NCBI RefSeq assembly: GCF_003096075.1
Contig: NZ_CP015449.1
Coordinates: 3,465,001 to 3,529,000 of the forward strand
DNA length: 64,000 bases
Direction of reading: 5' to 3'
Source of the DNA: Dietzia lutea
Lineage (GTDB): Bacteria; Actinomycetota; Actinomycetes; Mycobacteriales; Mycobacteriaceae
This document shows positions 1 to 64,000 of this stretch, piece after piece. Within the stretch, counting starts at the first letter, position 1, and each line of letters starts with the position of its first letter. A program made the position numbers and the translations under genes. The notes under the pieces were generated by a model. That model saw nothing but the letters and a program-made list of their open reading frames with translations. It had not been told where the DNA came from and made no database searches.

Positions 1-1
1 G

Positions 2-553
2 TACGCCGGCGCCACCACCGCGGCGATCTGCCGGGAGGCGTCCATCGGCTCGGGAACGTTCTTTCATTACTTCCCCACCAAGGACTCACTGGTGGTGGCG
101 ATCATCGAGGAAGGGGCCGGGGAGACGCAGGAGTTTTTCGACGCCCAGGACGGCCGGTCCGACGCGTCAGAGGTGGTATTCGACTGGGTACGCCGGTCGC
201 TGGCGGATCTGGCCGACCCCCGGGCCGCGGGGTTCATCGGCGCCGTCAGCGGCCTGGTCGGGCGCGACGACATCGCGGCCGCGCTGGCCGAAGAAGACCG
301 TATCGTGCGGGCCGGGCTCACCCGCTGGCTGGCCGCGGCCCAGCACACCGGGAGCGTGCGCACCGATGTGAGCGCGGCCCGGCTGGCGAGGTGGGTGATG
401 CTGATGGTCGACGGGTTCGCCGGCCAGGTGGGGGCGCCGACAGGCTTCGACGCCGCCGCCGAACAGCCTCTGCTCTTCGAGGCCGTCGGCTCCCTCCTTG
501 CCGGCCCCGGCGGTCGCTCCGCGGGCATTCCGGCGCCCTCCGAGGCGAAGTAG
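2..553 (+). CDS. TetR-family transcriptional regulator, 5' partial
   Basis: The frame is open from base 2, so the start codon lies before the window; 183 residues are visible. They begin inside the DNA-binding domain: ASIGSGTFFHYFPTKDSL is the recognition helix and the F-x-x-Y-F-x-x-K signature of TetR repressors. The remainder is an Ala/Leu/Arg-rich helical ligand-binding domain with no feature that reveals its ligand. The next gene starts 150 bases downstream on the same strand and has its own ribosome-binding site, so co-transcription is possible but not shown. The family call is secure; the regulated target is unknown. Confidence 0.85.
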   Translation, partial: YAGATTAAICREASIGSGTFFHYFPTKDSLVVAIIEEGAGETQEFFDAQDGRSDASEVVFDWVRRSLADLADPRAAGFIGAVSGLVGRDDIAAALAEEDRIVRAGLTRWLAAAQHTGSVRTDVSAARLARWVMLMVDGFAGQVGAPTGFDAAAEQPLLFEAVGSLLAGPGGRSAGIPAPSEAK

Positions 554-703
554 CTGCCTTCGAGTTCGATGACGCCTTAGCCGACGCTGCGCGCGAGCCG
601 GGCGCAACCGAGCTGCGGGTGTCCGGCTGGTAGCGGGTGACGACCGTGGCCTGACGACGCACACTGGGGACGGAACATGCCGCCCAAGGAAAGGACCCCA
701 GCC

Positions 704-1111
704 ATGACCGATTCCAGCCTGGACGACGACGTTCGCGACCTGCTCCTCAAGCCCAACCCGTGCGTGATGGCGACGCTGCGCAAGGACGGCTCGCCGGTGA
801 CCGTGCCCACCTGGTACCGGCTGGTCGACGATCAGATCCACCTCAACCTGGACGCGGGCCGAGTGCGGCTGCAGCACATCCGCCGCGATCCGCGGGTGGC
901 GCTGTCGGTCATCGACTCGGGCGACTGGTACACCCACGCGAGCATCCAGGGCCGGGTCACCGAGATCACCGACGACCCGGACCTGTCGGGCATCGACGCC
1001 CTCGCCCGCCACTACACGGGCGAGCCCTACCCCGCCCGCGACAGGCCGCGCGTCGACGCCTGGGTGGAGATCGAGCACGTCCACGTCTGGGGCCGACTCC
1101 TCGACACCTGA
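704..1111 (+). CDS. PPOX-class (F420/FMN split-barrel) oxidoreductase
   Basis: This 135-residue protein has the split-barrel pattern of the pyridoxamine-5'-phosphate-oxidase-like superfamily: CVMATLRKDGSPVTVPTWY near the N terminus, then RDPRVALSV and a C-terminal IEHVHVWG strand. In actinobacteria, proteins of this length and pattern are usually F420-dependent reductases or F420/FMN/heme-binding proteins of unknown substrate. I chose the ATG at 704 because AAGGAAAGG sits just upstream; an in-frame ATG at 677 would add nine unlike residues. It stands alone between a TetR gene and an AhpD-like gene, and nothing nearby suggests a substrate. Confidence 0.75.
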   Translation: MTDSSLDDDVRDLLLKPNPCVMATLRKDGSPVTVPTWYRLVDDQIHLNLDAGRVRLQHIRRDPRVALSVIDSGDWYTHASIQGRVTEITDDPDLSGIDALARHYTGEPYPARDRPRVDAWVEIEHVHVWGRLLDT

Positions 1112-1215
1112 CTCGTCGGGGGCCTGCGGGGGCGGGACGGTCACAACGCCCGCGATGAGTGAATGGGGGCCTTAGGCTGAGCCCACCCCTCACCCCTCGA
1201 CGCCCGGAGGCCCCC

Positions 1216-1788
1216 GTGTCGGACCGCTATCCCCTCGCCGAACTCGCCGACCTGCCCGACGACCTGCGCGAGCGCATCCTCGCCGAACAGGAGAAGGCCG
1301 GGTTCGTGCCCGAGGTATTCCTGATGTTCGGGCGGCGGCCCGCCGAGTCGCGGGCGTTCTTCGCGTACCACGACGCGCTCATGGAGCGGGAGGGGAACCT
1401 GTCCAAGGCGGACAAGGAGATGATCGTGGTGACCATCTCCGGGCAGAACAACTGCCTGTTCTGTGTGGTCGCGCACGGGGCGATCCTGCGCATCGTGAAG
1501 AAGTCCCCGCAGATCGCCGATCAGCTGGCGGTGAACTATCGCAAGGCCGATCTGACTCCGCGTGAGCGGGCGATCTGCGACTTCGCCACCAAGGTCAACC
1601 TGCGCTCGGACGAGCTGTGCGACGCCGACTTCGCCACCCTGCACGAGCACGGCCTGGACGACGAGGACGCGTGGGACATCGCCGCCATCACCGGACTGTT
1701 CGGCTTGAGCAATCGGCTCGCCAACGCCACGGACATGCGTCCGAACAACGAGTTCTACCTCATGGGTCGCGTGGCGCGGCAGAAGTAG
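1216..1788 (+). CDS. AhpD-like / carboxymuconolactone decarboxylase-family peroxidase-related protein
   Basis: The 190-residue product carries the AhpD-type active site C-x2-C-x3-H in NNCLFCVVAHGA (about residues 80-91), preceded by a helix with E and K typical of this fold. Members reduce peroxides through the CxxC pair or are uncharacterised peroxidase-related enzymes. The GTG start at 1216 is preferred because GGAGG lies six bases upstream; a start at 1159 would add residues encoded by a leader-like stretch. The Cu/Zn superoxide dismutase gene lies convergently just downstream, so an oxidative-stress role is plausible. The true substrate is unknown. Confidence 0.75.
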   Translation: MSDRYPLAELADLPDDLRERILAEQEKAGFVPEVFLMFGRRPAESRAFFAYHDALMEREGNLSKADKEMIVVTISGQNNCLFCVVAHGAILRIVKKSPQIADQLAVNYRKADLTPRERAICDFATKVNLRSDELCDADFATLHEHGLDDEDAWDIAAITGLFGLSNRLANATDMRPNNEFYLMGRVARQK

Positions 1789-1864
1789 CCGCTGACCAGT
1801 GTTCGCACGCCGGAGACCGCGGGCCGGCCACCGGCGCTGGCCTGCCGCTCAGCAGCGCCGCCAG

Positions 1865-2569
1865 TCAGCTCTGCTCTGTAACGACGCCGCAGGCGACGCG
1901 GCTTCCGCCGTCGCCGGCGTTGCGGGTCTCCTCGTCTGGCCCGTCGGGCGCGTAGCGCTCGGGGATGTTGGCGAGGTTGTCCGAGTTCTCGTGGATCATC
2001 ACGGCCGAGCCGTCGTCGTCCAGCAGCAGGTCGCGGTCGAGCCGGTCGGTCAACGTCATGATGCGGGCCGAGCCGTCCTCGGTCACGAAGAGCGGCGGGA
2101 GGTCGCCGGCGTGCTCGGGGTGGCCCGCTTCGCCGTCGGGGCCGGCGAGATGGCCGCCTGCGGACAGGAAGGCTCCGCGCTCGCCCGGCTCGTTGGGATT
2201 CTCACTGTCCGGCTCGCAAAGCCCGATGCCGTGAATGTGGAGGCCGTGGAACCCGGGCGTGAGCTCGGTGGCGTCGACGGTGACGATCGTGCCGCTGTCG
2301 GTCTCGGCGAATTCCGCTGTGCCGCGCGCCTCGCCCTCGGGGTTGACCAGCTCGGCAACTGCGAAGACCTCTCCCTCGCCGGCGCCACCATTCATGCCGC
2401 CCTCGGTCACGGTCGTCGTCGCGGTCACCTGCGGCTCGACGTCGCCCTGAGCGGCCGGCGAGTCTTCTCCTGTGCCGCACGAAGCGAGAACGAGCGCGGA
2501 TGCGCCTAGGGCGACGAGCGGCATTTTTCTGCGCGAAAGGCGGGCGGTGGACACGGTGCGTGCGGTCAT
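1865..2569 (-). CDS. sodC: Superoxide dismutase [Cu-Zn], lipoprotein
   Basis: This 234-residue protein matches the Cu/Zn superoxide dismutase family, which converts superoxide to H2O2 and O2 in the cell envelope. The N terminus is a lipoprotein signal (LSRRK, hydrophobic LVALGASALVLAS, then a lipobox Cys in ASCG). Metal-binding histidines appear in HGLHIHGIG and in MIHENSDN, and the C terminus holds the conserved Arg-containing GSRVACGVV motif. The ATG at 2569 is chosen because AGGAGG precedes it at ideal spacing; an upstream ATG would add eleven residues without such a site. It converges with the AhpD-like gene. Confidence 0.88.
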   Translation of the reverse strand: MTARTVSTARLSRRKMPLVALGASALVLASCGTGEDSPAAQGDVEPQVTATTTVTEGGMNGGAGEGEVFAVAELVNPEGEARGTAEFAETDSGTIVTVDATELTPGFHGLHIHGIGLCEPDSENPNEPGERGAFLSAGGHLAGPDGEAGHPEHAGDLPPLFVTEDGSARIMTLTDRLDRDLLLDDDGSAVMIHENSDNLANIPERYAPDGPDEETRNAGDGGSRVACGVVTEQS

Positions 2570-2891
2570 CAGAACCTCCTCGGACGGCGTCGTGGCCGTC
2601 ACGCTACCCAGAGGCTCAGGCCCTGCAACCGCCTTGGATGACAGTGGTTCTCACCGGGCGAACGCCAAAGCTTAGCGCTAGCACAAAATAAGCACCCGCT
2701 TGGCTAAATGACCTGGTGTTTTGTTGATTCGCCAACACTTGAGTCGGACGACCGCCCTGGCGGCCACGCCTTTGTCGCGTCCGCTCCCATTTAGAACTAC
2801 TGGCCTGCAGCAACTCTCGACAGCGAGACCCCCTCCGCGGCCCGCACTCGCCACGCTGTGTGATGTTCGTTACGCAAACTTGTCCAAAGGC
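2570..2891. other. Intergenic region between sodC and the Tad operon
   Basis: Divergent intergenic stretch. It is clearly more AT-rich than its surroundings around 2665-2730, where TTAGCGCTAGC and a run of A/T-rich words occur. It should hold the sodC promoter, but I could not pick a confident one. I see no convincing small gene. Confidence 0.5.
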
Positions 2892-2920
2892 TTGCGGAAC
2901 CTGAGAGGGAGATGCATACT
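2892..2920 (+). promoter_or_regulatory. Candidate promoter of the Tad/Flp operon
   Basis: TTGCGG at 2892-2897 and CATACT at 2915-2920 are separated by 17 bases, with a TG just before the -10. Transcription would begin near 2927, giving an 85-base leader before the flp start. The match was judged by eye. Confidence 0.5.
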
Positions 2921-3012
2921 CTTCTCAGTCCCCGCACAGATTCCTCTGGCCCTCCGCGGGGCGCCCTCCCCGCGAGCCCACGGGCTCGATCCCTCGCAAG
3001 AAAGGGTTCGTC

Positions 3013-3252
3013 ATGAACCAGGCGTACTACGCTCTCGCCACCCTGCAGGCCTTTTTCTCCGATCGCCTGGACAACCGCAAGGACCGCGGCGCGACCGCTG
3101 TCGAATATGGGCTGATGGTCGGCCTGATCGCCGTTGCGATTATCGCCGCCGTTGTCTTCTTGGGCGACACGGTCAGCGACATGTTCGCAGGGACCAGCAA
3201 CGAGCTCGACAGTCGGACCGAATTCGACAACGTCACTGTGCCTGCCGGCTGA
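3013..3252 (+). CDS. flp: Flp-family type IVb pilin
   Basis: A 79-residue prepilin. After a basic leader ending NRKDRG comes ATAVEYGLMVGLIAVAIIAA: the G/A-x-x-x-E-Y site cut by TadV-type prepilin peptidase, followed by the hydrophobic pilin helix. It would be the major subunit of the adherence pilus built by the downstream genes. The ATG follows AAGAAAGGG. It is the first gene of the Tad operon and is separated from the next gene by a strong hairpin, which suggests a separately tuned, higher expression level. The tail is short and Ser/Asp/Thr-rich. Family call secure. Confidence 0.92.
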   Translation: MNQAYYALATLQAFFSDRLDNRKDRGATAVEYGLMVGLIAVAIIAAVVFLGDTVSDMFAGTSNELDSRTEFDNVTVPAG

Positions 3253-3272
3253 CCCGACCCCGTGGCATATCG

Positions 3273-3313
3273 CAGCCTCGGCACAGCGACAACCTAGCGC
3301 TGCGCCGAGGCTG
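3273..3313 (+). promoter_or_regulatory. Strong hairpin between flp and tadE
   Basis: CAGCCTCGGC (3273-3282) pairs perfectly with GCCGAGGCTG (3304-3313). Inside it CAGCG (3284-3288) pairs with CGCTG (3298-3302), leaving a 9-base loop and one A/C mismatch. No T-run follows, so it is more likely an attenuator or RNA-stability element than a full terminator. Confidence 0.65.
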
Positions 3314-3364
3314 TGGTTCCCAGCATCCCGACCCCCACCCTCTCCCACCCCCTCAGGCGCCGCA

Positions 3365-3757
3365 ATGCTCACGTCCTCACGTGACCGCGGAGCAGCCGCA
3401 GTGGAATTCGCGTTGATACTTCCGATACTCCTTCTCCTGGTCATCGGAATTCTCGAATTCGGCCGCGCCTACCACGTCCAGACCACCCTCTCCAATGCCG
3501 CACGCGACGGTGTGAGAGTAATGGCGCTGCAGGATTCTCATACTGCTGCGCTCACCATGGTCAAGAGCTCCGCAGAGACCCTCCCCCTCACCGACTCGAT
3601 GATCGTCGTCACCCCCACGACGGGCTGCACCTCCGATGTGACCACACCAGGAATGGCATCGGTCACCATCACCTACCCGTTCACACCGGTCTCGGGCCTC
3701 TTGCCCATCGGAAATCTCACCCTCACCGGTAAGGGGACCATGCGATGCTTCGGATAA
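3365..3757 (+). CDS. tadE: TadE-like pseudopilin
   Basis: The 130-residue product starts with a short basic leader, SSRDRG, followed by AAAVEFALILPILLLLVIG. This is again a prepilin-peptidase site (G before A-x-x-x-E-F) and one transmembrane helix, as in TadE/TadF minor pseudopilins. The rest is a small Cys-containing extracellular domain. The ATG at 3365 is the only start that leaves the leader at normal length. The 3' end overlaps the next gene by 13 bases, indicating translational coupling. It probably acts as a minor subunit or assembly factor of the Flp pilus. Confidence 0.85.
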   Translation: MLTSSRDRGAAAVEFALILPILLLLVIGILEFGRAYHVQTTLSNAARDGVRVMALQDSHTAALTMVKSSAETLPLTDSMIVVTPTTGCTSDVTTPGMASVTITYPFTPVSGLLPIGNLTLTGKGTMRCFG

Positions 3758-4683
3758 CTGACGACCGCGGGGCGGTCGCGGTGATCGTCGCCATCCTCAT
3801 GGTTCCGCTTCTCGGTTTCGCGGCGATCTCCCTCGACATGGCTGCGACGTACGCCGAAAAGCAGCAACTCCAAACTGGTGCCGACGCCGCTGCGTTGGCC
3901 ATAGCGCAAGATTGTGGCCGCGGGGCCTGCGATTCGCCACTAGACACGGCCCAGACGTTCGCGACGCTCAACAGCAACTCCGGTGACGCCGTTGCGAGTC
4001 TGGCCTCGATCCCCTCAGTAACGAGTGGCCGAGTGACGGTAACCAACTCGGCGGTTCGTCAGCACTGGTTCGCACCGGTGCTCGGGATCGATTCCACCGA
4101 GATCAGCACCACCGCCAGCGCCGCCTGGGGTGCCCCGACCGGCGGAACAGCAGCGTTACCGCTCATCATCTCCCTCTGCGACTACAACGCACGTGCCATA
4201 AACGGGCGTCCGTCGGGGATCGAGCAGACGATCGTCACAACGCCCGCGGGCAGCTGCTCAAACCCGGAGTCCTCACACAACATGCCGGGCGGCTTCGGCT
4301 GGCTGGAATCGGATTCCAAGAAGAGCTGCTTCACCACGACATGGATAGACACCCAGGCGGACAGCGAACCAGGTAACACCCCTAAGCAGTGCGATCTCTC
4401 CACCATCCGGGACCGGACCATCCTCGTCCCGCTCTTCGACGACGCCGACGCAGGCAGCACCGGTGGAAACGGCAGAAACGGCTGGTACCGGGTTTACGGA
4501 TACGCAGCATTCCACGTCACCGGGTACTACTTCTCCGGGCAGGAATGGAATGCCCCGTGCAAGGGGAAGGAACGCTGCATCCGAGGCTACTTCACGACGA
4601 TGGTTCACTCCGACCCCGACTTCGACTACGGACCGGACGCACCGAATTTCGGCGCCTCGGCCGTCTACCTACTACCCGACTAG
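3745..4683 (+). CDS. tadG: TadG-like Flp pilus assembly protein
   Basis: This 312-residue protein has an N-terminal DDRGAVAVIVAILMVPLLGF helix typical of TadG-type proteins (Putative Flp pilus-assembly TadE/G-like domain), then LQTGADAAALAIAQ, the conserved segment after the helix. A long extracellular domain follows, with several cysteines that could form disulfides. The pilin-type Glu after the cleavage site is absent, so it is probably an anchored protein, not a processed pilin. It overlaps tadE. It lacks the von Willebrand domain of some Gram-negative TadG proteins, so the gene name is by family resemblance. Confidence 0.78.
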   Translation: MLRITDDRGAVAVIVAILMVPLLGFAAISLDMAATYAEKQQLQTGADAAALAIAQDCGRGACDSPLDTAQTFATLNSNSGDAVASLASIPSVTSGRVTVTNSAVRQHWFAPVLGIDSTEISTTASAAWGAPTGGTAALPLIISLCDYNARAINGRPSGIEQTIVTTPAGSCSNPESSHNMPGGFGWLESDSKKSCFTTTWIDTQADSEPGNTPKQCDLSTIRDRTILVPLFDDADAGSTGGNGRNGWYRVYGYAAFHVTGYYFSGQEWNAPCKGKERCIRGYFTTMVHSDPDFDYGPDAPNFGASAVYLLPD

Positions 4684-4693
4684 CGAGTAACCA

Positions 4694-5434
4694 ATGAATC
4701 GTCGCGTGATCGCCGCGGTGGCCGCAGCCGTGCTGGCCGTGCTCGGCGGGGTGCTCCTCATCACCTACGTCAACAACGCCGACGAGCGTGCGCTCGCCGG
4801 AATGGAACCGGTTAGCGTCCTGGTCGCCACAGCACCGATTCCGCAGGGAACACCCGCCGAGGGCATTGCACCCATTGTGACCGCCGAGGAGATCCCGTCG
4901 TCCGGGGTCGGGCCCGGTGCGGTTCGCTCACTGGCGGAACTCTCCGGACTGGTTGCCGCTACCGACATCCAGGCCGGAGAACAGCTCCTGGCCGGTCGAT
5001 TCGCGACCCCGCTAGAGATGCAGGAGTTCGGCGGCATTCCCGTCCCGGACGGACTGCACCAAGTGACCTTGCCGCTGGACTCGGCGCGCGTCGTGGGCGG
5101 AACCGTCACCCCCGGCGACCTCGTGGGCGTGTTCATCTCCGTAGGTGAGCAGACCCACCTAACCCTGGACAAGATTCTGGTCACCCGGGTGCAGGGCGGA
5201 CTTTCCCCCTCCGCTGGCAGCAACGGTGACGAGGAGTCGACCGCGGCCAGTGACGACCCGGCGGCGGCTCCTGTGCACGACGGCGGGGCGATGGTCACAC
5301 TCGCGGTCAACGCACGCGACGCGGAAACCATCATCTTCGCCGCCGAGAACGGGAGCATCTGGCTCTCCATCGTCCACCCGGATGCCTCGACTGACGGCAC
5401 TCGCATCGTCGACCCCGGGAACGCGTACCGATGA
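4694..5434 (+). CDS. cpaB: Flp pilus assembly protein CpaB (RcpC-like, SAF domain)
   Basis: A 246-residue protein with one N-terminal membrane helix (VIAAVAAAVLAVLGGVLLIT) and a SAF-type domain: VLVATAPIPQGTPAEG and later DIQAGEQLLAGRFA. CpaB/RcpC proteins sit in the envelope with the Tad machine and may bind peptidoglycan. The C-terminal part TLAVNARDAETIIFAAENGSI is the usual conserved end. It lies ten bases after the TadG-like gene and overlaps the next gene by four bases (ATGA), consistent with one operon. Confidence 0.85.
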   Translation: MNRRVIAAVAAAVLAVLGGVLLITYVNNADERALAGMEPVSVLVATAPIPQGTPAEGIAPIVTAEEIPSSGVGPGAVRSLAELSGLVAATDIQAGEQLLAGRFATPLEMQEFGGIPVPDGLHQVTLPLDSARVVGGTVTPGDLVGVFISVGEQTHLTLDKILVTRVQGGLSPSAGSNGDEESTAASDDPAAAPVHDGGAMVTLAVNARDAETIIFAAENGSIWLSIVHPDASTDGTRIVDPGNAYR

Positions 5435-6660
5435 GCCACCTACTCCTGATCTCCGACTCCGCCGAACTGCGGCAGCACGTCGCCGACGCGGCCCGTACCC
5501 GGATCTCGGTGATCGGTGCGCGACCGATACCCACCGGACCGTCGCAGCTGTTCCAACAGCTGGGCTCCGGAGCTGCCATCCCGCAGATCGTGCTCATCGA
5601 CACCGATGCGGGCCTTGACGACGCTCTGTCCCTGTCCGGCAGGCTTTCCGCCGAAGTACCCGGGATGGCGATCATCCTGTTCAGCGAGCAGCCCGACTCC
5701 CTCGCCCTTGCCGCACTGCGGGCGGGTGCGCGTGACGTGGTCCGTCCCGATGCCGACCCCGACGAGCTCCGAGACGTCCTCAACCGCGCCGTCCAGTCGG
5801 TGAACGGCGCGCAGCAAGGCCATGGCGATCCCGCCAGCAACGGCAACGCCTCCACCAAGGGACGGGTTATCGCCGTGGTCTCGCCCAAGGGTGGAGTAGG
5901 CAAGACCACCGTCGCCAGCAACCTAGCTGTGGGCCTCGCGCGTGCCGCTCCCCTGTCCACCGTGCTGGTGGACCTCGACGTGCAGTTCGGAGACGTGGCC
6001 AGCGCGCTGAACCTCGACCCGGATTACACGCTTCTCGACGTGATCCGTGGCCCGGCCGTACAGGACTCGATGGTCCTCAAGACCTTCCTCACCCAGCACC
6101 CCACCGGCCTGTACACGGTGTGCGCCCCGCTCTCCCCCGCCGACGCGGACGAGGTCACCACCGCCGACATCGTCCAGCTCCTGCAGACGCTCGCTGCCGA
6201 GTTCCGCTACGTCGTGCTCGACACGGCACCCGGGCTCAACGACCACGCGTTGGCGGCGATGGACCAGGCCGATGATCTGCTCCTACTCACGAGCCTCGAC
6301 GTGCCCGGCGTCCGAGCCATGCGCAAAGAGCTCGATATCTTGCGCGATCTGGGGCTGTCCTTCGAGGGGCGCCACATGGTGGTCAACTTCGCCGACTCCC
6401 ACAGCGGGCTGAGCAAGTCAGACGTGGAGGCCACGATCGGCACCGGAGTGACACTGCTCCTGCCCCGTCACCGCGGAGTGCTGGCCTCCGTAAACCAAGG
6501 GGTTCCCCTCCTGCAGAACGACGGCCGCGACCCGGCGACCAAGCAGTTGCGCAAGCTGGTGGGTCGATTCACCACGGGTGCGATGCAGTCCGTCGACACC
6601 ACCGAACCGACCCCAGTAGGGGGACGCCACCGAGTTCTGAGAAAGAGAGCCCAACGATGA
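5431..6660 (+). CDS. cpaE: CpaE/TadZ-like MinD-family ATPase
   Basis: The 409-residue protein has an N-terminal receiver-like domain (residues about 1-125) without an evident phospho-acceptor context, then a MinD/ParA-type ATPase: VVSPKGGVGKTTVASNLAVG is the deviant Walker A, DLDVQFGDVASALNL the switch region, and YVVLDTAPGLND the Walker B. TadZ/CpaE proteins localise the Tad machine, usually at a pole. It overlaps cpaB at its start and tadA at its end by four bases each. The family is clear; polar localisation in this organism is inference. Confidence 0.88.
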   Translation: MSHLLLISDSAELRQHVADAARTRISVIGARPIPTGPSQLFQQLGSGAAIPQIVLIDTDAGLDDALSLSGRLSAEVPGMAIILFSEQPDSLALAALRAGARDVVRPDADPDELRDVLNRAVQSVNGAQQGHGDPASNGNASTKGRVIAVVSPKGGVGKTTVASNLAVGLARAAPLSTVLVDLDVQFGDVASALNLDPDYTLLDVIRGPAVQDSMVLKTFLTQHPTGLYTVCAPLSPADADEVTTADIVQLLQTLAAEFRYVVLDTAPGLNDHALAAMDQADDLLLLTSLDVPGVRAMRKELDILRDLGLSFEGRHMVVNFADSHSGLSKSDVEATIGTGVTLLLPRHRGVLASVNQGVPLLQNDGRDPATKQLRKLVGRFTTGAMQSVDTTEPTPVGGRHRVLRKRAQR

Positions 6661-8132
6661 GCCTGTCCGATCGCCTGCGGGCAGTCCGCGGCGCCGTCGG
6701 CACTGAAGAAGTCACCTCCGCCCCCGCGTCGGCGGACTCGGAGGCCGTTTCGCCTGTCGGCTCACCTTCAGAGATCACCGCCGCCCCGAGCACGCACGCC
6801 GCGGCCGTTCCCGAACCGAACTTCGCCGCGGACCCGGCGGGCGATCCGCTCATCGCGCTCAAGGAACGCGCAGCCTCGGCGTTGTTCGAGCGGATCGGCG
6901 CGCGCCTGAACAACCCCTCGCTCACCGAGAAGCAGCTCCACGACATGGTGCGAGCCGAGCTCAACAAGGTGGTCGAGGACGAGACCATCCCCCTCACCAG
7001 CGACCAGCGGCTTCGTCTCATCACCGACGTTCAGGCCGACGTGTTGGGCCACGGCCCGCTGGAGAAGCTGCTCGAGGACCCGGACATCAGCGAGATCATG
7101 GTCAACGGGCCCGACATGATCTACGTCGAACGCCGCGGCCAGATCACCCGCCACCCCTCGCGGTTCACCTCCGAGGAGCACCTTCGGCAGGTCATCGAGC
7201 GGATCGTCTCCCGCATCGGCCGCCGCATCGACGAGTCGTCGCCCCTCGTGGACGCCCGCCTCGCCGACGGCTCCCGCGTCAACGCCGTCATCCCGCCCCT
7301 CGCGGTCAACGGCTCGTCGCTCACCATCCGCAAGTTCTCCGCCGACCCGTTCCAGGTCCGCGACCTCATCGGGTTCGGCACGCTGTCCCCCGAGATGGCC
7401 GAATTGCTGCAGGCGTGTGTCGAGGCCCGGTTGAACATCATCGTCTCCGGCGGCACGGGCACCGGTAAAACCACTCTTCTGAACGTCCTGTCCTCCTTCA
7501 TCCCCGACGGCGAGCGGATCGTCACCATCGAGGACGCGGTCGAGCTCCAGCTGCAGCAAGACCATGTGGTCCGGCTGGAGTCCCGCCCAGCCAATATCGA
7601 GGGGAAGGGCGAGATCAGCATCCGCGACCTCGTCCGAAACTCACTGCGCATGCGCCCCGACCGCATCGTCGTGGGTGAGGTCCGCGGCGGAGAGACCCTC
7701 GACATGCTCCAGGCCATGAACACCGGCCACGACGGCTCTCTCTCCACCGTCCACGCCAATTCGCCACGTGACGCCATCGCCCGTCTGGAAACCCTCGTCC
7801 TCATGGCCGGCATGGACCTGCCGCTTCGGGCCATCCGCGAGCAGATCGCCTCCGCCGTCGACGTGATCATCCAGCTCACCCGCCTGCGCGACGGCACCCG
7901 CCGCGTCACCGCCGTCACCGAGGTCCAGGGTATGGAGGGCCAGACCGTCACCCTGCAGGACGCATTCCTGTTCGACTACTCCGCTGGCATCGGCCCTGAC
8001 GGCAAGTTCCTCGGCAAACCCCTGGCCACAGGTGTGCGCCCGCGCTTCACCGACCGGTTCAACGAGCTCGGCATCACCCTCTCACCCCGTGTCTTCGGGG
8101 TCACCGGCGACGGAGCAGGAGCTATCCGATGA
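6657..8132 (+). CDS. tadA: TadA/CpaF-type pilus assembly ATPase
   Basis: This 491-residue secretion ATPase powers Flp pilus extension from the cytoplasmic face. The N-terminal 70 residues are low-complexity. Then come the conserved MVNGPDMIYVERRGQI region, Walker A GGTGTGKTTLLN, the Asp box TIEDAVELQL, Walker B MRPDRIVVGEVRG and the His box HDGSLSTVHAN. It overlaps both neighbours by four bases (ATGA), so translation is probably coupled across cpaE-tadA-tadB. All key nucleotide-binding residues are present. Confidence 0.95.
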   Translation: MSLSDRLRAVRGAVGTEEVTSAPASADSEAVSPVGSPSEITAAPSTHAAAVPEPNFAADPAGDPLIALKERAASALFERIGARLNNPSLTEKQLHDMVRAELNKVVEDETIPLTSDQRLRLITDVQADVLGHGPLEKLLEDPDISEIMVNGPDMIYVERRGQITRHPSRFTSEEHLRQVIERIVSRIGRRIDESSPLVDARLADGSRVNAVIPPLAVNGSSLTIRKFSADPFQVRDLIGFGTLSPEMAELLQACVEARLNIIVSGGTGTGKTTLLNVLSSFIPDGERIVTIEDAVELQLQQDHVVRLESRPANIEGKGEISIRDLVRNSLRMRPDRIVVGEVRGGETLDMLQAMNTGHDGSLSTVHANSPRDAIARLETLVLMAGMDLPLRAIREQIASAVDVIIQLTRLRDGTRRVTAVTEVQGMEGQTVTLQDAFLFDYSAGIGPDGKFLGKPLATGVRPRFTDRFNELGITLSPRVFGVTGDGAGAIR

Positions 8133-9073
8133 TCTCCTCCCTGCTCTCCTCCGCCGGCCTCGGGATCGTCGCGCTCGTCGCCGCCGCCGTCATGGCGACC
8201 TATCTGGTGATCTCCCCGGCGCCCGGCCACATCCCGCGCGAGCGCCGCCGGCCCGGCCAGTCCGCCGGCCCCGGCCTGCTGAACCGCGCGGCCGCCGCGC
8301 TGACCGAGGGGATCGACGCCGTCCTGCGCCGCCGCGGGACCCCCGGCGCCGGCGCGCTCGAACAAGCCGGCATCCGCATGCGGCTCCAGGACTACGTCTT
8401 CCTCGTCGTCGTCGCGGCCCTCGTCGCGTTCGCCCTAGGCCTGGTGCTCTCCGGCGTCCTCCTCGGCCTGTTCCTCGTCCTCCTGGTCCCACTTGGGGCC
8501 GTCGGGCTGCTCAAGGTCCTCGCCGCGCGGCGCCGCGCCGCCTTCGCCGACCAACTCGACGACTCTCTGCAGCTCATGTCCAGCAGCCTCCGAGCCGGAC
8601 ACTCCATGCTGCAGGCGCTCGCCTCCGTAGCGCGCGAAGCCGAGGAACCCACCTCCGAAGAGTTCGCGCGCATCATCAACGAGACTCGCGTCGGCCGCGA
8701 CCTCGGCTCCGCGCTCGAGGAGACCGCCACCCGCATGGGCAGCCAGGACTTCGTGTGGGTCACCCAGGCCATCGCCATCAACCGCGAGGTCGGAGGAAAC
8801 CTCGCCGAGGTGCTCGACGCCGTCGGCCACACCATCCGCGAGCGCAACCAGATCCGCCGGCAGGTCAAAGCCCTCGCCGCCGAGGGCAAGCTCTCCGCGT
8901 ACGTGCTCATGGCCCTGCCGTTCGGAATCGGCGGCTTCCTGTTCATCTCCAACCCGTCCTACATCGGTGTGCTCACCGAGAGCATGCTCGGCTGGGGCAT
9001 GATCGGCGCCGGCGTCGTCATGCTCGCAGTGGGTGGCTTCTGGCTGAGCAAGGTCGTGTCCATCAAGTTCTGA
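8129..9073 (+). CDS. tadB: TadB-like type II/IV secretion platform protein (GspF domain)
   Basis: A 314-residue inner-membrane platform protein. It has N-terminal helices (GIVALVAAAVMATYLVI and VFLVVVAALVAFALGLVL), a GspF/T2SSF cytoplasmic domain containing DSLQLMSSSLRAGHSMLQAL, and C-terminal helices. TadB pairs with TadC to couple the TadA ATPase to pilus assembly. The start overlaps tadA by four bases. An 82-base gap precedes tadC, the largest break between the tad assembly genes. Confidence 0.9.
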   Translation: MISSLLSSAGLGIVALVAAAVMATYLVISPAPGHIPRERRRPGQSAGPGLLNRAAAALTEGIDAVLRRRGTPGAGALEQAGIRMRLQDYVFLVVVAALVAFALGLVLSGVLLGLFLVLLVPLGAVGLLKVLAARRRAAFADQLDDSLQLMSSSLRAGHSMLQALASVAREAEEPTSEEFARIINETRVGRDLGSALEETATRMGSQDFVWVTQAIAINREVGGNLAEVLDAVGHTIRERNQIRRQVKALAAEGKLSAYVLMALPFGIGGFLFISNPSYIGVLTESMLGWGMIGAGVVMLAVGGFWLSKVVSIKF

Positions 9074-9155
9074 CCGTCGGCCAACCCCTCCTCGCCGGTG
9101 CCCCAGTTTCCCCTCCCTCTTCCCCTCTCCCGTCTCCGCGAAAGGAGGCCCCACG

Positions 9156-10055
9156 ATGCCGCTGACCGCCGTGTTGGCCGTGTTCGTTCTGTCCACGTCG
9201 ATGTTCCTATTGTCCTGGAGCGTCTTCGCCGGCCGTGACAGCGCCCGCGTGCGCACCGTGGAGAACTTGCAACGCGGACTCACCGCGGGGTACGGGGTCG
9301 CCGCAGGCCCCGTCGACGACGAGGAGCAGGCCAGCAGCCGGATCGTGGACATCGCCCGGCGACTCACCCCACGCGGGACCGTCAAGCGGCTCGAGCGACT
9401 CATCATTCGCGCCGGCCGTCCGCAGGGGTGGACGATCGAGCGACTCATCGTGGTCAAGCTCGGCCTGCCGCTCGTCGTGGTGATGCTGGGCCTGCTGATG
9501 GTGAGCTCGCGGCCCGAGCCGCTGCTGCTCCTGCTGGTCCTCGGTACCGCCGTGGTCTGCTACTTCCTGCCCGAGCTGCTGCTCACCAGTCGCAGCCAGG
9601 AGCGCAACGACGAGATCCAGCTGGAACTCGCCGATACTCTCGACCAGATGACCATCGCCGTGGAGGCCGGGCTCGGCTTTGACTCCGCCATGGCTCGCGC
9701 CGGACGCAACGGCACCGGCCCACTCGCGCAGGAGCTCATCCGCACCTTGCAGGAGATCCAGGTGGGTCAGCTGCGCCGCACCGCCTACGAGAACCTCGCC
9801 CAGCGCACCGATGTGCCCGACCTGCGGCGCTTCGTCCGAGCGATCATCCAGGCGGACGCCTACGGCATCTCCGTCGCGGACGTCCTGCGCACTCAAGCCG
9901 CCGAGATGCGACTCAAGCGCAGGCAGCGGGCGGAGGAGAAGGCCCAGCAGGTGCCGGTCAAGGTGATCTTCCCCCTCCTGGTGTGCATCCTGCCCGTACT
10001 GTTCATCGTGCTGCTCGGTCCGACCGTCATCAACATGATGGAGGCGTTCTCCTGA
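9156..10055 (+). CDS. tadC: TadC-like secretion platform protein (GspF domain)
   Basis: The 299-residue protein is the second GspF-family membrane component. It has an N-terminal helix, a central pair of helices, the domain motif LADTLDQMTIAVEAGLGFDS and terminal helices VIFPLLVCILPVLFIVLL. It begins after AAAGGAGG. It resembles TadB in fold but is clearly a separate paralogue, as in other Tad loci. The prepilin peptidase gene follows one base after its stop codon. Confidence 0.9.
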   Translation: MPLTAVLAVFVLSTSMFLLSWSVFAGRDSARVRTVENLQRGLTAGYGVAAGPVDDEEQASSRIVDIARRLTPRGTVKRLERLIIRAGRPQGWTIERLIVVKLGLPLVVVMLGLLMVSSRPEPLLLLLVLGTAVVCYFLPELLLTSRSQERNDEIQLELADTLDQMTIAVEAGLGFDSAMARAGRNGTGPLAQELIRTLQEIQVGQLRRTAYENLAQRTDVPDLRRFVRAIIQADAYGISVADVLRTQAAEMRLKRRQRAEEKAQQVPVKVIFPLLVCILPVLFIVLLGPTVINMMEAFS

Positions 10056-10056
10056 C

Positions 10057-10713
10057 GTGACCACTCCCGTCACCGCCCTGATCTGCGCCCTCCTCTGCGG
10101 TGGTGCCGCCGCCGCGCTCACCCGGTGGATGCGCCGGCTCGCCGAGTCGGATTCGCGGTGGCTGCGCAGCGGACTGCACGTGGCGCTCGCCGCGGCCGGG
10201 GGCGCCGGTGCCGCGGCGCTCGCGACGAACTGGGCCGAGCTGGTGGCATTCGCCGCGCTTGCGGTGGCGTGCGGCCTGCTCATCGCGATCGACCTGGCGG
10301 TGTTCCGGCTACCCGACGCGATCGTCGGCCCGCTCTATCCCGCCCTGTTCGCCGGGCTCGCGGTGTCCGCCTGGCTCACCGACGACTGGGCAGGACTCGG
10401 ACGGGCCGCCGCCGCGGCCGTCGCGCTGCTCGGCTTCTACTTCGTCCTCGCGCTGATCAACCCGTCCGGCCTCGGGTTGGGTGACGTCAAGCTGTCGGGC
10501 GCGCTCGGGGCGCTCCTCGGCTGGCTCGGCTGGCCCGCCGTCCTCGCCGGCACCCTCGCCGCGTTCGCGCTCAATGCCGTCGTCGCGCTCGTGCTCCTCG
10601 CGTCCCGACGGGTCACCGCCAAGAGCGGGATCGCGTTCGGCCCAGCGATGATCCTCGGCGCGGTACTCGGCGCCGCCTACTGGGTGGCGCGCTCAGCAGC
10701 CTTCGCCGGTTAG
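10057..10713 (+). CDS. tadV: TadV/CpaA-like prepilin peptidase (A24 family)
   Basis: A 218-residue polytopic membrane protein with the two aspartates expected of A24 aspartyl prepilin peptidases: AIDLAVFRLPD near residue 77 and the GLGLGDVKLSG motif near residue 146. It should cut the Flp and TadE leaders at their G-A sites. It starts with GTG directly after the tadC stop. Its 3' end overlaps the convergent TspO-like gene by four bases. No secretin, TadD or pilotin gene is present, as expected for a monoderm Tad system. Confidence 0.88.
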   Translation: MTTPVTALICALLCGGAAAALTRWMRRLAESDSRWLRSGLHVALAAAGGAGAAALATNWAELVAFAALAVACGLLIAIDLAVFRLPDAIVGPLYPALFAGLAVSAWLTDDWAGLGRAAAAAVALLGFYFVLALINPSGLGLGDVKLSGALGALLGWLGWPAVLAGTLAAFALNAVVALVLLASRRVTAKSGIAFGPAMILGAVLGAAYWVARSAAFAG

Positions 10714-11618
10714 ACGGGCTGGCGCGCCCCGCGGTCGGCGGCACCGCGGCCGCGCTCGCGCCGCAGCGTCGACAGCCGTCGGCCTAGCGCCACGACCACC
10801 ACGACCACCGAGGCGATCGCCGCGGTCCACACCAGGGCGGCCGACTCGTGTTCGCCCGAGGTGCGGCCGTACGCGACCCACGCGAGGCCCCATGCGGTGG
10901 CCAGCGCCGGCGGGATCCGCCCGCCGCTGATGAGCGCGGTGGCCACGCCGACCGCCGCGGCCACCACGATGCCGACGATGCCGAACGGCACCTCGACCAC
11001 CACGTCGACGCCCGCGCTCGCGAGCCACGCGTAGGTGTTGGCGAAGAACGCCACGGACACCCAGCCCAGGTACAGCCCGAAGGTGCCGTCGGTGACCACG
11101 GACTCGACCACCCCGCCGATCCGCGGCGCGCCGAGGATGTACAGGATGCGCACGAGCACGGCCAGCAGCAGCACGATCACGATGACCGAACCCAGGATCA
11201 GTTCCAGCTGGACCGCCCAGATCCACGCCGCGTTGAGCAGCACCGATGCCAGCGCCCACGGCCGCAGCGCCGCCTGCCGGGCCGACCGACGGGCGGTCGG
11301 GGTGAGCTGCCACAGGGCGTACGCGGCGAGGCCGATGTAGATGACGCTCCAGATGCTGAACGCCGACCCGGCGGGGGCGACCGGCGTGGCGTCGGCGGAC
11401 AGGACTCCGCCGGCGGCCTCGGCGATAGGGGTGCCACCCATCGCGCCACTGCCGAAGAACGCGGCCACGATCGCCGCGGCGGTGCCCAGCACGGTGATGA
11501 CCGGCAGTGCCCAGCCGGTCGGCGTCGCGAGGGTGCCCGGGCCGGCGACGTCGGCGGGCCCGCCTGGTTCTCCGAGGTCACCGGGGCGCCCGGAGGATGT
11601 ATCGGCCGCGGGATTCAT
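10710..11618 (-). CDS. TspO/MBR-family-like tryptophan-rich sensory protein
   Basis: This 302-residue membrane protein has TspO-like features: FSIWSVIYIGLAAYALWQL and WALASVLLNAAWIWAVQLEL match the W-rich helices of TspO/MBR proteins, which bind tetrapyrroles or sterols. The usual family length is about 160 residues; here a Pro/Gly-rich N-terminal tail of 40 residues and extra C-terminal helices are added. The ATG at 11618 has GAGG six bases upstream; ATG at 11630 is possible. It lies downstream of the DoxX gene and the copper operon, but a functional link to copper is unproven. Confidence 0.65.
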   Translation of the reverse strand: MNPAADTSSGRPGDLGEPGGPADVAGPGTLATPTGWALPVITVLGTAAAIVAAFFGSGAMGGTPIAEAAGGVLSADATPVAPAGSAFSIWSVIYIGLAAYALWQLTPTARRSARQAALRPWALASVLLNAAWIWAVQLELILGSVIVIVLLLAVLVRILYILGAPRIGGVVESVVTDGTFGLYLGWVSVAFFANTYAWLASAGVDVVVEVPFGIVGIVVAAAVGVATALISGGRIPPALATAWGLAWVAYGRTSGEHESAALVWTAAIASVVVVVVALGRRLSTLRRERGRGAADRGARQPV

Positions 11619-11726
11619 GTGAGACCTCATAACTCCACCCAACCACGCGGGGGCCGATGTCGCAGCCGGAGTCCGGCCCCGGAGACGACTGCCAGCGTCC
11701 GACGGGAGGTGCCGTCCGACGGGCGG

Positions 11727-12806
11727 TCAGCGGTTGACCGGAGTGGTCGGCGCCCAGCTGAAGCCGCGATCGAACAGGTACCGCGACTCCGGGTCCTCCG
11801 CGAGGATGACGTCCACCCCTTCCCCGGACAGTGCGACCCCCGCCGGGACCGGCGCCCATGTCAAGACCACGGTGCGTTCGTACTCGCGCACCAATGGACG
11901 GTCTCCCTCCCGTGCCGGGTAGAGATCGATCAGCACCCGGTCTCCGTCCACGGAGTAGCGGCCCTCGTAGAACTCCCCGTTCGCCAGCCTCAGGGCGAAC
12001 CGCGCGTGCTCGACCCCGTGCTGGCCGAACGCCACCTGCTGCCAGCGCGCGTCCTCGACGAGCTGGTCAGCGGGCGGAGCGGTGTCCTCGACGACCCGGT
12101 ACACACCCGGTAGCCCCGGTGACATCGGCGCCGCCACGCCGGCGCCACCAGTCATCGTCGCGAACACCGTTCCCGAGACGCCCAGCACCGCGACCGCCGT
12201 CAGTGGCCCCGCCCACCGGGCGACTCGCTGCAACCGTGTCCAGGGCACGGGGCGGGGGAGCATCGGCGCGGGCACCGGTCGACCGGTGAGGATCCTGCCC
12301 AGGTGCGCGAACCACGGGGCCGCGACCACCAGACCCGCCAGCGTCATGACCAGAGTGAGCTGCTTGACCGGAACGTCGAAGGTCATGTTGAGCAAGAAGA
12401 CCACGGCCATCACCGCGGCTGCCACGAGCCCACCCAGCCACGCCGTCCGCCGGAACAGAAGAAGCGCCGCAGCCACCACCTCGGCCACTCCCGCCAGGAT
12501 CTGCACGATCGGCGAGAAGGCCATGAACCGCCAGAGCAGGCCCATCGGGCTCATCTCACCGAATGTCGTCAGGGAGTCGCCGTAGTCGGCCACGCCCATC
12601 TGCATGAGGAACACCTTGGACCAGCCGTAAATCAGCAACGTGCAGGCCAACCAGAGGCGCAGCACCCAGTGGGCGATCCAGCCTGCAGTCACCCACCGGC
12701 GCCGGGCTCGGCCGGAGTCGGTGGGCCCGACGTCAGTGGATGTCGGGGGTGTGGGCGCGAGGGTGTCGCGCGGAACGGCCACGGAGAGATCGGCGTCCTG
12801 ATTCAT
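11727..12806 (-). CDS. DoxX-family membrane protein with extra C-terminal domain
   Basis: The 359-residue product has four N-terminal helices typical of DoxX/DoxD-like proteins: HWVLRLWLACTLLIYGWSK, IVQILAGVAEVVAAALLLF, LVAAAVMAVVFLLNMTFDV and LTLVMTLAGLVVAAPW. A further helix is followed by a soluble region of about 130 residues rich in Arg/Asp/Tyr that I do not recognise. DoxX proteins are often tied to respiratory or thiol-redox partners. It lies 85 bases downstream of copA on the same strand and could be the tail of that operon. Function unknown. Confidence 0.7.
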   Translation of the reverse strand: MNQDADLSVAVPRDTLAPTPPTSTDVGPTDSGRARRRWVTAGWIAHWVLRLWLACTLLIYGWSKVFLMQMGVADYGDSLTTFGEMSPMGLLWRFMAFSPIVQILAGVAEVVAAALLLFRRTAWLGGLVAAAVMAVVFLLNMTFDVPVKQLTLVMTLAGLVVAAPWFAHLGRILTGRPVPAPMLPRPVPWTRLQRVARWAGPLTAVAVLGVSGTVFATMTGGAGVAAPMSPGLPGVYRVVEDTAPPADQLVEDARWQQVAFGQHGVEHARFALRLANGEFYEGRYSVDGDRVLIDLYPAREGDRPLVREYERTVVLTWAPVPAGVALSGEGVDVILAEDPESRYLFDRGFSWAPTTPVNR

Positions 12807-12891
12807 GACCTCGATAGTAGGAACCCTGAGTGCCCCTGACGGGGGACTCAGGGTCCGGTTCAGGGCGCACGCCGGTACGCCCGCCCCTCGG

Positions 12892-15342
12892 TCAGACGTC
12901 GGCGCGGAACCTCCGCAGTCGCAGGCTGTTGGCCACCACGAACACCGACGAGAACGCCATCGCCGCCCCCGCGATCATCGGGTTGAGCAGCCCGGCCGCG
13001 GCCAGCGGCAGCGCCGCGACGTTGTAGGCGAACGCCCAGAACAGGTTGCCCCGGATCGTGCCCAGCGTGCGCCGCGACAGGCGGATCGCGTCGGCCGCCG
13101 AGCGCAGGTCGCCGCGGACCAGGGTGAGGTCGGAGGCCTCGATCGCCGCGTCCGTGCCGGTGCCGATCGCCAGACCCAGGTCGGCGGTGGCGAGAGCGGC
13201 CGCGTCGTTGACGCCGTCGCCCACCATCGCGACGACCCGGCCCTCGGACTGCAGGCGGCGGACCACCTCGACCTTGTCAGCGGGCATCACCTCGGCAATC
13301 ACTGTCTCCGGGCCGGGATCGATCCCGACCTCGGCGGCCACCGAGGCGGCCACGGCGGCGTTGTCGCCCGTGAGCAGGACGGGCGTGAGCCCGAACTCAC
13401 GGAAGCGACCGATGGCCTCGGCCGAGGTGTCCTTGATCTGATCGGCCACCACGAGAACCCCGCGGGCTTTCCCGCCCCAGCCCGCTGCGACCGCCGTGCG
13501 GCCGGCCTGCGCGGCCTCGGTGAAGGCCGCCTCCAGCTCCTGCGGCAGCGGCATGCCCCGCTCTGCCAGTAGGGCGGGCCGGCCGACGACGACCACCTCG
13601 TCGTCGTCGACACCCTCCACGGCGTCCGCGCCGACCGCACGGCGGACACCGGCGCCGCCACCCACCCGGCCCGATACGCCCAGGCCCTCGTGGTTCCGGA
13701 AGCCCTCGACGGCCGGCAGCGCGCCGACCTCCTCGCGCGCACCCGCGGCGATCGCGCGGGCGATGGGGTGTTCGGAGGCGTCCTCGACGGCGCCGGCGCG
13801 GCGCAGAACCTCGGCGCGGTCCTCGCCGCGCGCGACAGTTGTAGTGACCAGCGCGTGGCGGCCGGTGGTGACGGTGCCGGTCTTGTCCAGGACGATGGTG
13901 TCGACGGCGCGCGTGGACTCCAGCACCTCGGGACCCTTGATGAGGATGCCCAGCTGGGCGCCGCGCCCGGTGCCCACCATGAGCGCCATGGGCGTGGCCA
14001 GGCCGAGCGCGCACGGGCAGGCGATGATGAGCACTGCCACGGCGGCCGTGAACGCCATCGACGCGCCACCCCCGGTGACCAGCCAGTACAGATGCGTCGC
14101 CACCGCCAGCACCAGCACGACAGGCACGAACACGCCGGAGATGCGGTCGGCCAGACGCTGCGCGGCGGCCTTGCCCGACTGGGCGTCCTCGACCATTTGC
14201 GCCATCTGCGCGAGCTGCGTGTCCGCGCCGACGCGGGTCGCGCGCACGACGAGGCGGCCGCTCGCGTTGACGGTGCCGCCCACCACCGCGTCACCCGGGC
14301 CGACCTCGGCGGGCACGGACTCGCCGGTGACCATGGAGGTGTCGACCGCGGAGGCGCCGTCGACGATCTCGCCGTCCGTGGCGATCTTCTCGCCCGGACG
14401 CACGACGAACTCCTCGCCGACCTGCAGCGCGTCCACCGGGATGCGTGTCTCCACGCCGCCGCGGAGGACGGCCACGTCCTTGGCGCCCAACTCGAGCAGC
14501 GAGCGCAGGGCGGCGCCGGCCGAGCGCTTAGAGCGGGCCTCGAAGTAGCGGCCGAGCAGGATGAACGTGGTGACGCCCGCCGCGGCCTCGAGGTAGATGT
14601 CGCCCGCGCCGTCGCTGGGCGAGAGGCTGAACTCGAACCCGTGCGTCATGCCGGGCATACCGGCGTGGCCGAAGAACAGCGCGTACAGCGACCACGCCAG
14701 CGCCGCGGACGTGCCGAGCGAGACGAGCGTGTCCATGGTGAACGCGCCGTGGCGCAGGTTGATCGCCGCCGCGCGGTGGAACGGCCACGCGCCCCACACC
14801 ACGACCGGCGCGGCGAGCGTGAGCGAGAGCCACTGCCAGTTGGTGAACTGCAGCGCCGGGATCATGGCCATCGCGATGACGGGGATCGACAGGATGGCTG
14901 AGATGAGGACGCGGCGGCGCAGGTCGTCGACCCGATCGGGGCCGGCGGCGTCGTCGGTCTGGTTGTGCGCGCTGCCGACCGTACGGCCGGCGTCGGCGGC
15001 GGCGCTGTCCGTGTCGGACGCGTCGCCGGTGGCGGCGTCGCCCGTGGCGGGCTGACGAGTCCGGGGCTTCGGCAACCTCGCGTGGTATCCCGCCTGCTCG
15101 ACGGTGTCCAGCAGGAGCTGCGGCTGCAGGCCCTCCGGGATCCGGACGCGCGCCTTCTCGGTGGCGTAGTTGACCTCGGCGGTGACGTCGTCGAGCTTGT
15201 TGAGCTTGCGCTCGATCCGGTTCGCGCACGACGCGCAGGTCATGCCCTCGATCTGCAGCTCAACGAACGTCGTGGGGGGCGCCGCGCCGGTGGCGCGCGC
15301 CGAATCGGCGGCGGAGGTCCGGGTGGAGTCACTCGTGGTCAT
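12892..15342 (-). CDS. copA: Copper-exporting P1B-type ATPase
   Basis: An 816-residue heavy-metal ATPase. An N-terminal HMA domain carries [13 protein letters not shown] (Cu(I)-binding CxxC, about residue 35). The ion-path motif is [13 protein letters not shown], the phosphorylation site DKTGTVTTG, the conserved SEHPIARAI is present, and the hinge [12 protein letters not shown] completes the catalytic core. The CPC motif and neighbouring CopZ and CsoR support export of Cu(I) from the cytoplasm. It starts six bases after copZ in a csoR-copZ-copA operon. A His-containing linker follows the HMA domain. Confidence 0.93.
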
Positions 15343-15347
15343 GGCGG

Positions 15348-15554
15348 TCAGGCCTCCGTGAGTGTGTACCCGGCCTCGTCCACGGCGGCGCGGACCGCCG
15401 CGGGATCGACCGGGTCGGAGGAGACGACGACGAGGCGGCCGGACTCCAGATCGACCTCGACCTCCGTGACGCCGGGAATCTCGGAGACCTCCTCCTTCAC
15501 GGACGCGACGCAGTGGCCGCAGGTCATGCCGGAGACGGTGTAGGTGGCGGACAT
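15348..15554 (-). CDS. copZ: CopZ-like copper chaperone (HMA domain)
   Basis: A 68-residue single-domain heavy-metal-associated protein. The Cu(I) site is [11 protein letters not shown], and the fold ends with [11 protein letters not shown], typical for CopZ. It would carry Cu(I) to CopA, whose gene begins six bases after its stop, and to the CsoR sensor encoded just upstream. The ATG is preceded by AAAGAAGGAAC. Length and motif match the family exactly. Confidence 0.92.
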
Positions 15555-15621
15555 GGTGTTCCTTCTTTCAGTCGGCTGTGTGGGGCGTGATGCTCGGACC
15601 TGGTTCAGTTCCGGGCGCGGC

Positions 15622-15909
15622 TCACGATCGGACCAGGCGGGCGATGGCGGCGTTCGCCTCGGCGAGTTTTGCCTCGGCCTCGGGGCCGCCGTGCTCGATG
15701 GCGCCGGCGACGCAGTGGCCGAGGTGCTCCTCCAGCAGGCCCAGCGAGACGGACTGCAGCGCCCGGGTCATGGCGGAGATCTGCGTGAGGATGTCGATGC
15801 AGTACTTGTCCTCCTCGACCATCCGCTGCAACCCGCGGGCCTGCCCCTCGATGCGACGCAGCCGCTTGAGGAGGTCGTCCTTGTGGGGGGTGTATCCGTG
15901 CTCGGTCAT
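15622..15909 (-). CDS. csoR: CsoR-family copper-sensing repressor
   Basis: The 95-residue protein belongs to the CsoR/RcnR family: RLRRIEGQARGLQRMVEEDKYC and later LGLLEEHLGHC contain the C-H-C Cu(I) ligand set (Cys in YCIDI, His and Cys in EHLGHC). Copper binding should release it from its operator and derepress csoR-copZ-copA. A candidate operator lies immediately upstream at 15921-15935. The C-terminal tail is short, as in actinobacterial members. Confidence 0.92.
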   Translation of the reverse strand: MTEHGYTPHKDDLLKRLRRIEGQARGLQRMVEEDKYCIDILTQISAMTRALQSVSLGLLEEHLGHCVAGAIEHGGPEAEAKLAEANAAIARLVRS

Positions 15910-15920
15910 GGCTCATACGG

Positions 15921-15935
15921 TACCCCCCTAGGGTA
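15921..15935. promoter_or_regulatory. Candidate CsoR operator
   Basis: TACCC (15921-15925) and GGGTA (15931-15935) form an inverted repeat around CCCTA, with a perfect CCCTAGGG palindrome inside. G/C-rich inverted repeats of this type are CsoR targets. It ends 11 bases upstream of the csoR start codon, so bound repressor would block transcription start. Confidence 0.6.
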
Positions 15936-16053
15936 TGCCTTGCAAGGGTGGCGATCTGCTCGCCGCTACCGGTGTCGTTTCGCGGCGGTTCTTTCTATGG
16001 TCGAGACCACACCTGCTTCTCGTTGTCGACCAGTCGAGAAAGGAACGGCAGTC

Positions 16054-16500
16054 ATGACCGCACAACCCGAAAACGTTGCCCGCCCCCGCCTTCCGGTGCA
16101 GCTCGCCTCCCTCGTCGTGGGCGTGGTGTTCCTGCTCGTGGGGATCGCGGGATTCATCCCGGGCATCACCACCGACTACGACTCGATGCAGTTCATCGGC
16201 CACGAATCCACGGCCATGCTGCTCGGCGTGTTCCAGGTGTCGATCCTCCACAACGTCGTCCACCTGGTGTTCGGCGTGCTCGGCATCCTCATGTCCCGCA
16301 CCCCGGCTCAAGCCCGCCTGTTTCTGCTCGTCGGCGGCATCGTCTACCTCGTCCTGTGGATCTACGGAATGCTCGTCGGCCACGACTCGGCGGCGAACTT
16401 CGTGCCGCTCAACACGGCCGACAACTGGCTGCACCTGGGCCTGGGCATCGGCATGGTCGCTCTGTCCTTCCTCCACCGCGGTCGTCCGGCCGACACCTGA
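16054..16500 (+). CDS. DUF4383-domain membrane protein
   Basis: A 148-residue protein with four predicted helices: LASLVVGVVFLLVGIAGFI, VVHLVFGVLGILM, LFLLVGGIVYLVLWIYGML and WLHLGLGIGMVALSFL. HNVVHLVFG and NWLHLGLGI are the characteristic repeated His motifs of DUF4383. The function of the family is unknown. The ATG at 16054 follows AAAGGAAC. It is divergent from csoR and ends nine bases before the molybdopterin oxidoreductase gene, so it may be the first gene of that transcript. Confidence 0.82.
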   Translation: MTAQPENVARPRLPVQLASLVVGVVFLLVGIAGFIPGITTDYDSMQFIGHESTAMLLGVFQVSILHNVVHLVFGVLGILMSRTPAQARLFLLVGGIVYLVLWIYGMLVGHDSAANFVPLNTADNWLHLGLGIGMVALSFLHRGRPADT

Positions 16501-16509
16501 GCACTCGTC

Positions 16510-18918
16510 ATGACGAGACGGAGCAAGTCGACGCCCGACCGTGTCGCCGACCTGTGGGGCGACCGCACGCCCTACGGGCCCGGTGAGCGATGGCCCGTTC
16601 GGGTGGACATGCACCTGGCCGACGGTGTGGCGGAGACCGACGTGGAGCGGTGGGTCCAGACGGCGTCGATCCTGCACTCCAACGGCGACGCCTTGGACAT
16701 CGCGGTCCGCGACGACCGGATCGCCGGCGTGCGCGGCCGCGCGGTCGACCGGGTCAACCGCGGCAGGGTGGGGGTCAAGGACCTGTACGGATGGCAGGCC
16801 AACGCCTCGCCCGACCGGCTCACCCGGCCACTGGTCCGCGAGGACGGCGAGCTCGTGGAGACGGACTGGGACACCGCGATGGAACGGATCGTCGGCCGCA
16901 CCAACGAACTGCTGGAGGAGCAGGGCCCCAGTGCGATCGGCTTCTACACCACCGGTCAGCTGTTCGCCGAGGAGTACTACACGCTCGGCGTCATCGCGCA
17001 CGGCGGCATCCGCACCAATCACGTGGACGGCAACACCCGGCTGTGCACGGCCACGGCCGCCGCGGCTCTCAAGGCCTCCTTCGGCTGCGACGGCCAGCCC
17101 GGCTCCTATGCCGATATCGACCACGCCGACGTCATCTGCCTCTACGGCCACAACATGGCCGAGACCCAGAGCGTCACGTGGATGCGGATCCTCGACCGAC
17201 TCGCCGGGGACGATCCACCACAGCTGCTGTGCGTGGACCCGCGTCCGACCCCGGTCGCTGAGCACGCGACCCTCCATCTCGCCCCGAGACCGGGAACCAA
17301 CCTGGCGTTGATGAACGGCCTGATCCACGAACTCCTGGCCGCCGGCCACGTCGACCACGACTACGTGGACCAGCACACCGTCGGATACGCCTCATTGGAG
17401 CAGCAGGTCGCCGATTACCCGGCCGAGCGGGTGGCCGAGATCTGCGACGTCCCGGCCGAGCAGATCCGCGCCGCCGCCCGTCTGATCGGGAGCGCCGAGC
17501 GCCTGATGTCCACTGTGCTGCAGGGTTTCTACCAGTCCAACCAGGCCACGGCGGCGGCCGTCCAGGTCAACAACATCCACCTGCTCCGCGGCATGCTGGG
17601 TCGGCCAGGCTGTGGCGTCCTGCAGATGAACGGCCAGCCCACCGCGCAGAACACCCGCGAATGCGGGGCCGACGGGGATCTGGCCGCCTTTCGGAACTGG
17701 TCCAATTCCGCACACGTCGAGGATCTCGCCCGGATCTGGAACGTCGACCCGATGGACATCCCGCACTACACCGCCCCGACACACGCCATGCAGATCATGC
17801 GCTACGTCGAGGAGGGGTCGATCCGGCTGCTGTGGGTGAGCGGGACGAACCCGGCCGTCTCGCTACCGGAACTCCGCCGGATCCGGTCGATCCTCTCGCA
17901 GGAGCGACTGACTCTGGTCGTGCAGGACATTTTCCTCACCGAGACCGCGCAGCTCGCCGACGTCGTGCTGCCAGCGGCGACCTGGGGCGAGAAGACCGGC
18001 ACGTTCACCAACACCGACCGGACCGTCCACTTGTCGGAGAAGGCCGTCGAGCCGCCCGGGGAGGCCCGGCCGGACCTCGACATCTTCATAGACTACGCCC
18101 GGCGGCTGGGACTGAAAGACAAGGACGGCGAGCCGCTGATCACGTGGCACGACCCCGAGTCCGCCTTCGAGGCGTGGAAGGAGTGCACCCGCGGTCGGCC
18201 TTGCGACTACACCGGCTTCACCTACGACAAGCTCCGCGGCGGCTCCGGCATCCAGTGGCCGTGCAACGAGGCCCACCCCGACGGCACCGAACGGCTCTAC
18301 TCGGACGGAAAGTTCTGGGCCTCCCCCGACTACTGCGAGAACTACGGCCGCGACCTGGTCACCGGCGCCCCGAAGGACGCCACCGAGTACAAGGCGATGA
18401 ACCCGGAGGGTAAGGCGATGCTCAAGGGCGCGGAGTACGTCCCCGCCCACGAGTGCCCCGACGATCAGTACCCCCTTCATCTGATCACCGGCCGCACGAT
18501 CTATCACTTCCACACCCGAACCAAGACGGGGCGGGCCCCCGAACTCCAGTCCGCCGCCCCGGAGGTGTGGGTCGAGATCTCCGCGGCAGACGCCGCCGCC
18601 GCCGGGATCACCGACGGCGACGGCACGCTGATCACCACGCCCCGCGGGCGGGTCCGCGCCGCCGCGCGCATCACCGGGATCCGGCAGGGCGTGATCTTCC
18701 TGCCGTTCCACTACGGATACTGGGATTCCGCCAGCGGCCCCGGCCCGGATGAGGACGCCCCCGCCACGGCCGCCAACGAGCTGACACCCACGGATTGGGA
18801 CCCTGTGTCGAAACAGCCGATCTTCAAGACCGCCGCCGCGCGGATCACCCGGATCGCCGACGACGGGGACACCGCCCGCAGCGAGGCGGCGACAGCGCTC
18901 GCGGGAGGAGCGTCATGA
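16510..18918 (+). CDS. Molybdopterin oxidoreductase lacking the N-terminal FeS-cluster cysteines
   Basis: This 802-residue protein resembles assimilatory nitrate reductase/formate dehydrogenase-type bis-MGD enzymes: CTATAAAALKASFGCDGQPG, LYGHNMAETQ, CVDPRPTPVAEHA, the MNGQPTAQNTRECGADGD region, TAQLADVVLPAATWGEKTGT and a C-terminal molydopterin-binding domain (LITGRTIYHFHTRTKTGRA). The N-terminal segment where relatives have C-x2-C-x3-C reads ASILHSNGDA, and the fourth position reads GRVGVKD, so all four [4Fe-4S] ligands are missing. From memory this is a recurrent actinobacterial subfamily. The substrate is unknown. It overlaps the next gene by four bases. Confidence 0.82.
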   Translation: MTRRSKSTPDRVADLWGDRTPYGPGERWPVRVDMHLADGVAETDVERWVQTASILHSNGDALDIAVRDDRIAGVRGRAVDRVNRGRVGVKDLYGWQANASPDRLTRPLVREDGELVETDWDTAMERIVGRTNELLEEQGPSAIGFYTTGQLFAEEYYTLGVIAHGGIRTNHVDGNTRLCTATAAAALKASFGCDGQPGSYADIDHADVICLYGHNMAETQSVTWMRILDRLAGDDPPQLLCVDPRPTPVAEHATLHLAPRPGTNLALMNGLIHELLAAGHVDHDYVDQHTVGYASLEQQVADYPAERVAEICDVPAEQIRAAARLIGSAERLMSTVLQGFYQSNQATAAAVQVNNIHLLRGMLGRPGCGVLQMNGQPTAQNTRECGADGDLAAFRNWSNSAHVEDLARIWNVDPMDIPHYTAPTHAMQIMRYVEEGSIRLLWVSGTNPAVSLPELRRIRSILSQERLTLVVQDIFLTETAQLADVVLPAATWGEKTGTFTNTDRTVHLSEKAVEPPGEARPDLDIFIDYARRLGLKDKDGEPLITWHDPESAFEAWKECTRGRPCDYTGFTYDKLRGGSGIQWPCNEAHPDGTERLYSDGKFWASPDYCENYGRDLVTGAPKDATEYKAMNPEGKAMLKGAEYVPAHECPDDQYPLHLITGRTIYHFHTRTKTGRAPELQSAAPEVWVEISAADAAAAGITDGDGTLITTPRGRVRAAARITGIRQGVIFLPFHYGYWDSASGPGPDEDAPATAANELTPTDWDPVSKQPIFKTAAARITRIADDGDTARSEAATALAGGAS

Positions 18919-19397
18919 AGCTCGGGCGCGTCCTGCGCGAACTGCACCGCTCCGAGGTCGCGCTGGGGCGAAAACTGCTCCAGACCTCCGAGCGCCACCG
19001 GGTGGACCACGAAATCCACCACGTCGCCCGCGATCTCGTGGCCTGGTCGCGGACCCACATCGCCGAGATCGCCCGGATCGGCGGCGACTACGACCAGGAC
19101 CTCGACCCCGCTCCCCGGCTCGAGCTGGGACCGGCCGCCAAGGTGCGGGAGAAGGGTAGCGAGGTCATCGGCCGGGTCGGCGATGCAGAACTGCTCCTTC
19201 TCGAGGACCTGCGCACGGTCTATATGGAGGCCTCAGGAGTCGCCATGGACTGGCTCCTCATCGCCCAGGCGGCCCAGGGGTTGCGACACCGCGATCTCCT
19301 CGCCGTCGCGGAGGAATGTCAGCCACAGACCACGCGTCAGGCCACGTGGGCCCAAGCGAAGCTCAAGGAAATCGCCACTCAGATTCTCGTCAGTTGA
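18915..19397 (+). CDS. Helical hypothetical protein coupled to the molybdopterin oxidoreductase
   Basis: A 160-residue protein that starts inside the stop of the previous gene (ATGA overlap), so it is almost certainly co-translated. It looks all-helical, with amphipathic segments such as LGRVLRELHRSEVALGRKLL, HRVDHEIHHVARDLVAWSR and MDWLLIAQAAQGLRHRDLL. The spacing of His and Glu residues recalls a four-helix bundle, but I see no full ferritin or hemerythrin ligand set. It could be a partner, chaperone or electron-carrier protein for the enzyme. I do not recognise a named family. Confidence 0.75.
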   Translation: MKLGRVLRELHRSEVALGRKLLQTSERHRVDHEIHHVARDLVAWSRTHIAEIARIGGDYDQDLDPAPRLELGPAAKVREKGSEVIGRVGDAELLLLEDLRTVYMEASGVAMDWLLIAQAAQGLRHRDLLAVAEECQPQTTRQATWAQAKLKEIATQILVS

Positions 19398-19414
19398 ACA
19401 GAAGAGGAGACGTC

Positions 19415-19840
19415 ATGCCCAAGACCGGTAAGGACGGCCACGCCAAGGAGAGCGAACTGCCCTCGACCCTCCAGCGCAGCGACCAGAAGGCCAAGGACAC
19501 GTTCGCCAAAGCTTATGACTCCGCCGAGGAGGAGTACAGCAGCGAATCCCGCGTGGCCCGCACCGCCTGGGGCGCGGTGAAGCACACGCACGAGAAGGTC
19601 GGCGACCACTGGGAACCCAAGGACTCCTCCGGGCCGTCGGACTCGAAGTCGGAGAGCGGGGGCCCGAACCCGTCCGGGAAGTCCGAGGGCGGCGTCGACG
19701 CCAACGCGACCAAGGAGCACCTCTACGAGCAGGCCCAGAAGCTCGACATCCCGGGCCGCTCGGACATGACGAAGGACGAGCTCGTCGACGCGCTGCGCAA
19801 GGCCAACGACAAGGAGACGCGCAAGAGCCGCGACAAGTGA
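19415..19840 (+). CDS. ChaB-family protein with C-terminal Rho-N-like segment
   Basis: The 141-residue, highly charged protein has the ChaB motif: LPSTLQRSDQKAKDTFAKAY near residues 12-31 and AWGAVKHTHEKVGDHWEPK near residues 50-68. A Ser/Gly/Pro linker leads to a C-terminal HLYEQAQKLDIPGRSDMTK segment resembling the short Rho N-terminal or SAP-like helix pair seen in many actinobacterial ChaB proteins. The start is supported by AGAGGAG upstream. It lies 17 bases after the helical protein gene. The cation-transport-regulator label of the family is historical; its function here is unknown. Confidence 0.8.
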   Translation: MPKTGKDGHAKESELPSTLQRSDQKAKDTFAKAYDSAEEEYSSESRVARTAWGAVKHTHEKVGDHWEPKDSSGPSDSKSESGGPNPSGKSEGGVDANATKEHLYEQAQKLDIPGRSDMTKDELVDALRKANDKETRKSRDK

Positions 19841-19894
19841 GAGGCCGGCCGGGCGGGCCGCATCGTCTGACGACATGACGAGCAGAGCAACCCC

Positions 19895-20488
19895 GTGATC
19901 CGCCGCGAGCACCTCGCGTGGAATCTGCATGTCGCCGGACTGCGCTACCGGTTCCGGGAGAGCCTGCAGCCGGTAGCCGCTCAGGCGGGTCCGCGCTGGC
20001 AGCCCGGGGTCTATTCTCCCCGCGTGGCGATGCATCCGGAGCGCCCGGTCGCGGGCGAGGCGCGCGTGGCCCTGTGGTGGCTGCCGGTCGGCGCCGGTGG
20101 CCACCTGGTGATTCACACCAGCCGCTGGAGGGAGCGCTACCGGGCCTGGCGCGAGCACCGGGACCCGCGTCCGCTGTTCCACGGCGCCCCGGAGACCTTC
20201 ACCGATCCGCCCGATCACGACCTGCGGCGCCACGTGATCGAGATGGCGCCGGCCTGGGGACGCGTCGCCCCCTCGGTGGTCGTCGTCGCGACCGGCCCGG
20301 CGTGCACGCGGGGCCGCTCCGGCCGCCCGACTGCGGCTCAGCACCCGGGTGGGCGACAGGCATCGCGGTCGCCCGCGAGGCAGCTCCTTCCGCGCCGTCG
20401 CACGACGACGGGCCACCCTCCGACGACATCTCACCGCGACGGGCGATTCCCGACTAAGCTCCGCTTTATCGTGATCCACGCCATATGA
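19895..20488 (+). CDS. Hypothetical protein, possibly frameshifted at its end
   Basis: A GTG-initiated frame of 197 codons. The first two thirds, for example VALWWLPVGAGGHLVIHT and PRPLFHGAPETFTDPPDHD, read like a real globular protein with GC-rich third positions. From about residue 130 the sequence becomes Arg/Pro/Thr-rich with mixed third positions, and another frame looks equally good, so the true C terminus may be in a different frame. I do not recognise a family. It ends 13 bases before the lipase gene. Confidence 0.4.
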   Translation: MIRREHLAWNLHVAGLRYRFRESLQPVAAQAGPRWQPGVYSPRVAMHPERPVAGEARVALWWLPVGAGGHLVIHTSRWRERYRAWREHRDPRPLFHGAPETFTDPPDHDLRRHVIEMAPAWGRVAPSVVVVATGPACTRGRSGRPTAAQHPGGRQASRSPARQLLPRRRTTTGHPPTTSHRDGRFPTKLRFIVIHAI

Positions 20489-20501
20489 GTCCGGGGGGAC
20501 C

Positions 20502-21848
20502 GTGACACTTCGCCGCACCGCGCTCCGCGCAGCCGCCTTCGCCACCGCAATCGCCACCGCGTTCGCTTCGGGCGCCCTCACCGCGCCGGCCGCCGGCGCC
20601 CAGGGTTCGTCCAACGACCCGGTGCCCTCGTTCTACCAGCCGCCGGCCGAGCCTCCCAGCACTCCCGGCGCCCTCATCAAGAGCGAGCCGTTCCCGCTGG
20701 CCGGGGCGCTCCCGCCGATCCCCGGCGCCGGGCCGATCTCCGACGCCGCCGGGCCGCTGTCCACCGACGCGCAGCGCATCATGTACACCTCCGTCGGGTC
20801 GCGCGGCCAAGCGATCGCCGTGACCGGCGCCTACCTGCAACCGCGCGCACCGTGGACCGGGCCCGGGTCGCGTCCGCTGGCCGTCGTCGCGCCGGGCACC
20901 CAGGGCCAGGCTGACCACTGCGCACCGTCCAAGACCTTCCAGAATCTCGCCACCGTCCGCACCGACCCGCCGGGCGTGGGGTTCGGGTACGAGCTCATCC
21001 AGGCCTACGCGTTGCTCGCCCGCGGGTACGCGGTCGCCATGACCGACTACGAGGGCCTCGGCACGCCGGGCCTGCACTCGTACATCAATCGCGAGTCCCA
21101 GGCGCGTGCCGTGCTCGACCTGGCGCGCGTCGCGGCGTCGGTGCCGGGCGCCGACATAGCCCCGGACGCCCGCACGGTCTTCGCCGGCTACTCACAGGGC
21201 GGCGGCGCCGTCGCCGCGGCCGCCGAACTGCACCCGCAGTACGCGCCGGAGGTCAACCTGGTGGGCACCGCCGCGGGCTCGCCGCCGGCCGACCTGCTGG
21301 CCACCCTCGAGCAGGTCGACGGCACCGCGATCGCCGGAGTGATCGGCTACTCGCTCAACAGCCTGCTCGACGCCTACCCGGGGATGGGGCCGGTCATCGA
21401 CCCGTACTTCAACGACCGGGGCCGCGCCATGCTCGCGGTCACCGCCGACCAGTGCATCGGCGAGACCGCGGTCCAGTTCTTCCAGCAGCGCACCACCGAC
21501 TACACGGTCTCAGGACAGTCGGCCGGCGACATCGTGCGCTCCGAGCCGGTACTCATGGAATTCCTCGATCGCCAGCGGATCGGACGGCTCGCCCCCACGA
21601 CTCCCGTGCGCGTCCTCTCGCCCGTGAACGACGACGTCGTCCCCGGCCACCAGTCGCAACAGTTGGGTCGCGACTGGTGCGCGCAGGGCGCCACCGTGGA
21701 CATGGTCATCGACCCGATGCCTGCCGTCGCGCCCGGCCTGGTGATCGGTCACGCCGCACCCATGCTCACCGGACTGGACGGAAACCTGCGCTACCTCGAC
21801 GACCGCGTCAACGGCGTCCCGGCGCCGAGCAACTGCGGGACCTACTGA
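20502..21848 (+). CDS. Secreted lipase (LIP / secretory triacylglycerol lipase family)
   Basis: This 448-residue protein has a signal peptide (TLRRTALRAAAFATAIATAFASG, cleavage probably after AGA). It is an alpha/beta hydrolase with nucleophile motif GYSQGGGAVAAA; the Ser lies near residue 230. Further blocks VAPGTQGQADHCAPS, MTDYEGLGTPG and RVLSPVNDDVVP (candidate acid) match actinobacterial secretory lipases, and a His in IGHAAPM near residue 415 could complete the triad. Paired cysteines suggest export and disulfide formation. It starts with GTG after GGGGGG. It would hydrolyse extracellular lipid esters. Confidence 0.85.
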   Translation: MTLRRTALRAAAFATAIATAFASGALTAPAAGAQGSSNDPVPSFYQPPAEPPSTPGALIKSEPFPLAGALPPIPGAGPISDAAGPLSTDAQRIMYTSVGSRGQAIAVTGAYLQPRAPWTGPGSRPLAVVAPGTQGQADHCAPSKTFQNLATVRTDPPGVGFGYELIQAYALLARGYAVAMTDYEGLGTPGLHSYINRESQARAVLDLARVAASVPGADIAPDARTVFAGYSQGGGAVAAAAELHPQYAPEVNLVGTAAGSPPADLLATLEQVDGTAIAGVIGYSLNSLLDAYPGMGPVIDPYFNDRGRAMLAVTADQCIGETAVQFFQQRTTDYTVSGQSAGDIVRSEPVLMEFLDRQRIGRLAPTTPVRVLSPVNDDVVPGHQSQQLGRDWCAQGATVDMVIDPMPAVAPGLVIGHAAPMLTGLDGNLRYLDDRVNGVPAPSNCGTY

Positions 21849-21900
21849 GGCCAGCGACTCCGGACCACCGGGCCCCGGGGCTGGCGGCCCGGCCCCGGAC

Positions 21901-21971
21901 CCGACGTCGACAAGACAGTTCCGCACGTATCGACCGAGAGACAGGTGCGCGGAACGCTCTTCTCGATGGGC
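21901..21971. repeat. Dispersed palindromic repeat, copy B
   Basis: Related to the element at 46364-46430. Both begin CCGAC, contain GTTCC, then ATCG-x-CCGAG, then GGAAC, and end in TCTTCTCGATGGGC. In this copy GTTCCGC pairs with GCGGAAC, and AAGA/TCTT lie in the outer arms. It sits between the lipase stop and the MarR gene. No CDS explains it. Confidence 0.6.
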
Positions 21972-21990
21972 CCCACCGTCCGCCCCCTAC

Positions 21991-22027
21991 GCTTGCGCAA
22001 GCAGGTTGCGCAATTCGGTTGTAGACT
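21991..22027. promoter_or_regulatory. Candidate MarR operator and leaderless promoter
   Basis: GCTTGCGCAAGC (21991-22002) is a perfect 12-base palindrome, and a second TTGCGCAA follows at 22006-22013. TAGACT at 22022-22027 is a plausible -10 that would start transcription at or next to the GTG at 22035, giving a leaderless mRNA. Operator and promoter overlap, as expected for an autorepressor. Confidence 0.5.
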
Positions 22028-22034
22028 CGCCGGA

Positions 22035-22490
22035 GTGACGCCCGCAGACCCGCCCACCGACCCACCACCCGACATCGACGCCCTGGCCGACGATCTCCGC
22101 CACGCGCTGCGTCCCCTGTGGCGACGGTTCAACTCCCACCGGACGTTGTCGATGGGCAAGGTCGGGATCCTCTCCCGCCTGGAGCAGCGCGGGCCCCTGA
22201 CCGCGACCGACCTGGCCGGCCTCGAGCGAATCAGCCACCAGGCCGTCGCCAACGCCGTCCGCGAACTGCAGGATCTCGGACTCGTCTCCCGCAGTCCGGA
22301 CCCCGCCGACGGCCGACGGACCCTCGTCACCATCACCGCAGACGGGCAAGAGCAGCTCCGCACCGAGTGGGCCGCGGGCCAGGACTGGCTGGCCCACGCG
22401 ATCGCCGACCACCTCGACAACGCCGAGCGCGACCGTCTCGCGGCCGCGATCCCCTTGCTCCGCCGCCTCGAGTCCGAGGACGCGCGATGA
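22035..22490 (+). CDS. MarR-family transcriptional regulator
   Basis: A 151-residue winged-helix protein. LSMGKVGILSRLEQRGPLTA, LAGLERISHQAVANAVRELQ (recognition helix) and SRSPDPADGRRTLVTIT (wing with the D-x-R motif) define MarR. The GTG at 22035 is chosen because upstream codons overlap the operator-like palindromes. The gene overlaps the MFS exporter gene by four bases, so it most likely represses that exporter in response to a drug-like ligand. The first 25 residues are Pro/Asp-rich. Confidence 0.88.
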   Translation: MTPADPPTDPPPDIDALADDLRHALRPLWRRFNSHRTLSMGKVGILSRLEQRGPLTATDLAGLERISHQAVANAVRELQDLGLVSRSPDPADGRRTLVTITADGQEQLRTEWAAGQDWLAHAIADHLDNAERDRLAAAIPLLRRLESEDAR

Positions 22491-23890
22491 CTCCTTACCG
22501 CCGCCCGGCGCCCCGCTGGTTCGTCCAGGCCCTCGTCTACGCCGCGCTGACCAGCTCGATTGTCAGTTCCCTCGGCATGCTGCTGGTGCCGTCGGTCTCC
22601 GCGGAGTTCGGCATCCCGGTGAGCACGGCGCAGTGGATGCTCACGGCCAACCTGCTCGTCGGCGCGGTCGCGACCCCGATCATGGGTCGCCTCGCCGACG
22701 GCCCCCATACCCGCAAACTGCTGCTGACCAGTCTGGGTGTGATCTTCCTCGGGTCCATCATCGCCACGGTCGCGCCGAGCTTCACCGTCTTCCTCATCGG
22801 CCGCGCGCTGCAGGGACTGCTCTACGGCACGGTGCCCGTCACCATCGCCCTGGCCCGCCGGCACCTCACCTACACCGAATCGCAGCCCACCATCTCGACC
22901 CTCTCGGTCACCGTGTCGGTGGGGATGGGGCTGGGCTACCCGCTCACCGGCATCCTCGCGGCCACCTTCGACCTGCGGGCTGCGTTCGCCTTCGCGGCAC
23001 TGTTCGTGGCCACCGCGGCGATCGGCGTCTGGCGCTTCATCCCCGCCGGCCCCGATCCGCTCGCGCCCCGCACGCCGTTCGACATGGGCGGGGCCCTGCT
23101 GTTGGGCGGCGGTCTGGCCGCGTTGCTGCTGTGGATCTCCGAGGGTCAGACCTGGGGTTGGGGGTCGGCGACGGCGCTCGTCGTCCTCGTGGTCGCGCTG
23201 AACACGCTCCTCTTCTGGATCGTGCACAGCATCCGCACGCTGCACCCCCTGGTCAACCTCCGCGTGGTCCGCCGGCCCGAGGTCCTGCTGGCCAACGCCA
23301 CCGCGATCGGCCTGGGCACCGCCATGTACATCGGGTTGTCCATCGCGAGCCTCGTGGCGCAGGCGCCCGCCGACACCGGCTTCGGCCTGGCGGTGCCGCT
23401 GATGTGGGCGGGCTTCATGATGGCGCCCCTGTCGGCGGGCAGTCTCGTGGCCAACCGCACGGTCCGTGCCCTGTCCCGCCGCTACGACATGGCGGTCTTC
23501 CTCCCCGTCGGCGCGGCCGTGATGACGGTGGCATCGGTCCTGTTGTGGCTGCGGCACGGCGACTTCTGGACGCTGGCTATCGGCATGTTCCTCTTCGGTG
23601 CCGGGATCGGCTCGGGTTACGCCGCGATGCCCGCGCTCATCGCACGCAGCGTGGCGGTGGACCAGCTCGGCAGCGCGGTGAGCTTCAACCAGGTGCTGCG
23701 CACGGTCGGTGGCGCGATCGGCGCGGCACTGTCGGCCGCCGTCCTCGCCGCGCACCCCTCCGACTCCGCGTACTCGACCGACGAGGGAATCACCATGGCG
23801 TTCGGCGTGGGTGTGATCTGCTGCGCGACGGTGATGCTCGCGTTGGTGCTCCACGCCGTCCTGGGGCGACGACGACGAGCCCATCAGTAG
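22487..23890 (+). CDS. MFS transporter, multidrug-efflux type
   Basis: The 467-residue protein has about 14 hydrophobic helices and MFS signatures: MLLVPSVSAEFGIPVSTAQW in the first loop, PIMGRLADGPHTRKLL (motif A) and an Arg-rich cytoplasmic end. Fourteen helices suggest the DHA2 drug:proton antiporter branch. It is translationally coupled to the MarR gene (ATGA overlap). Its C-terminal stretch YSTDEGITMAFGVGV is nearly repeated in a gene scrap at 36122-36235. The substrate is unknown. Confidence 0.85.
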   Translation: MTPYRRPAPRWFVQALVYAALTSSIVSSLGMLLVPSVSAEFGIPVSTAQWMLTANLLVGAVATPIMGRLADGPHTRKLLLTSLGVIFLGSIIATVAPSFTVFLIGRALQGLLYGTVPVTIALARRHLTYTESQPTISTLSVTVSVGMGLGYPLTGILAATFDLRAAFAFAALFVATAAIGVWRFIPAGPDPLAPRTPFDMGGALLLGGGLAALLLWISEGQTWGWGSATALVVLVVALNTLLFWIVHSIRTLHPLVNLRVVRRPEVLLANATAIGLGTAMYIGLSIASLVAQAPADTGFGLAVPLMWAGFMMAPLSAGSLVANRTVRALSRRYDMAVFLPVGAAVMTVASVLLWLRHGDFWTLAIGMFLFGAGIGSGYAAMPALIARSVAVDQLGSAVSFNQVLRTVGGAIGAALSAAVLAAHPSDSAYSTDEGITMAFGVGVICCATVMLALVLHAVLGRRRRAHQ

Positions 23891-23965
23891 CCCCGGCGTC
23901 CCGCATTCTGCGCGCGATCGCACGCGGCCATGCGCGTCGGAATCGACGTGCCTTCGGGATCGGAG

Positions 23966-24331
23966 TCAGGCCCAGGGGGTAGTGGCCTGGAGCACCGCTT
24001 CCTGCAACGCGCTGGTACGCAGTGCCGTGACGGTCTGATACTCGGGGTCGGCGACCATCTCGCTGAACGCGGCGCGGCTGGGGTATCGGACCAACAGAAC
24101 GGCATCCCAGTCCTGGCCGGTCTCGGCGACCAGGACTGTGGAACCGTCACCCGCGTAGAGAACCTCAGCGCCGTAGCGGGGGAGGAACGTCTCGTTCAGC
24201 GCCGCGGCGTACCGCGCGTAGTCCTCTCGCCCGCCGTCGGCGAACCGGAGCAGGTTCAGCATCACCACCGGACCGCCGGGGTCTTCCTCCAGGTAGCGCT
24301 TGAGGTCTCTTCCGCGGGGATCGATAGCCAT
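23966..24331 (-). CDS. DUF1330-like small dimeric alpha-beta barrel protein
   Basis: A 121-residue protein with the ferredoxin-like barrel pattern of DUF1330: PVVMLNLLRFADGGREDYAR, YGAEVLYAGDGSTVLV, WDAVLLVRYPSRAAFSEM and VADPEYQTVTALRTSALQEA. Family members are small dimers of unknown function, some near catabolic genes. The ATG at 24331 gives the normal family length; the frame continues upstream but with residues unlike the family. It converges with the MFS gene. No strong ribosome-binding site is visible. Confidence 0.75.
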   Translation of the reverse strand: MAIDPRGRDLKRYLEEDPGGPVVMLNLLRFADGGREDYARYAAALNETFLPRYGAEVLYAGDGSTVLVAETGQDWDAVLLVRYPSRAAFSEMVADPEYQTVTALRTSALQEAVLQATTPWA

Positions 24332-24664
24332 CAGTCGAGTATGGCCGCCTGCCGCGCCACGTTGGCCCAAACGGCCATCCTCACTTCTTCTGCCGTCGGC
24401 TGCCGCCGTGCCGGTCCTCCTGCGTGCCGACCGTGTCCGCGTCGACTCCGAACGCGGCCAGCTGTGGCTTCTCGCGAAGGCGGCGAACTCGCCCGTCCCG
24501 CGCCGCTCACGCACCTCGCCTGCGCTGCGGTCGTCGCCGGCGTCCGGAGCGGTGTCGAAGATGTGCGCCCCGAAGGACCGCCAGCAACTACGCGAAGTTA
24601 TTTGTTCATGGGTAGCCACAAGTCCGGCTTCAGAAATTACCGATTCGAGACGAGGTGGGGCCGG
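24332..24664. other. Stretch without a recognisable gene
   Basis: The minus-strand frame of the DUF1330-like gene stays open through here, but its residues (Arg/Ser-rich) match nothing I know and codon use is irregular. The part near 24590-24660 is AT-richer and could hold regulatory sequence. It may be an eroded gene. Confidence 0.4.
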
Positions 24665-25240
24665 TCATCCGGAACGGGTCAATAGTGGCGTGAGTTCTTG
24701 GACTGCGATGTTCGCGAGGTCGCTCAGGCGAAGCGCTGCGGCGTTGAGCAGGCTTCCGTCCACGACGGCCGTGGCCAGTGAGACCGGGACGTGTCGGTAA
24801 CCGCAGGCGTCTAGCAGGTCGCGTAGTTGTCGGTCCATGATCTGCCGGTGCTCGCGCATGCGCAGTGAGAGGCGCTCGGATTCGCGCGAGCAGTCCACGA
24901 CGATCCCCACATACCCCGCCAAGCGCCTATCGCTCAGGTCGGGACCGTAGAAGGCGAGCAGGAACAACTCGGCAGCCTCACGCGGCGTGGCACTCTCCGA
25001 CGCCTCAACCAGGGCCTTGTCGGCTGCCAAACTGCGTTCAGTCTCGAGCCGGTCCACCGCGGCCAGGAGCAGGTCCTCTCTGGTGGAGAAGTAATAGCGG
25101 ATCGACCCCAGCGGAACGTTCGCAGCCGCAGCGACCTGGCGGTGGGTCACCGCCGACATGCCGGAGCCGAACAGCAGAGACGTGGCGGCGTCCAAGATGG
25201 CTGAGCGGCGCTGCTGGCCTCGCACCTGTGCGGCTGACAT
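24665..25240 (-). CDS. TetR-family regulator of the adjacent MFS exporter
   Basis: A 191-residue protein. GQQRRSAILDAATSLLFGSG, VTHRQVAAAANVPLGSIRYY and the FSTREDLLLAAVDRLE segment give a complete TetR helix-turn-helix with its Y-Y-F-x-x-R-E-x-L variant. The ATG at 25240 follows GAGGGG. It is divergent from the MFS gene at 25376, and a perfect 12-base palindrome (25262-25273) sits between them, so it probably represses both. The ligand is unknown. Confidence 0.87.
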   Translation of the reverse strand: MSAAQVRGQQRRSAILDAATSLLFGSGMSAVTHRQVAAAANVPLGSIRYYFSTREDLLLAAVDRLETERSLAADKALVEASESATPREAAELFLLAFYGPDLSDRRLAGYVGIVVDCSRESERLSLRMREHRQIMDRQLRDLLDACGYRHVPVSLATAVVDGSLLNAAALRLSDLANIAVQELTPLLTRSG

Positions 25241-25261
25241 CTGTGATCCCCTCACATTGTT

Positions 25262-25273
25262 ATACGATCGTAT
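25262..25273. promoter_or_regulatory. Candidate TetR operator
   Basis: ATACGATCGTAT is a perfect 12-base palindrome, and the flanks (GTT before, CAC after) partly extend it. It lies 22 bases upstream of the TetR start and about 100 bases upstream of the MFS start, the usual place for a divergently acting TetR operator. Confidence 0.6.
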
Positions 25274-25375
25274 CACTATGGGTTAGTGTCGTCGTTCCGG
25301 CGGCACGCGACGACTCGTCCGGTCACCCGCACTCCCCGCGTCAGAGGGCCCTCGGATTCTTCAAAGGAATCACCC

Positions 25376-26581
25376 ATGAACCACACCATGACACCCGCCT
25401 CTCCTCGCGCCGCGGCACCCACCGTGGTGGTGGGCCTTGCCGCCATCGTCGGCCTCGTGCCGTTCGCGATCGACATGTACCTCGCGTCCCTGCCGGACAT
25501 CGGCCGGGAGTTCTCCGCTCCGGTGTGGGCCACGCAGTTGACACTCACGGGCTACCTGCTCCTGCTCGGGGCCGGCCAACTCGTGGCGGGGCCCATCACG
25601 GATGCAGTGGGTCGCCGCCGGCCGTTGCTCATCGGTCTGGGACTGTTCGTGGCCGGCTCCGTGCTCGCCGCTGTTGCTCCGAGCATGAGCTGGCTCATCA
25701 TCGCCCGCCTCCTCCAGGCCACCGGCGGGGCGCTCGGGGCGGTCGTCGCCAACGCCACCGTGCGGGACAGGGCCTCGGGCCATGCCGCCACTCAGCTGTT
25801 CGCCGTCCTCATGACGGTCACCGCACTGGCTCCGATCGTCGCCCCCGCCGTCGGCGGGTGGCTGGACGCCGTGCTCGGATGGCGCTCGGTCTTCTGGACC
25901 CTGGCGATCCTCGGCGTACTGACAATGCTCTATGCCGCAGCCTTTCTGAAGGAGTCCCACCCTGCAGAGCGTCGCACACCCGTGGCGCTTGGCTCGACCG
26001 CGCGTGGCTATAGGACACTGTTGACCTCCCGCACGTTCGTCCTGCCCTGGGCGGCCGTGGTCTCGATGTTCATGCTGCTGTTCGCCTACATCGGCGGCGC
26101 CAGCTACATCTACCAGGACGACTACGGTGTCAGCTCGGAAGCGTTCGGGATGCTGTTCTCCTGCACTGGCATCGCCCTGATGGCGGGCGCGTTCGGCGCG
26201 AACCGGTTGGCCAAGCGCCTCGAGCAGAACACGCTGGCCGTCACCGGCGTGGTCCTGTCCGGCGTCGGCTCCGCGCTGGCGGTGCTGGTGACCGTCGTCG
26301 GCGCGCCGATCGGAGTACTCGTCGCCACCGTCGCCGTGATCATGCTGGGCCTGGGTGTCGCCGAGCCCGCCCTCATGAGCAACAGCCTGTCCTCGGTAGA
26401 AGAGAACACGGGCCAGGCCGCTGCACTCCTCGGCGCCGGGCAGTTCGTCCTCGGCGCAGCCGCCTCCGCCATGGCCGGTCTCGTCGTCGCATCCGGCCCG
26501 GTCGCCTGGACCGGGCTACTACTGGCAATCGTGCTCCTAGCCCTGAAGCTCAGCCTGGCCAGCGCCCGCACCGGCCAATAA
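25376..26581 (+). CDS. MFS efflux transporter, Bcr/CflA type
   Basis: A 401-residue, 12-helix transporter. PFAIDMYLASLPDIGREF (first helix with the D-M-Y-L motif), GQLVAGPITDAVGRRRPLL (motif A), ARLLQATGGALGAVVANATV and APIVAPAVGGWLDAVLGWR (motif C) are typical of the Bcr/CflA DHA1 subfamily, which exports drugs such as bicyclomycin or chloramphenicol. The start follows AAAGGAAT. It is divergently paired with a TetR gene that probably controls it. The actual substrate is not deducible. Confidence 0.87.
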   Translation: MNHTMTPASPRAAAPTVVVGLAAIVGLVPFAIDMYLASLPDIGREFSAPVWATQLTLTGYLLLLGAGQLVAGPITDAVGRRRPLLIGLGLFVAGSVLAAVAPSMSWLIIARLLQATGGALGAVVANATVRDRASGHAATQLFAVLMTVTALAPIVAPAVGGWLDAVLGWRSVFWTLAILGVLTMLYAAAFLKESHPAERRTPVALGSTARGYRTLLTSRTFVLPWAAVVSMFMLLFAYIGGASYIYQDDYGVSSEAFGMLFSCTGIALMAGAFGANRLAKRLEQNTLAVTGVVLSGVGSALAVLVTVVGAPIGVLVATVAVIMLGLGVAEPALMSNSLSSVEENTGQAAALLGAGQFVLGAAASAMAGLVVASGPVAWTGLLLAIVLLALKLSLASARTGQ

Positions 26582-26884
26582 GCACCGCTGACTCCTGCTC
26601 GGTCTGGGCCGAGGACGGTTCCGGCGGCGATTTTTTGAGACGATCTCGGGCCAGTGGCTCACCTCGCGGGGCTACCGGAAAGTCGTCGTCGTCGCCACAG
26701 ATCGCCCGACACCCGCTTAGCCCGGGGATCTCCCCGGCCAACGTCACCGCAGCCGCTGACGACTCGCAACGGCGTCCTGCACGGGAGGGCCGTATTCGGT
26801 CGCAACCGGGACCCTGCCCTGGCTGCGACCGAGGCCCCTCCGGTGATCGCCGATCGACCCAGTGGCTTCACCCCCGAGCCTGCC
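26582..26884. other. Intergenic stretch after the MFS gene
   Basis: Apart from a T6 tract and weak hairpin near 26608-26636, I see nothing convincing. Frames here are open only because of the GC content. Confidence 0.4.
26608..26636 (+). terminator. Weak intrinsic terminator candidate
   Basis: GCCG (26608-26611) can pair with CGGC (26622-26625), followed a few bases later by TTTTTT (26631-26636). A T6 run is rare in this GC-rich DNA and lies about 50 bases after the MFS stop. The stem is short. Confidence 0.35.
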
Positions 26885-27276
26885 TTCGACTCCACCAGGT
26901 CTCTCCTCCTGGTCCGAAAGCCCTTCCCTCGGGGCGGTTACGGCCCCAGTAGCCGGAGATCGATGCCCGCTCTCGGCCGGACCCCACGTTCCCGGCACGG
27001 ATGCGGTCGCACGTGCTTCGTCACCGCATCCGACTCGCCGCGGGCGAACACCTGCACGTCGCCGCCCGGCCACGTCACGCGCGCACCGGGTCAGGGCGAT
27101 AGCCGCCACGCACCGCTCACGACCACACTCGCACCGTGCTGGACTGTGCGGGCCCATGGTCCGGCGACACCCTCCTCGCCGTGGACCACGAAATCGAGCC
27201 GGATCTCACTCGCGTCAGTAGGCACCCTGCGCGCGGTGTATGCACGCACCGCAGAGTCGTCTCCTGCGGGGACGGG
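26885..27276 (-). pseudogene. Relic of a siderophore-interacting protein gene
   Basis: On the minus strand, AYTARRVPTDASEIRLDFVV and HGEEGVAGPWARTV match the FAD-binding region of the intact protein at 62634-63437 (RTYTVRRCDPVAREIWIDFV, HGDAGVAGPWALSV). The frame then breaks. In a second frame WPGGDVQVFARGES and KHVRPHPCRERGV match the C-terminal part, and in a third frame ASISGYWGRNRPEG matches the end. Start, N terminus and roughly 70 central residues are missing, so it cannot make a functional reductase. It lies just after the metallo-hydrolase that ends the aromatic cluster, marking a rearrangement edge. Confidence 0.75.
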
Positions 27277-27354
27277 ATCCCGGCGGCCTGGCGATGCTCG
27301 ACATCCATACCCGAGCCCACTCGACCGAGTCGGACCCGAACGCACCGAAGCCCG

Positions 27355-28014
27355 TCAGTGCCCGCGCTTGATCCATTCCTCGAGGTGCGGGGACTCGTCG
27401 CCGACCTTCGTGCCGTCACCGTGACCGGTGTGCACGAGGGTCTCCGCGGGGAGCGTGAGGATCCGCTCGCGGATGGAGGTGATGATCGTCGGGAAGTCCG
27501 AGTAGGAGCGGCCGGTGGCGCCCGGCCCGCCCGAGAACAGTGTGTCGCCCGAGAACAGGACACCCGCCTCGGGAACGTGGAACACGCACGAACCCGGCGA
27601 ATGCCCAGGGGTGTTCATCACCTCGACGCGGGTGCCGGCGATCTCGAACTGCTGACCGTCCTGCAGCTCACCGTGGGACACGTCGGGATGCGTCTCGTCC
27701 CACAGCATCTGGTCACCCGGGTGGACGAGGATCGGGGCGTCGAGCTTCTCGGACAGCTCCGGCGCCACGGTGATGTGGTCGTTGTGGGCGTGCGAGCACA
27801 GGATGCCCTTGACCTTCCGCCCCCCGACCGCGTCGATGATCGGCTGGGCCGTGTGGGCCGCGTCGATCACGAACACCTCGGAGTCGTCCCCGAGGATCCA
27901 GATATTGTTGTCCACCTCCCATTCGCCGCCGTCGAGAGCGAAGATCCCGCTCGTGACGACCTTCTCTATACGCAGCCCGCCGGCGTAGCCGGCACTGGTG
28001 TAGGTCTCACTCAC
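27355..28014 (-). CDS. MBL-fold metallo-hydrolase coupled to mscR (Rv2260-like), candidate S-formylmycothiol hydrolase
   Basis: A 219-residue metallo-beta-lactamase-fold protein. The dinuclear metal site is [13 protein letters not shown] (H-x-H-x-D-H), with further ligands in [20 protein letters not shown] and VHTGHGDGT; the overall pattern is glyoxalase-II-like. Its GTG start overlaps the mscR stop (GTGA), so the two are co-translated. The same pair occurs in Mycobacterium tuberculosis as Rv2259-Rv2260, as I recall. In this setting it most likely hydrolyses S-formylmycothiol to formate and mycothiol, completing formaldehyde oxidation; that reaction is inference. Confidence 0.82.
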
Positions 28015-29096
28015 AACGTCACCACCGATCGCAGTACGGAACCGGACTTCATGGCGTCGAACGCCGCCTCGACGGCGTCGATACCGATCCGCTCGGAGAC
28101 GAACTTCTCCAGCGGCAGTCGACCCTGCAGATGCAGGTCGACGAGCATCGGGAAATCCCTCTCGGGCAGGCAGTCGCCGTACCAGGAGGACTTGAGAGAC
28201 CCGCCGCGGCCGAAGAAGTCCAGCAGCGGGAGCTCCAGGCGCATCTCCGGCGTGGGAACTCCCACGAGGACGACCGTGCCGGCGAGGTCGCGGGCGTAGA
28301 ACGCCTGCTCGTACGTCTCGGGCCGGCCGACCGCGTCGATCACCACATCGGCACCGAAACCGCCGGTGAGCTCCTGGATCGCGGCGACGGGGTCGGTGGA
28401 GGTCGAGTTGACCGTGTGGGTCGCCCCGAAGTCCTTGGCCCACTCGAGCTTGGTGTCGTCGATGTCCACCGCGATGATCTCGGAGGCCCCGGCGAGTCGC
28501 GCGCCCGCGATCGCGGCGACGCCCACACCGCCGCACCCGATCACGGCCACGGACTGACCGCGGGTGACCCTGCCGGTGTTGATCGCGGCACCGATGCCAG
28601 CCATCACGCCACAGCCGAGCAGACCGGCGACCGCCGGGTCGGCCGACGGATCGACCTTCGTGCACTGGCCCTCGTGGACCAGCGTCTTGTCGATGAACGC
28701 CCCGATACCAAGTGCGGGCGTGAGCTCGGTGCCGTCGGTGAGGGTCATCGGCTTCGACGCGTTATGAGTGTTGAAGCAGTACTCGAGCTGCCCGCGCTTG
28801 CACGCACGGCACTCGCCACACACCGCGCGCCAGTTGAGGACGACGTAGTCACCCTCGGCCACGTGCGTGACGCGCTCCCCGACGGACTCGACGACACCGG
28901 CGGCCTCGTGACCCAGGAGGAACGGATACTCGTCGTTGATGCCGCCGTCACGGTACGCCAGATCGGTATGGCAGACGCCGCACGCCTGCACCCGCACGAT
29001 GACATCGTTGGGGCCCGGATCGGGAACGACGACGTCGACCAGTTCGACCTCGGCGCCCTTACTACGGGCGATGACGCCCTTCACGGTCTGCGACAT
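28011..29096 (-). CDS. mscR: S-(hydroxymethyl)mycothiol dehydrogenase (mycothiol-dependent formaldehyde dehydrogenase)
   Basis: A 361-residue zinc-dependent class III-type alcohol dehydrogenase. Catalytic zinc ligands lie in CGVCHTD and LLGHEAAG; the structural zinc site is [15 protein letters not shown]; the NAD-binding motif is [20 protein letters not shown]. Overall it matches AdhE2/MscR, which oxidises the spontaneous adduct of formaldehyde and mycothiol (and also acts as a nitrosothiol reductase). It starts after GAAGGAG. Its location downstream of gcoAB, an O-demethylase that releases formaldehyde, gives it a clear job here. Confidence 0.92.
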
Positions 29097-29140
29097 GGAT
29101 TTTCTCCTTCGGGAATGTGATTTCTATGAGTTGTGTGCGT

Positions 29141-29162
29141 CGCCGGGCGGCGCCGCCCGGCG
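29141..29162. promoter_or_regulatory. Perfect 22-base palindrome between catC and mscR
   Basis: CGCCGGGCGGC followed directly by its reverse complement. As RNA it folds into a nine-pair stem with a four-base loop. It lies in the 103-base gap between catC and mscR without a T-run, so it may be an intercistronic attenuator or RNA-processing site. Confidence 0.55.
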
Positions 29163-29199
29163 ATATGTCGATAATGCGAAGTCGTTGGCCTGGGAGTGT

Positions 29200-29481
29200 T
29201 CAGTCGACGCGCGACGGGTGGCGGGTCAGCGCCATGACCTCCATGTCCATGTAGGGGAACAGCGGGAGTCCCTGGAGCAGCTCGTGGAGTTCATCGGCCG
29301 ACTCGACGTCGAAGATGCTGATGTTGGAGTACTGGCCGACGATGCGCCAGAGCTCCTTCCACTTCCCCGAACGCTGCAGCTCCTGGCTGTACGCCTTCTC
29401 GCGCGCCACCGTCTCGGCGCGCACCTCCGGGTCCAAGTCGTGCGGGATCTTGACGTCCATCCGGACGTGGAACAGTGCCAT
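29200..29481 (-). CDS. catC: Muconolactone delta-isomerase
   Basis: The 93-residue product is the right length for CatC and shows its pattern: MALFHVRMDVKIPHDLDPE, REKAYSQELQRSGKWKELWR, GQYSNISIFDVESADELHEL and GLPLFPYMDMEVMALTRHPS. CatC converts (+)-muconolactone to 3-oxoadipate enol-lactone in the catechol branch of the beta-ketoadipate pathway. AAGGAG precedes the ATG. It lies 43 bases after catB on the same strand. The next enzyme of the pathway, an enol-lactone hydrolase, is not encoded in this window. Confidence 0.95.
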   Translation of the reverse strand: MALFHVRMDVKIPHDLDPEVRAETVAREKAYSQELQRSGKWKELWRIVGQYSNISIFDVESADELHELLQGLPLFPYMDMEVMALTRHPSRVD

Positions 29482-29524
29482 TGTCGGCCTCTCCTTCGTG
29501 TCTGTGGTGTGGGTCGGGCGGTGA

Positions 29525-30646
29525 TCAGCGGCGGGTGAAGCGCTCGACCGCGTCGTGGTCGAGCTGCACGCCGAGTCCCGGCCCCTCCGGGAGGTGCACG
29601 CGGCCCTCTTCGTAGCGGATCGGCGTGGTGACGTACGTCTCGGCCAGCAGCAGCGGGCCGAACAGCTCCGAGCCGTAGTTGAAGCCGGGCTCGGCGCATG
29701 CCAGGTGCAGCGAGGCGAGCGTGCCGATCGGCCCCTCCAGGGAGGTGGCGGCGTGGCAGGCGATCCCGGCGGCGCGGGCGATGGCGACCGTCTCCTTGCC
29801 CCGGGTCAACCCGCCGAGCTTGGTGGTCTTGACGGCGATGACCCCGGCGGCGTCGCGGCGGGCGACCTCGAGTGCGTCGTGCGGCGACTGGACCGACTCG
29901 TCGGCCATGAACTGCACCGGCAGGGACCGGTTGAGCTCGGCGAGCACCTCGACCTGCTCGGTGGGGGTCGGCTGCTCGATGAGCTCGATCCCGGCCTCCA
30001 CCAACGCGGGCAGGTGGACGTTGGCGGTGAAGCGGTCCCAGCGGGCGTTGATGTCGACCCGCAGGCCGGCGCGACCGTTCAGCCGCTCCGCGAGCGCGGC
30101 GATCCGGGCCACGTCCTCCGCCGGCTCCAGCGCGCCCATCTTCAGCTTGAAGGTGCGGTGCCGGTCCGCCGCCATGAGCTCGTCGATCTCGGCGACCATC
30201 TCCTCGAGCGGCATCGCGCCGAGCGCCCAGGTGCACTCGATCGAGTCCCGCACCGCTCCGCCGAGGAGCGAGCGCACGGGCACGTCGAGCGCGCGCGCCC
30301 ACGCGTCGAACATCGCGATCTCGAGGGCGGCCTTGGCGAAGCGGCCGCGGGCGACGACGCCCTCCATCGCCTCGAGCACGGCGGGGATCTCGTCCACCCG
30401 CCGGCCCACGGCGACCGGGGCGAGGTACTTCTCGACCAGCACCTGCATGGTCTCGGCCGACTCGCCTCCCCACCAGGGCCCGCCCGGCGTCACGCCCTCG
30501 CCGTACCCCACGACCCCGGACTCGGTGGTCACGGAGACGAGCAGGATCGCCTGTGCGGTGGCGGTGGTCGTCGCGAACTTGTGCGGCCGGATGAGCGGCA
30601 CGTCGAGGATCCGCGTCTCCACGGAACGGATGGTCAGGTCAGACAT
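29525..30646 (-). CDS. catB: Muconate cycloisomerase
   Basis: A 373-residue enolase-superfamily enzyme of the muconate-lactonising group, turning cis,cis-muconate into muconolactone. The K-x-K catalytic motif is HRTFKLKMG (about residue 165). Metal ligands are in LRVDINARWD, ELIEQPTP and MADESVQSP, and the opposite catalytic Lys is in VIAVKTTKLGG. The start follows AAAGGA. A 96-base gap containing a hairpin separates it from catA. Length and residues fit a functional enzyme. Confidence 0.95.
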   Translation of the reverse strand: MSDLTIRSVETRILDVPLIRPHKFATTTATAQAILLVSVTTESGVVGYGEGVTPGGPWWGGESAETMQVLVEKYLAPVAVGRRVDEIPAVLEAMEGVVARGRFAKAALEIAMFDAWARALDVPVRSLLGGAVRDSIECTWALGAMPLEEMVAEIDELMAADRHRTFKLKMGALEPAEDVARIAALAERLNGRAGLRVDINARWDRFTANVHLPALVEAGIELIEQPTPTEQVEVLAELNRSLPVQFMADESVQSPHDALEVARRDAAGVIAVKTTKLGGLTRGKETVAIARAAGIACHAATSLEGPIGTLASLHLACAEPGFNYGSELFGPLLLAETYVTTPIRYEEGRVHLPEGPGLGVQLDHDAVERFTRR

Positions 30647-30683
30647 GGGGGTCCTTTGCTGGGTCGGCCGGTGAACCGCCGAG

Positions 30684-30710
30684 GCCCCGGCCGCTCGTGG
30701 CGACCGGGGC
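30684..30710. promoter_or_regulatory. Hairpin in the catA-catB gap
   Basis: GCCCCGG (30684-30690) pairs with CCGGGGC (30704-30710) around a 13-base loop. There is no T-run. It is a possible intercistronic stability or attenuation element. Confidence 0.4.
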
Positions 30711-30742
30711 TGACGGAGGGGTACTGCGCGAGTCGGGCCCGG

Positions 30743-31886
<1,144 letters not shown>

Positions 31887-32180
31887 TCAGTCATGCTCGA
31901 CCAGAATGGTGGCACCCCCGTCCGCGAAGTTGGCGACATCTGCCTGAGCGGCCTGCCCCTCTGGCGAGGCCAGTGCGGCATCGAGCGCCTCCCTTGTCGG
32001 GAAGGTTGCGTGAAAGCTAGCGAATACTGCCTCCCCGGCGAGAGTGTCGACGTGGAGCGTGTAGCTTACGTCGGTCGCACCTGGGAGTGCCTTGGCTAGC
32101 GGAACGTGGATCTCCTCGTAGTGGCGGCGGAAAGCCCCCGGGTCGGTGGGCTGCCCGTAGAGGACGGTAAGGACGGCCAT
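31887..32180 (-). CDS. EthD-like small dimeric alpha-beta barrel protein
   Basis: A 97-residue protein: VLTVLYGQPTDPGAFRRHYE, IHVPLAKALPGATDVSYTLH and FASFHATFPTREALDAALAS fit the EthD family, as do the ferredoxin-like length and terminal ATILVEHD. EthD is required with the EthABC P450 system for fuel-ether O-dealkylation in Rhodococcus, by established work; its biochemical role is unclear. Here it follows gcoB by 14 bases and so is probably co-transcribed with the GcoAB O-demethylase. The ATG at 32180 has AAAAGGA upstream; an ATG at 32195 overlapping the gcoB stop is possible. Confidence 0.8.
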   Translation of the reverse strand: MAVLTVLYGQPTDPGAFRRHYEEIHVPLAKALPGATDVSYTLHVDTLAGEAVFASFHATFPTREALDAALASPEGQAAQADVANFADGGATILVEHD

Positions 32181-32194
32181 GTCGGTCCTTTTCA

Positions 32195-33217
32195 TCAGGC
32201 GCGGGCGAGTGCGTCGGCGGGCGTGAACTTCTCGCGATGAATGAGGCGTGGTGTCATCCGGCGACGCTTGAACGCTTTCACACCAGCCTCGACCATTGGA
32301 GGCGGACCGCAGAGCCATCCGGACCAACCGCGGCAGCTGGCGATGTCCTCCAGGAAAGCGTCAGTCGGGAAGCCGTTGCGATGCTCGGGGGAGGTCTCGT
32401 CCGAGAGGACGGGGACGAACCGGAAGCCGGCATACGTCGCTTCCAACTCGGCGAAAACACCGCCGTCGTACAGGTCGGACTGACCCCGCACGCCGTGATA
32501 CAGCACCACCTCACGGCTCGGATGCCGGGCCAGCGCAGTGCGCACGATGCCGACCAGCGGGGCCAGGCCGGTGCCTCCGCCGATAAGAACCATCGGCTCG
32601 CCGGCGTCTTCTTCGGTGGGAGGGACGTGGAAGTCGCCTAACGGACCCAGCCCCTCGACCCGATCTCCGGCTGCGACGGTCCCGAAAAGCCACTTATCGC
32701 TGGCGAGGCCGCCGGGGACGCGGCGCACGTGGAGCTCGAGCACTGTGTTCTCGTCGGCGATGTTGGCGAGCGAGTACTGACGACGCTCAGTGGTGCCGGG
32801 GACGGTGAGCTCGATGTACTGGCCGGCATAGAATTCAAGCGCCTCGTCGAGGTCGATCAGGATCCGGCGAGTGTCACGAGCAATCTCTTCGACCTTGGCC
32901 ACGGTGCCCGCGAGGTCATGCAGCACGTGCGTACTGCGGGTCTCGTCGGCACCGCGAAGTGCCACTTCGGTGTCGCGGAGCGGACGGGCCTGACAGGCTA
33001 GGGCCAGTCCTTGCGTCCGCTCCTGCGACGAGAGGGTTTCCTGAGGAGAGTCTCGGTGGTCGATTTCGCCGCTGAGAACCTGGAGCTTGCAGGTGCCGCA
33101 GGTCCCCTGGTTGCAGGAGTTCGGCATCCACACGCCGGCGCGGAGCAATGCCTCGAGGATCGACTGGTTCTCGAGACACTCGACGCGGCGACCCGCCACG
33201 CTGATCGCGGGGGCCAT
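32195..33217 (-). CDS. gcoB: GcoB-type aromatic O-demethylase reductase (2Fe-2S / FAD / NADH)
   Basis: A 340-residue three-domain reductase. The N-terminal plant-type 2Fe-2S domain has NSCNQGTCGTCKLQVLSGE and the fourth ligand in LALACQARP. The FAD domain has RRQYSLANIADE; the NAD domain has VLIGGGTGLAPLVGI and a CGPPPMVEAGVKAFKRRR end. The layout and wording closely follow GcoB of Amycolatopsis as I remember it, which passes NADH electrons to the P450 GcoA. The ATG at 33217 is favoured by GGAGGT seven bases upstream. It begins three bases after the gcoA stop. Confidence 0.93.
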   Translation of the reverse strand: MAPAISVAGRRVECLENQSILEALLRAGVWMPNSCNQGTCGTCKLQVLSGEIDHRDSPQETLSSQERTQGLALACQARPLRDTEVALRGADETRSTHVLHDLAGTVAKVEEIARDTRRILIDLDEALEFYAGQYIELTVPGTTERRQYSLANIADENTVLELHVRRVPGGLASDKWLFGTVAAGDRVEGLGPLGDFHVPPTEEDAGEPMVLIGGGTGLAPLVGIVRTALARHPSREVVLYHGVRGQSDLYDGGVFAELEATYAGFRFVPVLSDETSPEHRNGFPTDAFLEDIASCRGWSGWLCGPPPMVEAGVKAFKRRRMTPRLIHREKFTPADALARA

Positions 33218-33220
33218 CAC

Positions 33221-34441
33221 TCACACCTCCCAGGTGCAGTGCAAGCTCGTCGGACCGCGGAAGCCCCAACCCCAGAACTCCACTCCCTCGCGGGTATCGC
33301 GCTCGAGATTGGGAATTGCCTCGAAGAGCTCCTCGAGACCGATGCGCATCACCTGGTTGGCATAGTAGATGCCAGCGCAGGCGTGGTTGCCGGCCCCAAA
33401 GGCAAGGTGCGGCAGCGGGGGCCGGTGCAGGTCATACTCGGTAGGAGCGTCGTACTTTCCCGTGTCGTGGTTAGCTGAGCCGTAAGACAGGATCACCGGG
33501 GTGTTGGCGGGGAGGTCAACGCCAGCGATGGTGACTGCCTTCGTGCTGATCCGTGCAGTGGCGGACCAGATCGGAGAGGTCCAGCGCATCCCCTCGGAGA
33601 CGGCGCGCGGGATCAAACTCGCATCATCGACTACCTCTTCCATCTGATCGGGCCGGCCGAGGAGACCTACTAGCGTCGAGGCCATGCCATGTCCGGGCTC
33701 CTGCATCGCGCCGAGCAAGTAGACATAGATGGTCGGGTAGATGAACTCACGCTCTCTGGTCTTGCCTGGCGGCATGCCGTCATGCAGCCAATGCGAGATG
33801 GCGGTGTTCTCTGGCTGCTCGATCCACTTGTCGATGAGCGGGTCGACGACCGCCTGAATTTCGGCCCTCGCCTCGTCTCCGGGGGTGAAACCGTCGGGGT
33901 TGGTGAACTCGCCGTTCTCGTCGACACCGGCATTGGTGAACGAGCGGTTCAGTTTGTGAAACCACTCCCTCAGCTTGTCGGAGGACACCGATTGAAGTCC
34001 GAGAAGGTCGCCGAGGGACCGGACGGACACCGGTTCGCAGTATTCACCGACGAGTTCGGCGTGGCCGCGGTCTTCGATCTTGCTGATGTAGTCGCGGGCA
34101 ATCGGTCGGACCAGGTCGTCGACCCAGGTGTCCACCTCGGAGGGGTGCAACTGTGGTTCGACCATGCCCCGGAGTTCGGCATGGATGTCACCGTTGACTC
34201 CGATGATCGCCGGGTGACCGAACGTGCGCCCGCCAGCCGGGGTGATCACGCCCTCGAAATGGGGGCTGGAGGCCACCTCGCGACAGGCTTCAGCGGTAGA
34301 CGCGACGTACGAGCCGAGGACCGGGACGTACGCGATCGGCGCCTCGCGACGCAGTCGCTCATACGTCGGATACGGGTTGCGCTCGAGCTCGCTCATTGTG
34401 ACGTCATCGAGCCAGGACAGATCGTGCGAGGTGGCGGTCAA
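33221..34441 (-). CDS. gcoA: GcoA-type cytochrome P450 (CYP255A), guaiacol O-demethylase
   Basis: A 406-residue P450 with the heme-Cys motif [10 protein letters not shown] (Cys355), E-x-x-R in SEGMRWTSP and an unusual I helix [15 protein letters not shown], with no normal acid-Thr pair. Long identical stretches to remembered Amycolatopsis GcoA ([53 protein letters not shown]) identify it. The active-site phenylalanines in GGRTF, NRSF and WGFRG are kept. It demethylates guaiacol-type methoxyphenols to catechol plus formaldehyde. TTG at 34441 is chosen: GAGGAG precedes it and the length then equals GcoA. GC content is visibly lower than in neighbouring regions. Confidence 0.93.
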
Positions 34442-34550
34442 GGGTGCTCCTCGAGAGTGGGCCGTTGGGACGTCCACAAGTTAGGTCGATCACATCACTG
34501 CGACAACACGGAAAGCGCGACACCTATACGCGTTGCGCGGCGACTTTGTG

Positions 34551-34565
34551 ACCTGAGTCTCAGGT
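34551..34565. promoter_or_regulatory. Inverted repeat in the gcoA-gcoR promoter region
   Basis: ACCTGAG and CTCAGGT flank a single T, a perfect 7-base-arm inverted repeat 12 bases before the regulator start. The divergent spacer (34442-34577) also holds CGACA twice, 17 bases apart (34501 and 34518), the sort of direct repeat AraC proteins bind. Confidence 0.45.
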
Positions 34566-34577
34566 ACTCTCTCGGCC

Positions 34578-35516
34578 ATGGTCCGTCGTCTGCGATCCTC
34601 ACCTCGAGACTGGGGGCAGGCTTCACGCGCAGTCGCGCATGAGTACTTCCCGCACGAGTTACGCCTCCTCGGCGGCGCCTACGAACCCCGGTTGACGCTG
34701 CGCACACTCGATCTCGGACCAGTCCTCATCGGCCATGTCGGCTGGGGTGCCGATGTGGCTATCGAGTGCGACTATCCGGGGGCGTTCGAGGTGAACATGC
34801 CGATCACCGGGCACTTGGAAAGCCGAGGTCGGTTCGGATCACTCACCTCGGTGGTCGGCCAGGGCACACTCTTCTCAGCGGACACTCCCTCCCTGATTAG
34901 CCACTGGGACGCCACCTGCACCCTTATCGGAGTGAAGTTCGACAGTTCATGGCTGGAAGTTGAAACCGAAAGACTATTAGGGACCGACCGAGGCAACGTG
35001 CGTACGTTACTGCCGGAACAGATGTCCCTGACTGTGGGACGAGCCAGGGCTTGGCATCACCTGGTCGTCAGCCTCGCCACTAACGTGCACGACTCCGATC
35101 TCTTCATCGACAGCGGGCTCGTACGACGCCAACTTGCCGGCGCGGTAGCAGTGGGGCTCGTCGAAGCGTGTTGCCTCGAGGGCGGGATCGGTTCCACTGC
35201 CCGGCCACGAATGGTCCGACGGGTGATCGAAGCGCTCCACGATGACCCAGCGCGAGCTTGGACCGCTGCCGACATGGCCTCCCTTGCCGGAACCAGCTCG
35301 CGGCGGCTACAAGAAGGGTTTCAGCGGTGGGTCGGCCGCTCTCCCACCCAGCACTTGCTTGATATCCGGTTACAGCGGGCTCATGCGGACCTCACCGCTG
35401 ACCCGCTGTTGACAGTCAGTGAAGTGGCGGCACGTTGGGGCTTCTCATCAGCGAGTCGGTTCGCGGCGGCGTACAAGAAGCGATACGGCACTGTGCCGTC
35501 ACTGGCGCGGCGTTAA
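34578..35516 (+). CDS. AraC/XylS-family regulator, probable activator of gcoAB
   Basis: A 312-residue protein with an AraC-binding-like N-terminal half (EVNMPITGHLESRGRFGS) and a C-terminal double helix-turn-helix: AADMASLAGTSSRRLQEGFQ, the GRSPTQHLLDIRLQRAHADL linker and VSEVAARWGFSSASRFAAAY. It is divergent from gcoA across 136 bases. This is the standard layout for an aromatic-responsive activator (GcoR/EthR-like). It is the only regulator next to the gco-cat-msc genes and may control them all. Codon use is less GC-biased than in neighbouring regions. Confidence 0.88.
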   Translation: MVRRLRSSPRDWGQASRAVAHEYFPHELRLLGGAYEPRLTLRTLDLGPVLIGHVGWGADVAIECDYPGAFEVNMPITGHLESRGRFGSLTSVVGQGTLFSADTPSLISHWDATCTLIGVKFDSSWLEVETERLLGTDRGNVRTLLPEQMSLTVGRARAWHHLVVSLATNVHDSDLFIDSGLVRRQLAGAVAVGLVEACCLEGGIGSTARPRMVRRVIEALHDDPARAWTAADMASLAGTSSRRLQEGFQRWVGRSPTQHLLDIRLQRAHADLTADPLLTVSEVAARWGFSSASRFAAAYKKRYGTVPSLARR

Positions 35517-35814
35517 CCGAACCGCCCCTCTCCTCCATCTCGGATTCACGCTGGCCGCGGCGTGGCTGGCAAGGCGGGTAAGTGGGCCGCCATCGGGTCG
35601 ACGAGGAGCTTGCCGGCGAACCCGGTGAGGACAACGTCGGTCGCACGATCGATTGTCATGAGTGCCCCAGGGCCGGCGCGTCGAGCAGCCTCGCCTCGCC
35701 GAAGTGCCGCGCCTTCGGGACACACGTTCATCGAGGCTCGCGGTTATCGTGCGCTCCCGCCCCGGGGCGTGGACCAACGGCGCTACGCCCGATCGACCGT
35801 GCCGGCTCCTCTCA
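35517..35814. other. Junction region downstream of the AraC gene
   Basis: No supported gene. A 37-codon minus-strand frame from 35659 has a clean ATG but no recognisable homologue. The segment from 35798 onward is duplicated at 38355 (CGTGCCGGCTCCTCTCA), so the duplication described below begins here. Confidence 0.4.
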
Positions 35815-36110
35815 TCAAGTGATGCGCTCCGGGCGGGCGTCGGCGAGGATCTCGTCGCGGTCGTCGGCCATCAGGAAGCCCTCATCGATGAGCCGGTCGG
35901 TGGCCTCGGTATAGGCGCGTAGGTACTCGTCCCGATCGGACCACAGCTGCCGCAGCTGCTCGTCGGAAACCACCTCGGTGCGCCCGAGCAACATGCAGAA
36001 GGGCGCGGAGTGCGGATAGCGCGCACCGACCGACTTCTCGACCGGCTGTCCCTTGTTGATCGCGCCGCCGCAGTCGACCATGCCCGCGAGCTCGGCCAGC
36101 TGGTAGGCAT
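35815..36110 (-). pseudogene. Truncated, internally deleted copy of the alpha/beta hydrolase gene
   Basis: The minus-strand frame DAYQLAELAGMVDCGGAINK...VEKSVGARYPHSAPFCMLLG to DDRDEILADARPERIT is nearly identical to the C terminus of the intact hydrolase at 38369-39766. About 55 residues between MVDC and VEK are deleted without breaking the frame, and everything before DAYQL, including the catalytic Ser, is missing. The DNA match continues past the stop to 35798. It is a partial direct duplication and cannot be an active hydrolase. Confidence 0.8.
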
Positions 36111-36121
36111 CCGCCTCCATC

Positions 36122-36235
36122 TACTCGACGGACGAGGGCATCACCATGGCGTTCGGCGTGGGCGTGGTGTGTTGTGCGGTGGTGATGGCGGCGTTGGTGG
36201 CCCACGCCGTGTTGTCCCGCCGGCGTTCCGGGTAG
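36122..36235 (+). pseudogene. C-terminal scrap of an MFS transporter gene
   Basis: Plus-strand codons YSTDEGITMAFGVGVVCCAV...HAVLSRRRSG then stop. This corresponds closely to the last 38 residues of the MFS exporter at 22487-23890 (YSTDEGITMAFGVGVICCAT...HAVLGRRRRAHQ). Nothing upstream continues the frame; instead the shortened hydrolase copy abuts it on the other strand, so the two relics meet at about 36115-36121. It is the tail of a lost paralogue. Confidence 0.75.
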
Positions 36236-36345
36236 CGCGCGGGGAGCGGCCGGGGAGCGCCCGGAGGAAGGCCGGGGAGAGGGGCGACGACGACGAGCCC
36301 ACCCGTCGCCCCACCGTCCGCCCCCGCCCGCGATACCGTTCCGGC

Positions 36346-37044
36346 ATGCGCAGGCCGAGCTGGGTTCCGATCGTGGTCGTCACCGGGGTCCACCTGGTCG
36401 CGCTGATTGCCGGGGCGGCGACCGCGGCCGCGTGGTCGCAGGTCCCGCTCATGCCCGCGCTCGCGCTGGTGTTGCTCGCGTTGCCGCGCGACGATCGCGG
36501 GCCCGCCTGGCCCTGGGCTCTGGGCGCTCTGGCCGCGAGCTGGGTGGGCGATTCCCTGCCCCGGGTCGTGCCGGAGGACGCGGAGTTCCTCTCGATGGTG
36601 GGCGGGTTCGCGGTGGCCCAGGTTTTGTGGATCGTGGCGTTCACCCGTGTCGAGCGGGGTCGGGCGCCCATGGCGTGGACGCTGTTGCTCGTCGTGGTCA
36701 CGGTGGCGCTGTTGGCGGTGACGGTGCCCGAGGCAGGGGCGTTCGCGCCGGCCGTCCTCGTCTACGGGATGCTCCTACTCGCGGTGGCGTGGTTGGCCGC
36801 GGACCACGGCTGGGTAGGCGGGCTCGGCGGAGCGCTGTTCGTACTGTCCGACGGGCTCATCGCCCTGGGTGCGTTCCGCCCCGACCTCGTCGACTGGCCA
36901 CAGCGCGACCTGCTCGTGATGGCCACCTACGTCGCAGCGCAGGCCCTCTTCGTGGCGGTCATCCTGCTGACGCGCTCCCCGGAGCGCACGCCCCTGCCGG
37001 AGAGGCCAGATCGCCCCCTCAGAGGCAGCGGCACGATACGTTGA
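36346..37044 (+). CDS. YhhN-family (lysoplasmalogenase-like) membrane protein
   Basis: A 232-residue, eight-helix protein with the YhhN/TMEM86 pattern: PWALGALAASWVGDSLPRV (S-x-x-G-D), MVGGFAVAQVLWIVAFTR, LVYGMLLLAVAWLAADHGW and GGALFVLSDGLIALGAF (S-D-x-x-I-A). Eukaryotic relatives hydrolyse the vinyl-ether bond of lysoplasmalogens; the bacterial substrate is usually not known. The ATG at 36346 is chosen because upstream codons are Arg/Pro-rich linker sequence. It lies downstream of the MFS scrap. Confidence 0.82.
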   Translation: MRRPSWVPIVVVTGVHLVALIAGAATAAAWSQVPLMPALALVLLALPRDDRGPAWPWALGALAASWVGDSLPRVVPEDAEFLSMVGGFAVAQVLWIVAFTRVERGRAPMAWTLLLVVVTVALLAVTVPEAGAFAPAVLVYGMLLLAVAWLAADHGWVGGLGGALFVLSDGLIALGAFRPDLVDWPQRDLLVMATYVAAQALFVAVILLTRSPERTPLPERPDRPLRGSGTIR

Positions 37045-37080
37045 CGGCTGACACGTCCCTCGCTATCGAAGGGGTGCGCC

Positions 37081-37503
37081 TTGCCCGCCAGAAGAACCCC
37101 GTTCGTCCGTCCCAGACGAGCGGCCACCCGGGCGTCTGCACTGGTCGGCATTGTCGTTGGCCTGGCACTCTACGTCGCCGCGTTCCTACTTAGCTCCCCT
37201 ATGGAGACCTGTACGTTCCGAATGTCGATGCTCGAGTCCGGCGCCACGCAGTTGACGCACTGGAACTACAGCACCGAGTGGGCCGGACTCGTGACGAGCC
37301 GGTGCGAAGCAACCCTCGTCGACGGCCCGCAGGCAGGTCTCGCCCTCTCCGAGCGCGTTATCGAGCGGGGACCGTCTGCCCTCGCAGCGGTCGGACTCAT
37401 CATCGCAGGCTTCGGGCTGTGGTTGCTGGCAACGCCACGTGGCCGCAAGACTCGCCGAAGCGCTACGGGACAGGACCCGATTCCGGCCCGCACACTTCAG
37501 TAG
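37081..37503 (+). CDS. Hypothetical protein with two membrane helices
   Basis: A 140-residue protein with a basic N terminus, a helix ALVGIVVGLALYVAAFLLS, an outside loop with two cysteines (METCTF and SRCEAT, probably a disulfide) and a second helix ALAAVGLIIAGFGLWLLA, ending in a basic tail. The start is TTG at 37081 with GAAGGGG upstream. Its stop overlaps the end of the convergent BLUF gene by seven bases. I do not recognise a family. Confidence 0.6.
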   Translation: MPARRTPFVRPRRAATRASALVGIVVGLALYVAAFLLSSPMETCTFRMSMLESGATQLTHWNYSTEWAGLVTSRCEATLVDGPQAGLALSERVIERGPSALAAVGLIIAGFGLWLLATPRGRKTRRSATGQDPIPARTLQ

Positions 37504-37973
37504 GAGATGGCGCGCTCCTTGACCTTGAACCAGATCGAGAAGTCCTGGGCGGCCCGACGGACCTCGTCGTAGCTCGAGCCGCTGGTCAGATCGTCGAAAC
37601 TGTCGCGGACACCGTCGACACCCGTGGGCCGGGTCTCCTTGGGCATCCCGAAACCCATCTTCCAGTCACCGAAACTGCGTCGGGACGTCTGCTCCACGAC
37701 CAGGACCTGTAGTCGGTCGTGCCTGTCGTCAGCGGAGATGTCCTCCATCAGGGAGTCGATCTCGGCGGGTGGGCCCTCCAGGAACTGGATGAAGGTGTTG
37801 TTGCGGTAGAGGAGCAATCCGGTGATCCCGGCGTCCAGATTGCGCCTCCGCGCCGTGTACAGGATCGCCTCCAGATCGGCGGGCTCCATCGGCCGCGAGG
37901 GCACACTGCTGTACACCAGATACTTGAGCGTCTCGCCCAGCTCCGCATTCTCCCGGCCCCGGCCCGCCGTCAT
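37497..37973 (-). CDS. BLUF-domain blue-light sensor protein
   Basis: A 158-residue protein that is mostly a BLUF (FAD) domain. LKYLVYSSVPSRPM holds the Tyr that hydrogen-bonds flavin, ARRRNLDAGITGLLLYRNN the conserved Asn and the second helix, FIQFLEGPPAEIDSLMEDI the essential Gln, and SFGDWKMGFGMP the Trp and Met of strand 5. The C terminus (about 45 residues) is a short helical cap, as in stand-alone BLUF proteins that signal through a partner. Its ATG overlaps the stop of the 78-residue gene upstream (ATGA), so the two are co-translated. Confidence 0.85.
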   Translation of the reverse strand: MTAGRGRENAELGETLKYLVYSSVPSRPMEPADLEAILYTARRRNLDAGITGLLLYRNNTFIQFLEGPPAEIDSLMEDISADDRHDRLQVLVVEQTSRRSFGDWKMGFGMPKETRPTGVDGVRDSFDDLTSGSSYDEVRRAAQDFSIWFKVKERAISY

Positions 37974-38206
37974 CGGTCGCCCGCTACGCGAGCAGTGGCG
38001 AAGTACAGGTCGTTCAGGCACGTCATCGACTTCTCGAGCGTGCGTGCTTCACCTCGCGGTTGCGACATCTCGTCGAACTTCCTGAACGTGCCGTCCGACG
38101 TCTGATCGATGTAACCCACGAAGTTCCCCCGGTGGCTACCGACGAAGAACGCATCCTCCACCTGCGACCAGCGGACCTCGTCGTCGTGGTCGATTTCCTG
38201 ACTCAT
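37970..38206 (-). CDS. Small unknown protein co-translated with the BLUF sensor
   Basis: A 78-residue acidic protein: WSQVEDAFFVGSHRGNFVGY, IDQTSDGTFRKFDEMSQPRG and LEKSMTCLNDLYFATARVAG. It has no membrane helix or signal peptide and no known motif. The ATG at 38206 follows GAGGCGG. Because its stop overlaps the BLUF start, it is a good candidate for the sensor's output partner, though this is inference from gene coupling. I do not recognise a family. Confidence 0.7.
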   Translation of the reverse strand: MSQEIDHDDEVRWSQVEDAFFVGSHRGNFVGYIDQTSDGTFRKFDEMSQPRGEARTLEKSMTCLNDLYFATARVAGDR

Positions 38207-38368
38207 TGCCGCCTCTTCATTCACTCTGCGAGGGGCCTTCGCCCGGATCTCGGGGACGGCCTCCACCGCAGCCGGGCCACTGTGTCAGGGGTCAGCCGAC
38301 GCCGCCACCGGTGACAGAGGTGCGATCAGGCCCGTGTCTTCGGCCGAGGCAGCCCGTGCCGGCTCCTC

Positions 38369-39766
38369 TCACCAGATGATGCGCTCGGGGCGGGCGTCGG
38401 CGAGGATCTCGTCGCGGTCGTCGGCCAGCAGGAAGCCCTCATCGATGAGCCGGTCGGTGGCCTCGGTGTAGGCCCGCAGGTACTCCTCGCGATCCGCCCA
38501 CCGCCGCCGCAACTGCTCCTCCGGAACCACCTCGGTGCGCCCGAGCAACATGCAGAAGGGCGCCGAGTGCGGATAGGGCGCACCGACCAACTTCTCGACC
38601 GGCGCCTCCACGGCCGGCGTTCTCACGCCACCGCGGCCGATGCCCAGGTCGCCGGGGACCACCTCGTCGTCGACATATTCCACCGGCGGCGCGACCGGCG
38701 GGCGCGCTCCCCCGCCGATCCACGTGACGAGGTGGCGCAGCGCGGCCCGGCACACGAACACCTGCTGGCCGCTGTTGATCGCGGCGTCGCAGTCGACCAT
38801 GCCCGCGAGCTCGCCCAGCTGGTAGGCGTCCGCGTGGGCCTGGCCGGCGATCTCCCAGGTGACGATCTTCTCGGAGTCGGGCTGGCGGGCGCGGGCCGAG
38901 TCGAGCAGGCCGCCGAGGTCGCCCTCGGCCTGCACGACCAGGACGGGCGTGTCGAGGTCGTCGCGCAGGAGCAGGGTCTGCGAGGAGACGGCGGCTGAGA
39001 TGCCGGCCGCGCGGCCGCGGTCGTCGAACGGGAGGGCGCCGCCGCCGCGGCTGTGCAGCAGGAACCCGTCGAACACACCGGCCAGCGGGTGCACGCCATC
39101 GATGTAGGAGGTCAGGGCGATGGCCGACTGCGACTCCCCGATCGCGATCACCGTCTCCGGCGCGAGCCCGGCCAGCGGCCCGCCGACGATGGGCGCGGCG
39201 GCGTTGCGAGGGCCGCTGGTGCCGGCCGCAGCGTCGCCGCCACGGCAGTACCGACCGACCTGCGTGACGATGTCGTAGGCGTACGCGTCGCCGGGATGAT
39301 GCAGGTCGCCGTAGCGGTCCCTGCGCTGCGCCCGCAGGCCGCCGGTCTGTCCGCCCATGCCCACCGCGGCGTCGCCACCCTCGACGGCGATGAACTGCGC
39401 GGACACCCCGACCCACGCGTGCCCGGCACGCACGATCTCCTCGGCGAGGTAGGTGTACTCCGGCGCGGCGTCCTGCCCACCGCTGACGTTGAGCCACTCC
39501 ACCAGCACCACGCCGCTGAACCGCTCGGCGGACGGGCGGCGGACCAGCACGCGGGTGCAGTAGGGCTGGGAGTCGGCCTCGGCGAGCGTGACCCGGCCAT
39601 CGGTGGGCAGCTCGCCGACCGAGTACGACACCGCCTCGCCGGACGCGGCCCACTCGGACTCCGTGAATCCCGCCGCGGCGAGGTCGGGGCCCGGGCGGGC
39701 GGCCATGGGCGGCACGGGGCGGCCCTCGGTGAGTTCGGTGAACGTCGGCGACTGCGCTGGCTGCAT
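38369..39766 (-). CDS. Alpha/beta hydrolase domain-containing protein
   Basis: A 465-residue member of the alpha/beta-hydrolase-domain family of large actinobacterial proteins. SGVVLVEWLNVSGGQDAAPE, HAWVGVSAQF, YAYDIVTQVGRYCRG and VIAIGESQSAIALTSYIDGV are family blocks; the nucleophile is Ser in GESQS near residue 209. Candidate Asp and His lie in VVQAEGDLGG and HADAYQLGEL. No signal peptide. The substrate is unknown (ester or amide). A shortened duplicate lies at 35815-36110. A palindrome at 39796-39812 is a candidate operator. Confidence 0.82.
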   Translation of the reverse strand: MQPAQSPTFTELTEGRPVPPMAARPGPDLAAAGFTESEWAASGEAVSYSVGELPTDGRVTLAEADSQPYCTRVLVRRPSAERFSGVVLVEWLNVSGGQDAAPEYTYLAEEIVRAGHAWVGVSAQFIAVEGGDAAVGMGGQTGGLRAQRRDRYGDLHHPGDAYAYDIVTQVGRYCRGGDAAAGTSGPRNAAAPIVGGPLAGLAPETVIAIGESQSAIALTSYIDGVHPLAGVFDGFLLHSRGGGALPFDDRGRAAGISAAVSSQTLLLRDDLDTPVLVVQAEGDLGGLLDSARARQPDSEKIVTWEIAGQAHADAYQLGELAGMVDCDAAINSGQQVFVCRAALRHLVTWIGGGARPPVAPPVEYVDDEVVPGDLGIGRGGVRTPAVEAPVEKLVGAPYPHSAPFCMLLGRTEVVPEEQLRRRWADREEYLRAYTEATDRLIDEGFLLADDRDEILADARPERIIW

Positions 39767-39795
39767 GGCCTCGATTCTGCCCGCCTCAGACGAAA

Positions 39796-39812
39796 GTGGA
39801 ACACGTTTCCAC
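39796..39812. promoter_or_regulatory. Palindrome upstream of the hydrolase gene
   Basis: GTGGAA and TTCCAC flank CACGT, with AACACGTT at the core. It is 30 bases upstream of the hydrolase start. It resembles TetR-family operators, but no TetR gene is adjacent. Confidence 0.45.
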
Positions 39813-39869
39813 GACCGGGAGTGAGCCCGCGCCGGGCCTGCCGGGGTCGACCAGTGCCGCCCCGAGTCG

Positions 39870-40628
39870 CTACTCCCCGTCCGGACCGGGAGCGCCATCC
39901 GCCGCGGTGGACGGCGTCGTGCCACTGGTCGGAGACGACGTCGGCGTGGTGACGCTGGTCTGCCTCGAACTCGTCGCCGACGACGTGGGGTCGTCGGCCG
40001 GGGTGCGGGACCGGGTCCGCGCACTGGTGAGAGTGGGCGAGGCGGGGGGCGCGGACGAGGTCGTCACCACGGACGTCCGCGCGGCCGTCGGTGTGGGCGT
40101 CGGTGCCGCCGGGCCCGGTCGCTCGGAAGGCGCACAGCTGGTCAGGTGCTTCTGCGCCATCCACGCCGGCACGCCCTTGGCGATCGCCTCGGCCGGGCAG
40201 GTCCCCAGGTGGATCGACACGTCCGAGGCCCGTCGCCACCTGCCGCCCGAGTACGCCACCCAGTACGGATCGCCCGACACAGCGCTGGCCATGACAGCCC
40301 ACCCCGCCTGGCAGTCGATGATCCGCGCGCCACTGTTCGGGAACAGCAGGTCGGCGTTGATCACGGCGGAATCGCACTCCGGCCCCGTCACCTCCAGCAC
40401 CCCGGTCACCTCGGGCGCGGACGACAGCGGAACGAGCCTGGACATCCGGGGCGACCCCGGGGACGTCACGGCAGCCGACGGCGCGGTCTCGACGGCCGCC
40501 TGTCCTAACCGCGACCCGCCGCCGCGGACCAGGACGACCACGCCCGCCCCGACCACGAGCACGGCGAGGGCGGCCGTCAGAACGACGATCATCGTCCTGG
40601 AAGCCGTGAGCTCGGGGCGACCGGTCAT
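39870..40628 (-). CDS. Membrane-anchored hypothetical protein with Ser/Thr/Pro-rich tail
   Basis: A 252-residue protein. It has an N-terminal helix MIVVLTAALAVLVVGAGVVV after a short basic segment. A folded outside region follows (residues about 60-165) with four cysteines, including GPECDSAVI, ARIIDCQAGW and HLGTCPAEA. It ends in roughly 80 residues dominated by Ser, Thr and Pro, typical of a wall-spanning or glycosylated linker. AGGAG precedes the ATG. I do not recognise a family; the layout is that of an anchored exported protein. Confidence 0.7.
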   Translation of the reverse strand: MTGRPELTASRTMIVVLTAALAVLVVGAGVVVLVRGGGSRLGQAAVETAPSAAVTSPGSPRMSRLVPLSSAPEVTGVLEVTGPECDSAVINADLLFPNSGARIIDCQAGWAVMASAVSGDPYWVAYSGGRWRRASDVSIHLGTCPAEAIAKGVPAWMAQKHLTSCAPSERPGPAAPTPTPTAARTSVVTTSSAPPASPTLTSARTRSRTPADDPTSSATSSRQTSVTTPTSSPTSGTTPSTAADGAPGPDGE

Positions 40629-40759
40629 CGCGCGTCTCCTGCACGGTCGGAGCCACACCCATTTGTGAGGTGCTTTTTATACTAGGGGGCGCGTCAAGTA
40701 GGGCGATCGGTAGCCGATACCCGCCCCGCGGTCGGCGGTTATCGGAGAGGATCGGGGCC

Positions 40760-41596
40760 ATGACGGACTCCACTCGCACCCTGGCCGGACGAACCCTGCT
40801 GATGTCCGGAGGCAGCCGCGGCATCGGCCTGGCCATCGCCCTGCGCGCCGCCCGCGACGGCGCGAACGTCGCGATGCTCGCCAAGACGGACACGCCCCAC
40901 CCGAAGCTCGAGGGCACCGTGCACACCGCCGCGGCCCAGATCGAGGAGGCGGGCGGGAAGGCCCTGGCCGTGGTCGGCGATGTCCGCAGCGAGGACTCGG
41001 TGCAGGAGGCCGTCGACAAGACGGTCGAGGCGTTCGGCGGCATCGACATCGTGGTCAACAACGCCAGCGCGATCGACCTGTCCCCCACCCCGGCCCTGGC
41101 CATGAAGAAGTACGACCTCATGCAGGACATCAACTGCCGCGGCTCGTTCCTGCTGTCCAAGACGGCGCTGCCACACCTTGAGACCTCGGACGCCGCGCAC
41201 ATCCTCACGCTGTCCCCGCCGCTGAACCTCAATCCCAAGTGGGCGGGCAGCTTCCTCGGCTACACGATCGCCAAGTACGGCATGAGCCTGGTGACGCTGG
41301 GTCTGGCCGAGGAGCTCAAGGGCCGCGGGATCGCCGCCAACAGCCTGTGGCCGCGCACCACCATCGCCACCGCCGCCGTGGCCAACCTGCTCGGCGGCGA
41401 GGAGATGGTCGCGCGGAGCCGCACGCCGGAGATCATGGCCGACGCCGCGCACGCGGTCCTCACGCGCGATCCCCGCGAGTGCACGGGCAACTTCTTCATC
41501 GACGACGACGTCCTCACCGAGGAGGGGGTCACCGACTTCTCCGTCTACGGCGGGCCGCTCGAGGAACTGGAGCTCGACATCTTCCTCGACGCCTGA
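40760..41596 (+). CDS. Short-chain dehydrogenase/reductase (HSDL2-like)
   Basis: A 278-residue SDR. The NAD(P) motif is MSGGSRGIGLAIALRAARDG, the structural NNAS appears in DIVVNNASAIDLS, and the catalytic Y-x-x-x-K is GYTIAKYGMSLVTLG. The C-terminal region (FFIDDDVLTEEGVTDFSVYG) is that of the HSDL2/SDR6-type group linked to fatty-acyl metabolism. GGAGAGGATCGGGG lies upstream of the start. Nearby thioesterase, acyl-CoA dehydrogenase and ligase genes fit a lipid role, but the substrate is unknown. Confidence 0.85.
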   Translation: MTDSTRTLAGRTLLMSGGSRGIGLAIALRAARDGANVAMLAKTDTPHPKLEGTVHTAAAQIEEAGGKALAVVGDVRSEDSVQEAVDKTVEAFGGIDIVVNNASAIDLSPTPALAMKKYDLMQDINCRGSFLLSKTALPHLETSDAAHILTLSPPLNLNPKWAGSFLGYTIAKYGMSLVTLGLAEELKGRGIAANSLWPRTTIATAAVANLLGGEEMVARSRTPEIMADAAHAVLTRDPRECTGNFFIDDDVLTEEGVTDFSVYGGPLEELELDIFLDA

Positions 41597-41650
41597 GCCG
41601 GGCGGCGGCGCGCTCCGGAGCCGCGCAGCGAGCCGGCAGACGGCCGGCCG

Positions 41651-41974
41651 CTACTTCGCGTCGGCCAGCGCGTACGCCGCGCCCGACGCCGCCGCCGTCA
41701 CCGTGAGCACCGCCGGCCACGACCCCATCTTCTTGGCCAGCGGGTGCGAGGCGCCGAACGCCGCCACGTACAGCGCCGACAGCCCCACCGTGGTGGGCAC
41801 GTCCGTCTTGGCCGCCCACGAGCGACCGGCCCACACGCCCGCCGCCGCCAGCACGACCCCACCGAGCGGACGGATCCCCGTCTCACGCGCGGTCAGCCAC
41901 CCGCCGAGCAGCCCGGTGGCCACGACGGCGGCGGTGGAGACGGACTCGGGACTCTTCGCATCGATCATCGGCAT
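41651..41974 (-). CDS. Small hydrophobic hypothetical protein
   Basis: A 107-residue protein with several short hydrophobic segments: AAVVATGLLGGWLTA, LGGVVLAAAGVWAGRSW, TTVGLSALYVAAFGASHPLA and AVLTVTAAASGAAYALA. It is probably an integral membrane protein with three or four helices. It is oppositely oriented to the neighbouring SDR and thioesterase genes. I do not recognise a family. GC-rich third positions support it as a real gene. Confidence 0.6.
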   Translation of the reverse strand: MPMIDAKSPESVSTAAVVATGLLGGWLTARETGIRPLGGVVLAAAGVWAGRSWAAKTDVPTTVGLSALYVAAFGASHPLAKKMGSWPAVLTVTAAASGAAYALADAK

Positions 41975-42115
41975 GACCCGATCCTATGGCCGTCGGCCCA
42001 CGCGGGCGCGACGGGCGTTCCTCGTCGTCGTCGCCTTTTCTCTCGGTACGGTGAGCCCAACGCCGCCCGCAAGCGCCCCCGGCGTCGACGCCCCGCCCGC
42101 CCCACAGGAGGCCCC

Positions 42116-42940
42116 GTGACCAGTCAGGACACCGCCACGCACGTGCTCGATGAGGTGGTGGCGCTGGAGCCGCTCGGCGAGAACCTCTACCGCGGCCGCA
42201 CTCACGAGGCGTACGCCAACATGGTCGGCCCGTTCGGCGGCACCACCGCGGCGACGATGCTGGCCGCGGTCCTGCAGCACCCCGAGCGGCACGGCGACCC
42301 GCTCGCGCTGACCCTCAACTACGCCGGGCCCGTCGCCGAGGGCGAGTTCGAGATCGAGGCCCGCCCCGCCCGCACCAACCGCTCCAACCAGCACTGGTGG
42401 ATCGAGATGCGCCAGGGCGACGACGTGGTCACCACCGCCACGGCGATCACCGGGCTGCGGCGCGAGACGTGGTCGGAGACCGAAGCCGCCGCGCCCGCCG
42501 TGCCCGCGCCGGAGGAGGTGCCCTCCGCCGGCGCCGACCGCGGCGTGAAGTGGGTGGAGAACTACGACATGCGGTTTGTCGAGGGGGGATGGGACGCCGT
42601 CGCGGCGGGCGAGGAGAGCCCGGGGTCGACGACGACGATGTGGATCCGCGACGCCCCGGCCCGCGGTCTCGACCATCTCGCGCTGACGGCCATGTGCGAT
42701 TCGTTCTTCCCGCGCGCGTTCCTGCGGCTCGGTCGGCCGGTCCCCGCGGGCACGGTGACGCTGACGATCCACTTCCTGGCCACCGCCGACGAGATCGCCG
42801 CCCAGGGCACCGACTTCCTGCTGGGCAGCGTGCACTCGCACCGCTTCCACGGCAACTACCACGACGAGGCCGCGCGCCTGTGGGGCCGCGGCGGGACGCT
42901 GCTGGCGACGGGCACGCAGCTTATGTATTTCAAGAGCTGA
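42116..42940 (+). CDS. Acyl-CoA thioesterase, double hotdog type
   Basis: A 274-residue TesB-like protein: YANMVGPFGGTTAATMLAAV begins the first hotdog and PRAFLRLGRPVPAGTVTLTI lies in the second; LTLNYAGPVAEGEFEIEAR and TDFLLGSVHSHRFHGNYHDE complete the pattern. It should cleave acyl-CoA esters in the cytoplasm. The GTG start follows ACAGGAGG. The last codons (TATTTCAAGAGCTGA) are part of a 16-base unit that is then repeated at least twice after the stop. An acyl-CoA dehydrogenase gene follows 58 bases later. Confidence 0.83.
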   Translation: MTSQDTATHVLDEVVALEPLGENLYRGRTHEAYANMVGPFGGTTAATMLAAVLQHPERHGDPLALTLNYAGPVAEGEFEIEARPARTNRSNQHWWIEMRQGDDVVTTATAITGLRRETWSETEAAAPAVPAPEEVPSAGADRGVKWVENYDMRFVEGGWDAVAAGEESPGSTTTMWIRDAPARGLDHLALTAMCDSFFPRAFLRLGRPVPAGTVTLTIHFLATADEIAAQGTDFLLGSVHSHRFHGNYHDEAARLWGRGGTLLATGTQLMYFKS

Positions 42941-42986
42941 GTATTTCAAGAGCTGAGTACTTCAAGAGCTGAGTACTCAAGAGTTA
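42925..42986 (+). repeat. Tandem repeat of a 16-base unit containing the stop codon
   Basis: The unit GTATTTCAAGAGCTGA occurs at 42925-42940 and 42941-42956, then with one change at 42957-42972 (GTACTTCAAGAGCTGA), then partly at 42973-42986 (GTACTCAAGAGTTA). The first copy encodes the end of the thioesterase. Because 16 is not divisible by 3, the copies put TGA in all three frames. Confidence 0.9.
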
Positions 42987-42998
42987 GGAGCCGCCGCC

Positions 42999-44678
42999 AT
43001 GACGACGTCGCTCGATCACACCAGCCAGCGCCACCACGCCACGCACGAGGTCCTCAACCAGGCGCCGCCGCGGGTCGACGTGGACGAGTTCGCCCTCAAC
43101 CCTGCGCTGCAGGAGGCGGTGGCGACCTTCTCGCCGCACGCGCGGGTCGAGAGGTTCCACGAGATCGGCCGGCATGTCGGCACCGCGCAGTACCAACACG
43201 ACGCCGAGCTCGCCAACATCCATACGCCCGTGCACCACTCGCACGACCGGTGGGGCAACCGCGTCGACGAGATCGAGTTCCACCCCTCCTACCACCGCAT
43301 CATGGAGTACTCGGTCGCCCACGGACTGCACACCTCGGCGTGGGCCGACCCCGGGCAGGGCGCCAACGTCGAGCGGGCGGCGGGATTCATGCTGGTCTCG
43401 CAGATCGAGGCCGGGCACGGCTGCCCGCTGTCCATGACGCACGCCGTGGTGCCGTCGCTGCGGCTGAGCCCTGAGCTGGCCGCCGAGTGGGAGCCGGCGC
43501 TGCTCTCGCGGGTCTACGACCCCGAGCTGCGCGACCCCGCCACCAAGTCGGGCGTGCTGTTCGGGATGGCGATGACCGAGAAGCAGGGCGGCTCGGACGT
43601 ACGCGCCAACACAACGACCGCCGAGCCCGTCACCGTCGGTGGCTCCGGTGGCGCGGGCGACTCGGGCTGCCACGTCCTGCGCGGCCACAAGTGGTTCTGC
43701 TCGGCGCCGCAGTCGGACGCGTTCCTCGTGCTGGCGCAGGCGCCGGAGGGGCTGAGCTGCTTCCTCGTCCCGCGCGTCCTGCCCGGCGGCGAGCGCAACC
43801 CGTTCCTCGTGCAGCGGCTCAAGGATAAGCTCGGCAACAAGTCCAACGCCTCCTCCGAGGTGGAGTTCGACAGCACGCTCGGGTGGATGGTCGGCGAGCC
43901 CGGCCGCGGCGTGCGCACGATCATCGAGATGGTCGGTCGCACGCGGCTGGACTGCGTGCTCGGTGCGGCGGCGGGCATGCGGCAGGGCGTGGCCGAGGCC
44001 GCGTGGCACGCCCGGCACCGGGCGGCGTTCGGCGCGACGCTCGTCGACCAGCCCGCGATGGCGGCCGTCCTGGCCGACCTGCAGCTCGAGTCCGAGGCCG
44101 CGACGTGGACGGCGCTACGGTTGGCGTCGGCGTACGACGACGAGGAGTTCGTCCCCTACCGTCGGCTGGCCACCGCGGTGGCGAAGTACTGGGTCTGCAA
44201 GCGCGGGCCGAACCACGCCTACGAGTCGCTGGAGTGCCTGGGCGGCAACGGCTACACCGAGGCGTTCCCGCTCGCGCGCCGCTACCGGGAGCAGCCCGTG
44301 CTGGCGGTGTGGGAGGGCTCGGGGAACGTCATCGCACTGGACGTGCTGCGGGCGATGGCGCGAGAGCCGGAGTCGGTGGCGGCGTTCGATGCCGAGCTGG
44401 CAGCGCAGCTGGGCTCGCACGAGTTGTACGACCGGCACGTCGAGCGGGTGCGCGGGCTCATCGGCCGGGCTGCCGCCGATCCGGGCGCGGCCCCGGGGAT
44501 CGCTCGCCGGCTGGTCGAGTCGATGGCGCTAGCCCAGCAGGCCGCGGTACTGCTCGCCCACGCCCCGGCCCCGGTAGCCGAGGCGTTCTGCCTGGCCCGC
44601 CTCGGCGACGACCGCTCGGCCGAGTACGGCGCCCTGCCCGACGGCGTGGACATCCGCGCGCTGGTCGACCGGGCCTGA
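42999..44678 (+). CDS. AidB-like acyl-CoA dehydrogenase family protein
   Basis: A 559-residue flavoprotein of the AidB/isovaleryl-CoA dehydrogenase-like branch, with the extra N- and C-terminal domains of AidB. Typical blocks are VLNQAPPRVDVDEFALN, GFMLVSQIEAGHGCPLSMTH, FGMAMTEKQGGSDVRANTT, KWFCSAPQSDAFLVLAQ, RLKDKLGNKSNASSEVEF and ESLECLGGNGYTEAFPLARR. E. coli AidB binds DNA and protects against alkylation; in actinobacteria such proteins are also annotated as acyl-CoA dehydrogenases of unknown substrate. TTAGGAG precedes the ATG. Confidence 0.87.
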   Translation: MTTSLDHTSQRHHATHEVLNQAPPRVDVDEFALNPALQEAVATFSPHARVERFHEIGRHVGTAQYQHDAELANIHTPVHHSHDRWGNRVDEIEFHPSYHRIMEYSVAHGLHTSAWADPGQGANVERAAGFMLVSQIEAGHGCPLSMTHAVVPSLRLSPELAAEWEPALLSRVYDPELRDPATKSGVLFGMAMTEKQGGSDVRANTTTAEPVTVGGSGGAGDSGCHVLRGHKWFCSAPQSDAFLVLAQAPEGLSCFLVPRVLPGGERNPFLVQRLKDKLGNKSNASSEVEFDSTLGWMVGEPGRGVRTIIEMVGRTRLDCVLGAAAGMRQGVAEAAWHARHRAAFGATLVDQPAMAAVLADLQLESEAATWTALRLASAYDDEEFVPYRRLATAVAKYWVCKRGPNHAYESLECLGGNGYTEAFPLARRYREQPVLAVWEGSGNVIALDVLRAMAREPESVAAFDAELAAQLGSHELYDRHVERVRGLIGRAAADPGAAPGIARRLVESMALAQQAAVLLAHAPAPVAEAFCLARLGDDRSAEYGALPDGVDIRALVDRA

Positions 44679-44780
44679 CCCGGCGCGCGACAGAGAAACG
44701 ACACCGCCGGTTTCGGAAATCGCGTGACAACGCGTGAGGCGTGTCACACACTGGGGAATATCCCGACACAGAGGTGCTGT

Positions 44781-46148
44781 ATGTCAATCCCCGGTGATCC
44801 GCGCGAGAAGGTCTTCCGTCCCGGACCCGCGCCATTGCGCTCCCACCTGCCGGTGCTGGGCAAGACGCTGGAATATGTGCACGACCCGCTGTCCGCGATG
44901 GCCCGTCGCTATCGCGACCACGGCCCGGTCTCCGATCTCAACCTCCTCGGCCGCACCTGGACCGCTCTCATCGGGCCCGACGCGTGCCAGGCCGCCCTGC
45001 AGAACGGCGACAAAGCGTTCGCCAGCGGACCGGGCTGGGGATACCTGGTGGGACCGTTCTTCAACCGCGGGCTGATGCTGCTCGACTTCGAGGAGCACAA
45101 GCACTACCGGCACATCATGCAGGAGGCGTTCACCCGTCCCCGGCTCGAGGGCTACACCCGCACGCTCGCGCCCCTCGTCGACGCGGGGATCTCGTCCTGG
45201 TCGCCGGATCGGGCGTTCCAGATCTACCCCGCACTCAAGTCGCACACGCTCGACCTGGCGACCGACGTGTTCATGGGCGGCGCCGAGTACGCCGCTCCCG
45301 GCGAGCTCGACCGCGTGAACACGGCGTTCGTCGACTGCGTGCAGGCGGCCAACGGGTACGTCCGGTCGACCGTGCCGGTGCCGTTCACCAAGTGGGGCCG
45401 CGCCACCCGTGGCCGCCGACTGCTGGAGGAGTTCCTCCGCCGCCATCTTCCGGCCCGCCGCGCGAAACCGGGTGAGGACCTGTTCTCCGCCCTGTGTCAG
45501 GTGGCGGACGCCTCCGGCGGGATCGACGACGACGACATCATCAACCAGATGATCTTCTTGCTGATGGCCGCGCATGACACCACGACCAGCACGGTGACGT
45601 CGATGGTCTACGAGCTCGGCCGCGACGTGGAATGGCAGGAGCGGCTGCGTCGGCAGTGCCTGGCGCTGGGCCCGGACCCGAGCCTGGCCGAGCTGGAGGA
45701 GCTGCCCGATCTGGCGCTGGTGATGAAGGAGACGCTGCGTCTGCACCCACCGGTTCCGGTGCTGGCCCGCAAGACGGTCAAGGACACCGAGGTCCTGGGC
45801 GTGGAGATCCCGGCCGGCCGGCTCACCTCGGTGATGCCGCTGTACTCACACCACATGCCCGAGTACTGGACGGATCCGGAGATCTTCGACCCGGAGCGGT
45901 TCTCCGAGGAGCGGCGGGAGGACAAGTCTCACCGCTTCGCGTGGGAGCCCTTCGGCGGCGGCGTGCACAAGTGCCTCGGCATGATCTTCGCGAACCTCGA
46001 GTCGAAGCTCGTGCTCAGCGCGCTGCTGCGCCACTTCGAGTGGTCGGTGCCGCTGGACTACTCCCCGCCCATGAAGAACGATTCGCTGCCCTACCCCGGC
46101 GACGGCCTGCCCGTCTCACTGCGCCCGCTCTCGCGCGTCCACGCCTGA
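44781..46148 (+). CDS. Cytochrome P450 (not the gco type)
   Basis: A 455-residue P450. The heme motif is FGGGVHKCLG near residue 395, the E-x-x-R motif is KETLRLHPPVPVLARK, and the I helix MAAHDTTTSTV has a normal acid-Thr pair. The K-helix and PERFSEERREDKS regions resemble CYP51/CYP136-like sterol or lipid hydroxylases, but I cannot fix the family. The ATG at 44781 follows CAGAGG; upstream codons are unlikely. No ferredoxin gene is adjacent, so electron donors must come from elsewhere. It lies between an acyl-CoA dehydrogenase and an acyl-CoA ligase gene. Confidence 0.9.
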   Translation: MSIPGDPREKVFRPGPAPLRSHLPVLGKTLEYVHDPLSAMARRYRDHGPVSDLNLLGRTWTALIGPDACQAALQNGDKAFASGPGWGYLVGPFFNRGLMLLDFEEHKHYRHIMQEAFTRPRLEGYTRTLAPLVDAGISSWSPDRAFQIYPALKSHTLDLATDVFMGGAEYAAPGELDRVNTAFVDCVQAANGYVRSTVPVPFTKWGRATRGRRLLEEFLRRHLPARRAKPGEDLFSALCQVADASGGIDDDDIINQMIFLLMAAHDTTTSTVTSMVYELGRDVEWQERLRRQCLALGPDPSLAELEELPDLALVMKETLRLHPPVPVLARKTVKDTEVLGVEIPAGRLTSVMPLYSHHMPEYWTDPEIFDPERFSEERREDKSHRFAWEPFGGGVHKCLGMIFANLESKLVLSALLRHFEWSVPLDYSPPMKNDSLPYPGDGLPVSLRPLSRVHA

Positions 46149-46291
46149 CCCGCCGGCCGGGCGATCCGCCTCGGCCTGCCCCGCCCGCGCTCGTGTTCCA
46201 CCAGCACGACGCGCCTCTGCCCGCCCCGCCCGAGCCTGCTCCGGGTGCGGGCGAGGTCAGTTGCGCAGGCGGAGCCGTCCGCGCCAACGCG

Positions 46292-46326
46292 GGGATCCGA
46301 TAGGTGTCGTAGGGATCCGATAGGTG
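46292..46326. repeat. Direct repeat, period 20 bases
   Basis: GGGATCCGATAGGTG occurs at 46292-46306 and again at 46312-46326, separated by TCGTA. It lies between convergent genes and has no evident function. Confidence 0.75.
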
Positions 46327-46363
46327 AGCTGAGCGCCAGCCGGGCGGCCGGCAGCCCCGCTGT

Positions 46364-46430
46364 CCGACGAGAAGACGGTTCCACCTGCATCGGCCGAGTG
46401 GGCGCGTGCGGAACCGTCTTCTCGATGGGC
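46364..46430. repeat. Dispersed palindromic repeat, copy A
   Basis: CGAGAAGACGGTTCC (46368-46382) and GGAACCGTCTTCTCG (46410-46424) are perfect 15-base inverted arms around a 27-base loop. The whole element, including loop words ATCGGCCGAG and the end GATGGGC, is similar to the one at 21901-21971. There is no T-run. It might work as a bidirectional terminator or be a mobile extragenic palindrome. Confidence 0.7.
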
Positions 46431-46474
46431 GAAGGGCGCCCGCCGCCCGGCGGACCCGGGCGGCGGGGCCGCGG

Positions 46475-48109
46475 TCAGCTTTCGAGGGCGTTGATCACCT
46501 CGAGCTGGCCCTCCGAATGCGAGGCGCGGATGCGCTTCTTGTCCAGCTTGCCGACCGAGGTCTTGGGGATCTCGTCGACGAATGCGAAGCGCTCGGGCAC
46601 CTGCCACTTGGCCATCCGCTCCGCCAGGTGCGCGCGCAGCTCCTCGACGTCCGGGTCGGGGATGCCCTCCTTGACGACGATCGTGGCCAGCGGGCGCTCG
46701 TCCCACTTGGGATCCGGCACACCGACGACGGCCGCCTCGGCCACGGCCGGGTGCTCGAGCAGGTAGTTCTCCACCTCGACCGAGGAGATCCACTCGCCGC
46801 CGGACTTGATGATGTCCTTGGCGCGGTCGGTCAGCTGGAGGAAGCCCTCGGGCCGCACGTAGCCGACGTCGCCGGTGCGCAGCCAGCCGTCGTCGAACGA
46901 GTCGGTCGCGTCCACCTTGTAGTAGCTGCCGGTGATCCACGGGCCGCGGACCTGCAGCTCGCCCACGGACTCGCCGTCCCACGGCTGCTCGTTGCCGGCG
47001 TCGTCGACGATCCGCGCCTTGACACCTGCGAGGAAGCGCCCCTGGGTGGTACGCAGCTGGAACTGCTTCTCCTCCGGCAGGTCGGCCTTGGGCCGCGACA
47101 GCGTGCCGATGGGCGAGGTCTCGGTCATCCCCCAGGCGTGGATGATGTTGATCCCGTAGTGCTCCTTGAACTTGCGGATCAGCTCCGGCGGGCAGGAGCT
47201 GCCGCCCACGACGACCGCGCGGAAGCTCGACATGTCCACGGGATGGTCCACGCTGTAGGCGTCCAGGGCCATCCAGATGGTCGGCACGGCGGCGGCCAAC
47301 GTCGGACGCTCGGAGGCGATCATCGCGGCGAGCGGCTCGGGCTGCAGGAACCGCTCCGGCATGAGCAGCGAGGCGCCGACCATGAACGCGGCGTACGGCA
47401 GGCCCCACGACATGGCGTGGAACATCGGGACGATCGCCAGGACGTTGTCGTCCAACGAGATGTCCATGCCGTCGGACATGCACACCTGCATCGAGTGCAG
47501 GTAGATCGAGCGGTGCGAGTAGACGACGCCCTTCGGGTCGCCGGTGGTGCCCGAGGTGTACGCCATCGCGGCGCCCGAATTCTCGTCGACCTCCGGCCAG
47601 TCGAATTCGGTGGGCTGGGCGGCGAGGAGCGCCTCGTAGTCGTGGACCGTCATCCCTTCGGGCGCCTCGAGCGTATCGGCCGCGCCACCGGTGACGATCA
47701 CGTGCTCGACCGTGGAGAACCGCGGCAGCAGCGGCTGCAGCAGCGGGATCAGGCTCGGGTCGACGATGACGACCTTGTCCTCGGCGTGGTTGGCCACGAA
47801 CTCCACCTGGTCCGGGAACAGCCGGATATTGAGCGGGTGCAGCACCGCGCCCATCGAGGGGATGGCCAGGTAGGCCTCCATGTGCTCGGAGTTGTTCCAC
47901 TGGAACGTGGCGACCCGCTGGTCACCGTCGATTCCCAGCGACCGCAGGGCGTGGGCCAGCTGCGCAGCGCGCTTGCCGAGGTCGCCGAACGAGATCTTGC
48001 GCGGCCCCTCCGCGGTCCAGGTGGTGACGACGGCGTCGGAGTGGACTGTCGAACCGAACTGCAGGATCGTGCTGATGTTCAGCTGCTCCGGCATCATCGT
48101 GCTGCGCAT
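46475..48109 (-). CDS. Acyl-CoA ligase, medium/long-chain (FadD-like)
   Basis: A 544-residue ANL-superfamily enzyme that activates fatty or similar acids to acyl-CoA through an acyl-AMP. Motifs: [18 protein letters not shown] (P-loop A3), [17 protein letters not shown] (A5), [11 protein letters not shown] (A7), [20 protein letters not shown] (A8) and the C-terminal catalytic Lys in [12 protein letters not shown] (A10). The ATG at 48109 has AAGGAG upstream. It converges with the P450 gene. The chain-length class is inferred from similarity only. Confidence 0.92.
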
Positions 48110-48264
48110 GGGAGGGGCTCCTTACTCGCTGGGCGTGCGTGACCTGCGGGCCACGTGCGTATGCCGTAGGTCACTCTTCAGGCCGAGACTACCCCCACCC
48201 CCTCCCTACCACCCGCTCACGGGGGAATCGCCCGCGACCGTGTAGAAGAACCACGACACCGAGG

Positions 48265-48693
48265 TCAGGCGCCAGACGACTCCTCGTCGAGGGCGTCGAA
48301 CACCTCCTGGACCGTCTTCATCGCCGAGAGGGCCGCCGGCGCCCCGCAGTACCCCGACGCGTGGATGACGGCCTCGGTGATCTCCTCCCGCGTCAGCCCG
48401 TTGGTCAGGCCCCCGCGGACGTGACCGGCCAGCTCGGCGTTCGCGCGCAGCGCCACCAGCATCCCGATGTTGAGCAGGCTCCGGTCCCGCCGACCCAGGC
48501 CCGGCCGGTCCCAGATGTTGCCCCACACGTTCTCGGTGACCACGTACTGGATGGCCTCCGACGCCGTCCCGGCCGCCCGGTCCATCGCCCGGTCGACGAA
48601 GGCGTCCCCCATCACCTCGCGCCTGGCCGCGAACCCCTGCTCGCGCAGGTCCCGGGCCGCAGGCCCGTCGCCGGCAGAACTCGTCGTCGTCAT
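48265..48693 (-). CDS. Carboxymuconolactone decarboxylase-family protein (PcaC-like)
   Basis: A 142-residue CMD-fold protein: LGRRDRSLLNIGMLVALRAN, AELAGHVRGGLTNGLTREEI and AVIHASGYCGAPAALSAMKT are close to PcaC-type gamma-carboxymuconolactone decarboxylases. The resolving CxxC of AhpD is absent. PcaC acts in the protocatechuate branch, but no other pca gene is in the window, so the exact function is open. It lies upstream of the acyl-CoA ligase gene on the same strand, 155 bases away. Confidence 0.78.
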   Translation of the reverse strand: MTTTSSAGDGPAARDLREQGFAARREVMGDAFVDRAMDRAAGTASEAIQYVVTENVWGNIWDRPGLGRRDRSLLNIGMLVALRANAELAGHVRGGLTNGLTREEITEAVIHASGYCGAPAALSAMKTVQEVFDALDEESSGA

Positions 48694-48865
48694 CTGGTGG
48701 TCCTTCCGCTGGGCGTCGTCGGTCAGTGCCTCGTGGGTCACCGACCATCCTCCCCTGCCGCGTCCCCGCCGGAGGACCCGTCCCGTCTCGGGCGAAAGCG
48801 CCACACCGACCGCGCCGCCGGAGCAGTCTGGGGTCAGGTATCCGGCTCGGGAAGGCGGCCCGCCC

Positions 48866-50890
48866 ATGCGCTCACGGTCAACCCGACGGATCGCACGCGC
48901 GGTCCTCGCGCTCGGACTCGCGCCCGTCCTGGTGATCTCCGCCTGCTCGACCGAGCCCGGAGGGGCCGAGGAGGACGCGACGGCCACCTCGTCGTCGTCG
49001 CCCCCGGACCGCGCCACCTCCGGACGGCCCGGCACGCTCGGCGGCGAGCCCCTCCCGGTCCAGGACACCGCGCCGTGCGCGCAGGACGGCGGCGGCACAC
49101 CCGTCGCCCGCACCGGCGACGGCCAGGCCGGCCCCGAGGGGCCCATCACGTTGAACCCCGAGGTCGCCACCGGGTTCCGCACCGGGATGCGGCCCGTCGC
49201 CACCGCGTCGTACTCGGTCTCCACCGCGCACCCGCTGTCGACCCGGGCCGCATGCGAGGTCCTCGCCGACGGCGGCACCGCCGCTGACGCCCTGGTCACC
49301 GCCCAGGCAGTCCTCGGGCTGGTCGAACCGCAGTCGTCGGGACTCGGCGGCGGAGGGTTCCTCGTGCACTACGACGCCGACCTCGGCCAGGTCGAGACCT
49401 ACGACGGCCGCGAGACCGCACCCGCCGCCGCCACCGGCGACTACCTCCGGCACATCTCGCCCGAGGACACCGGCGCCCCGCAGCCCGACGCCCGGCGAAG
49501 CGGGCGGTCCATCGGCGTGCCCGGCATCCTCCGCCTGCTCGACTCAGCGCACGCCGACCACGGCGAGCGCGAATGGCGCGACCTGTTCGACCCCGCGGTG
49601 CTGCTGGCCGACGACGGCTTCGAGATCAGCCCACGCCTGGCCGAGTCGATCGCCGCGTCCGCCGAGGACCTCGCCCGGGACCCGGACGCCGCCGGGTACT
49701 TCCTCGACGGCGACGCCCCCAAACCCGCCGGGACACGCCTCACCAACCCCGCCTATGCCAAGACCCTGTCCGCGGTGGCCACCGAGGGTGCCGCCGCGTT
49801 CTACACCGGCGCGATCGCCGAGGCGATCGTCGACCAGGTCAGCACCGAGCGCGAGGGCATCACGCCCGGCGCCATGACCCTCGACGACCTGGCCGGATAC
49901 GAGGCCGTCACGCGCGACCCCGTGTGCAGCCCGTACCGCGACCACGCGGTGTGCGGCATGGCGCCGCCGTCCTCGGGAGGCACCGCCGTCGCCTCGACCC
50001 TGGCCATGCTCGCCGAGTCCGACCTCGCCGCGTACCCGCCGACCGACGTCGGCCCCGACGGCGGCCTGCCCGCGCCCGAGGCCGTGCACCTGGTCACCGA
50101 GGCCGAACGGCTCGCCTACGCCGACCGCGACGTCTACATCGCCGACCCGCGCTTCGTGCCGCCGCCGCTGGGCTCTGCGATGACCCTGCTGCGGCCCGGC
50201 TACCTCGCCGGACGCGCCGGCCTGATCGACACCGAACGCTCCATGGGCGAGGCCGAGCCCGGCGACTTCCCCTTCGATGCCCGCGGCGTGTTCACCGGCC
50301 CCGAGCACGGCACCACGCACATCAGCATCGTCGACGCGCAGGGCAATGCCGCCGCGCTCACCACGACCGTCGAGTCCGCGTTCGGCTCCTTCCAGATGGT
50401 CGAGGGGTTCCTGCTCAACAACCAGCTCACCGACTTCGCCGCCGAGCCGCGCGACGAGGCCGGGGAACTGCAGGCCAACCGCGTCCAGCCCGGCAAGCGG
50501 CCGCGCTCGTCCATGGCCCCGACGCTCGTCTTCGACGGCACGCCCCTCGCGCGCGGTGAACTGCGAGCGGTGGTCGGGTCGCCCGGCGGGTCGCGAATCA
50601 TCCAGTTCGTCGTCAAGACGCTGGTCGGGATGCTCGACTGGGACCTCGACCCGCAGCAGGCCGTGGGCTCCCCGTCGTTCGGCGCGATCAACTCTCCCGA
50701 GACCGCGATCGGCGGCGAGCACCCGGCGGTGACCGACGACTCCGAGCTGACCCGGTGGCTCGCCGAACGCGGCCACGAGGTCTCCACCGAGGAGCAGTCG
50801 TCGGGGCTCTCGGCGATCCTGCGTCAGTCCGACGGCACGCTGGTCGGCGGCGCCGACCCGCGGCGCGAGGGGGTCGTGCTGGGCGGGTGA
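48866..50890 (+). CDS. ggt: Gamma-glutamyltransferase, predicted lipoprotein
   Basis: A 674-residue member of the GGT Ntn-hydrolase family. The N-terminal signal LALGLAPVLVISACS ends in a lipobox Cys. The large-subunit region includes EPQSSGLGGGGFLVHYD and RSIGVPG; the autocleavage Thr is in HGTTHISIVDAQGNAAALTT, followed by FQMVEGFLLNNQLTDF and RVQPGKRPRSSMAPTLVF. It would hydrolyse or transfer gamma-glutamyl groups outside the membrane. It is larger than the usual 560-580 residues because of a Ser/Gly-rich N-terminal linker. Confidence 0.9.
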   Translation: MRSRSTRRIARAVLALGLAPVLVISACSTEPGGAEEDATATSSSSPPDRATSGRPGTLGGEPLPVQDTAPCAQDGGGTPVARTGDGQAGPEGPITLNPEVATGFRTGMRPVATASYSVSTAHPLSTRAACEVLADGGTAADALVTAQAVLGLVEPQSSGLGGGGFLVHYDADLGQVETYDGRETAPAAATGDYLRHISPEDTGAPQPDARRSGRSIGVPGILRLLDSAHADHGEREWRDLFDPAVLLADDGFEISPRLAESIAASAEDLARDPDAAGYFLDGDAPKPAGTRLTNPAYAKTLSAVATEGAAAFYTGAIAEAIVDQVSTEREGITPGAMTLDDLAGYEAVTRDPVCSPYRDHAVCGMAPPSSGGTAVASTLAMLAESDLAAYPPTDVGPDGGLPAPEAVHLVTEAERLAYADRDVYIADPRFVPPPLGSAMTLLRPGYLAGRAGLIDTERSMGEAEPGDFPFDARGVFTGPEHGTTHISIVDAQGNAAALTTTVESAFGSFQMVEGFLLNNQLTDFAAEPRDEAGELQANRVQPGKRPRSSMAPTLVFDGTPLARGELRAVVGSPGGSRIIQFVVKTLVGMLDWDLDPQQAVGSPSFGAINSPETAIGGEHPAVTDDSELTRWLAERGHEVSTEEQSSGLSAILRQSDGTLVGGADPRREGVVLGG

Positions 50891-50974
50891 CGCGGCGGTT
50901 TCCGCTCGGAAGCTCGGCGGCGGGGTGGCGACGCCGGTCGGCGAGGCGGCAGCTTCTGCCCGCCGCGCCTGCTC

Positions 50975-51110
50975 GGCTACCCTCGAGAGGTCCGGCCCCC
51001 TGCGCCGGGCGCCCCGCGGCAACTCGGCGGAAGTCGGTGTGAATCCGACGCTGTCCCGCAACTGTGATCCCGTCCCCGGACGGGCGAGCCAGGTCGGCCG
51101 GTGCCGCGGT
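50975..51110 (+). promoter_or_regulatory. Cobalamin riboswitch
   Basis: The conserved core GGAAGTCGGTGTGAATCCG, the CCCGCAACTGTGA word and the B12 box GAGCCAGGTCGGCCGGTGCC are in the right order at about 51029-51104. It lies in the 317-base gap before btuF. Bound adenosylcobalamin should reduce expression of the transporter operon. The 5' limit (near 50975) is approximate. Confidence 0.9.
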
Positions 51111-51207
51111 AGCCGTACGTACTGACCTCGGACGAAGGACGGTCGCGTGCAGCGGCCCCACCGCCGCGGCCCGAGCTGTTTTCGTCCTCCGAGCCGCGGA
51201 GGATGCC

Positions 51208-52212
51208 ATGCACCACCACAGTGCCCCGATCGGGCCGGATATCCCGGACGCCACCGGCGCCCCGGACGCCCCTCGCGCCGGCCACGCCCAGAGCCCCCGA
51301 CGCACCAGTCGCGCCCGCTCCCTGCTGATCGCGCCCCTGGCCGCCCTGGCGCTCGTCGCCACCGCGTGCAGCGGCTCCGACGGCGAGGACCCCGTCCCCG
51401 CCGACAAGGCCGGCGCGGCGGCCGACGAGCCGCAGGCCATCGTGTCCCTGAGCCCCACGACCACCGAGATGCTCTACGCCGTCGGCGCGGGCGATCAGGT
51501 GGTGGCGGTGGACGAGCGGTCCGACTTCCCCTCCGACGCGCCGGTCACCGACCTGTCCGGCTACACGCCCAACCTCGAGGCGATCCTGGGCTACGGCCCC
51601 GACCTGGTCGTGCTCACCGACGACAACGCCGACATCGTGGCCGGCCTCGAGCGCTCGGGCGTCGAGGTGCTCCAGCTGCCCGCCGCCCAGACCCTAGACG
51701 AGACGTACACCCAGCTCGAGCAGGTCGGCGCGGCCACCGGCAACATCGGCGAGGCCGCCGAGCTGGTGTCGGAGATACAGACCGACATCGACGGGATCGT
51801 CGCTTCCGTGCCCGAGCGCGAGACTCCGCTGACGTACTTCCACGAGCTGGACGACACGTACTACACCGTCACCGACGCCACCTACGTCGGCGAGGTCTAC
51901 TCCATGCTCGGCCTGACCTCCATCGCCACCGGGGACGACACCTACCCGCAGCTGTCCGAGGAGCTCATCCTCGAGGCCGACCCGGACCTGGTCTTCCTCG
52001 CCGACGGGCAGTGCTGCGGCGTAACCCCGGAGACCGTGGCGCAGCGTCCCGGCTGGGACGGGCTCACCGCCGTGCGCGAGGACCGCGTCCACGTGGTGGA
52101 CGAGGACCTTGCCAGCCGCTGGGGCCCCCGCATCGTGGACTTCATGCGCGAGGTCGCCGCGATCGTCGCGCAGATCCCCGCCGACCAGCCCGCGAACCAG
52201 CCGGCCCCGTGA
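51208..52212 (+). CDS. btuF: ABC transporter substrate-binding lipoprotein, BtuF-like (cobalamin)
   Basis: A 334-residue periplasmic-binding-type lipoprotein. A cationic N terminus and helix LLIAPLAALALVATACS end at the lipobox Cys. AIVSLSPTTTEMLYAVGAGD and PNLEAILGYGPDLVVLTDDN are typical of the TroA-like BtuF/FhuD class, and the WGPRIVDFMREVA end is conserved. GCGGAGG precedes the ATG at 51208. The upstream cobalamin riboswitch supports a corrinoid ligand. It overlaps btuC by four bases. Confidence 0.9.
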   Translation: MHHHSAPIGPDIPDATGAPDAPRAGHAQSPRRTSRARSLLIAPLAALALVATACSGSDGEDPVPADKAGAAADEPQAIVSLSPTTTEMLYAVGAGDQVVAVDERSDFPSDAPVTDLSGYTPNLEAILGYGPDLVVLTDDNADIVAGLERSGVEVLQLPAAQTLDETYTQLEQVGAATGNIGEAAELVSEIQTDIDGIVASVPERETPLTYFHELDDTYYTVTDATYVGEVYSMLGLTSIATGDDTYPQLSEELILEADPDLVFLADGQCCGVTPETVAQRPGWDGLTAVREDRVHVVDEDLASRWGPRIVDFMREVAAIVAQIPADQPANQPAP

Positions 52213-53237
52213 CCCGACCGTCGCCCCGCCACGCCCTCGTGCTGGGCGGGGCGACGCTGCTCTTCGGGGCGGCGATGCTGCTGGGCACGCTCATCGGCCC
52301 GGCCGGGCTCACCGCGGGCGGCGTGCTGCTCGACCTGCTCGACCGCCTGCCGTTCATCGCGGTGGACTCCGGTCTGACGGAGCGCCAGCAGGTGATCCTG
52401 TGGGAGATCCGGATCCCGCGCGTCGTGCTGGGCGCGATCGTCGGCGCCACGCTGGCGATCGCGGGCGCCACCTACCAGGGCGTCTTCCGCAATCCGCTCG
52501 CCGACCCGTACCTGCTGGGCGTGTCCAGCGGCGCCGGCCTGGGCGCGACCCTGGCGATCGTCGTCGGCGGCGCGATGGGCTCGGCGATGGTGCCGCCCGC
52601 CGCGTTCGCCGGCGGCATGATCGCCGTGATGGCCACGTACGCACTGGGGCGCAGCGTGGGCGGCGGGCGCGGCGAGGTCGTCATCATCCTCGCCGGCGTC
52701 GCGGTGGCCGCGTTCGCGAGCGCCATCCAGACCTTCTTCATGCAGCGTCACGACGACACGCTGCGGCAGGTGTACTCGTGGATGCTCGGCCGCCTCACCA
52801 CGAGCGGCTGGACCGATGTGCGGACGGTCCTGCCGTACGTGCTGATCTCGGTGGCGGTGATCGCCCTGTTCCGACGCATGCTCGACGTCATGGCGGTCGG
52901 CGACGTCGAGGCCGCCACCCTGGGCATCGCGCCGGCGCGCGTGCGCCTCATCCTCATCAGCGTCGCCACCCTCGGCACGGCGGCGGTCGTCTCGGTCTCG
53001 GGCCTCATCGGCTTCGTCGGCATCGTCATCCCGCACGCCGTGCGCATGCTCATCGGCCCCGGCCACCGGCTGCTGCTGCCCACGTCCCTGCTGGCCGGGG
53101 CGACGTTCCTCATCCTCGCCGACGTCGTCGCGCGCACCGCCATGAGCCCGGCCGAGCTGCCGATCGGCGTGGTCACCGCCGCGATCGGCGCCCCGTTCTT
53201 CCTGGTGGTCCTGCGCCGCAGCCGGGGGCATATGTGA
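52209..53237 (+). CDS. btuC: ABC transporter permease, BtuC/FecCD family
   Basis: A 342-residue FecCD permease with about ten helices. Family blocks include IRIPRVVLGAIVGATLAIAG, YQGVFRNPLADPYLLGVSSG and GLIGFVGIVIPHAVRMLIGP (EAA-like loop), plus LILADVVARTAMSPAELPIG. It should form the membrane pore for cobalamin uptake with BtuD. It starts with GTG inside the end of btuF and its end overlaps btuD by four bases. Confidence 0.93.
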   Translation: MTRPSPRHALVLGGATLLFGAAMLLGTLIGPAGLTAGGVLLDLLDRLPFIAVDSGLTERQQVILWEIRIPRVVLGAIVGATLAIAGATYQGVFRNPLADPYLLGVSSGAGLGATLAIVVGGAMGSAMVPPAAFAGGMIAVMATYALGRSVGGGRGEVVIILAGVAVAAFASAIQTFFMQRHDDTLRQVYSWMLGRLTTSGWTDVRTVLPYVLISVAVIALFRRMLDVMAVGDVEAATLGIAPARVRLILISVATLGTAAVVSVSGLIGFVGIVIPHAVRMLIGPGHRLLLPTSLLAGATFLILADVVARTAMSPAELPIGVVTAAIGAPFFLVVLRRSRGHM

Positions 53238-54121
53238 GCCGGACCGACCCCGCCCGCCGGGCGCCCGAGAGCCCGGCCGACCGGCACCGCCCCGCCCTGG
53301 CCTGCCGGGACCTCCACGTGGCCCGCGACCGCACCCCGGTCCTGCACGGCATCGACCTGTCGGTCCGCGCCGGCTCCTGGGTGTCGCTGGTCGGCCCCAA
53401 CGGGTCCGGCAAGACAACCCTGCTGTTCGCGCTCGCCGGCCTCATCCCGGCGTCGGGGGGCATCGAGGTCGACGGGTTCGCGCCGCGTCGCGCGGGTCGC
53501 CGCCGCGTCGCGCGGACGGTGGCGATGATGCCGCAGCGCCCGGTGGTGCCGGAGGGCGTCACCGCGCGCGAGCTCATCCACCTGGGCCGCACGCCGCACA
53601 TCGCCCGGTTCGGGACCGAGAGCGCCCGCGACCACGAGATCGTCGAGAGCGTCATCGACCGCCTGGATCTGCACGAGCTCGCCGCGCGCACCGCGACCAC
53701 GCTGTCCGGCGGCGAACTCCAGCGGGTGGTGCTGGCCCGGGCGCTCGCCCAGGAGCCGCGGGTGCTGCTGCTCGACGAGCCCACCAGCGCCCTCGACATC
53801 GGTCACCAGCAGCAGGTGCTGGACCTGGTCGACTCGATGCGCCGCGAGAGCGGGCTGACGGTGGTCGCGGCCATGCACGACCTCACCTCGGCCGCGCACT
53901 ACGGCGAGCGGCTGGTGCTGCTCGACGGCGGGCGCGTCGTGGCCGACGGCCGGCCGGAGGAGGTGCTCACCGCCGAGCGGGTGGAGCAGGTGTACGGCGC
54001 GCGCGTCGAGGTCCTGGCGCGCCCCGACGGCCCGGCGGTGCTGCCGCTGCGCGGCGCGGGAGCGGGGCTCGGCGAGGAGGGCGCGCCCGGGCGCGCGGAG
54101 CCCGGGGAAGGCGCGCCGTGA
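53234..54121 (+). CDS. btuD: ABC transporter ATP-binding protein, BtuD-like
   Basis: A 295-residue ATPase: Walker A VGPNGSGKTTLL, Q-loop MMPQRPVVPEG, signature TLSGGELQRVVLARALA, Walker B RVLLLDEPTSALD and the H-loop AAMHDLTSA. It matches the FecE/BtuD group and completes the riboswitch-controlled uptake system. It begins with GTG in a GTGA-type overlap. A 40-residue C-terminal Gly/Glu/Ala tail is unlike the family and may be a linker without function. Confidence 0.92.
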   Translation: MSRTDPARRAPESPADRHRPALACRDLHVARDRTPVLHGIDLSVRAGSWVSLVGPNGSGKTTLLFALAGLIPASGGIEVDGFAPRRAGRRRVARTVAMMPQRPVVPEGVTARELIHLGRTPHIARFGTESARDHEIVESVIDRLDLHELAARTATTLSGGELQRVVLARALAQEPRVLLLDEPTSALDIGHQQQVLDLVDSMRRESGLTVVAAMHDLTSAAHYGERLVLLDGGRVVADGRPEEVLTAERVEQVYGARVEVLARPDGPAVLPLRGAGAGLGEEGAPGRAEPGEGAP

Positions 54122-54945
54122 TGGAGGTCGTGCTGTTGGGCACGGGCGCGGCCGACGGCTGGCCCAACCCGTTCTGCCGGTGCACGTCGTGCGGCGAGGC
54201 ACGCCGGCTCGGCGTGGTGCGCGGCCAGACCTGCGCGCTTGTCGACGACGAGCTGCTGATCGACTGCGGCCCGGAGGCCCCCGGCGCGGCGGTGCGGCTC
54301 GGGCGCACCCTGGCGTCGGTCAGACATCTGGTCATCACCCACGCCCACGCCGACCATCTCGGTCCGCAGGCGTTGCTCTACCGCTCGTGGGTTCCGGAGG
54401 CGGGTGGGCTCGAGGTGGTCGGTCCCGCCGACGCGCTCGAGGTGTGCCGTCCGTGGGTCGGTCCGGACGACCCGGTGCGCTTCCTCCCGGTCGTTGCCGG
54501 GGACCGGCTCACCGTGGGCGGCTACGACGTGCGCGTGCTGCCGGCCCGGCACCGGGTCTTCCGCGACGGCGACGCCGTGCTCTACGACCTCACCGGCCCG
54601 GACGGGACGCGCGTGCTCTGGGCCACCGACACCGGTCCGTGGGACGAGGACTGGTTCGCCGCGGTCCGTGACGCCCGCTTCGACGCGGTGTTCCTCGAGG
54701 AGACCCTCGGCGACCGCGAGGAGCTCTCCCCCGCGCACCTGGGCCTGGCCCGGTTCGGTGGGATGCTCGCGCGACTGCGCGAGGTGGGCGCGGTGGCCGA
54801 CGCGACCGAGGTGGTGGCCGTGCACCTGGGCCACCACAATCCGCCGCCCGACGTCCTGGCCGCGCGGTTGCGCGGGCTCGGCGCCCGGGCCGGTGTCGAC
54901 GGCGAGGTGGTCTGCTGCGGTCGCGGCCGCCGGGCCCCCCGGTGA
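54121..54945 (+). CDS. MBL-fold metallo-hydrolase in the cobalamin operon
   Basis: A 274-residue PhnP-like metallo-hydrolase. CRCTSCGEARR is a zinc-finger-like N-terminal Cys cluster as in PhnP; the metal site is ITHAHADHLGPQ (H-x-H-x-D-H), with RHRVFR, WATDTGPW and HLGHHN later. It overlaps the btuD stop by one base (TGATG); a GTG at 54118 is also possible. In other actinobacteria such domains are fused to adenosylcobinamide kinase, as I recall, so a role in corrinoid salvage is likely. The reaction is unknown. Confidence 0.8.
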   Translation: MEVVLLGTGAADGWPNPFCRCTSCGEARRLGVVRGQTCALVDDELLIDCGPEAPGAAVRLGRTLASVRHLVITHAHADHLGPQALLYRSWVPEAGGLEVVGPADALEVCRPWVGPDDPVRFLPVVAGDRLTVGGYDVRVLPARHRVFRDGDAVLYDLTGPDGTRVLWATDTGPWDEDWFAAVRDARFDAVFLEETLGDREELSPAHLGLARFGGMLARLREVGAVADATEVVAVHLGHHNPPPDVLAARLRGLGARAGVDGEVVCCGRGRRAPR

Positions 54946-54963
54946 CCGCGACCGCGACTCGCC

Positions 54964-55635
54964 CTAGCGGCGCTCGCCGCCGCGCAGCAGGTTCCCCGCG
55001 CCGTTCTCCAGGACATCGAATGCCTCGTCGAGGTAGCCCGCGCGGCTCTTCTGCTCGTCCTGCCCGCCGCGGTCCTGCTCGCCCGCGTCGTTCTGCCCGG
55101 CGCCGCCGTCCGGCCGACCGCCGCGCGGGCGGTGGCGCAGCACCGACGCCCCGGCGGCCAGGCTGAGGTCCACCAGCACGCGGACGCGGAACCGGCTGAG
55201 CTGCGGCTCCCGGCGGCCGATCGCGTCGTACAGCGGGTCGAGGATCTGCTCCGCGAGGCACGTCCGGGCATCGCTGGAGAGCATGATGCCGATCTGTTCC
55301 CCGGCCACGAGCAGGTTCTCGGCGGCCTCGATGTCGTCCGACGAGCGCCCGTAGAGCTCCCGGAACATGGTCCGGAAGATGTCCACGGGGGTCAGGTCCG
55401 CGTCCGCCTGGTCCACCTGCCGCACGAACTCGGCGATCTGCTCGCGCAGGAAGTGCACGAACGCGTCCTCGCGGTGGGCGAAGTAGTTGTGGAACGTGCG
55501 GGTGGAGACCCCCGCCCGCCCGGCGATCGCCGAGACGGTGGCCCCCTCCGCCCCCTCGGCGACCAGGAGTTCCACGGCGGCCGCCGAGAGACGGGTGCGG
55601 GTGTCGGCCTTCTTCCGCTCCCGCAGGCTAGCCAT
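54964..55635 (-). CDS. TetR-family regulator overlapping the MMPL gene
   Basis: A 223-residue protein. RTRLSAAAVELLVAEGAEGA, VSAIAGRAGVSTRTFHNYFA and HREDAFVHFLREQIAEFVRQ form the TetR helix-turn-helix. The C-terminal third has a Gly/Gln/Asp-rich insert (GGRPDGGAGQNDAGEQDRGG) before a final helix. Its ATG lies eight bases inside the end of the MMPL gene, so the two are co-expressed and it probably represses its own operon from the TTGCAC repeats at 58187-58222. It converges with the cobalamin operon. Confidence 0.85.
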   Translation of the reverse strand: MASLRERKKADTRTRLSAAAVELLVAEGAEGATVSAIAGRAGVSTRTFHNYFAHREDAFVHFLREQIAEFVRQVDQADADLTPVDIFRTMFRELYGRSSDDIEAAENLLVAGEQIGIMLSSDARTCLAEQILDPLYDAIGRREPQLSRFRVRVLVDLSLAAGASVLRHRPRGGRPDGGAGQNDAGEQDRGGQDEQKSRAGYLDEAFDVLENGAGNLLRGGERR

Positions 55636-58138
55636 CGGCCCGCGTCCCGACGCCACCACCACCGTCGGTGTCGCCGTCGAGCTCATGCCTACCGGCGCCC
55701 GGGGACTGGTCGGAGACGGTCTCGGCGGAATGCCGGCCCACGGCCAACGCGTCGGCGTGGACCACCTCGTCGTCGTCACCCTCCCCGGCGCGGTCCCCGG
55801 CCCCGCGGGAACCGTCCGCACCGACGTCCTCCAACGCCGACCCCTCGACGTCCACGGACGGCAGGATCCGGTCGAGCCAGCGCGGGATCTTCCACGCGTT
55901 CTCGCCGAGCAGGAACATCACCGCGGGGATGATCGTCATGCGGACGACGAAGGCGTCGAACAGCACGGCCACGGCCAGCGCGAAGCCCATCACCTTGATG
56001 AACTGCTCGTCGATCGTCATGAACGCGGCGAAGACGCTGGTCATGATGAGCGCGGCCGCGGTGACGACGCGGGCGCCGTGCTTGAACCCGTTGGCCACGG
56101 CGTTCTGCGCGGTCTTGCCGTGGACCCAGCCCTCGCGCATGCGGGTGACGAGGAAGACCTGGTAGTCCATCGCGAGGCCGAACACGATGCCGATGAGGAT
56201 GATCGGCAGGAAGCTGATGATCGGCTGCGGGTCCGAGATGATGCCGCCCCAGCCCTCCTGCCACAGCGCGACGGTGAGGCCGAAGGTCGCCGCCACCGAC
56301 AGGCCGAAGCCCAACGCCGCGATGAGCGGGACCCAGATCGAGCGGAAGACCAGCATGAGCAGGATGAACGCGAGCGCCAGGACGATGCCGATGTACGGCA
56401 GGAGCACCTCGGACAGGCGCTCGGAGATGTCCTCGTAGATCGGGGTGACGCCGGTGACGGAGTAGGTGCCGCCGGTCTGCTGCTCGAACTCGCCGATGCC
56501 CGCGCGGATGTTGTCCAGCACCGTCGCGGCCTGCTCGTCGGTCGCCCCGTACTCGGGCGTGATGAGCACCTGCGCGGCGTCGCCGGCCTCGTTGGGCTCG
56601 GTGATCTGGGCGTTGCCGACACCGTCCACCGCCTGGATGTTCTCGACGGCGGTGGCCCACGCGGCCGGACGCTCCTCCGCCGGGACCTCGAGCGTGTCGA
56701 CGAGGGCGATCATCGGCGCGTTGCGGCCGGGGCCGAACGCCTCGGCCGTGAGGTCGTACGCGGTGCGGTTGGGGGTACCGGGCGACATCGTGCCGTCGGA
56801 CGGCATGGCGAGCCGCAGCTGCGCGGCCGGGATCGCCAGCAGACCCAGGAGCACCACGCCGACGACGGCGTGCAGGATCGGGTGCTTGCGGACGCGGCGG
56901 ACCCAGGTCAGGCCCATCGTCGGCTTCTCGTCCTCCGGGTCCGGCGCCTTGACCACCGGGACGCGGGCGCCGAAGACCTTGGTACCGACGGCGCCGAGGA
57001 CGGCCGGCAGCAGGGTGATCGCCACGAAGACGGCGACCGCGACGGTCGCGGCGGCGGACAGCGCCATCGCCGTGAGGAACGGGATGTTGATGATCGACAG
57101 CGCGGCGAGCGCGATGAGCACGGTCAGACCGGCGAACACCACGGCGGAACCGGCCTTGCCCACCGCGAGCCCAGCGAGGTGCGCGCGCTCCCGGAACGGG
57201 ATGGTCTTGAGCTGCTGCGCCAGCTCCCTGGGCTCGAGATCGTTGCCGCCGATATGTTTGACGAGCTCGGTGCGGAAGCGCGAGACGATGAACAGGGCGT
57301 AGTCGATGCCCACGGCGAGGCCGATCATCGACGCCAGGGTCGGGGTGAAGTTGCTGATCGTGTCCGTGAAGGACGTGGCGGCGAAGATGCCGGCGATGCC
57401 GATGCCGACGCCCACCACGCCGACGAGCAGGGGCAGGCCCGCCGCGATGAGCGAGCCGAAGGTGATGGTGAGGATGACGGCGGCCACGGCGATGCCGATG
57501 ATTTCGCCGGTCGCGCTGATCTCCGAGGTCTGGAAGGCGTTGCCCGAGTAGGCGATCGTCAGGCCGTCCTGGTGCTCGGCGACGAGGTCCGCGAACGCCT
57601 CGCGGTCCTCGGTCTCGACGTTCATCGTGGTCTCGGCGGCGAACTGGAGCTGGAGGGTGCCGGTCGTCTCGTCCTCGCTCAGGGGGCTGAGCGCGGCGAA
57701 GTCGGCGTCGATCTTCTCCTGCGGGATGCCCTGCGCGGCCTTGGCCTCGGTCATCTGCTGACGCATGCCCTCGGCGGCGATCACCGGGTTGACGATCGCC
57801 TCGGTGCCCGTGAGGAAGTCGAGTTCGCGCACCTCGGCGAGGAAGGCGTCGACGTCCTCCGCCACGGCCGGATCGGTGAGCGTGCTGCCGTCGGGCGCCC
57901 GGACGACGACGGTGCCCGTCGGTGCGTCGAGCTGACTGGGCGAGCCGGGGAACCGCTCCTGGATCTCCTCCTGCGTCTCGATCGACTCGAGGCCGGGGAT
58001 CTCGAAGCTGCTCGTGGTCTGCTGCGACAGGGTGGCGGCGGCCGTGCCCATGCCCGCGATGATGAGCAGCCACGCGACGATGAACCTCCACCTGTGCAGG
58101 TAGGCGGATCGGCCGATCCGGTAGAGAAATGACGCCAT
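55628..58138 (-). CDS. MMPL-family RND transporter
   Basis: An 836-residue protein with about 12 helices in two halves, each with a large outside loop. Hallmarks are RWRFIVAWLLIIAGMGTAAA at the N terminus, LASMIGLAVGIDYALFIVSR, LIGIVFGLAMDYQVFLVTRM and REGWVHGKTAQNAVANGFKH. MMPL proteins export lipids or drugs using the proton gradient; the two Asp-Tyr pairs (GIDYA and AMDYQ) needed for that are present. The tail (100 residues, Asp/Gly-rich) is cytoplasmic. Substrate unknown. Confidence 0.92.
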   Translation of the reverse strand: MASFLYRIGRSAYLHRWRFIVAWLLIIAGMGTAAATLSQQTTSSFEIPGLESIETQEEIQERFPGSPSQLDAPTGTVVVRAPDGSTLTDPAVAEDVDAFLAEVRELDFLTGTEAIVNPVIAAEGMRQQMTEAKAAQGIPQEKIDADFAALSPLSEDETTGTLQLQFAAETTMNVETEDREAFADLVAEHQDGLTIAYSGNAFQTSEISATGEIIGIAVAAVILTITFGSLIAAGLPLLVGVVGVGIGIAGIFAATSFTDTISNFTPTLASMIGLAVGIDYALFIVSRFRTELVKHIGGNDLEPRELAQQLKTIPFRERAHLAGLAVGKAGSAVVFAGLTVLIALAALSIINIPFLTAMALSAAATVAVAVFVAITLLPAVLGAVGTKVFGARVPVVKAPDPEDEKPTMGLTWVRRVRKHPILHAVVGVVLLGLLAIPAAQLRLAMPSDGTMSPGTPNRTAYDLTAEAFGPGRNAPMIALVDTLEVPAEERPAAWATAVENIQAVDGVGNAQITEPNEAGDAAQVLITPEYGATDEQAATVLDNIRAGIGEFEQQTGGTYSVTGVTPIYEDISERLSEVLLPYIGIVLALAFILLMLVFRSIWVPLIAALGFGLSVAATFGLTVALWQEGWGGIISDPQPIISFLPIILIGIVFGLAMDYQVFLVTRMREGWVHGKTAQNAVANGFKHGARVVTAAALIMTSVFAAFMTIDEQFIKVMGFALAVAVLFDAFVVRMTIIPAVMFLLGENAWKIPRWLDRILPSVDVEGSALEDVGADGSRGAGDRAGEGDDDEVVHADALAVGRHSAETVSDQSPGAGRHELDGDTDGGGGVGTRADG

Positions 58139-58186
58139 GCGCTGGGCTCCTCGGGGCGTAGGTGCGGCTCGCGAACCTTCGCAGTT

Positions 58187-58222
58187 TTGCACGCGCATTG
58201 CACGATTGCACAGTCCGTGCAA
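58187..58222. promoter_or_regulatory. TTGCAC repeat array, candidate TetR operator
   Basis: TTGCACG occurs at 58187-58193 and 58198-58204, TTGCACA at 58206-58212 and the inverted CGTGCAA at 58216-58222. TTGCACG-N11-CGTGCAA is a 25-base inverted repeat. The array lies 49 bases upstream of the MMPL start and 65 bases before the divergent DUF421 gene. Confidence 0.6.
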
Positions 58223-58286
58223 GGTTGTGTGGCGGACAACACCCCGCGCGGTTGTCTCACGACCGCCGGTGGCGCACGATCCGGCC

Positions 58287-58832
58287 ATGGATTCCACTCT
58301 GTTCTGGGACGGCTGGGAACCGGTCGTCCACTCCGTGGTCATGGTCGTGTGCGGCTTCGTCGCGCTGGTGATCATCCTGCGGGTGTCCGGCCCGCGCACG
58401 ATGGCCAAGATGACGCCGCTGGACTTCATCGTGGCCGTCACGATCGGGTCGGCGTTCGGCCGCACGCTCACCGCGACCTCGGTGCCGCTGGCCCAGACCG
58501 TCCTCGTGCTCGTCCTGCTGGTCACCCTGCAGTGGGTCTTCTCCGCGGCCCGCGCGCGGTCGTCGCGGATCCGATCGCTGCTCGACAACCCACCGGTGTT
58601 GCTCTACTACCGGGGTCAGATGCAGCACCGCGCCCTGCGGAGTCACCGCCTACTGGAGGAGGACGTCCACACGGCCGCCCGGCAGTCGGGAAAGGGATCA
58701 CTGGAGGACGTCGCCGCCGTCATCCTCCAGCAGGACGGCAGCCTCGGCGCGATCGGTCGCGACGACCTGGGCGATTCGTCGAGCCTGCTGCCCTATACGA
58801 ACCGCCCCGATCTCCGCGCCAACGAGGGATGA
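58287..58832 (+). CDS. DUF421 (YetF-like) membrane protein
   Basis: A 181-residue protein with three N-terminal helices (VVMVVCGFVALVIILRVSG, FIVAVTIGSAFGRTL and TVLVLVLLVTLQWVFS) and a small cytoplasmic domain, VLLYYRGQMQHRALRSHRLL followed by SLEDVAAVILQQDGSLGAIG. This is the DUF421/YetF layout. The family's function is unknown. It is divergent from the MMPL gene, and the TTGCAC operator array lies between them, so it may share that control. The ATG is at 58287. Confidence 0.83.
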   Translation: MDSTLFWDGWEPVVHSVVMVVCGFVALVIILRVSGPRTMAKMTPLDFIVAVTIGSAFGRTLTATSVPLAQTVLVLVLLVTLQWVFSAARARSSRIRSLLDNPPVLLYYRGQMQHRALRSHRLLEEDVHTAARQSGKGSLEDVAAVILQQDGSLGAIGRDDLGDSSSLLPYTNRPDLRANEG

Positions 58833-58912
58833 GAATTCCCTGAATCTCGGTGGCGTGAGCTGCGTCACATAGTTACCGTGTCTCCACAGTGCGATCGGGG
58901 GGAGGCGGAGGC

Positions 58913-59815
58913 ATGGACGAGTTCAGCCGGAGAACGTTCCTCGCGCGGGCGTCCATGCTCGGAGCCGCCGTCGGTCTCGGCCTCGCACTTCCCGGAGCTC
59001 TGGCGCCCACCGGGGGCCCGCTCCCTGGCGCCCTTCCCCGCGCGTCCGCCCAGGGCACGGGTAGCGCGGCGCTCGACGCGGTGGAGGCGTTCTCCCTGGA
59101 CACCATGCGGGGACTGTGCGTGATGGTGATGCCCGGCCCTGACCCGTGGTCGCTCCAACAGGGCACCCCGCGTACCGACCCGGGACCAATCGAGGTCGGC
59201 GGCGGCGAGTTCATGAAGGACCTCTTCGACAATTACCTCGGCATGGGGGACCAGCTCGCGCGCCCGCTCGCCCTGGGGGTCGCCCAGGCGCTCTCGGATC
59301 TGGGCGTCCAGACGGGCCCCTTCCTCGGACTGAGCGAGCCCGACGGACGCCGGATCGACCAGGTGCTCGGGTACGTCTACAGCGACCAGGTGCTCCCGCT
59401 GTCCCTGCCGGTGGCACTCCTGCTCAACACCGGCGCGCTGCTCGCCGCGCCGCAGACGATCGTCGGCCCGCTGGGTTCCCCGTTCTCTCGACTCTCGCTG
59501 ACCGACAAGCTCCGCGTACTCGAGGGCATCGAGGGCCCGGTGCCCCAACTCGTCTCGATCATCGACGGCGCGTTACCGGTGCCGTTGCGGGGATCGGCGT
59601 CCGGATTCCTGAAGTTCGCCGGCGGCATCCTCCTCGAGGGGACGGCTTTCGGCGTGTACTCGGAGCAGCACGCCTACGACCCGCAGACCCGAACCGTCGA
59701 CCCGCGCCCGGTGCCGTGGGACCTCACCGGTTATCGACCGAACGGCCTGGTCGACGGGCACGACGAGTTCATCGGCTACTACCAGAATCGGACGGAGGTG
59801 CCGGCAGATGCGTGA
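58913..59815 (+). CDS. Twin-arginine-signal protein, probable small subunit of the GMC oxidoreductase
   Basis: A 300-residue protein with a Tat signal: MDEFSRRTFLARASMLGAAV (S-R-R-T-F-L) and an AxA-like end RASAQG. The mature part (residues 60-300), for example FMKDLFDNYLGMGDQLARPL and YSEQHAYDPQTRTVDPRPVP, recalls gluconate 2-dehydrogenase subunit 3/FAD-dehydrogenase gamma subunits. It overlaps the GMC oxidoreductase start by eight bases. GGAGGCGGAGG precedes the ATG. It may fold with the flavoprotein and carry it through the Tat pore; this is inference. Confidence 0.75.
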   Translation: MDEFSRRTFLARASMLGAAVGLGLALPGALAPTGGPLPGALPRASAQGTGSAALDAVEAFSLDTMRGLCVMVMPGPDPWSLQQGTPRTDPGPIEVGGGEFMKDLFDNYLGMGDQLARPLALGVAQALSDLGVQTGPFLGLSEPDGRRIDQVLGYVYSDQVLPLSLPVALLLNTGALLAAPQTIVGPLGSPFSRLSLTDKLRVLEGIEGPVPQLVSIIDGALPVPLRGSASGFLKFAGGILLEGTAFGVYSEQHAYDPQTRTVDPRPVPWDLTGYRPNGLVDGHDEFIGYYQNRTEVPADA

Positions 59816-61583
59816 TGTCGTCGTCATCGGCGCGGGAGGCGGCGGCCCGGTCGTCGCAGCGGAACTGGCCGGGCGCGGACTCGACGTCCTCGTCCTGGAG
59901 GGTGGCCCCCGCCAGGCCGACCCGGAGAACGAGTGGTCGCACGCGGAGAACGACGCCAATAACCCGAACAACGGCTTTCTCCGGTTCGGCCCCGAGGACC
60001 GCTCCAAGCCGGCGTGGTTCCGGGAGTGGACCACCAACATGTTCGTCTGGCAGTTGTCCGGCGTGGGCGGGACCACCCAGCACTACTACGGCAACAGCCC
60101 GCGCCCCATGCCCGGCGTCTTCCGTGGCTACTCCGGCGCGGACGCCGCGGAGTACGACACCGGACACCTGTTCCCGTTCACCTACGACGAGTTCGTGCCC
60201 TACCTCGAATGGGTGGAGGCCACGCTGCCCGTCGAGACCGCCGCCATGGGGACTAAGGAGGCGCTGACCTTCCGGGGCTGCGAGAACTACGGGTTGCCCC
60301 TACAGACCTCCAGGAACATCACCCGGAACGCCTTCCGTCCACAGCAGAACGCCATTCTGCAGCCGGGCGGAAACGCCGGGAAGACCGACGACCCGAATCT
60401 GCTCAACTACCCGCAGGCGACCGGTTGCAGCTTCTGCGGACACTGCTTCCAGGGGTGTTACCTGCCCCGGCAGGCACCGCGGAACCAGTTCGCCAAGCGC
60501 TCGACCGACAACAGCTACGTCCCGCTCGGTCTGTCCGCCGACGCCGTCCGCCCCGGCGGCCGCGCCTTCGAGCTGCTCGCGAACAGCTTCGTTCAGTCGA
60601 TCCGCCACGAGCAGGAGGGCGCCCACACGGTGGCCCGTGGGGTCACCTGGCGGGACAACGCCACCGGGGAGATCTTCTCCGAGGACGCCCGCGTCGTGGT
60701 GCTCGCCGGTGGCGCCACCGAGAGCCCCCGGTTGTGGTTCAACAGCGGCCTGCCCAACCCCAACGACTGGGTCGGCCGCGGGCACACCGACCACTTCTTC
60801 GACTGGATCGTCGGCAGCTTCGACGAGTACACCGGCAATTCCAAGGGTGCCAACTCCTCGGCGCGAGTGGACTTCCCCGGCCGCGGCGGGATCGAGAACG
60901 TCGGGTTGGGTCCGGCGATCCAGGCTTTCGCGCTCAGCCTCTCCGACTCGGGCTCCCGCGGCTACTACGACAACGGCCGGGGGTTCACCGGCCCCTGGGA
61001 CGGGCCGGCCGGCCGCCTGGTGGGCAATGAGCTCAAGGAGCTGATGATGGGGGGGATCGACAATCTGCTCAACTTCCTCGTCATCACCGACGATCACGTC
61101 GAACCGGGCAACCGCGTGACCCCGTCACTGTTCCCGGCCGACGAGAACGGCGCGCCCGCGAAGATCGACGTCTCTCTGCGACACCGCAAGCGCCGCACTC
61201 TCGAGAACCGGGAGTTCATGGTTCATCGCGCTGCCGAGATCATGCGCGCCGCCGGCGCCAGGAAGGTCTACCGCCTCGACTGGGCTCCCCTGCTTCTCCA
61301 CGTGCATTCTTCGATGCGGATGGGCGAGTCGGACCAGAACTCGGTTCTCGACGTCAACGCGGAGGCCCGGTGGGTCAAGCGGTTGTTCATCGCCGACAAC
61401 TCGGCGCTGGCCAACTCCCTGGGTGGGCCGAACCCGACGTTGTCGACGCAGGCGTTGGCCACGAGGACGGCGGAGAAGATCTTCCGCCTGTACTTCGACG
61501 GCGACTCGTGGGTGGACAAGGAGGCGCCGGTGCCGAGCACCGATCCGCGGATCTCGGCCCGGTTGGAGCAACTCGGCCTGTAG
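59808..61583 (+). CDS. GMC-family FAD oxidoreductase
   Basis: A 591-residue flavoprotein. The N-terminal Rossmann motif VVVIGAGGGGPVVAAELAGR binds FAD; QLSGVGGTTQHYYGNSPRPM, VVVLAGGATESPRLWFNSGL and HSSMRMGESDQNSVLDVNAE (catalytic His region) are GMC hallmarks, with LGGPNPTLSTQALATRTAEK at the end. Four cysteines lie as C-x2-C-x2-C-x3-C in TGCSFCGHCFQGCY (residues 207-217), possibly FeS ligands as in FAD glucose dehydrogenase. It has no signal peptide, but its partner encoded just upstream has a Tat signal. Substrate unknown. Confidence 0.88.
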   Translation: MRDVVVIGAGGGGPVVAAELAGRGLDVLVLEGGPRQADPENEWSHAENDANNPNNGFLRFGPEDRSKPAWFREWTTNMFVWQLSGVGGTTQHYYGNSPRPMPGVFRGYSGADAAEYDTGHLFPFTYDEFVPYLEWVEATLPVETAAMGTKEALTFRGCENYGLPLQTSRNITRNAFRPQQNAILQPGGNAGKTDDPNLLNYPQATGCSFCGHCFQGCYLPRQAPRNQFAKRSTDNSYVPLGLSADAVRPGGRAFELLANSFVQSIRHEQEGAHTVARGVTWRDNATGEIFSEDARVVVLAGGATESPRLWFNSGLPNPNDWVGRGHTDHFFDWIVGSFDEYTGNSKGANSSARVDFPGRGGIENVGLGPAIQAFALSLSDSGSRGYYDNGRGFTGPWDGPAGRLVGNELKELMMGGIDNLLNFLVITDDHVEPGNRVTPSLFPADENGAPAKIDVSLRHRKRRTLENREFMVHRAAEIMRAAGARKVYRLDWAPLLLHVHSSMRMGESDQNSVLDVNAEARWVKRLFIADNSALANSLGGPNPTLSTQALATRTAEKIFRLYFDGDSWVDKEAPVPSTDPRISARLEQLGL

Positions 61584-61596
61584 CGCGCCCGACACC

Positions 61597-61612
61597 CGGC
61601 CGATGGCGGCCG
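61597..61612. terminator. Hairpin between convergent genes
   Basis: CGGCCG, loop ATGG, CGGCCG, with further G/C pairing possible outside. It lies between the GMC oxidoreductase and DUF2236 stops. No T-run, so a bidirectional terminator role is only possible. Confidence 0.35.
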
Positions 61613-61631
61613 CCGGCCGGCGCCCGACCGG

Positions 61632-62501
61632 CTAGAAGACGCTGATCCCCAGCGCGCGCCGCACGCGCAGGTCGAGGATATTGCAGGCGTAGTAGGCGCG
61701 CAGCGGCTTCGGGAGCACCTTGCCGAGGGCGGTGGAGGCGGCGAGCACCAGGCGGCGTCGCCGCAGGTCGCCGGGGGTGATCTCCCAGTGCATCTCGTCG
61801 CGGATGCGCCGGGGCACGGCGAACTTGGTCATGGACAGGTTCCACGGGCCGATCGTCTTGTGCGCGAGCGTCCCGAGCTTCCCCATCCTGATCTCGAGCA
61901 CCCGGAAGTTCGTCAGCGACTGCAGGTACTCGCGGACGGTGTCGTCGATCGTCACGTCCTCGAGCCCCTCGACGAAGCGTTGCTCGTATTCGGCCCAGGT
62001 GGACGGCCAGCGGGCCTCGGGGACGTTGAGCGTGGTGCCGAGCGGCCGGGCGATGTCGATGATGCGGTCCAGTTCCGCCTCGCTGAGCGGGCCGTGGAGC
62101 ATCTCCCACTGGTCGGTGTAGTAGCGGACCAGGCACAGGGCCACCCACAGCTGGTAACCGGCGTGGTTGGCGTTGTAGCGCACCGGGCTGGACTCGGTGG
62201 AGGTCACCTGGGCGTGGATCTCGTGCACGGCCTCGTGGAAGAACTGACGGTCCTTCTCGCTGCCGAGCGTGGCCACGGCGAGGTATTGGGCGGTGGTGCG
62301 CCCCCGCTTGATGGGCCGGAGGTCTCCGCGACCGCTGTCGACGCGGCTCTCGACGACGCCGTACCCGACGGCCGGGTTCGCCAACTGCATCACGACGTTC
62401 GCGGCGGGCAGCCAGAACGCCAGGTGAGTGGAGATGTCGGGGAGACGCCGGATCCGCCGGTCCTCGACCTTCGCGATGTCGGTTCGCGTCCCTGCGGTCA
62501 T
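61632..62501 (-). CDS. DUF2236 / MpaB-Lcp-like oxygenase family protein
   Basis: A 289-residue member of the DUF2236 family, which includes latex-clearing protein and MpaB-type enzymes: HLAFWLPAANVVMQLANPAV, VESRVDSGRGDLRPIKRGRT, QFFHEAVHEIHAQVTST and YNANHAGYQLWVALCLVRYY. Some relatives bind heme b and oxidise polymers or lipids, but most have no known activity. The ATG at 62501 has GGGGAG six bases upstream; an adjacent ATG at 62504 would add one residue. It converges with the GMC gene and is divergent from the siderophore-reductase gene. Confidence 0.75.
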   Translation of the reverse strand: MTAGTRTDIAKVEDRRIRRLPDISTHLAFWLPAANVVMQLANPAVGYGVVESRVDSGRGDLRPIKRGRTTAQYLAVATLGSEKDRQFFHEAVHEIHAQVTSTESSPVRYNANHAGYQLWVALCLVRYYTDQWEMLHGPLSEAELDRIIDIARPLGTTLNVPEARWPSTWAEYEQRFVEGLEDVTIDDTVREYLQSLTNFRVLEIRMGKLGTLAHKTIGPWNLSMTKFAVPRRIRDEMHWEITPGDLRRRRLVLAASTALGKVLPKPLRAYYACNILDLRVRRALGISVF

Positions 62502-62600
62502 CATCCACTCCCCGTCGTCGACCGTTCGATCCGATCACATATATCTTACACGGATATCCAGCGCGCCGCAGCCCCTCCCGAATCGCCGAAACCTGGAAAG

Positions 62601-62619
62601 ATAGGGTCACCTAACCCCG
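62601..62619. promoter_or_regulatory. Candidate DtxR/IdeR iron box
   Basis: ATAGGGTCACCTAACCCCG matches the 19-base DtxR/IdeR consensus at about 12 positions, with the core TAGG and CTAACC intact. It lies 15 bases before the GTG of the siderophore-interacting protein gene, so iron-replete repression is expected. Confidence 0.5.
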
Positions 62620-62633
62620 ACGAAGGAGTACGA

Positions 62634-63437
62634 GTGGCCCGCGACCGCCAGTCCCCCGCCCCGACCGTCCTGACGGTGTTGCGCACCGAGACGGTGACCG
62701 CCCACCTCGTCCGGGTGGTCCTGGGTGGCGAGAGCTTCGATTCGTTCGCCGCCCGCGCCGACACGGACAGCTACGTCAAGATCGAGCTGCCGCACGCCGG
62801 CGAGACGGTCGTGCGGACGTACACCGTCCGGCGGTGCGACCCGGTCGCGCGGGAGATCTGGATCGACTTCGTCGTGCACGGCGACGCCGGAGTGGCCGGC
62901 CCGTGGGCGCTTTCGGTCACCCCGGGCACGCAGGTCGCGCTGCGCGGTCCGGGTGGCGGCTACCGTCCGGACCCGGAGGCCGACTTCCACCTGCTGGCCG
63001 GGGATGAGACTGCGGTGCCGGCCGTCGCCGCGGCCTTGGAGTCGCTGCCGGAGGACGCCATGGGTGCGGTGTTCCTGGAGGTCGGGGGCGACGACGACGA
63101 GGTCGACCTGGCCGCGCCAGCGGGCGTGGAGGTCACCTGGATCCACCGCGGGACCCCCTCGACGGACGCCGGCCCGGGGCTGATCGACGGCGACGCCCCG
63201 CTGGTCGGCGCGGTGCGTGACCTGCCGTGGCCGGACGGCGACGTGCAGGTCTTCGTCCACGGCGAGGCCGAGACGATCATGAAGCACCTGCGGCCGTACC
63301 TGAGAAAGGAGCGGGGTGTGCCCGCCGCCCGGGCCTCGATCTCGGGCTACTGGCGACGTGGCCGGACCGAGGAGGGCTTCCGTACCTGGAAGCGCGAACT
63401 GGCCGAGTCGGAGGAGGGCCCGCAGCCCGTCAGGTGA
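62634..63437 (+). CDS. Siderophore-interacting protein (NAD(P)H ferric-siderophore reductase)
   Basis: A 267-residue flavin reductase of the SIP family that frees iron from imported siderophores. VRTYTVRRCDPVAREIWIDF is the FAD-binding block (R-x-Y-T), HGDAGVAGPWALSVTPG follows, FHLLAGDETAVPAVAAALES is the nucleotide domain, and PYLRKERGVPAARASISGYW is the conserved C-terminal signature. GAAGGAG precedes the GTG. A possible IdeR box lies just upstream. A decayed paralogue is at 26885-27276. Confidence 0.9.
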   Translation: MARDRQSPAPTVLTVLRTETVTAHLVRVVLGGESFDSFAARADTDSYVKIELPHAGETVVRTYTVRRCDPVAREIWIDFVVHGDAGVAGPWALSVTPGTQVALRGPGGGYRPDPEADFHLLAGDETAVPAVAAALESLPEDAMGAVFLEVGGDDDEVDLAAPAGVEVTWIHRGTPSTDAGPGLIDGDAPLVGAVRDLPWPDGDVQVFVHGEAETIMKHLRPYLRKERGVPAARASISGYWRRGRTEEGFRTWKRELAESEEGPQPVR

Positions 63438-63553
63438 GTCCGGGCTCATCGTGCCGGGGCGACCCGGTACCCTCATGTGCCAGCACCGTTCACGCATCCG
63501 GCCCCTCGCGTACCCACCCGGGAGGCTCAGACGGCACAGACAAGGCATGGCAC

Positions 63554-64000
63554 ATGGCATTCACACGCGCGAAGCTGTTCACCGGACTGGTCGCCACCTC
63601 GGCTCTCGTCCTCGCAGGTTGCTCGGGCGGCGGTGACGACGCCGCCGGCGATGGTGGCGAGTCCTACCGCATCGGCATCAACCAGCTCGTCCAGCACCCG
63701 GCCCTGGACTCGGCCACGGCCGGGTTCAAGGAGGCCTTCTCCGAGGCCGGGGTCGAGGTCGAGTTCGACGAGCAGAACGCCAACGGCGAGCAGGCCACCG
63801 CGCTGACCATCGCCCAGCAGTTCGCCGCCGACGACCTGGACCTCACCCTCGCGGTGGCCACGCCGGCCGCTCAGGCGATGGCCCAGAACATCATCAACAT
63901 CCCGCTGCTGTTCACCGCGGTCACCGACCCGGTCTCGGCCGAGCTGGTCGACTCGATGGAGGAGCCGGGCTCCAACGTCACCGGCACCTCGGACGCCGCG
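63554..64000 (+). CDS. ABC transporter substrate-binding lipoprotein, 3' partial
   Basis: The first 149 residues of a lipoprotein continue past the window. KLFTGLVATSALVLAGCSGG is a lipoprotein signal with the lipobox Cys near residue 23. YRIGINQLVQHPALDSATAG, FDEQNANGEQATALTIAQQF and LFTAVTDPVSAELVD match the TrpX/YtrF-like (ABC_sub_bind) family of binding proteins, often for amino acids such as tryptophan or tyrosine. The permease and ATPase would be expected just beyond the end. The ligand is not deducible here. Confidence 0.85.
   Translation, partial: MAFTRAKLFTGLVATSALVLAGCSGGGDDAAGDGGESYRIGINQLVQHPALDSATAGFKEAFSEAGVEVEFDEQNANGEQATALTIAQQFAADDLDLTLAVATPAAQAMAQNIINIPLLFTAVTDPVSAELVDSMEEPGSNVTGTSDAA

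Follow-up and report, generated by a model that had tools for sequence, protein, structure and literature searches.

O-demethylation is often limiting in lignin upgrading, as noted in excerpts of PMC6021390. Formaldehyde is its toxic by-product. With gcoAB of Amycolatopsis sp. ATCC 39116, the locus described here shares GcoA, a three-domain GcoB and four pocket residues; the excerpted assays of that enzyme ran without an EthD protein (PMC6021390). In contrast to our locus, nine Amycolatopsis loci, among which ATCC 39116 is not named, have AraC-gcoA-gcoB with no cat, msc or EthD genes linked to it. The guaR-guaA-guaB genes of Gordonia alkanivorans consist of a divergent AraC gene and a gcoAB pair, as here, and guaAB were induced on guaiacol together with the cat genes; however, in the accessible part of that report (PMC12488008), the cat gene numbers in Table 2 are far from guaAB, and no msc gene is among the nine listed. 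In Rhodococcus rhodochrous GD02, the gene numbers 3_1052 (catA) and 3_1059 (gcoA) suggest a neighborhood like the present one, and a mixture of black-liquor aromatics raised the expression of both genes, but the excerpt of PMC8461187 reports no formaldehyde genes beside them. Plasmid pRGD2 of R. rhodochrous carries the O-demethylase genes vanA2B2 near genes for a predicted mycothiol-dependent formaldehyde oxidation, for which its authors suggested a protective role; this system is a vanillate O-demethylase, and the excerpted text mentions no cat genes there (PMC9618137). EthRABCD of Rhodococcus sp. B2 also combines an AraC regulator, a P450 O-dealkylase, a reductase and EthD, but has a separate ferredoxin and a different P450; its EthD was required in vivo and in vitro (PMC7934444, in part).

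The window, i.e. the whole stretch of 64,000 nucleotides of Dietzia lutea contig NZ_CP015449.1 that we analyzed, holds a block of nine intact genes: a divergent AraC gene, followed by gcoA, gcoB, an EthD-like gene, catA, catB, catC, mscR and an MBL hydrolase gene. The eight co-directional genes and their divergent regulator were thus present as first described. The same block is found on a plasmid, and a natural operon that joins gcoAB, catechol cleavage and formaldehyde oxidation in both settings is a ready-made design to test.

Predicted functions and route

The best solved-structure match of GcoA (33221..34441, minus strand; a CYP255A-type cytochrome P450) was GcoA 5ncb (E = 3.4e-241, 803.9 bits over residues 12-418), and its identity to the nine Amycolatopsis loci was 78-84%. 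Presumably, C367 is the heme cysteine, as judged by the alignment offset. By the same offset, the pocket residues Phe75, Phe169, Phe395 and Thr296 named in excerpts of PMC6021390 correspond to F86, F180, F406 and T307. The gene probably starts at TTG 34441 rather than at the alternative GTG 34477: on the plasmid, and in the other relatives that show a start, ATG stands at the former position, with a similar ribosome-binding site upstream. The adjoining gcoB (32195..33217, minus strand) encodes a reductase with 2Fe-2S, FAD and NAD domains (Pfam Fer2, FAD_binding_6 and NAD_binding_1), whose best solved match was 5ogx (E = 1.9e-163). The products of catA (catechol 1,2-dioxygenase, 30743..31609), catB (muconate cycloisomerase, 29525..30646), catC (muconolactone delta-isomerase, 29200..29481) and mscR (S-(hydroxymethyl)mycothiol dehydrogenase, 28011..29096), all on the minus strand, exceeded the cut-offs of their NCBIfam models: 463 bits against 404 for TIGR02438, 540 against 335 for TIGR02534, 153 against 131 for TIGR03221, and 694.9 against 513 for TIGR03451. 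The last protein of the block (27355..28014, minus strand) matched Pfam Lactamase_B (PF00753) and scored above the cut-off of no NCBIfam model. It is presumed to hydrolyze S-formylmycothiol, and its gene lies downstream of mscR at the chromosomal locus, too.

The EthD-like protein (31887..32180, minus strand; PF07110) scored 80.2 bits with TIGR02118 (cut-off 30.5). Its predicted order of strand-helix-strand-strand-helix-helix-strand, in a structure model with a pLDDT of 94.1, can be read as a ferredoxin-like fold. A role as 4-methylmuconolactone isomerase was considered and found unsupported: a profile search matched 2ftr (BH0200), gave a weak match to olivetolic acid cyclase and a marginal one to EthD 3bf4, and returned no muconolactone isomerase. 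The protein probably plays an accessory part in the P450 step.

These family assignments and the GcoA pocket residues support the route that was first suggested. GcoAB would O-demethylate guaiacol to catechol and formaldehyde, and CatA, CatB and CatC would convert the catechol to 3-oxoadipate enol-lactone. The preliminary description gave muconolactone as the end product in its title and enol-lactone in its text; since CatC is present, the latter holds. Formaldehyde might form an adduct with mycothiol, which MscR would oxidize to S-formylmycothiol, and the MBL protein would then release formate. The presence of the mycothiol synthesis gene mshC (TIGR03447) in the genome is consistent with such a dedicated disposal of formaldehyde. 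The remaining steps do lie elsewhere, as had been expected: pcaD (C1:1268109, above its family cut-off), pcaIJ and a thiolase gene sit next to the chromosomal catABC at a distance of 2.2 Mb, in a ben-cat-pca locus (L139), and their products might complete the path. The pcaI and pcaJ family models were matched there, as was a thiolase, which remained under the pcaF cut-off with 342 of 597 bits.

It is unlikely that the route serves methoxyphenols in general, with another 2-alkoxyphenol as the natural substrate and EthD acting on a methylated branch. Amycolatopsis GcoAB also accepts guaethol, anisole, 2-methylanisole and 3-methoxycatechol (PMC6021390, in part), and an EthD-like gene directly follows gcoB in only 14 of 80 named GcoA loci. 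Nevertheless, the GcoA described here has Thr at the distinguishing position where GcoA has Thr296, AgcA has Ala and SyoA has Ser in the excerpt of PMC13101465, and the cat genes suit catechol.

Across the 80 named GcoA loci, gcoB followed gcoA in every case and a divergent AraC gene was found at 72. Within 10 kb of gcoA, catA occurred at 17 loci and mscR at 4, compared with approximately 0.5 expected for mscR; most of the loci had neither cat nor msc within this distance. The excess of mscR near gcoA is in line with the suggested formaldehyde disposal. Of 23 members of the genus, no other has a GcoA with more than 60% identity.

Regulation

The AraC-family protein (34578..35516, plus strand; PF14525 and PF12833) is the counterpart of guaR of G. 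alkanivorans. Between its gene and gcoA, at 34504..34539, lies a putative operator pair, comprising two CGCGCGATCCGTGTCG-like elements 20 bp apart. The paired element was present in 59 of 70 AraC-gcoA spacers, compared with 2.05 expected under mononucleotide shuffling, a count made with a pattern picked after seeing the alignment; the spacing was 20 in 58 of these 59. The AraC protein might sense guaiacol or its product and activate gcoAB from this direct-repeat site. No such pair was found before catA or mscR. The earlier suggestion of a single regulator is thus backed by a conserved site ahead of gcoA but not by any pair ahead of the cat or msc genes. Because of the 276-bp gap between EthD and catA, the eight co-directional genes need not form one transcript. 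The sole promoter-like site returned by a scan falls in that gap, with 0.6 to be expected at random, and a terminator scan returned one terminator-like site against 3.0 expected, so neither scan was informative.

Resemblance to a plasmid operon and to chromosomal genes

The preliminary description knew of no account of this arrangement. However, plasmid pDK2035-77 of Dietzia kunjamensis BIM B-2035 (CP155442.1) carries these nine genes with identical order and orientation, so the gene order had already been deposited and the operon is not unique to this genome. The two operons aligned in one piece over 8.2 kb, all spacers included, with 85.6% identity, and share the operator pair. The best plasmid matches of GcoA and CatA were both from D. 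kunjamensis (95.7% and 90.6%), and the two GcoA proteins were sisters in the tree. The DNA identity was 91.1% for the AraC gene and 91.6% for gcoA. The AraC gene, gcoA, gcoB, the EthD-like gene and the spacer before catA all followed the plasmid. This EthD-catA spacer (31611..31886, minus strand) matched pDK2035-77 with E = 4e-30 and a single place in its own genome; comparison with the chromosomal cat locus gave no match of this order. The catC-mscR spacer alone had no significant match to the plasmid, and 68.8% identity when aligned in context; it contains a perfect 24-nt inverted repeat (29140..29163), detected as a spacer self-match. Further along, pDK2035-77 has genes whose annotation points to the oxidation of aldehydes or formaldehyde.

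The cat and msc genes behaved differently. In the window, catABC was 99.6% identical to the chromosomal copy of the same genome and mscR-MBL 99.3%, compared with approximately 84% to the plasmid operon for both. Gene by gene, the DNA identities to the own copy and to the plasmid were 99.7% and 83.9% for catA, 100% and 83.7% for catB, 99.3% and 84.5% for mscR, and 99.2% and 83.0% for the MBL gene; the CatC protein was 98.9% identical to its own chromosomal copy. In both tracts, the near-identity starts and stops at the gene ends. The first (29203..31610, minus strand) differs from C1:1263240-1265647 at 9 of 2408 bp, and the second (27355..29100, minus strand) differs from C1:1555200-1556945 at 13 of 1746 bp. 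The plasmid alleles themselves are no near-copies of these chromosomal genes. In trees, the cat and msc genes of the window operon grouped with the copies of their own genome, and a clade of the window and plasmid operons was rejected by AU tests (P = 4.6e-108 for cat and 1.2e-55 for msc). Paralogs in one genome are thus closer than operon orthologs, as is expected of gene conversion. The window copies also resembled the chromosomal alleles of this genome more than the alleles of any congener compared, the nearest sampled congeners being approximately 95% identical in cat and msc. Among 23 Dietzia genomes, mscR was present in 22, and only this genome has two; a catA match was found in 12 of 22 congeners, one in each.

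Within catABC, 2,162 bp had no difference, while the ends differ. None of 200,000 random placements of the nine sites left such an interior, and the probability was 1.5e-5 when only six sites were counted. At the start of catA, nucleotides 4 and 8 are those of the plasmid and the gene is of the chromosomal type from about codon 5, as judged by eye, since a 15-bp insertion in the plasmid catA makes the three-way alignment unsure there. The catC gene stops one codon before the end of the chromosomal copy, as in the plasmid, although its end (CGCGTC) matches neither parent. The tract therefore has another allele at its edges, but these marks are few and also occur outside the plasmid: congener G411 shows the same two nucleotides, and the extra catC codon is also absent from G411, G413 and G415. 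In the three-way alignment of catABC, 404 sites followed the own copy, three the plasmid and one neither; the three plasmid-following sites are all changes of the chromosomal copy. For mscR-MBL, the numbers were 270, three and four. The differences in mscR-MBL are evenly spread, and the whole homologous part is shared; polarized by the nearest congeners, six were derived on the chromosomal copy and seven on the operon copy.

Origin of the operon

The block is part of a stretch of approximately 12.2 kb (23936..36109) that also carries a small gene, a TetR gene and a Bcr/CflA-type transporter gene. Of five fetched congeners, three (L190, L191 and L192) lack it at this site, where its flanks adjoin, and the other two (L189 and L193) hold other DNA there. 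The GC content of the AraC-gcoAB-EthD part (61-67%) contrasts weakly with that of the flanks (65-75%).

It seems likely that a mobile Dietzia guaiacol operon, also known from pDK2035-77, entered the chromosome within this stretch and that the resident alleles then overwrote its catABC and mscR-MBL coding regions by ectopic gene conversion. Host versions seem to have taken the place of five of the eight pathway genes, almost exactly from start to stop codon. The tracts would end at the gene ends because the operon and the chromosome are homologous only inside the genes. Such conversion is demanding, as it would have crossed approximately 16% divergence twice, almost end to end. We infer the replaced plasmid-type alleles from one plasmid, none having been seen in this lineage. 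Since the differences in mscR-MBL are even and leave no unconverted edge, a precise copy would look the same there as conversion.

Other histories were weighed against this one. We first favored plain duplication because of the near-identity to the chromosomal copies: the operon would have ended at EthD, and host catABC and mscR-MBL would have been inserted by two duplications breaking at the gene ends. The msc differences on both copies are as after simple duplication, most gco loci have no nearby cat and msc genes, and the edge marks of catABC occur outside the plasmid. We now regard this history as improbable, because the same order, cat and msc included, is already present on pDK2035-77, the EthD-catA spacer is homologous to that of the plasmid, and two independent insertions would need four gene-exact junctions at matching positions. 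Somewhat less improbable, yet still unlikely, is that the operon came ready-made from an unsampled, very close Dietzia in which conversion or recruitment had already happened. The distance of the nearest sampled congeners leaves room for such donors, and the patchy presence of the stretch would fit; but the window copies are closest to their own chromosomal alleles, and the donor would still need conversion or capture. An assembly chimera or an engineered strain is very hard to credit: the gene-exact junctions resemble construct design, but there are 22 differences in total and each copy bears derived changes, the spacer before catA is of the plasmid type, and the genome is 100% complete and 0.33% contaminated in four contigs.

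If conversion acted as proposed, the overwritten tail would show how a foreign catabolic operon gains host-matched enzymes with its gene order unbroken. A tree built from the cat or mscR genes of such operons can then reflect the host rather than the origin of the operon. Interlocus gene conversion reportedly keeps paralogous aromatic-pathway genes alike in Acinetobacter, between the duplicated beta-ketoadipate genes catIJF and pcaIJF; here, in contrast, one partner came with an operon that is also found on a plasmid, and the chromosomal side comprises two unlinked loci. With odds only slightly better than even, mobile catabolic operons might in general be naturalized by ectopic gene conversion, with resident and incoming copies overwriting each other in either direction, gene by gene because homology is confined to the genes and does not extend to the spacers. 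There would then be two independent cases involving the same guaiacol module, one in Dietzia, where the chromosome supplied catABC and mscR-MBL to the operon, and one in Klenkia terrae, where the operon supplied mscR to the chromosome. The chromosomal mscR of K. terrae is a mosaic, mostly of the gco type inside and of the chromosomal type at its start.

The guaiacol operon and its plasmid counterpart

The window covers positions 3465001-3529000 of contig C1 in a 3.9-Mb genome of four contigs. Nine genes were located at 27355-35516, as the preliminary description had placed them, and their families were assigned with Pfam and NCBIfam models and matches to solved structures. On the minus strand, gcoA, gcoB, an EthD-like gene, catA, catB, catC, mscR and an MBL-fold hydrolase gene run from 34441 down to 27355. 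An AraC gene (plus strand, 34578-35516; Pfam) points away from gcoA. GcoA matched structure 5ncb (E = 3.4e-241) and GcoB matched 5ogx (E = 1.9e-163). By alignment, F86, F180, F406 and T307 of the window GcoA are the pocket residues reported for the Amycolatopsis enzyme in passages of PMC6021390 and PMC13101465. With these family models and pocket residues, the guaiacol route suggested earlier stands as a well-supported prediction. The gcoA gene probably starts at TTG (34439-34441), where the plasmid described below and the relatives showing the start have ATG, with a similar ribosome-binding site ahead. This start could lower gcoA expression. Separately, a distant GcoA relative (42%; stretch L037 of genome G018) contains one in-frame TGA.

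A tblastn search with GcoA against 72,556 plasmid records hit 27 of them, and the top match (95.7%) was plasmid pDK2035-77 of Dietzia kunjamensis BIM B-2035. Its annotation lists the nine genes of the window in identical order. Positions 27370-35551 of the window aligned with it in a single 8.2-kb DNA alignment of 85.6% identity, which ended at those limits. Identity was 91.1% for AraC, 91.6% for gcoA, 87.6% for gcoB and 89.1% for EthD. The values for catA, catB, catC, mscR and the MBL gene were 84.4%, 83.7%, 86.5%, 84.5% and 82.9%, and those for the EthD-catA and catC-mscR spacers were 75.7% and 68.8%. A quick GcoA tree (36 rows picked from 82) placed the window and the plasmid together (SH-aLRT 100), with Nocardioides luteus and N. 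albus adjacent (97). The arrangement is a catabolic operon of known type, also borne on a plasmid.

The two D. kunjamensis plasmids had some other features. Past the operon on pDK2035-77 (L223:28414-41194), the annotation gives WhiB, a glutathione-independent formaldehyde dehydrogenase, zinc-dependent alcohol dehydrogenases, hemerythrin and a further MBL protein, which may form a second aldehyde module. L225:9326-23105 is annotated as encoding a MobF relaxase along with transfer-like genes, yet PLSDB typing calls the plasmid non-mobilizable. The second plasmid, pDK2035-69, carries another catABC (L224:8001-10406), adjoining an IclR regulator and a ring-hydroxylating dioxygenase.

The steps after the enol-lactone had been expected to lie elsewhere in the genome, and genes for them were found. 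Two catA genes exceeded the cut-off, the non-operon one at C1:1263250. It is flanked by benABC-type dioxygenase and reductase genes on one side and by thiolase, pcaD and pcaI/pcaJ genes on the other (stretch L139); thus, the genes for the later steps are 2.2 Mb from the operon. Another mscR, also accompanied by an MBL gene, lies at C1:1555204, and the presence of mshC shows a predicted capacity for mycothiol synthesis. In the chromosomal ben cluster, a single 707-aa frame (L139:2712-4832) joins a BenC-like reductase and an FCD (GntR-type) regulator domain, which is either a fusion or a missed boundary.

Origin of the catABC and mscR-MBL tracts

Two tracts of the operon are near-copies of chromosomal genes of the same genome. 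Between the window catABC (29203-31610) and the chromosomal one there are nine differences in 2408 positions; for mscR-MBL (27355-29100) and its chromosomal counterpart there are 13 in 1746. Neither alignment contains gaps. BLAST revealed no similarity to the chromosomal copies outside the two tracts. Trees built from 16 and 23 rows placed the operon copies as sisters of the chromosomal copies of the same genome, and a clade joining them with the plasmid operon was rejected (AU P = 4.6e-108 and 1.2e-55). The chromosomal copies share about 95% identity with their equivalents in the nearest congeners; therefore, the chromosome was taken as the source. The copy numbers agree with this direction. 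Among the 23 genomes of the genus, mscR occurred in 22, with two copies only in the window genome, and GcoA above 60% identity was found in the window genome only (two others have relatives of 51-52%). A catA match was present in 12 of the 22 congeners, as a single copy in each.

Gene conversion bounded by the ends of homology would account for both tracts, whereas exact duplication of host genes into the operon would explain the msc tract alone. The mscR-MBL tract speaks against conversion in that its differences are evenly spread (P = 0.97 for the longest gap). Polarised by the nearest congeners, six derived changes fall on the chromosome and seven on the operon; thus, this operon copy has no edge. 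The distribution in catABC is different: no difference occurs in the 2,162 bp from 31598 to 29437, three fall within the gene's first 11 bp and six within the last 234. Such a gap never appeared in 200,000 random placements of nine sites, and its fraction was 1.5e-5 with six sites. Nor is the interior a cold spot: when the tract is divided into tenths, each one contains differences between the chromosomal copy and that of the nearest congener. Against duplication, the EthD-catA spacer is plasmid-type (E = 4e-30 to the plasmid) and has one place in its own genome. The catC-mscR spacer, searched alone, had no significant match to the plasmid and is not decisive between the two explanations.

The edges of catABC also carry marks consistent with conversion. 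At catA nucleotides 4 and 8 the window equals the plasmid, and beyond them it follows the chromosomal copy; the window catC stops where the plasmid catC does, one codon before the chromosomal stop. These marks are weak, because congener G411 shares both catA nucleotides and G411, G413 and G415 also lack the extra catC codon. The clustering of differences is the stronger evidence. The new findings are the operon's mosaic origin and the evidence that its genes and the chromosomal ones underwent conversion. No published account of the nine-gene operon or its conversion was found among the matches listed in the literature search, which covered mostly open-access articles.

Insertion site and putative operator

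Five congener stretches were fetched around the site. In G409, G398 and G401, the left flank (ending near 23.9 kb of the window) adjoins the right flank (beginning at about 36.1-36.4 kb) directly, so some 12.2 kb is extra in the window. Other DNA occupies this place in G412 and G413. As the plasmid match is limited to the gco block, the neighboring genes for TetR and the Bcr/CflA transporter arrived by another route. GC content is 61-67% in the AraC-gcoAB-EthD part and 65-75% in the flanks. Broken repeats of the transporter end and of the neighboring hydrolase gene occupy the right-hand border of the extra DNA (35797-36225). This place may therefore change readily, and it is different again in G413.

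Between the AraC gene and gcoA, paired CGCGCGATCCGTGTCG-like elements, a pattern picked after spacer alignment, were present in 59 of 70 spacers (68 loci, the window and the plasmid), compared with 2.05 after mononucleotide shuffling. Their spacing was 20 bp in 58 of the 59. The putative operator pair of the window lies at 34504-34539. No pair was found in its EthD-catA and catC-mscR spacers; the former holds one weak single element on the opposite strand (31776; score 8.5, threshold 8). Single matches across the window numbered 25, the pair included. Read-through may reach the cat and msc genes.

Distribution of gco loci and their link to mscR

Scanning genome contigs for GcoA relatives gave 122 stretches, of which 80 loci were kept. 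All 80 have gcoB directly behind gcoA, and 72 have a divergent AraC gene ahead of it. EthD directly follows gcoB in 14, and catA lies within 10 kb of gcoA in 17 (in the same gene run in five). The preliminary description had proposed surveying the co-occurrence of gcoA with mscR. Within 10 kb, it was found at four of the 80 loci, against about 0.5 expected by chance if 1.5 mscR per 5 Mb is assumed. These were in N. albus, Klenkia marina, K. terrae and Halopolyspora, with an MBL gene behind mscR in two. The gco-linked mscR was the sole one found in N. albus and Halopolyspora (E up to 1e-100), and both Klenkia had two. In the searches of these 80 loci, none combined gco, EthD, cat, mscR and MBL genes in a single run. 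One locus had less than 2.5 kb downstream and nine less than 3 kb upstream, so the counts are lower bounds.

Known relatives, as described in passages of the respective articles, are the Gordonia guaR-guaAB system (PMC12488008) and, on pRGD2, vanA2B2 located close to mycothiol genes (PMC9618137). Others are a mycothiol-dependent formaldehyde dehydrogenase that was more abundant in Rhodococcus on lignin (PMC10662689) and the AdhE route of Corynebacterium (PMC12914118). None of the articles found that name gcoA, guaiacol, catA and Rhodococcus together also names mscR.

The mscR genes of two Klenkia genomes, K. terrae and K. marina, were also compared. The two K. terrae genes are 96.1% identical, and the non-gco copies of the two species are 92.9% identical. 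Among the 84 sites that differ between the K. marina copies, the K. terrae chromosomal mscR starts with 10 chromosomal-type sites and is mostly gco-type from there to about position 1000; in total, 17 sites are chromosomal-type, 65 gco-type and two neither. The pattern has 13 runs, and none of 20,000 shuffles had as few. The K. terrae gene is thus a mosaic of the two types and would be a second case of conversion. The simplest reading is a flow from operon to chromosome in K. terrae; the replacement may instead have occurred within the K. marina chromosomal mscR.

Other arrangements were seen among the remaining loci. In Blastococcus and Geodermatophilus (three stretches, L113-L115), gcoAB lies within the cat run, in the order catA-gcoA-gcoB-catB-catC, with EthD after gcoB in two of the three. 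Mameliella and Thalassococcus (Pseudomonadota; L123-L125) have gcoAB and EthD; therefore, this set of three genes is present in two phyla.
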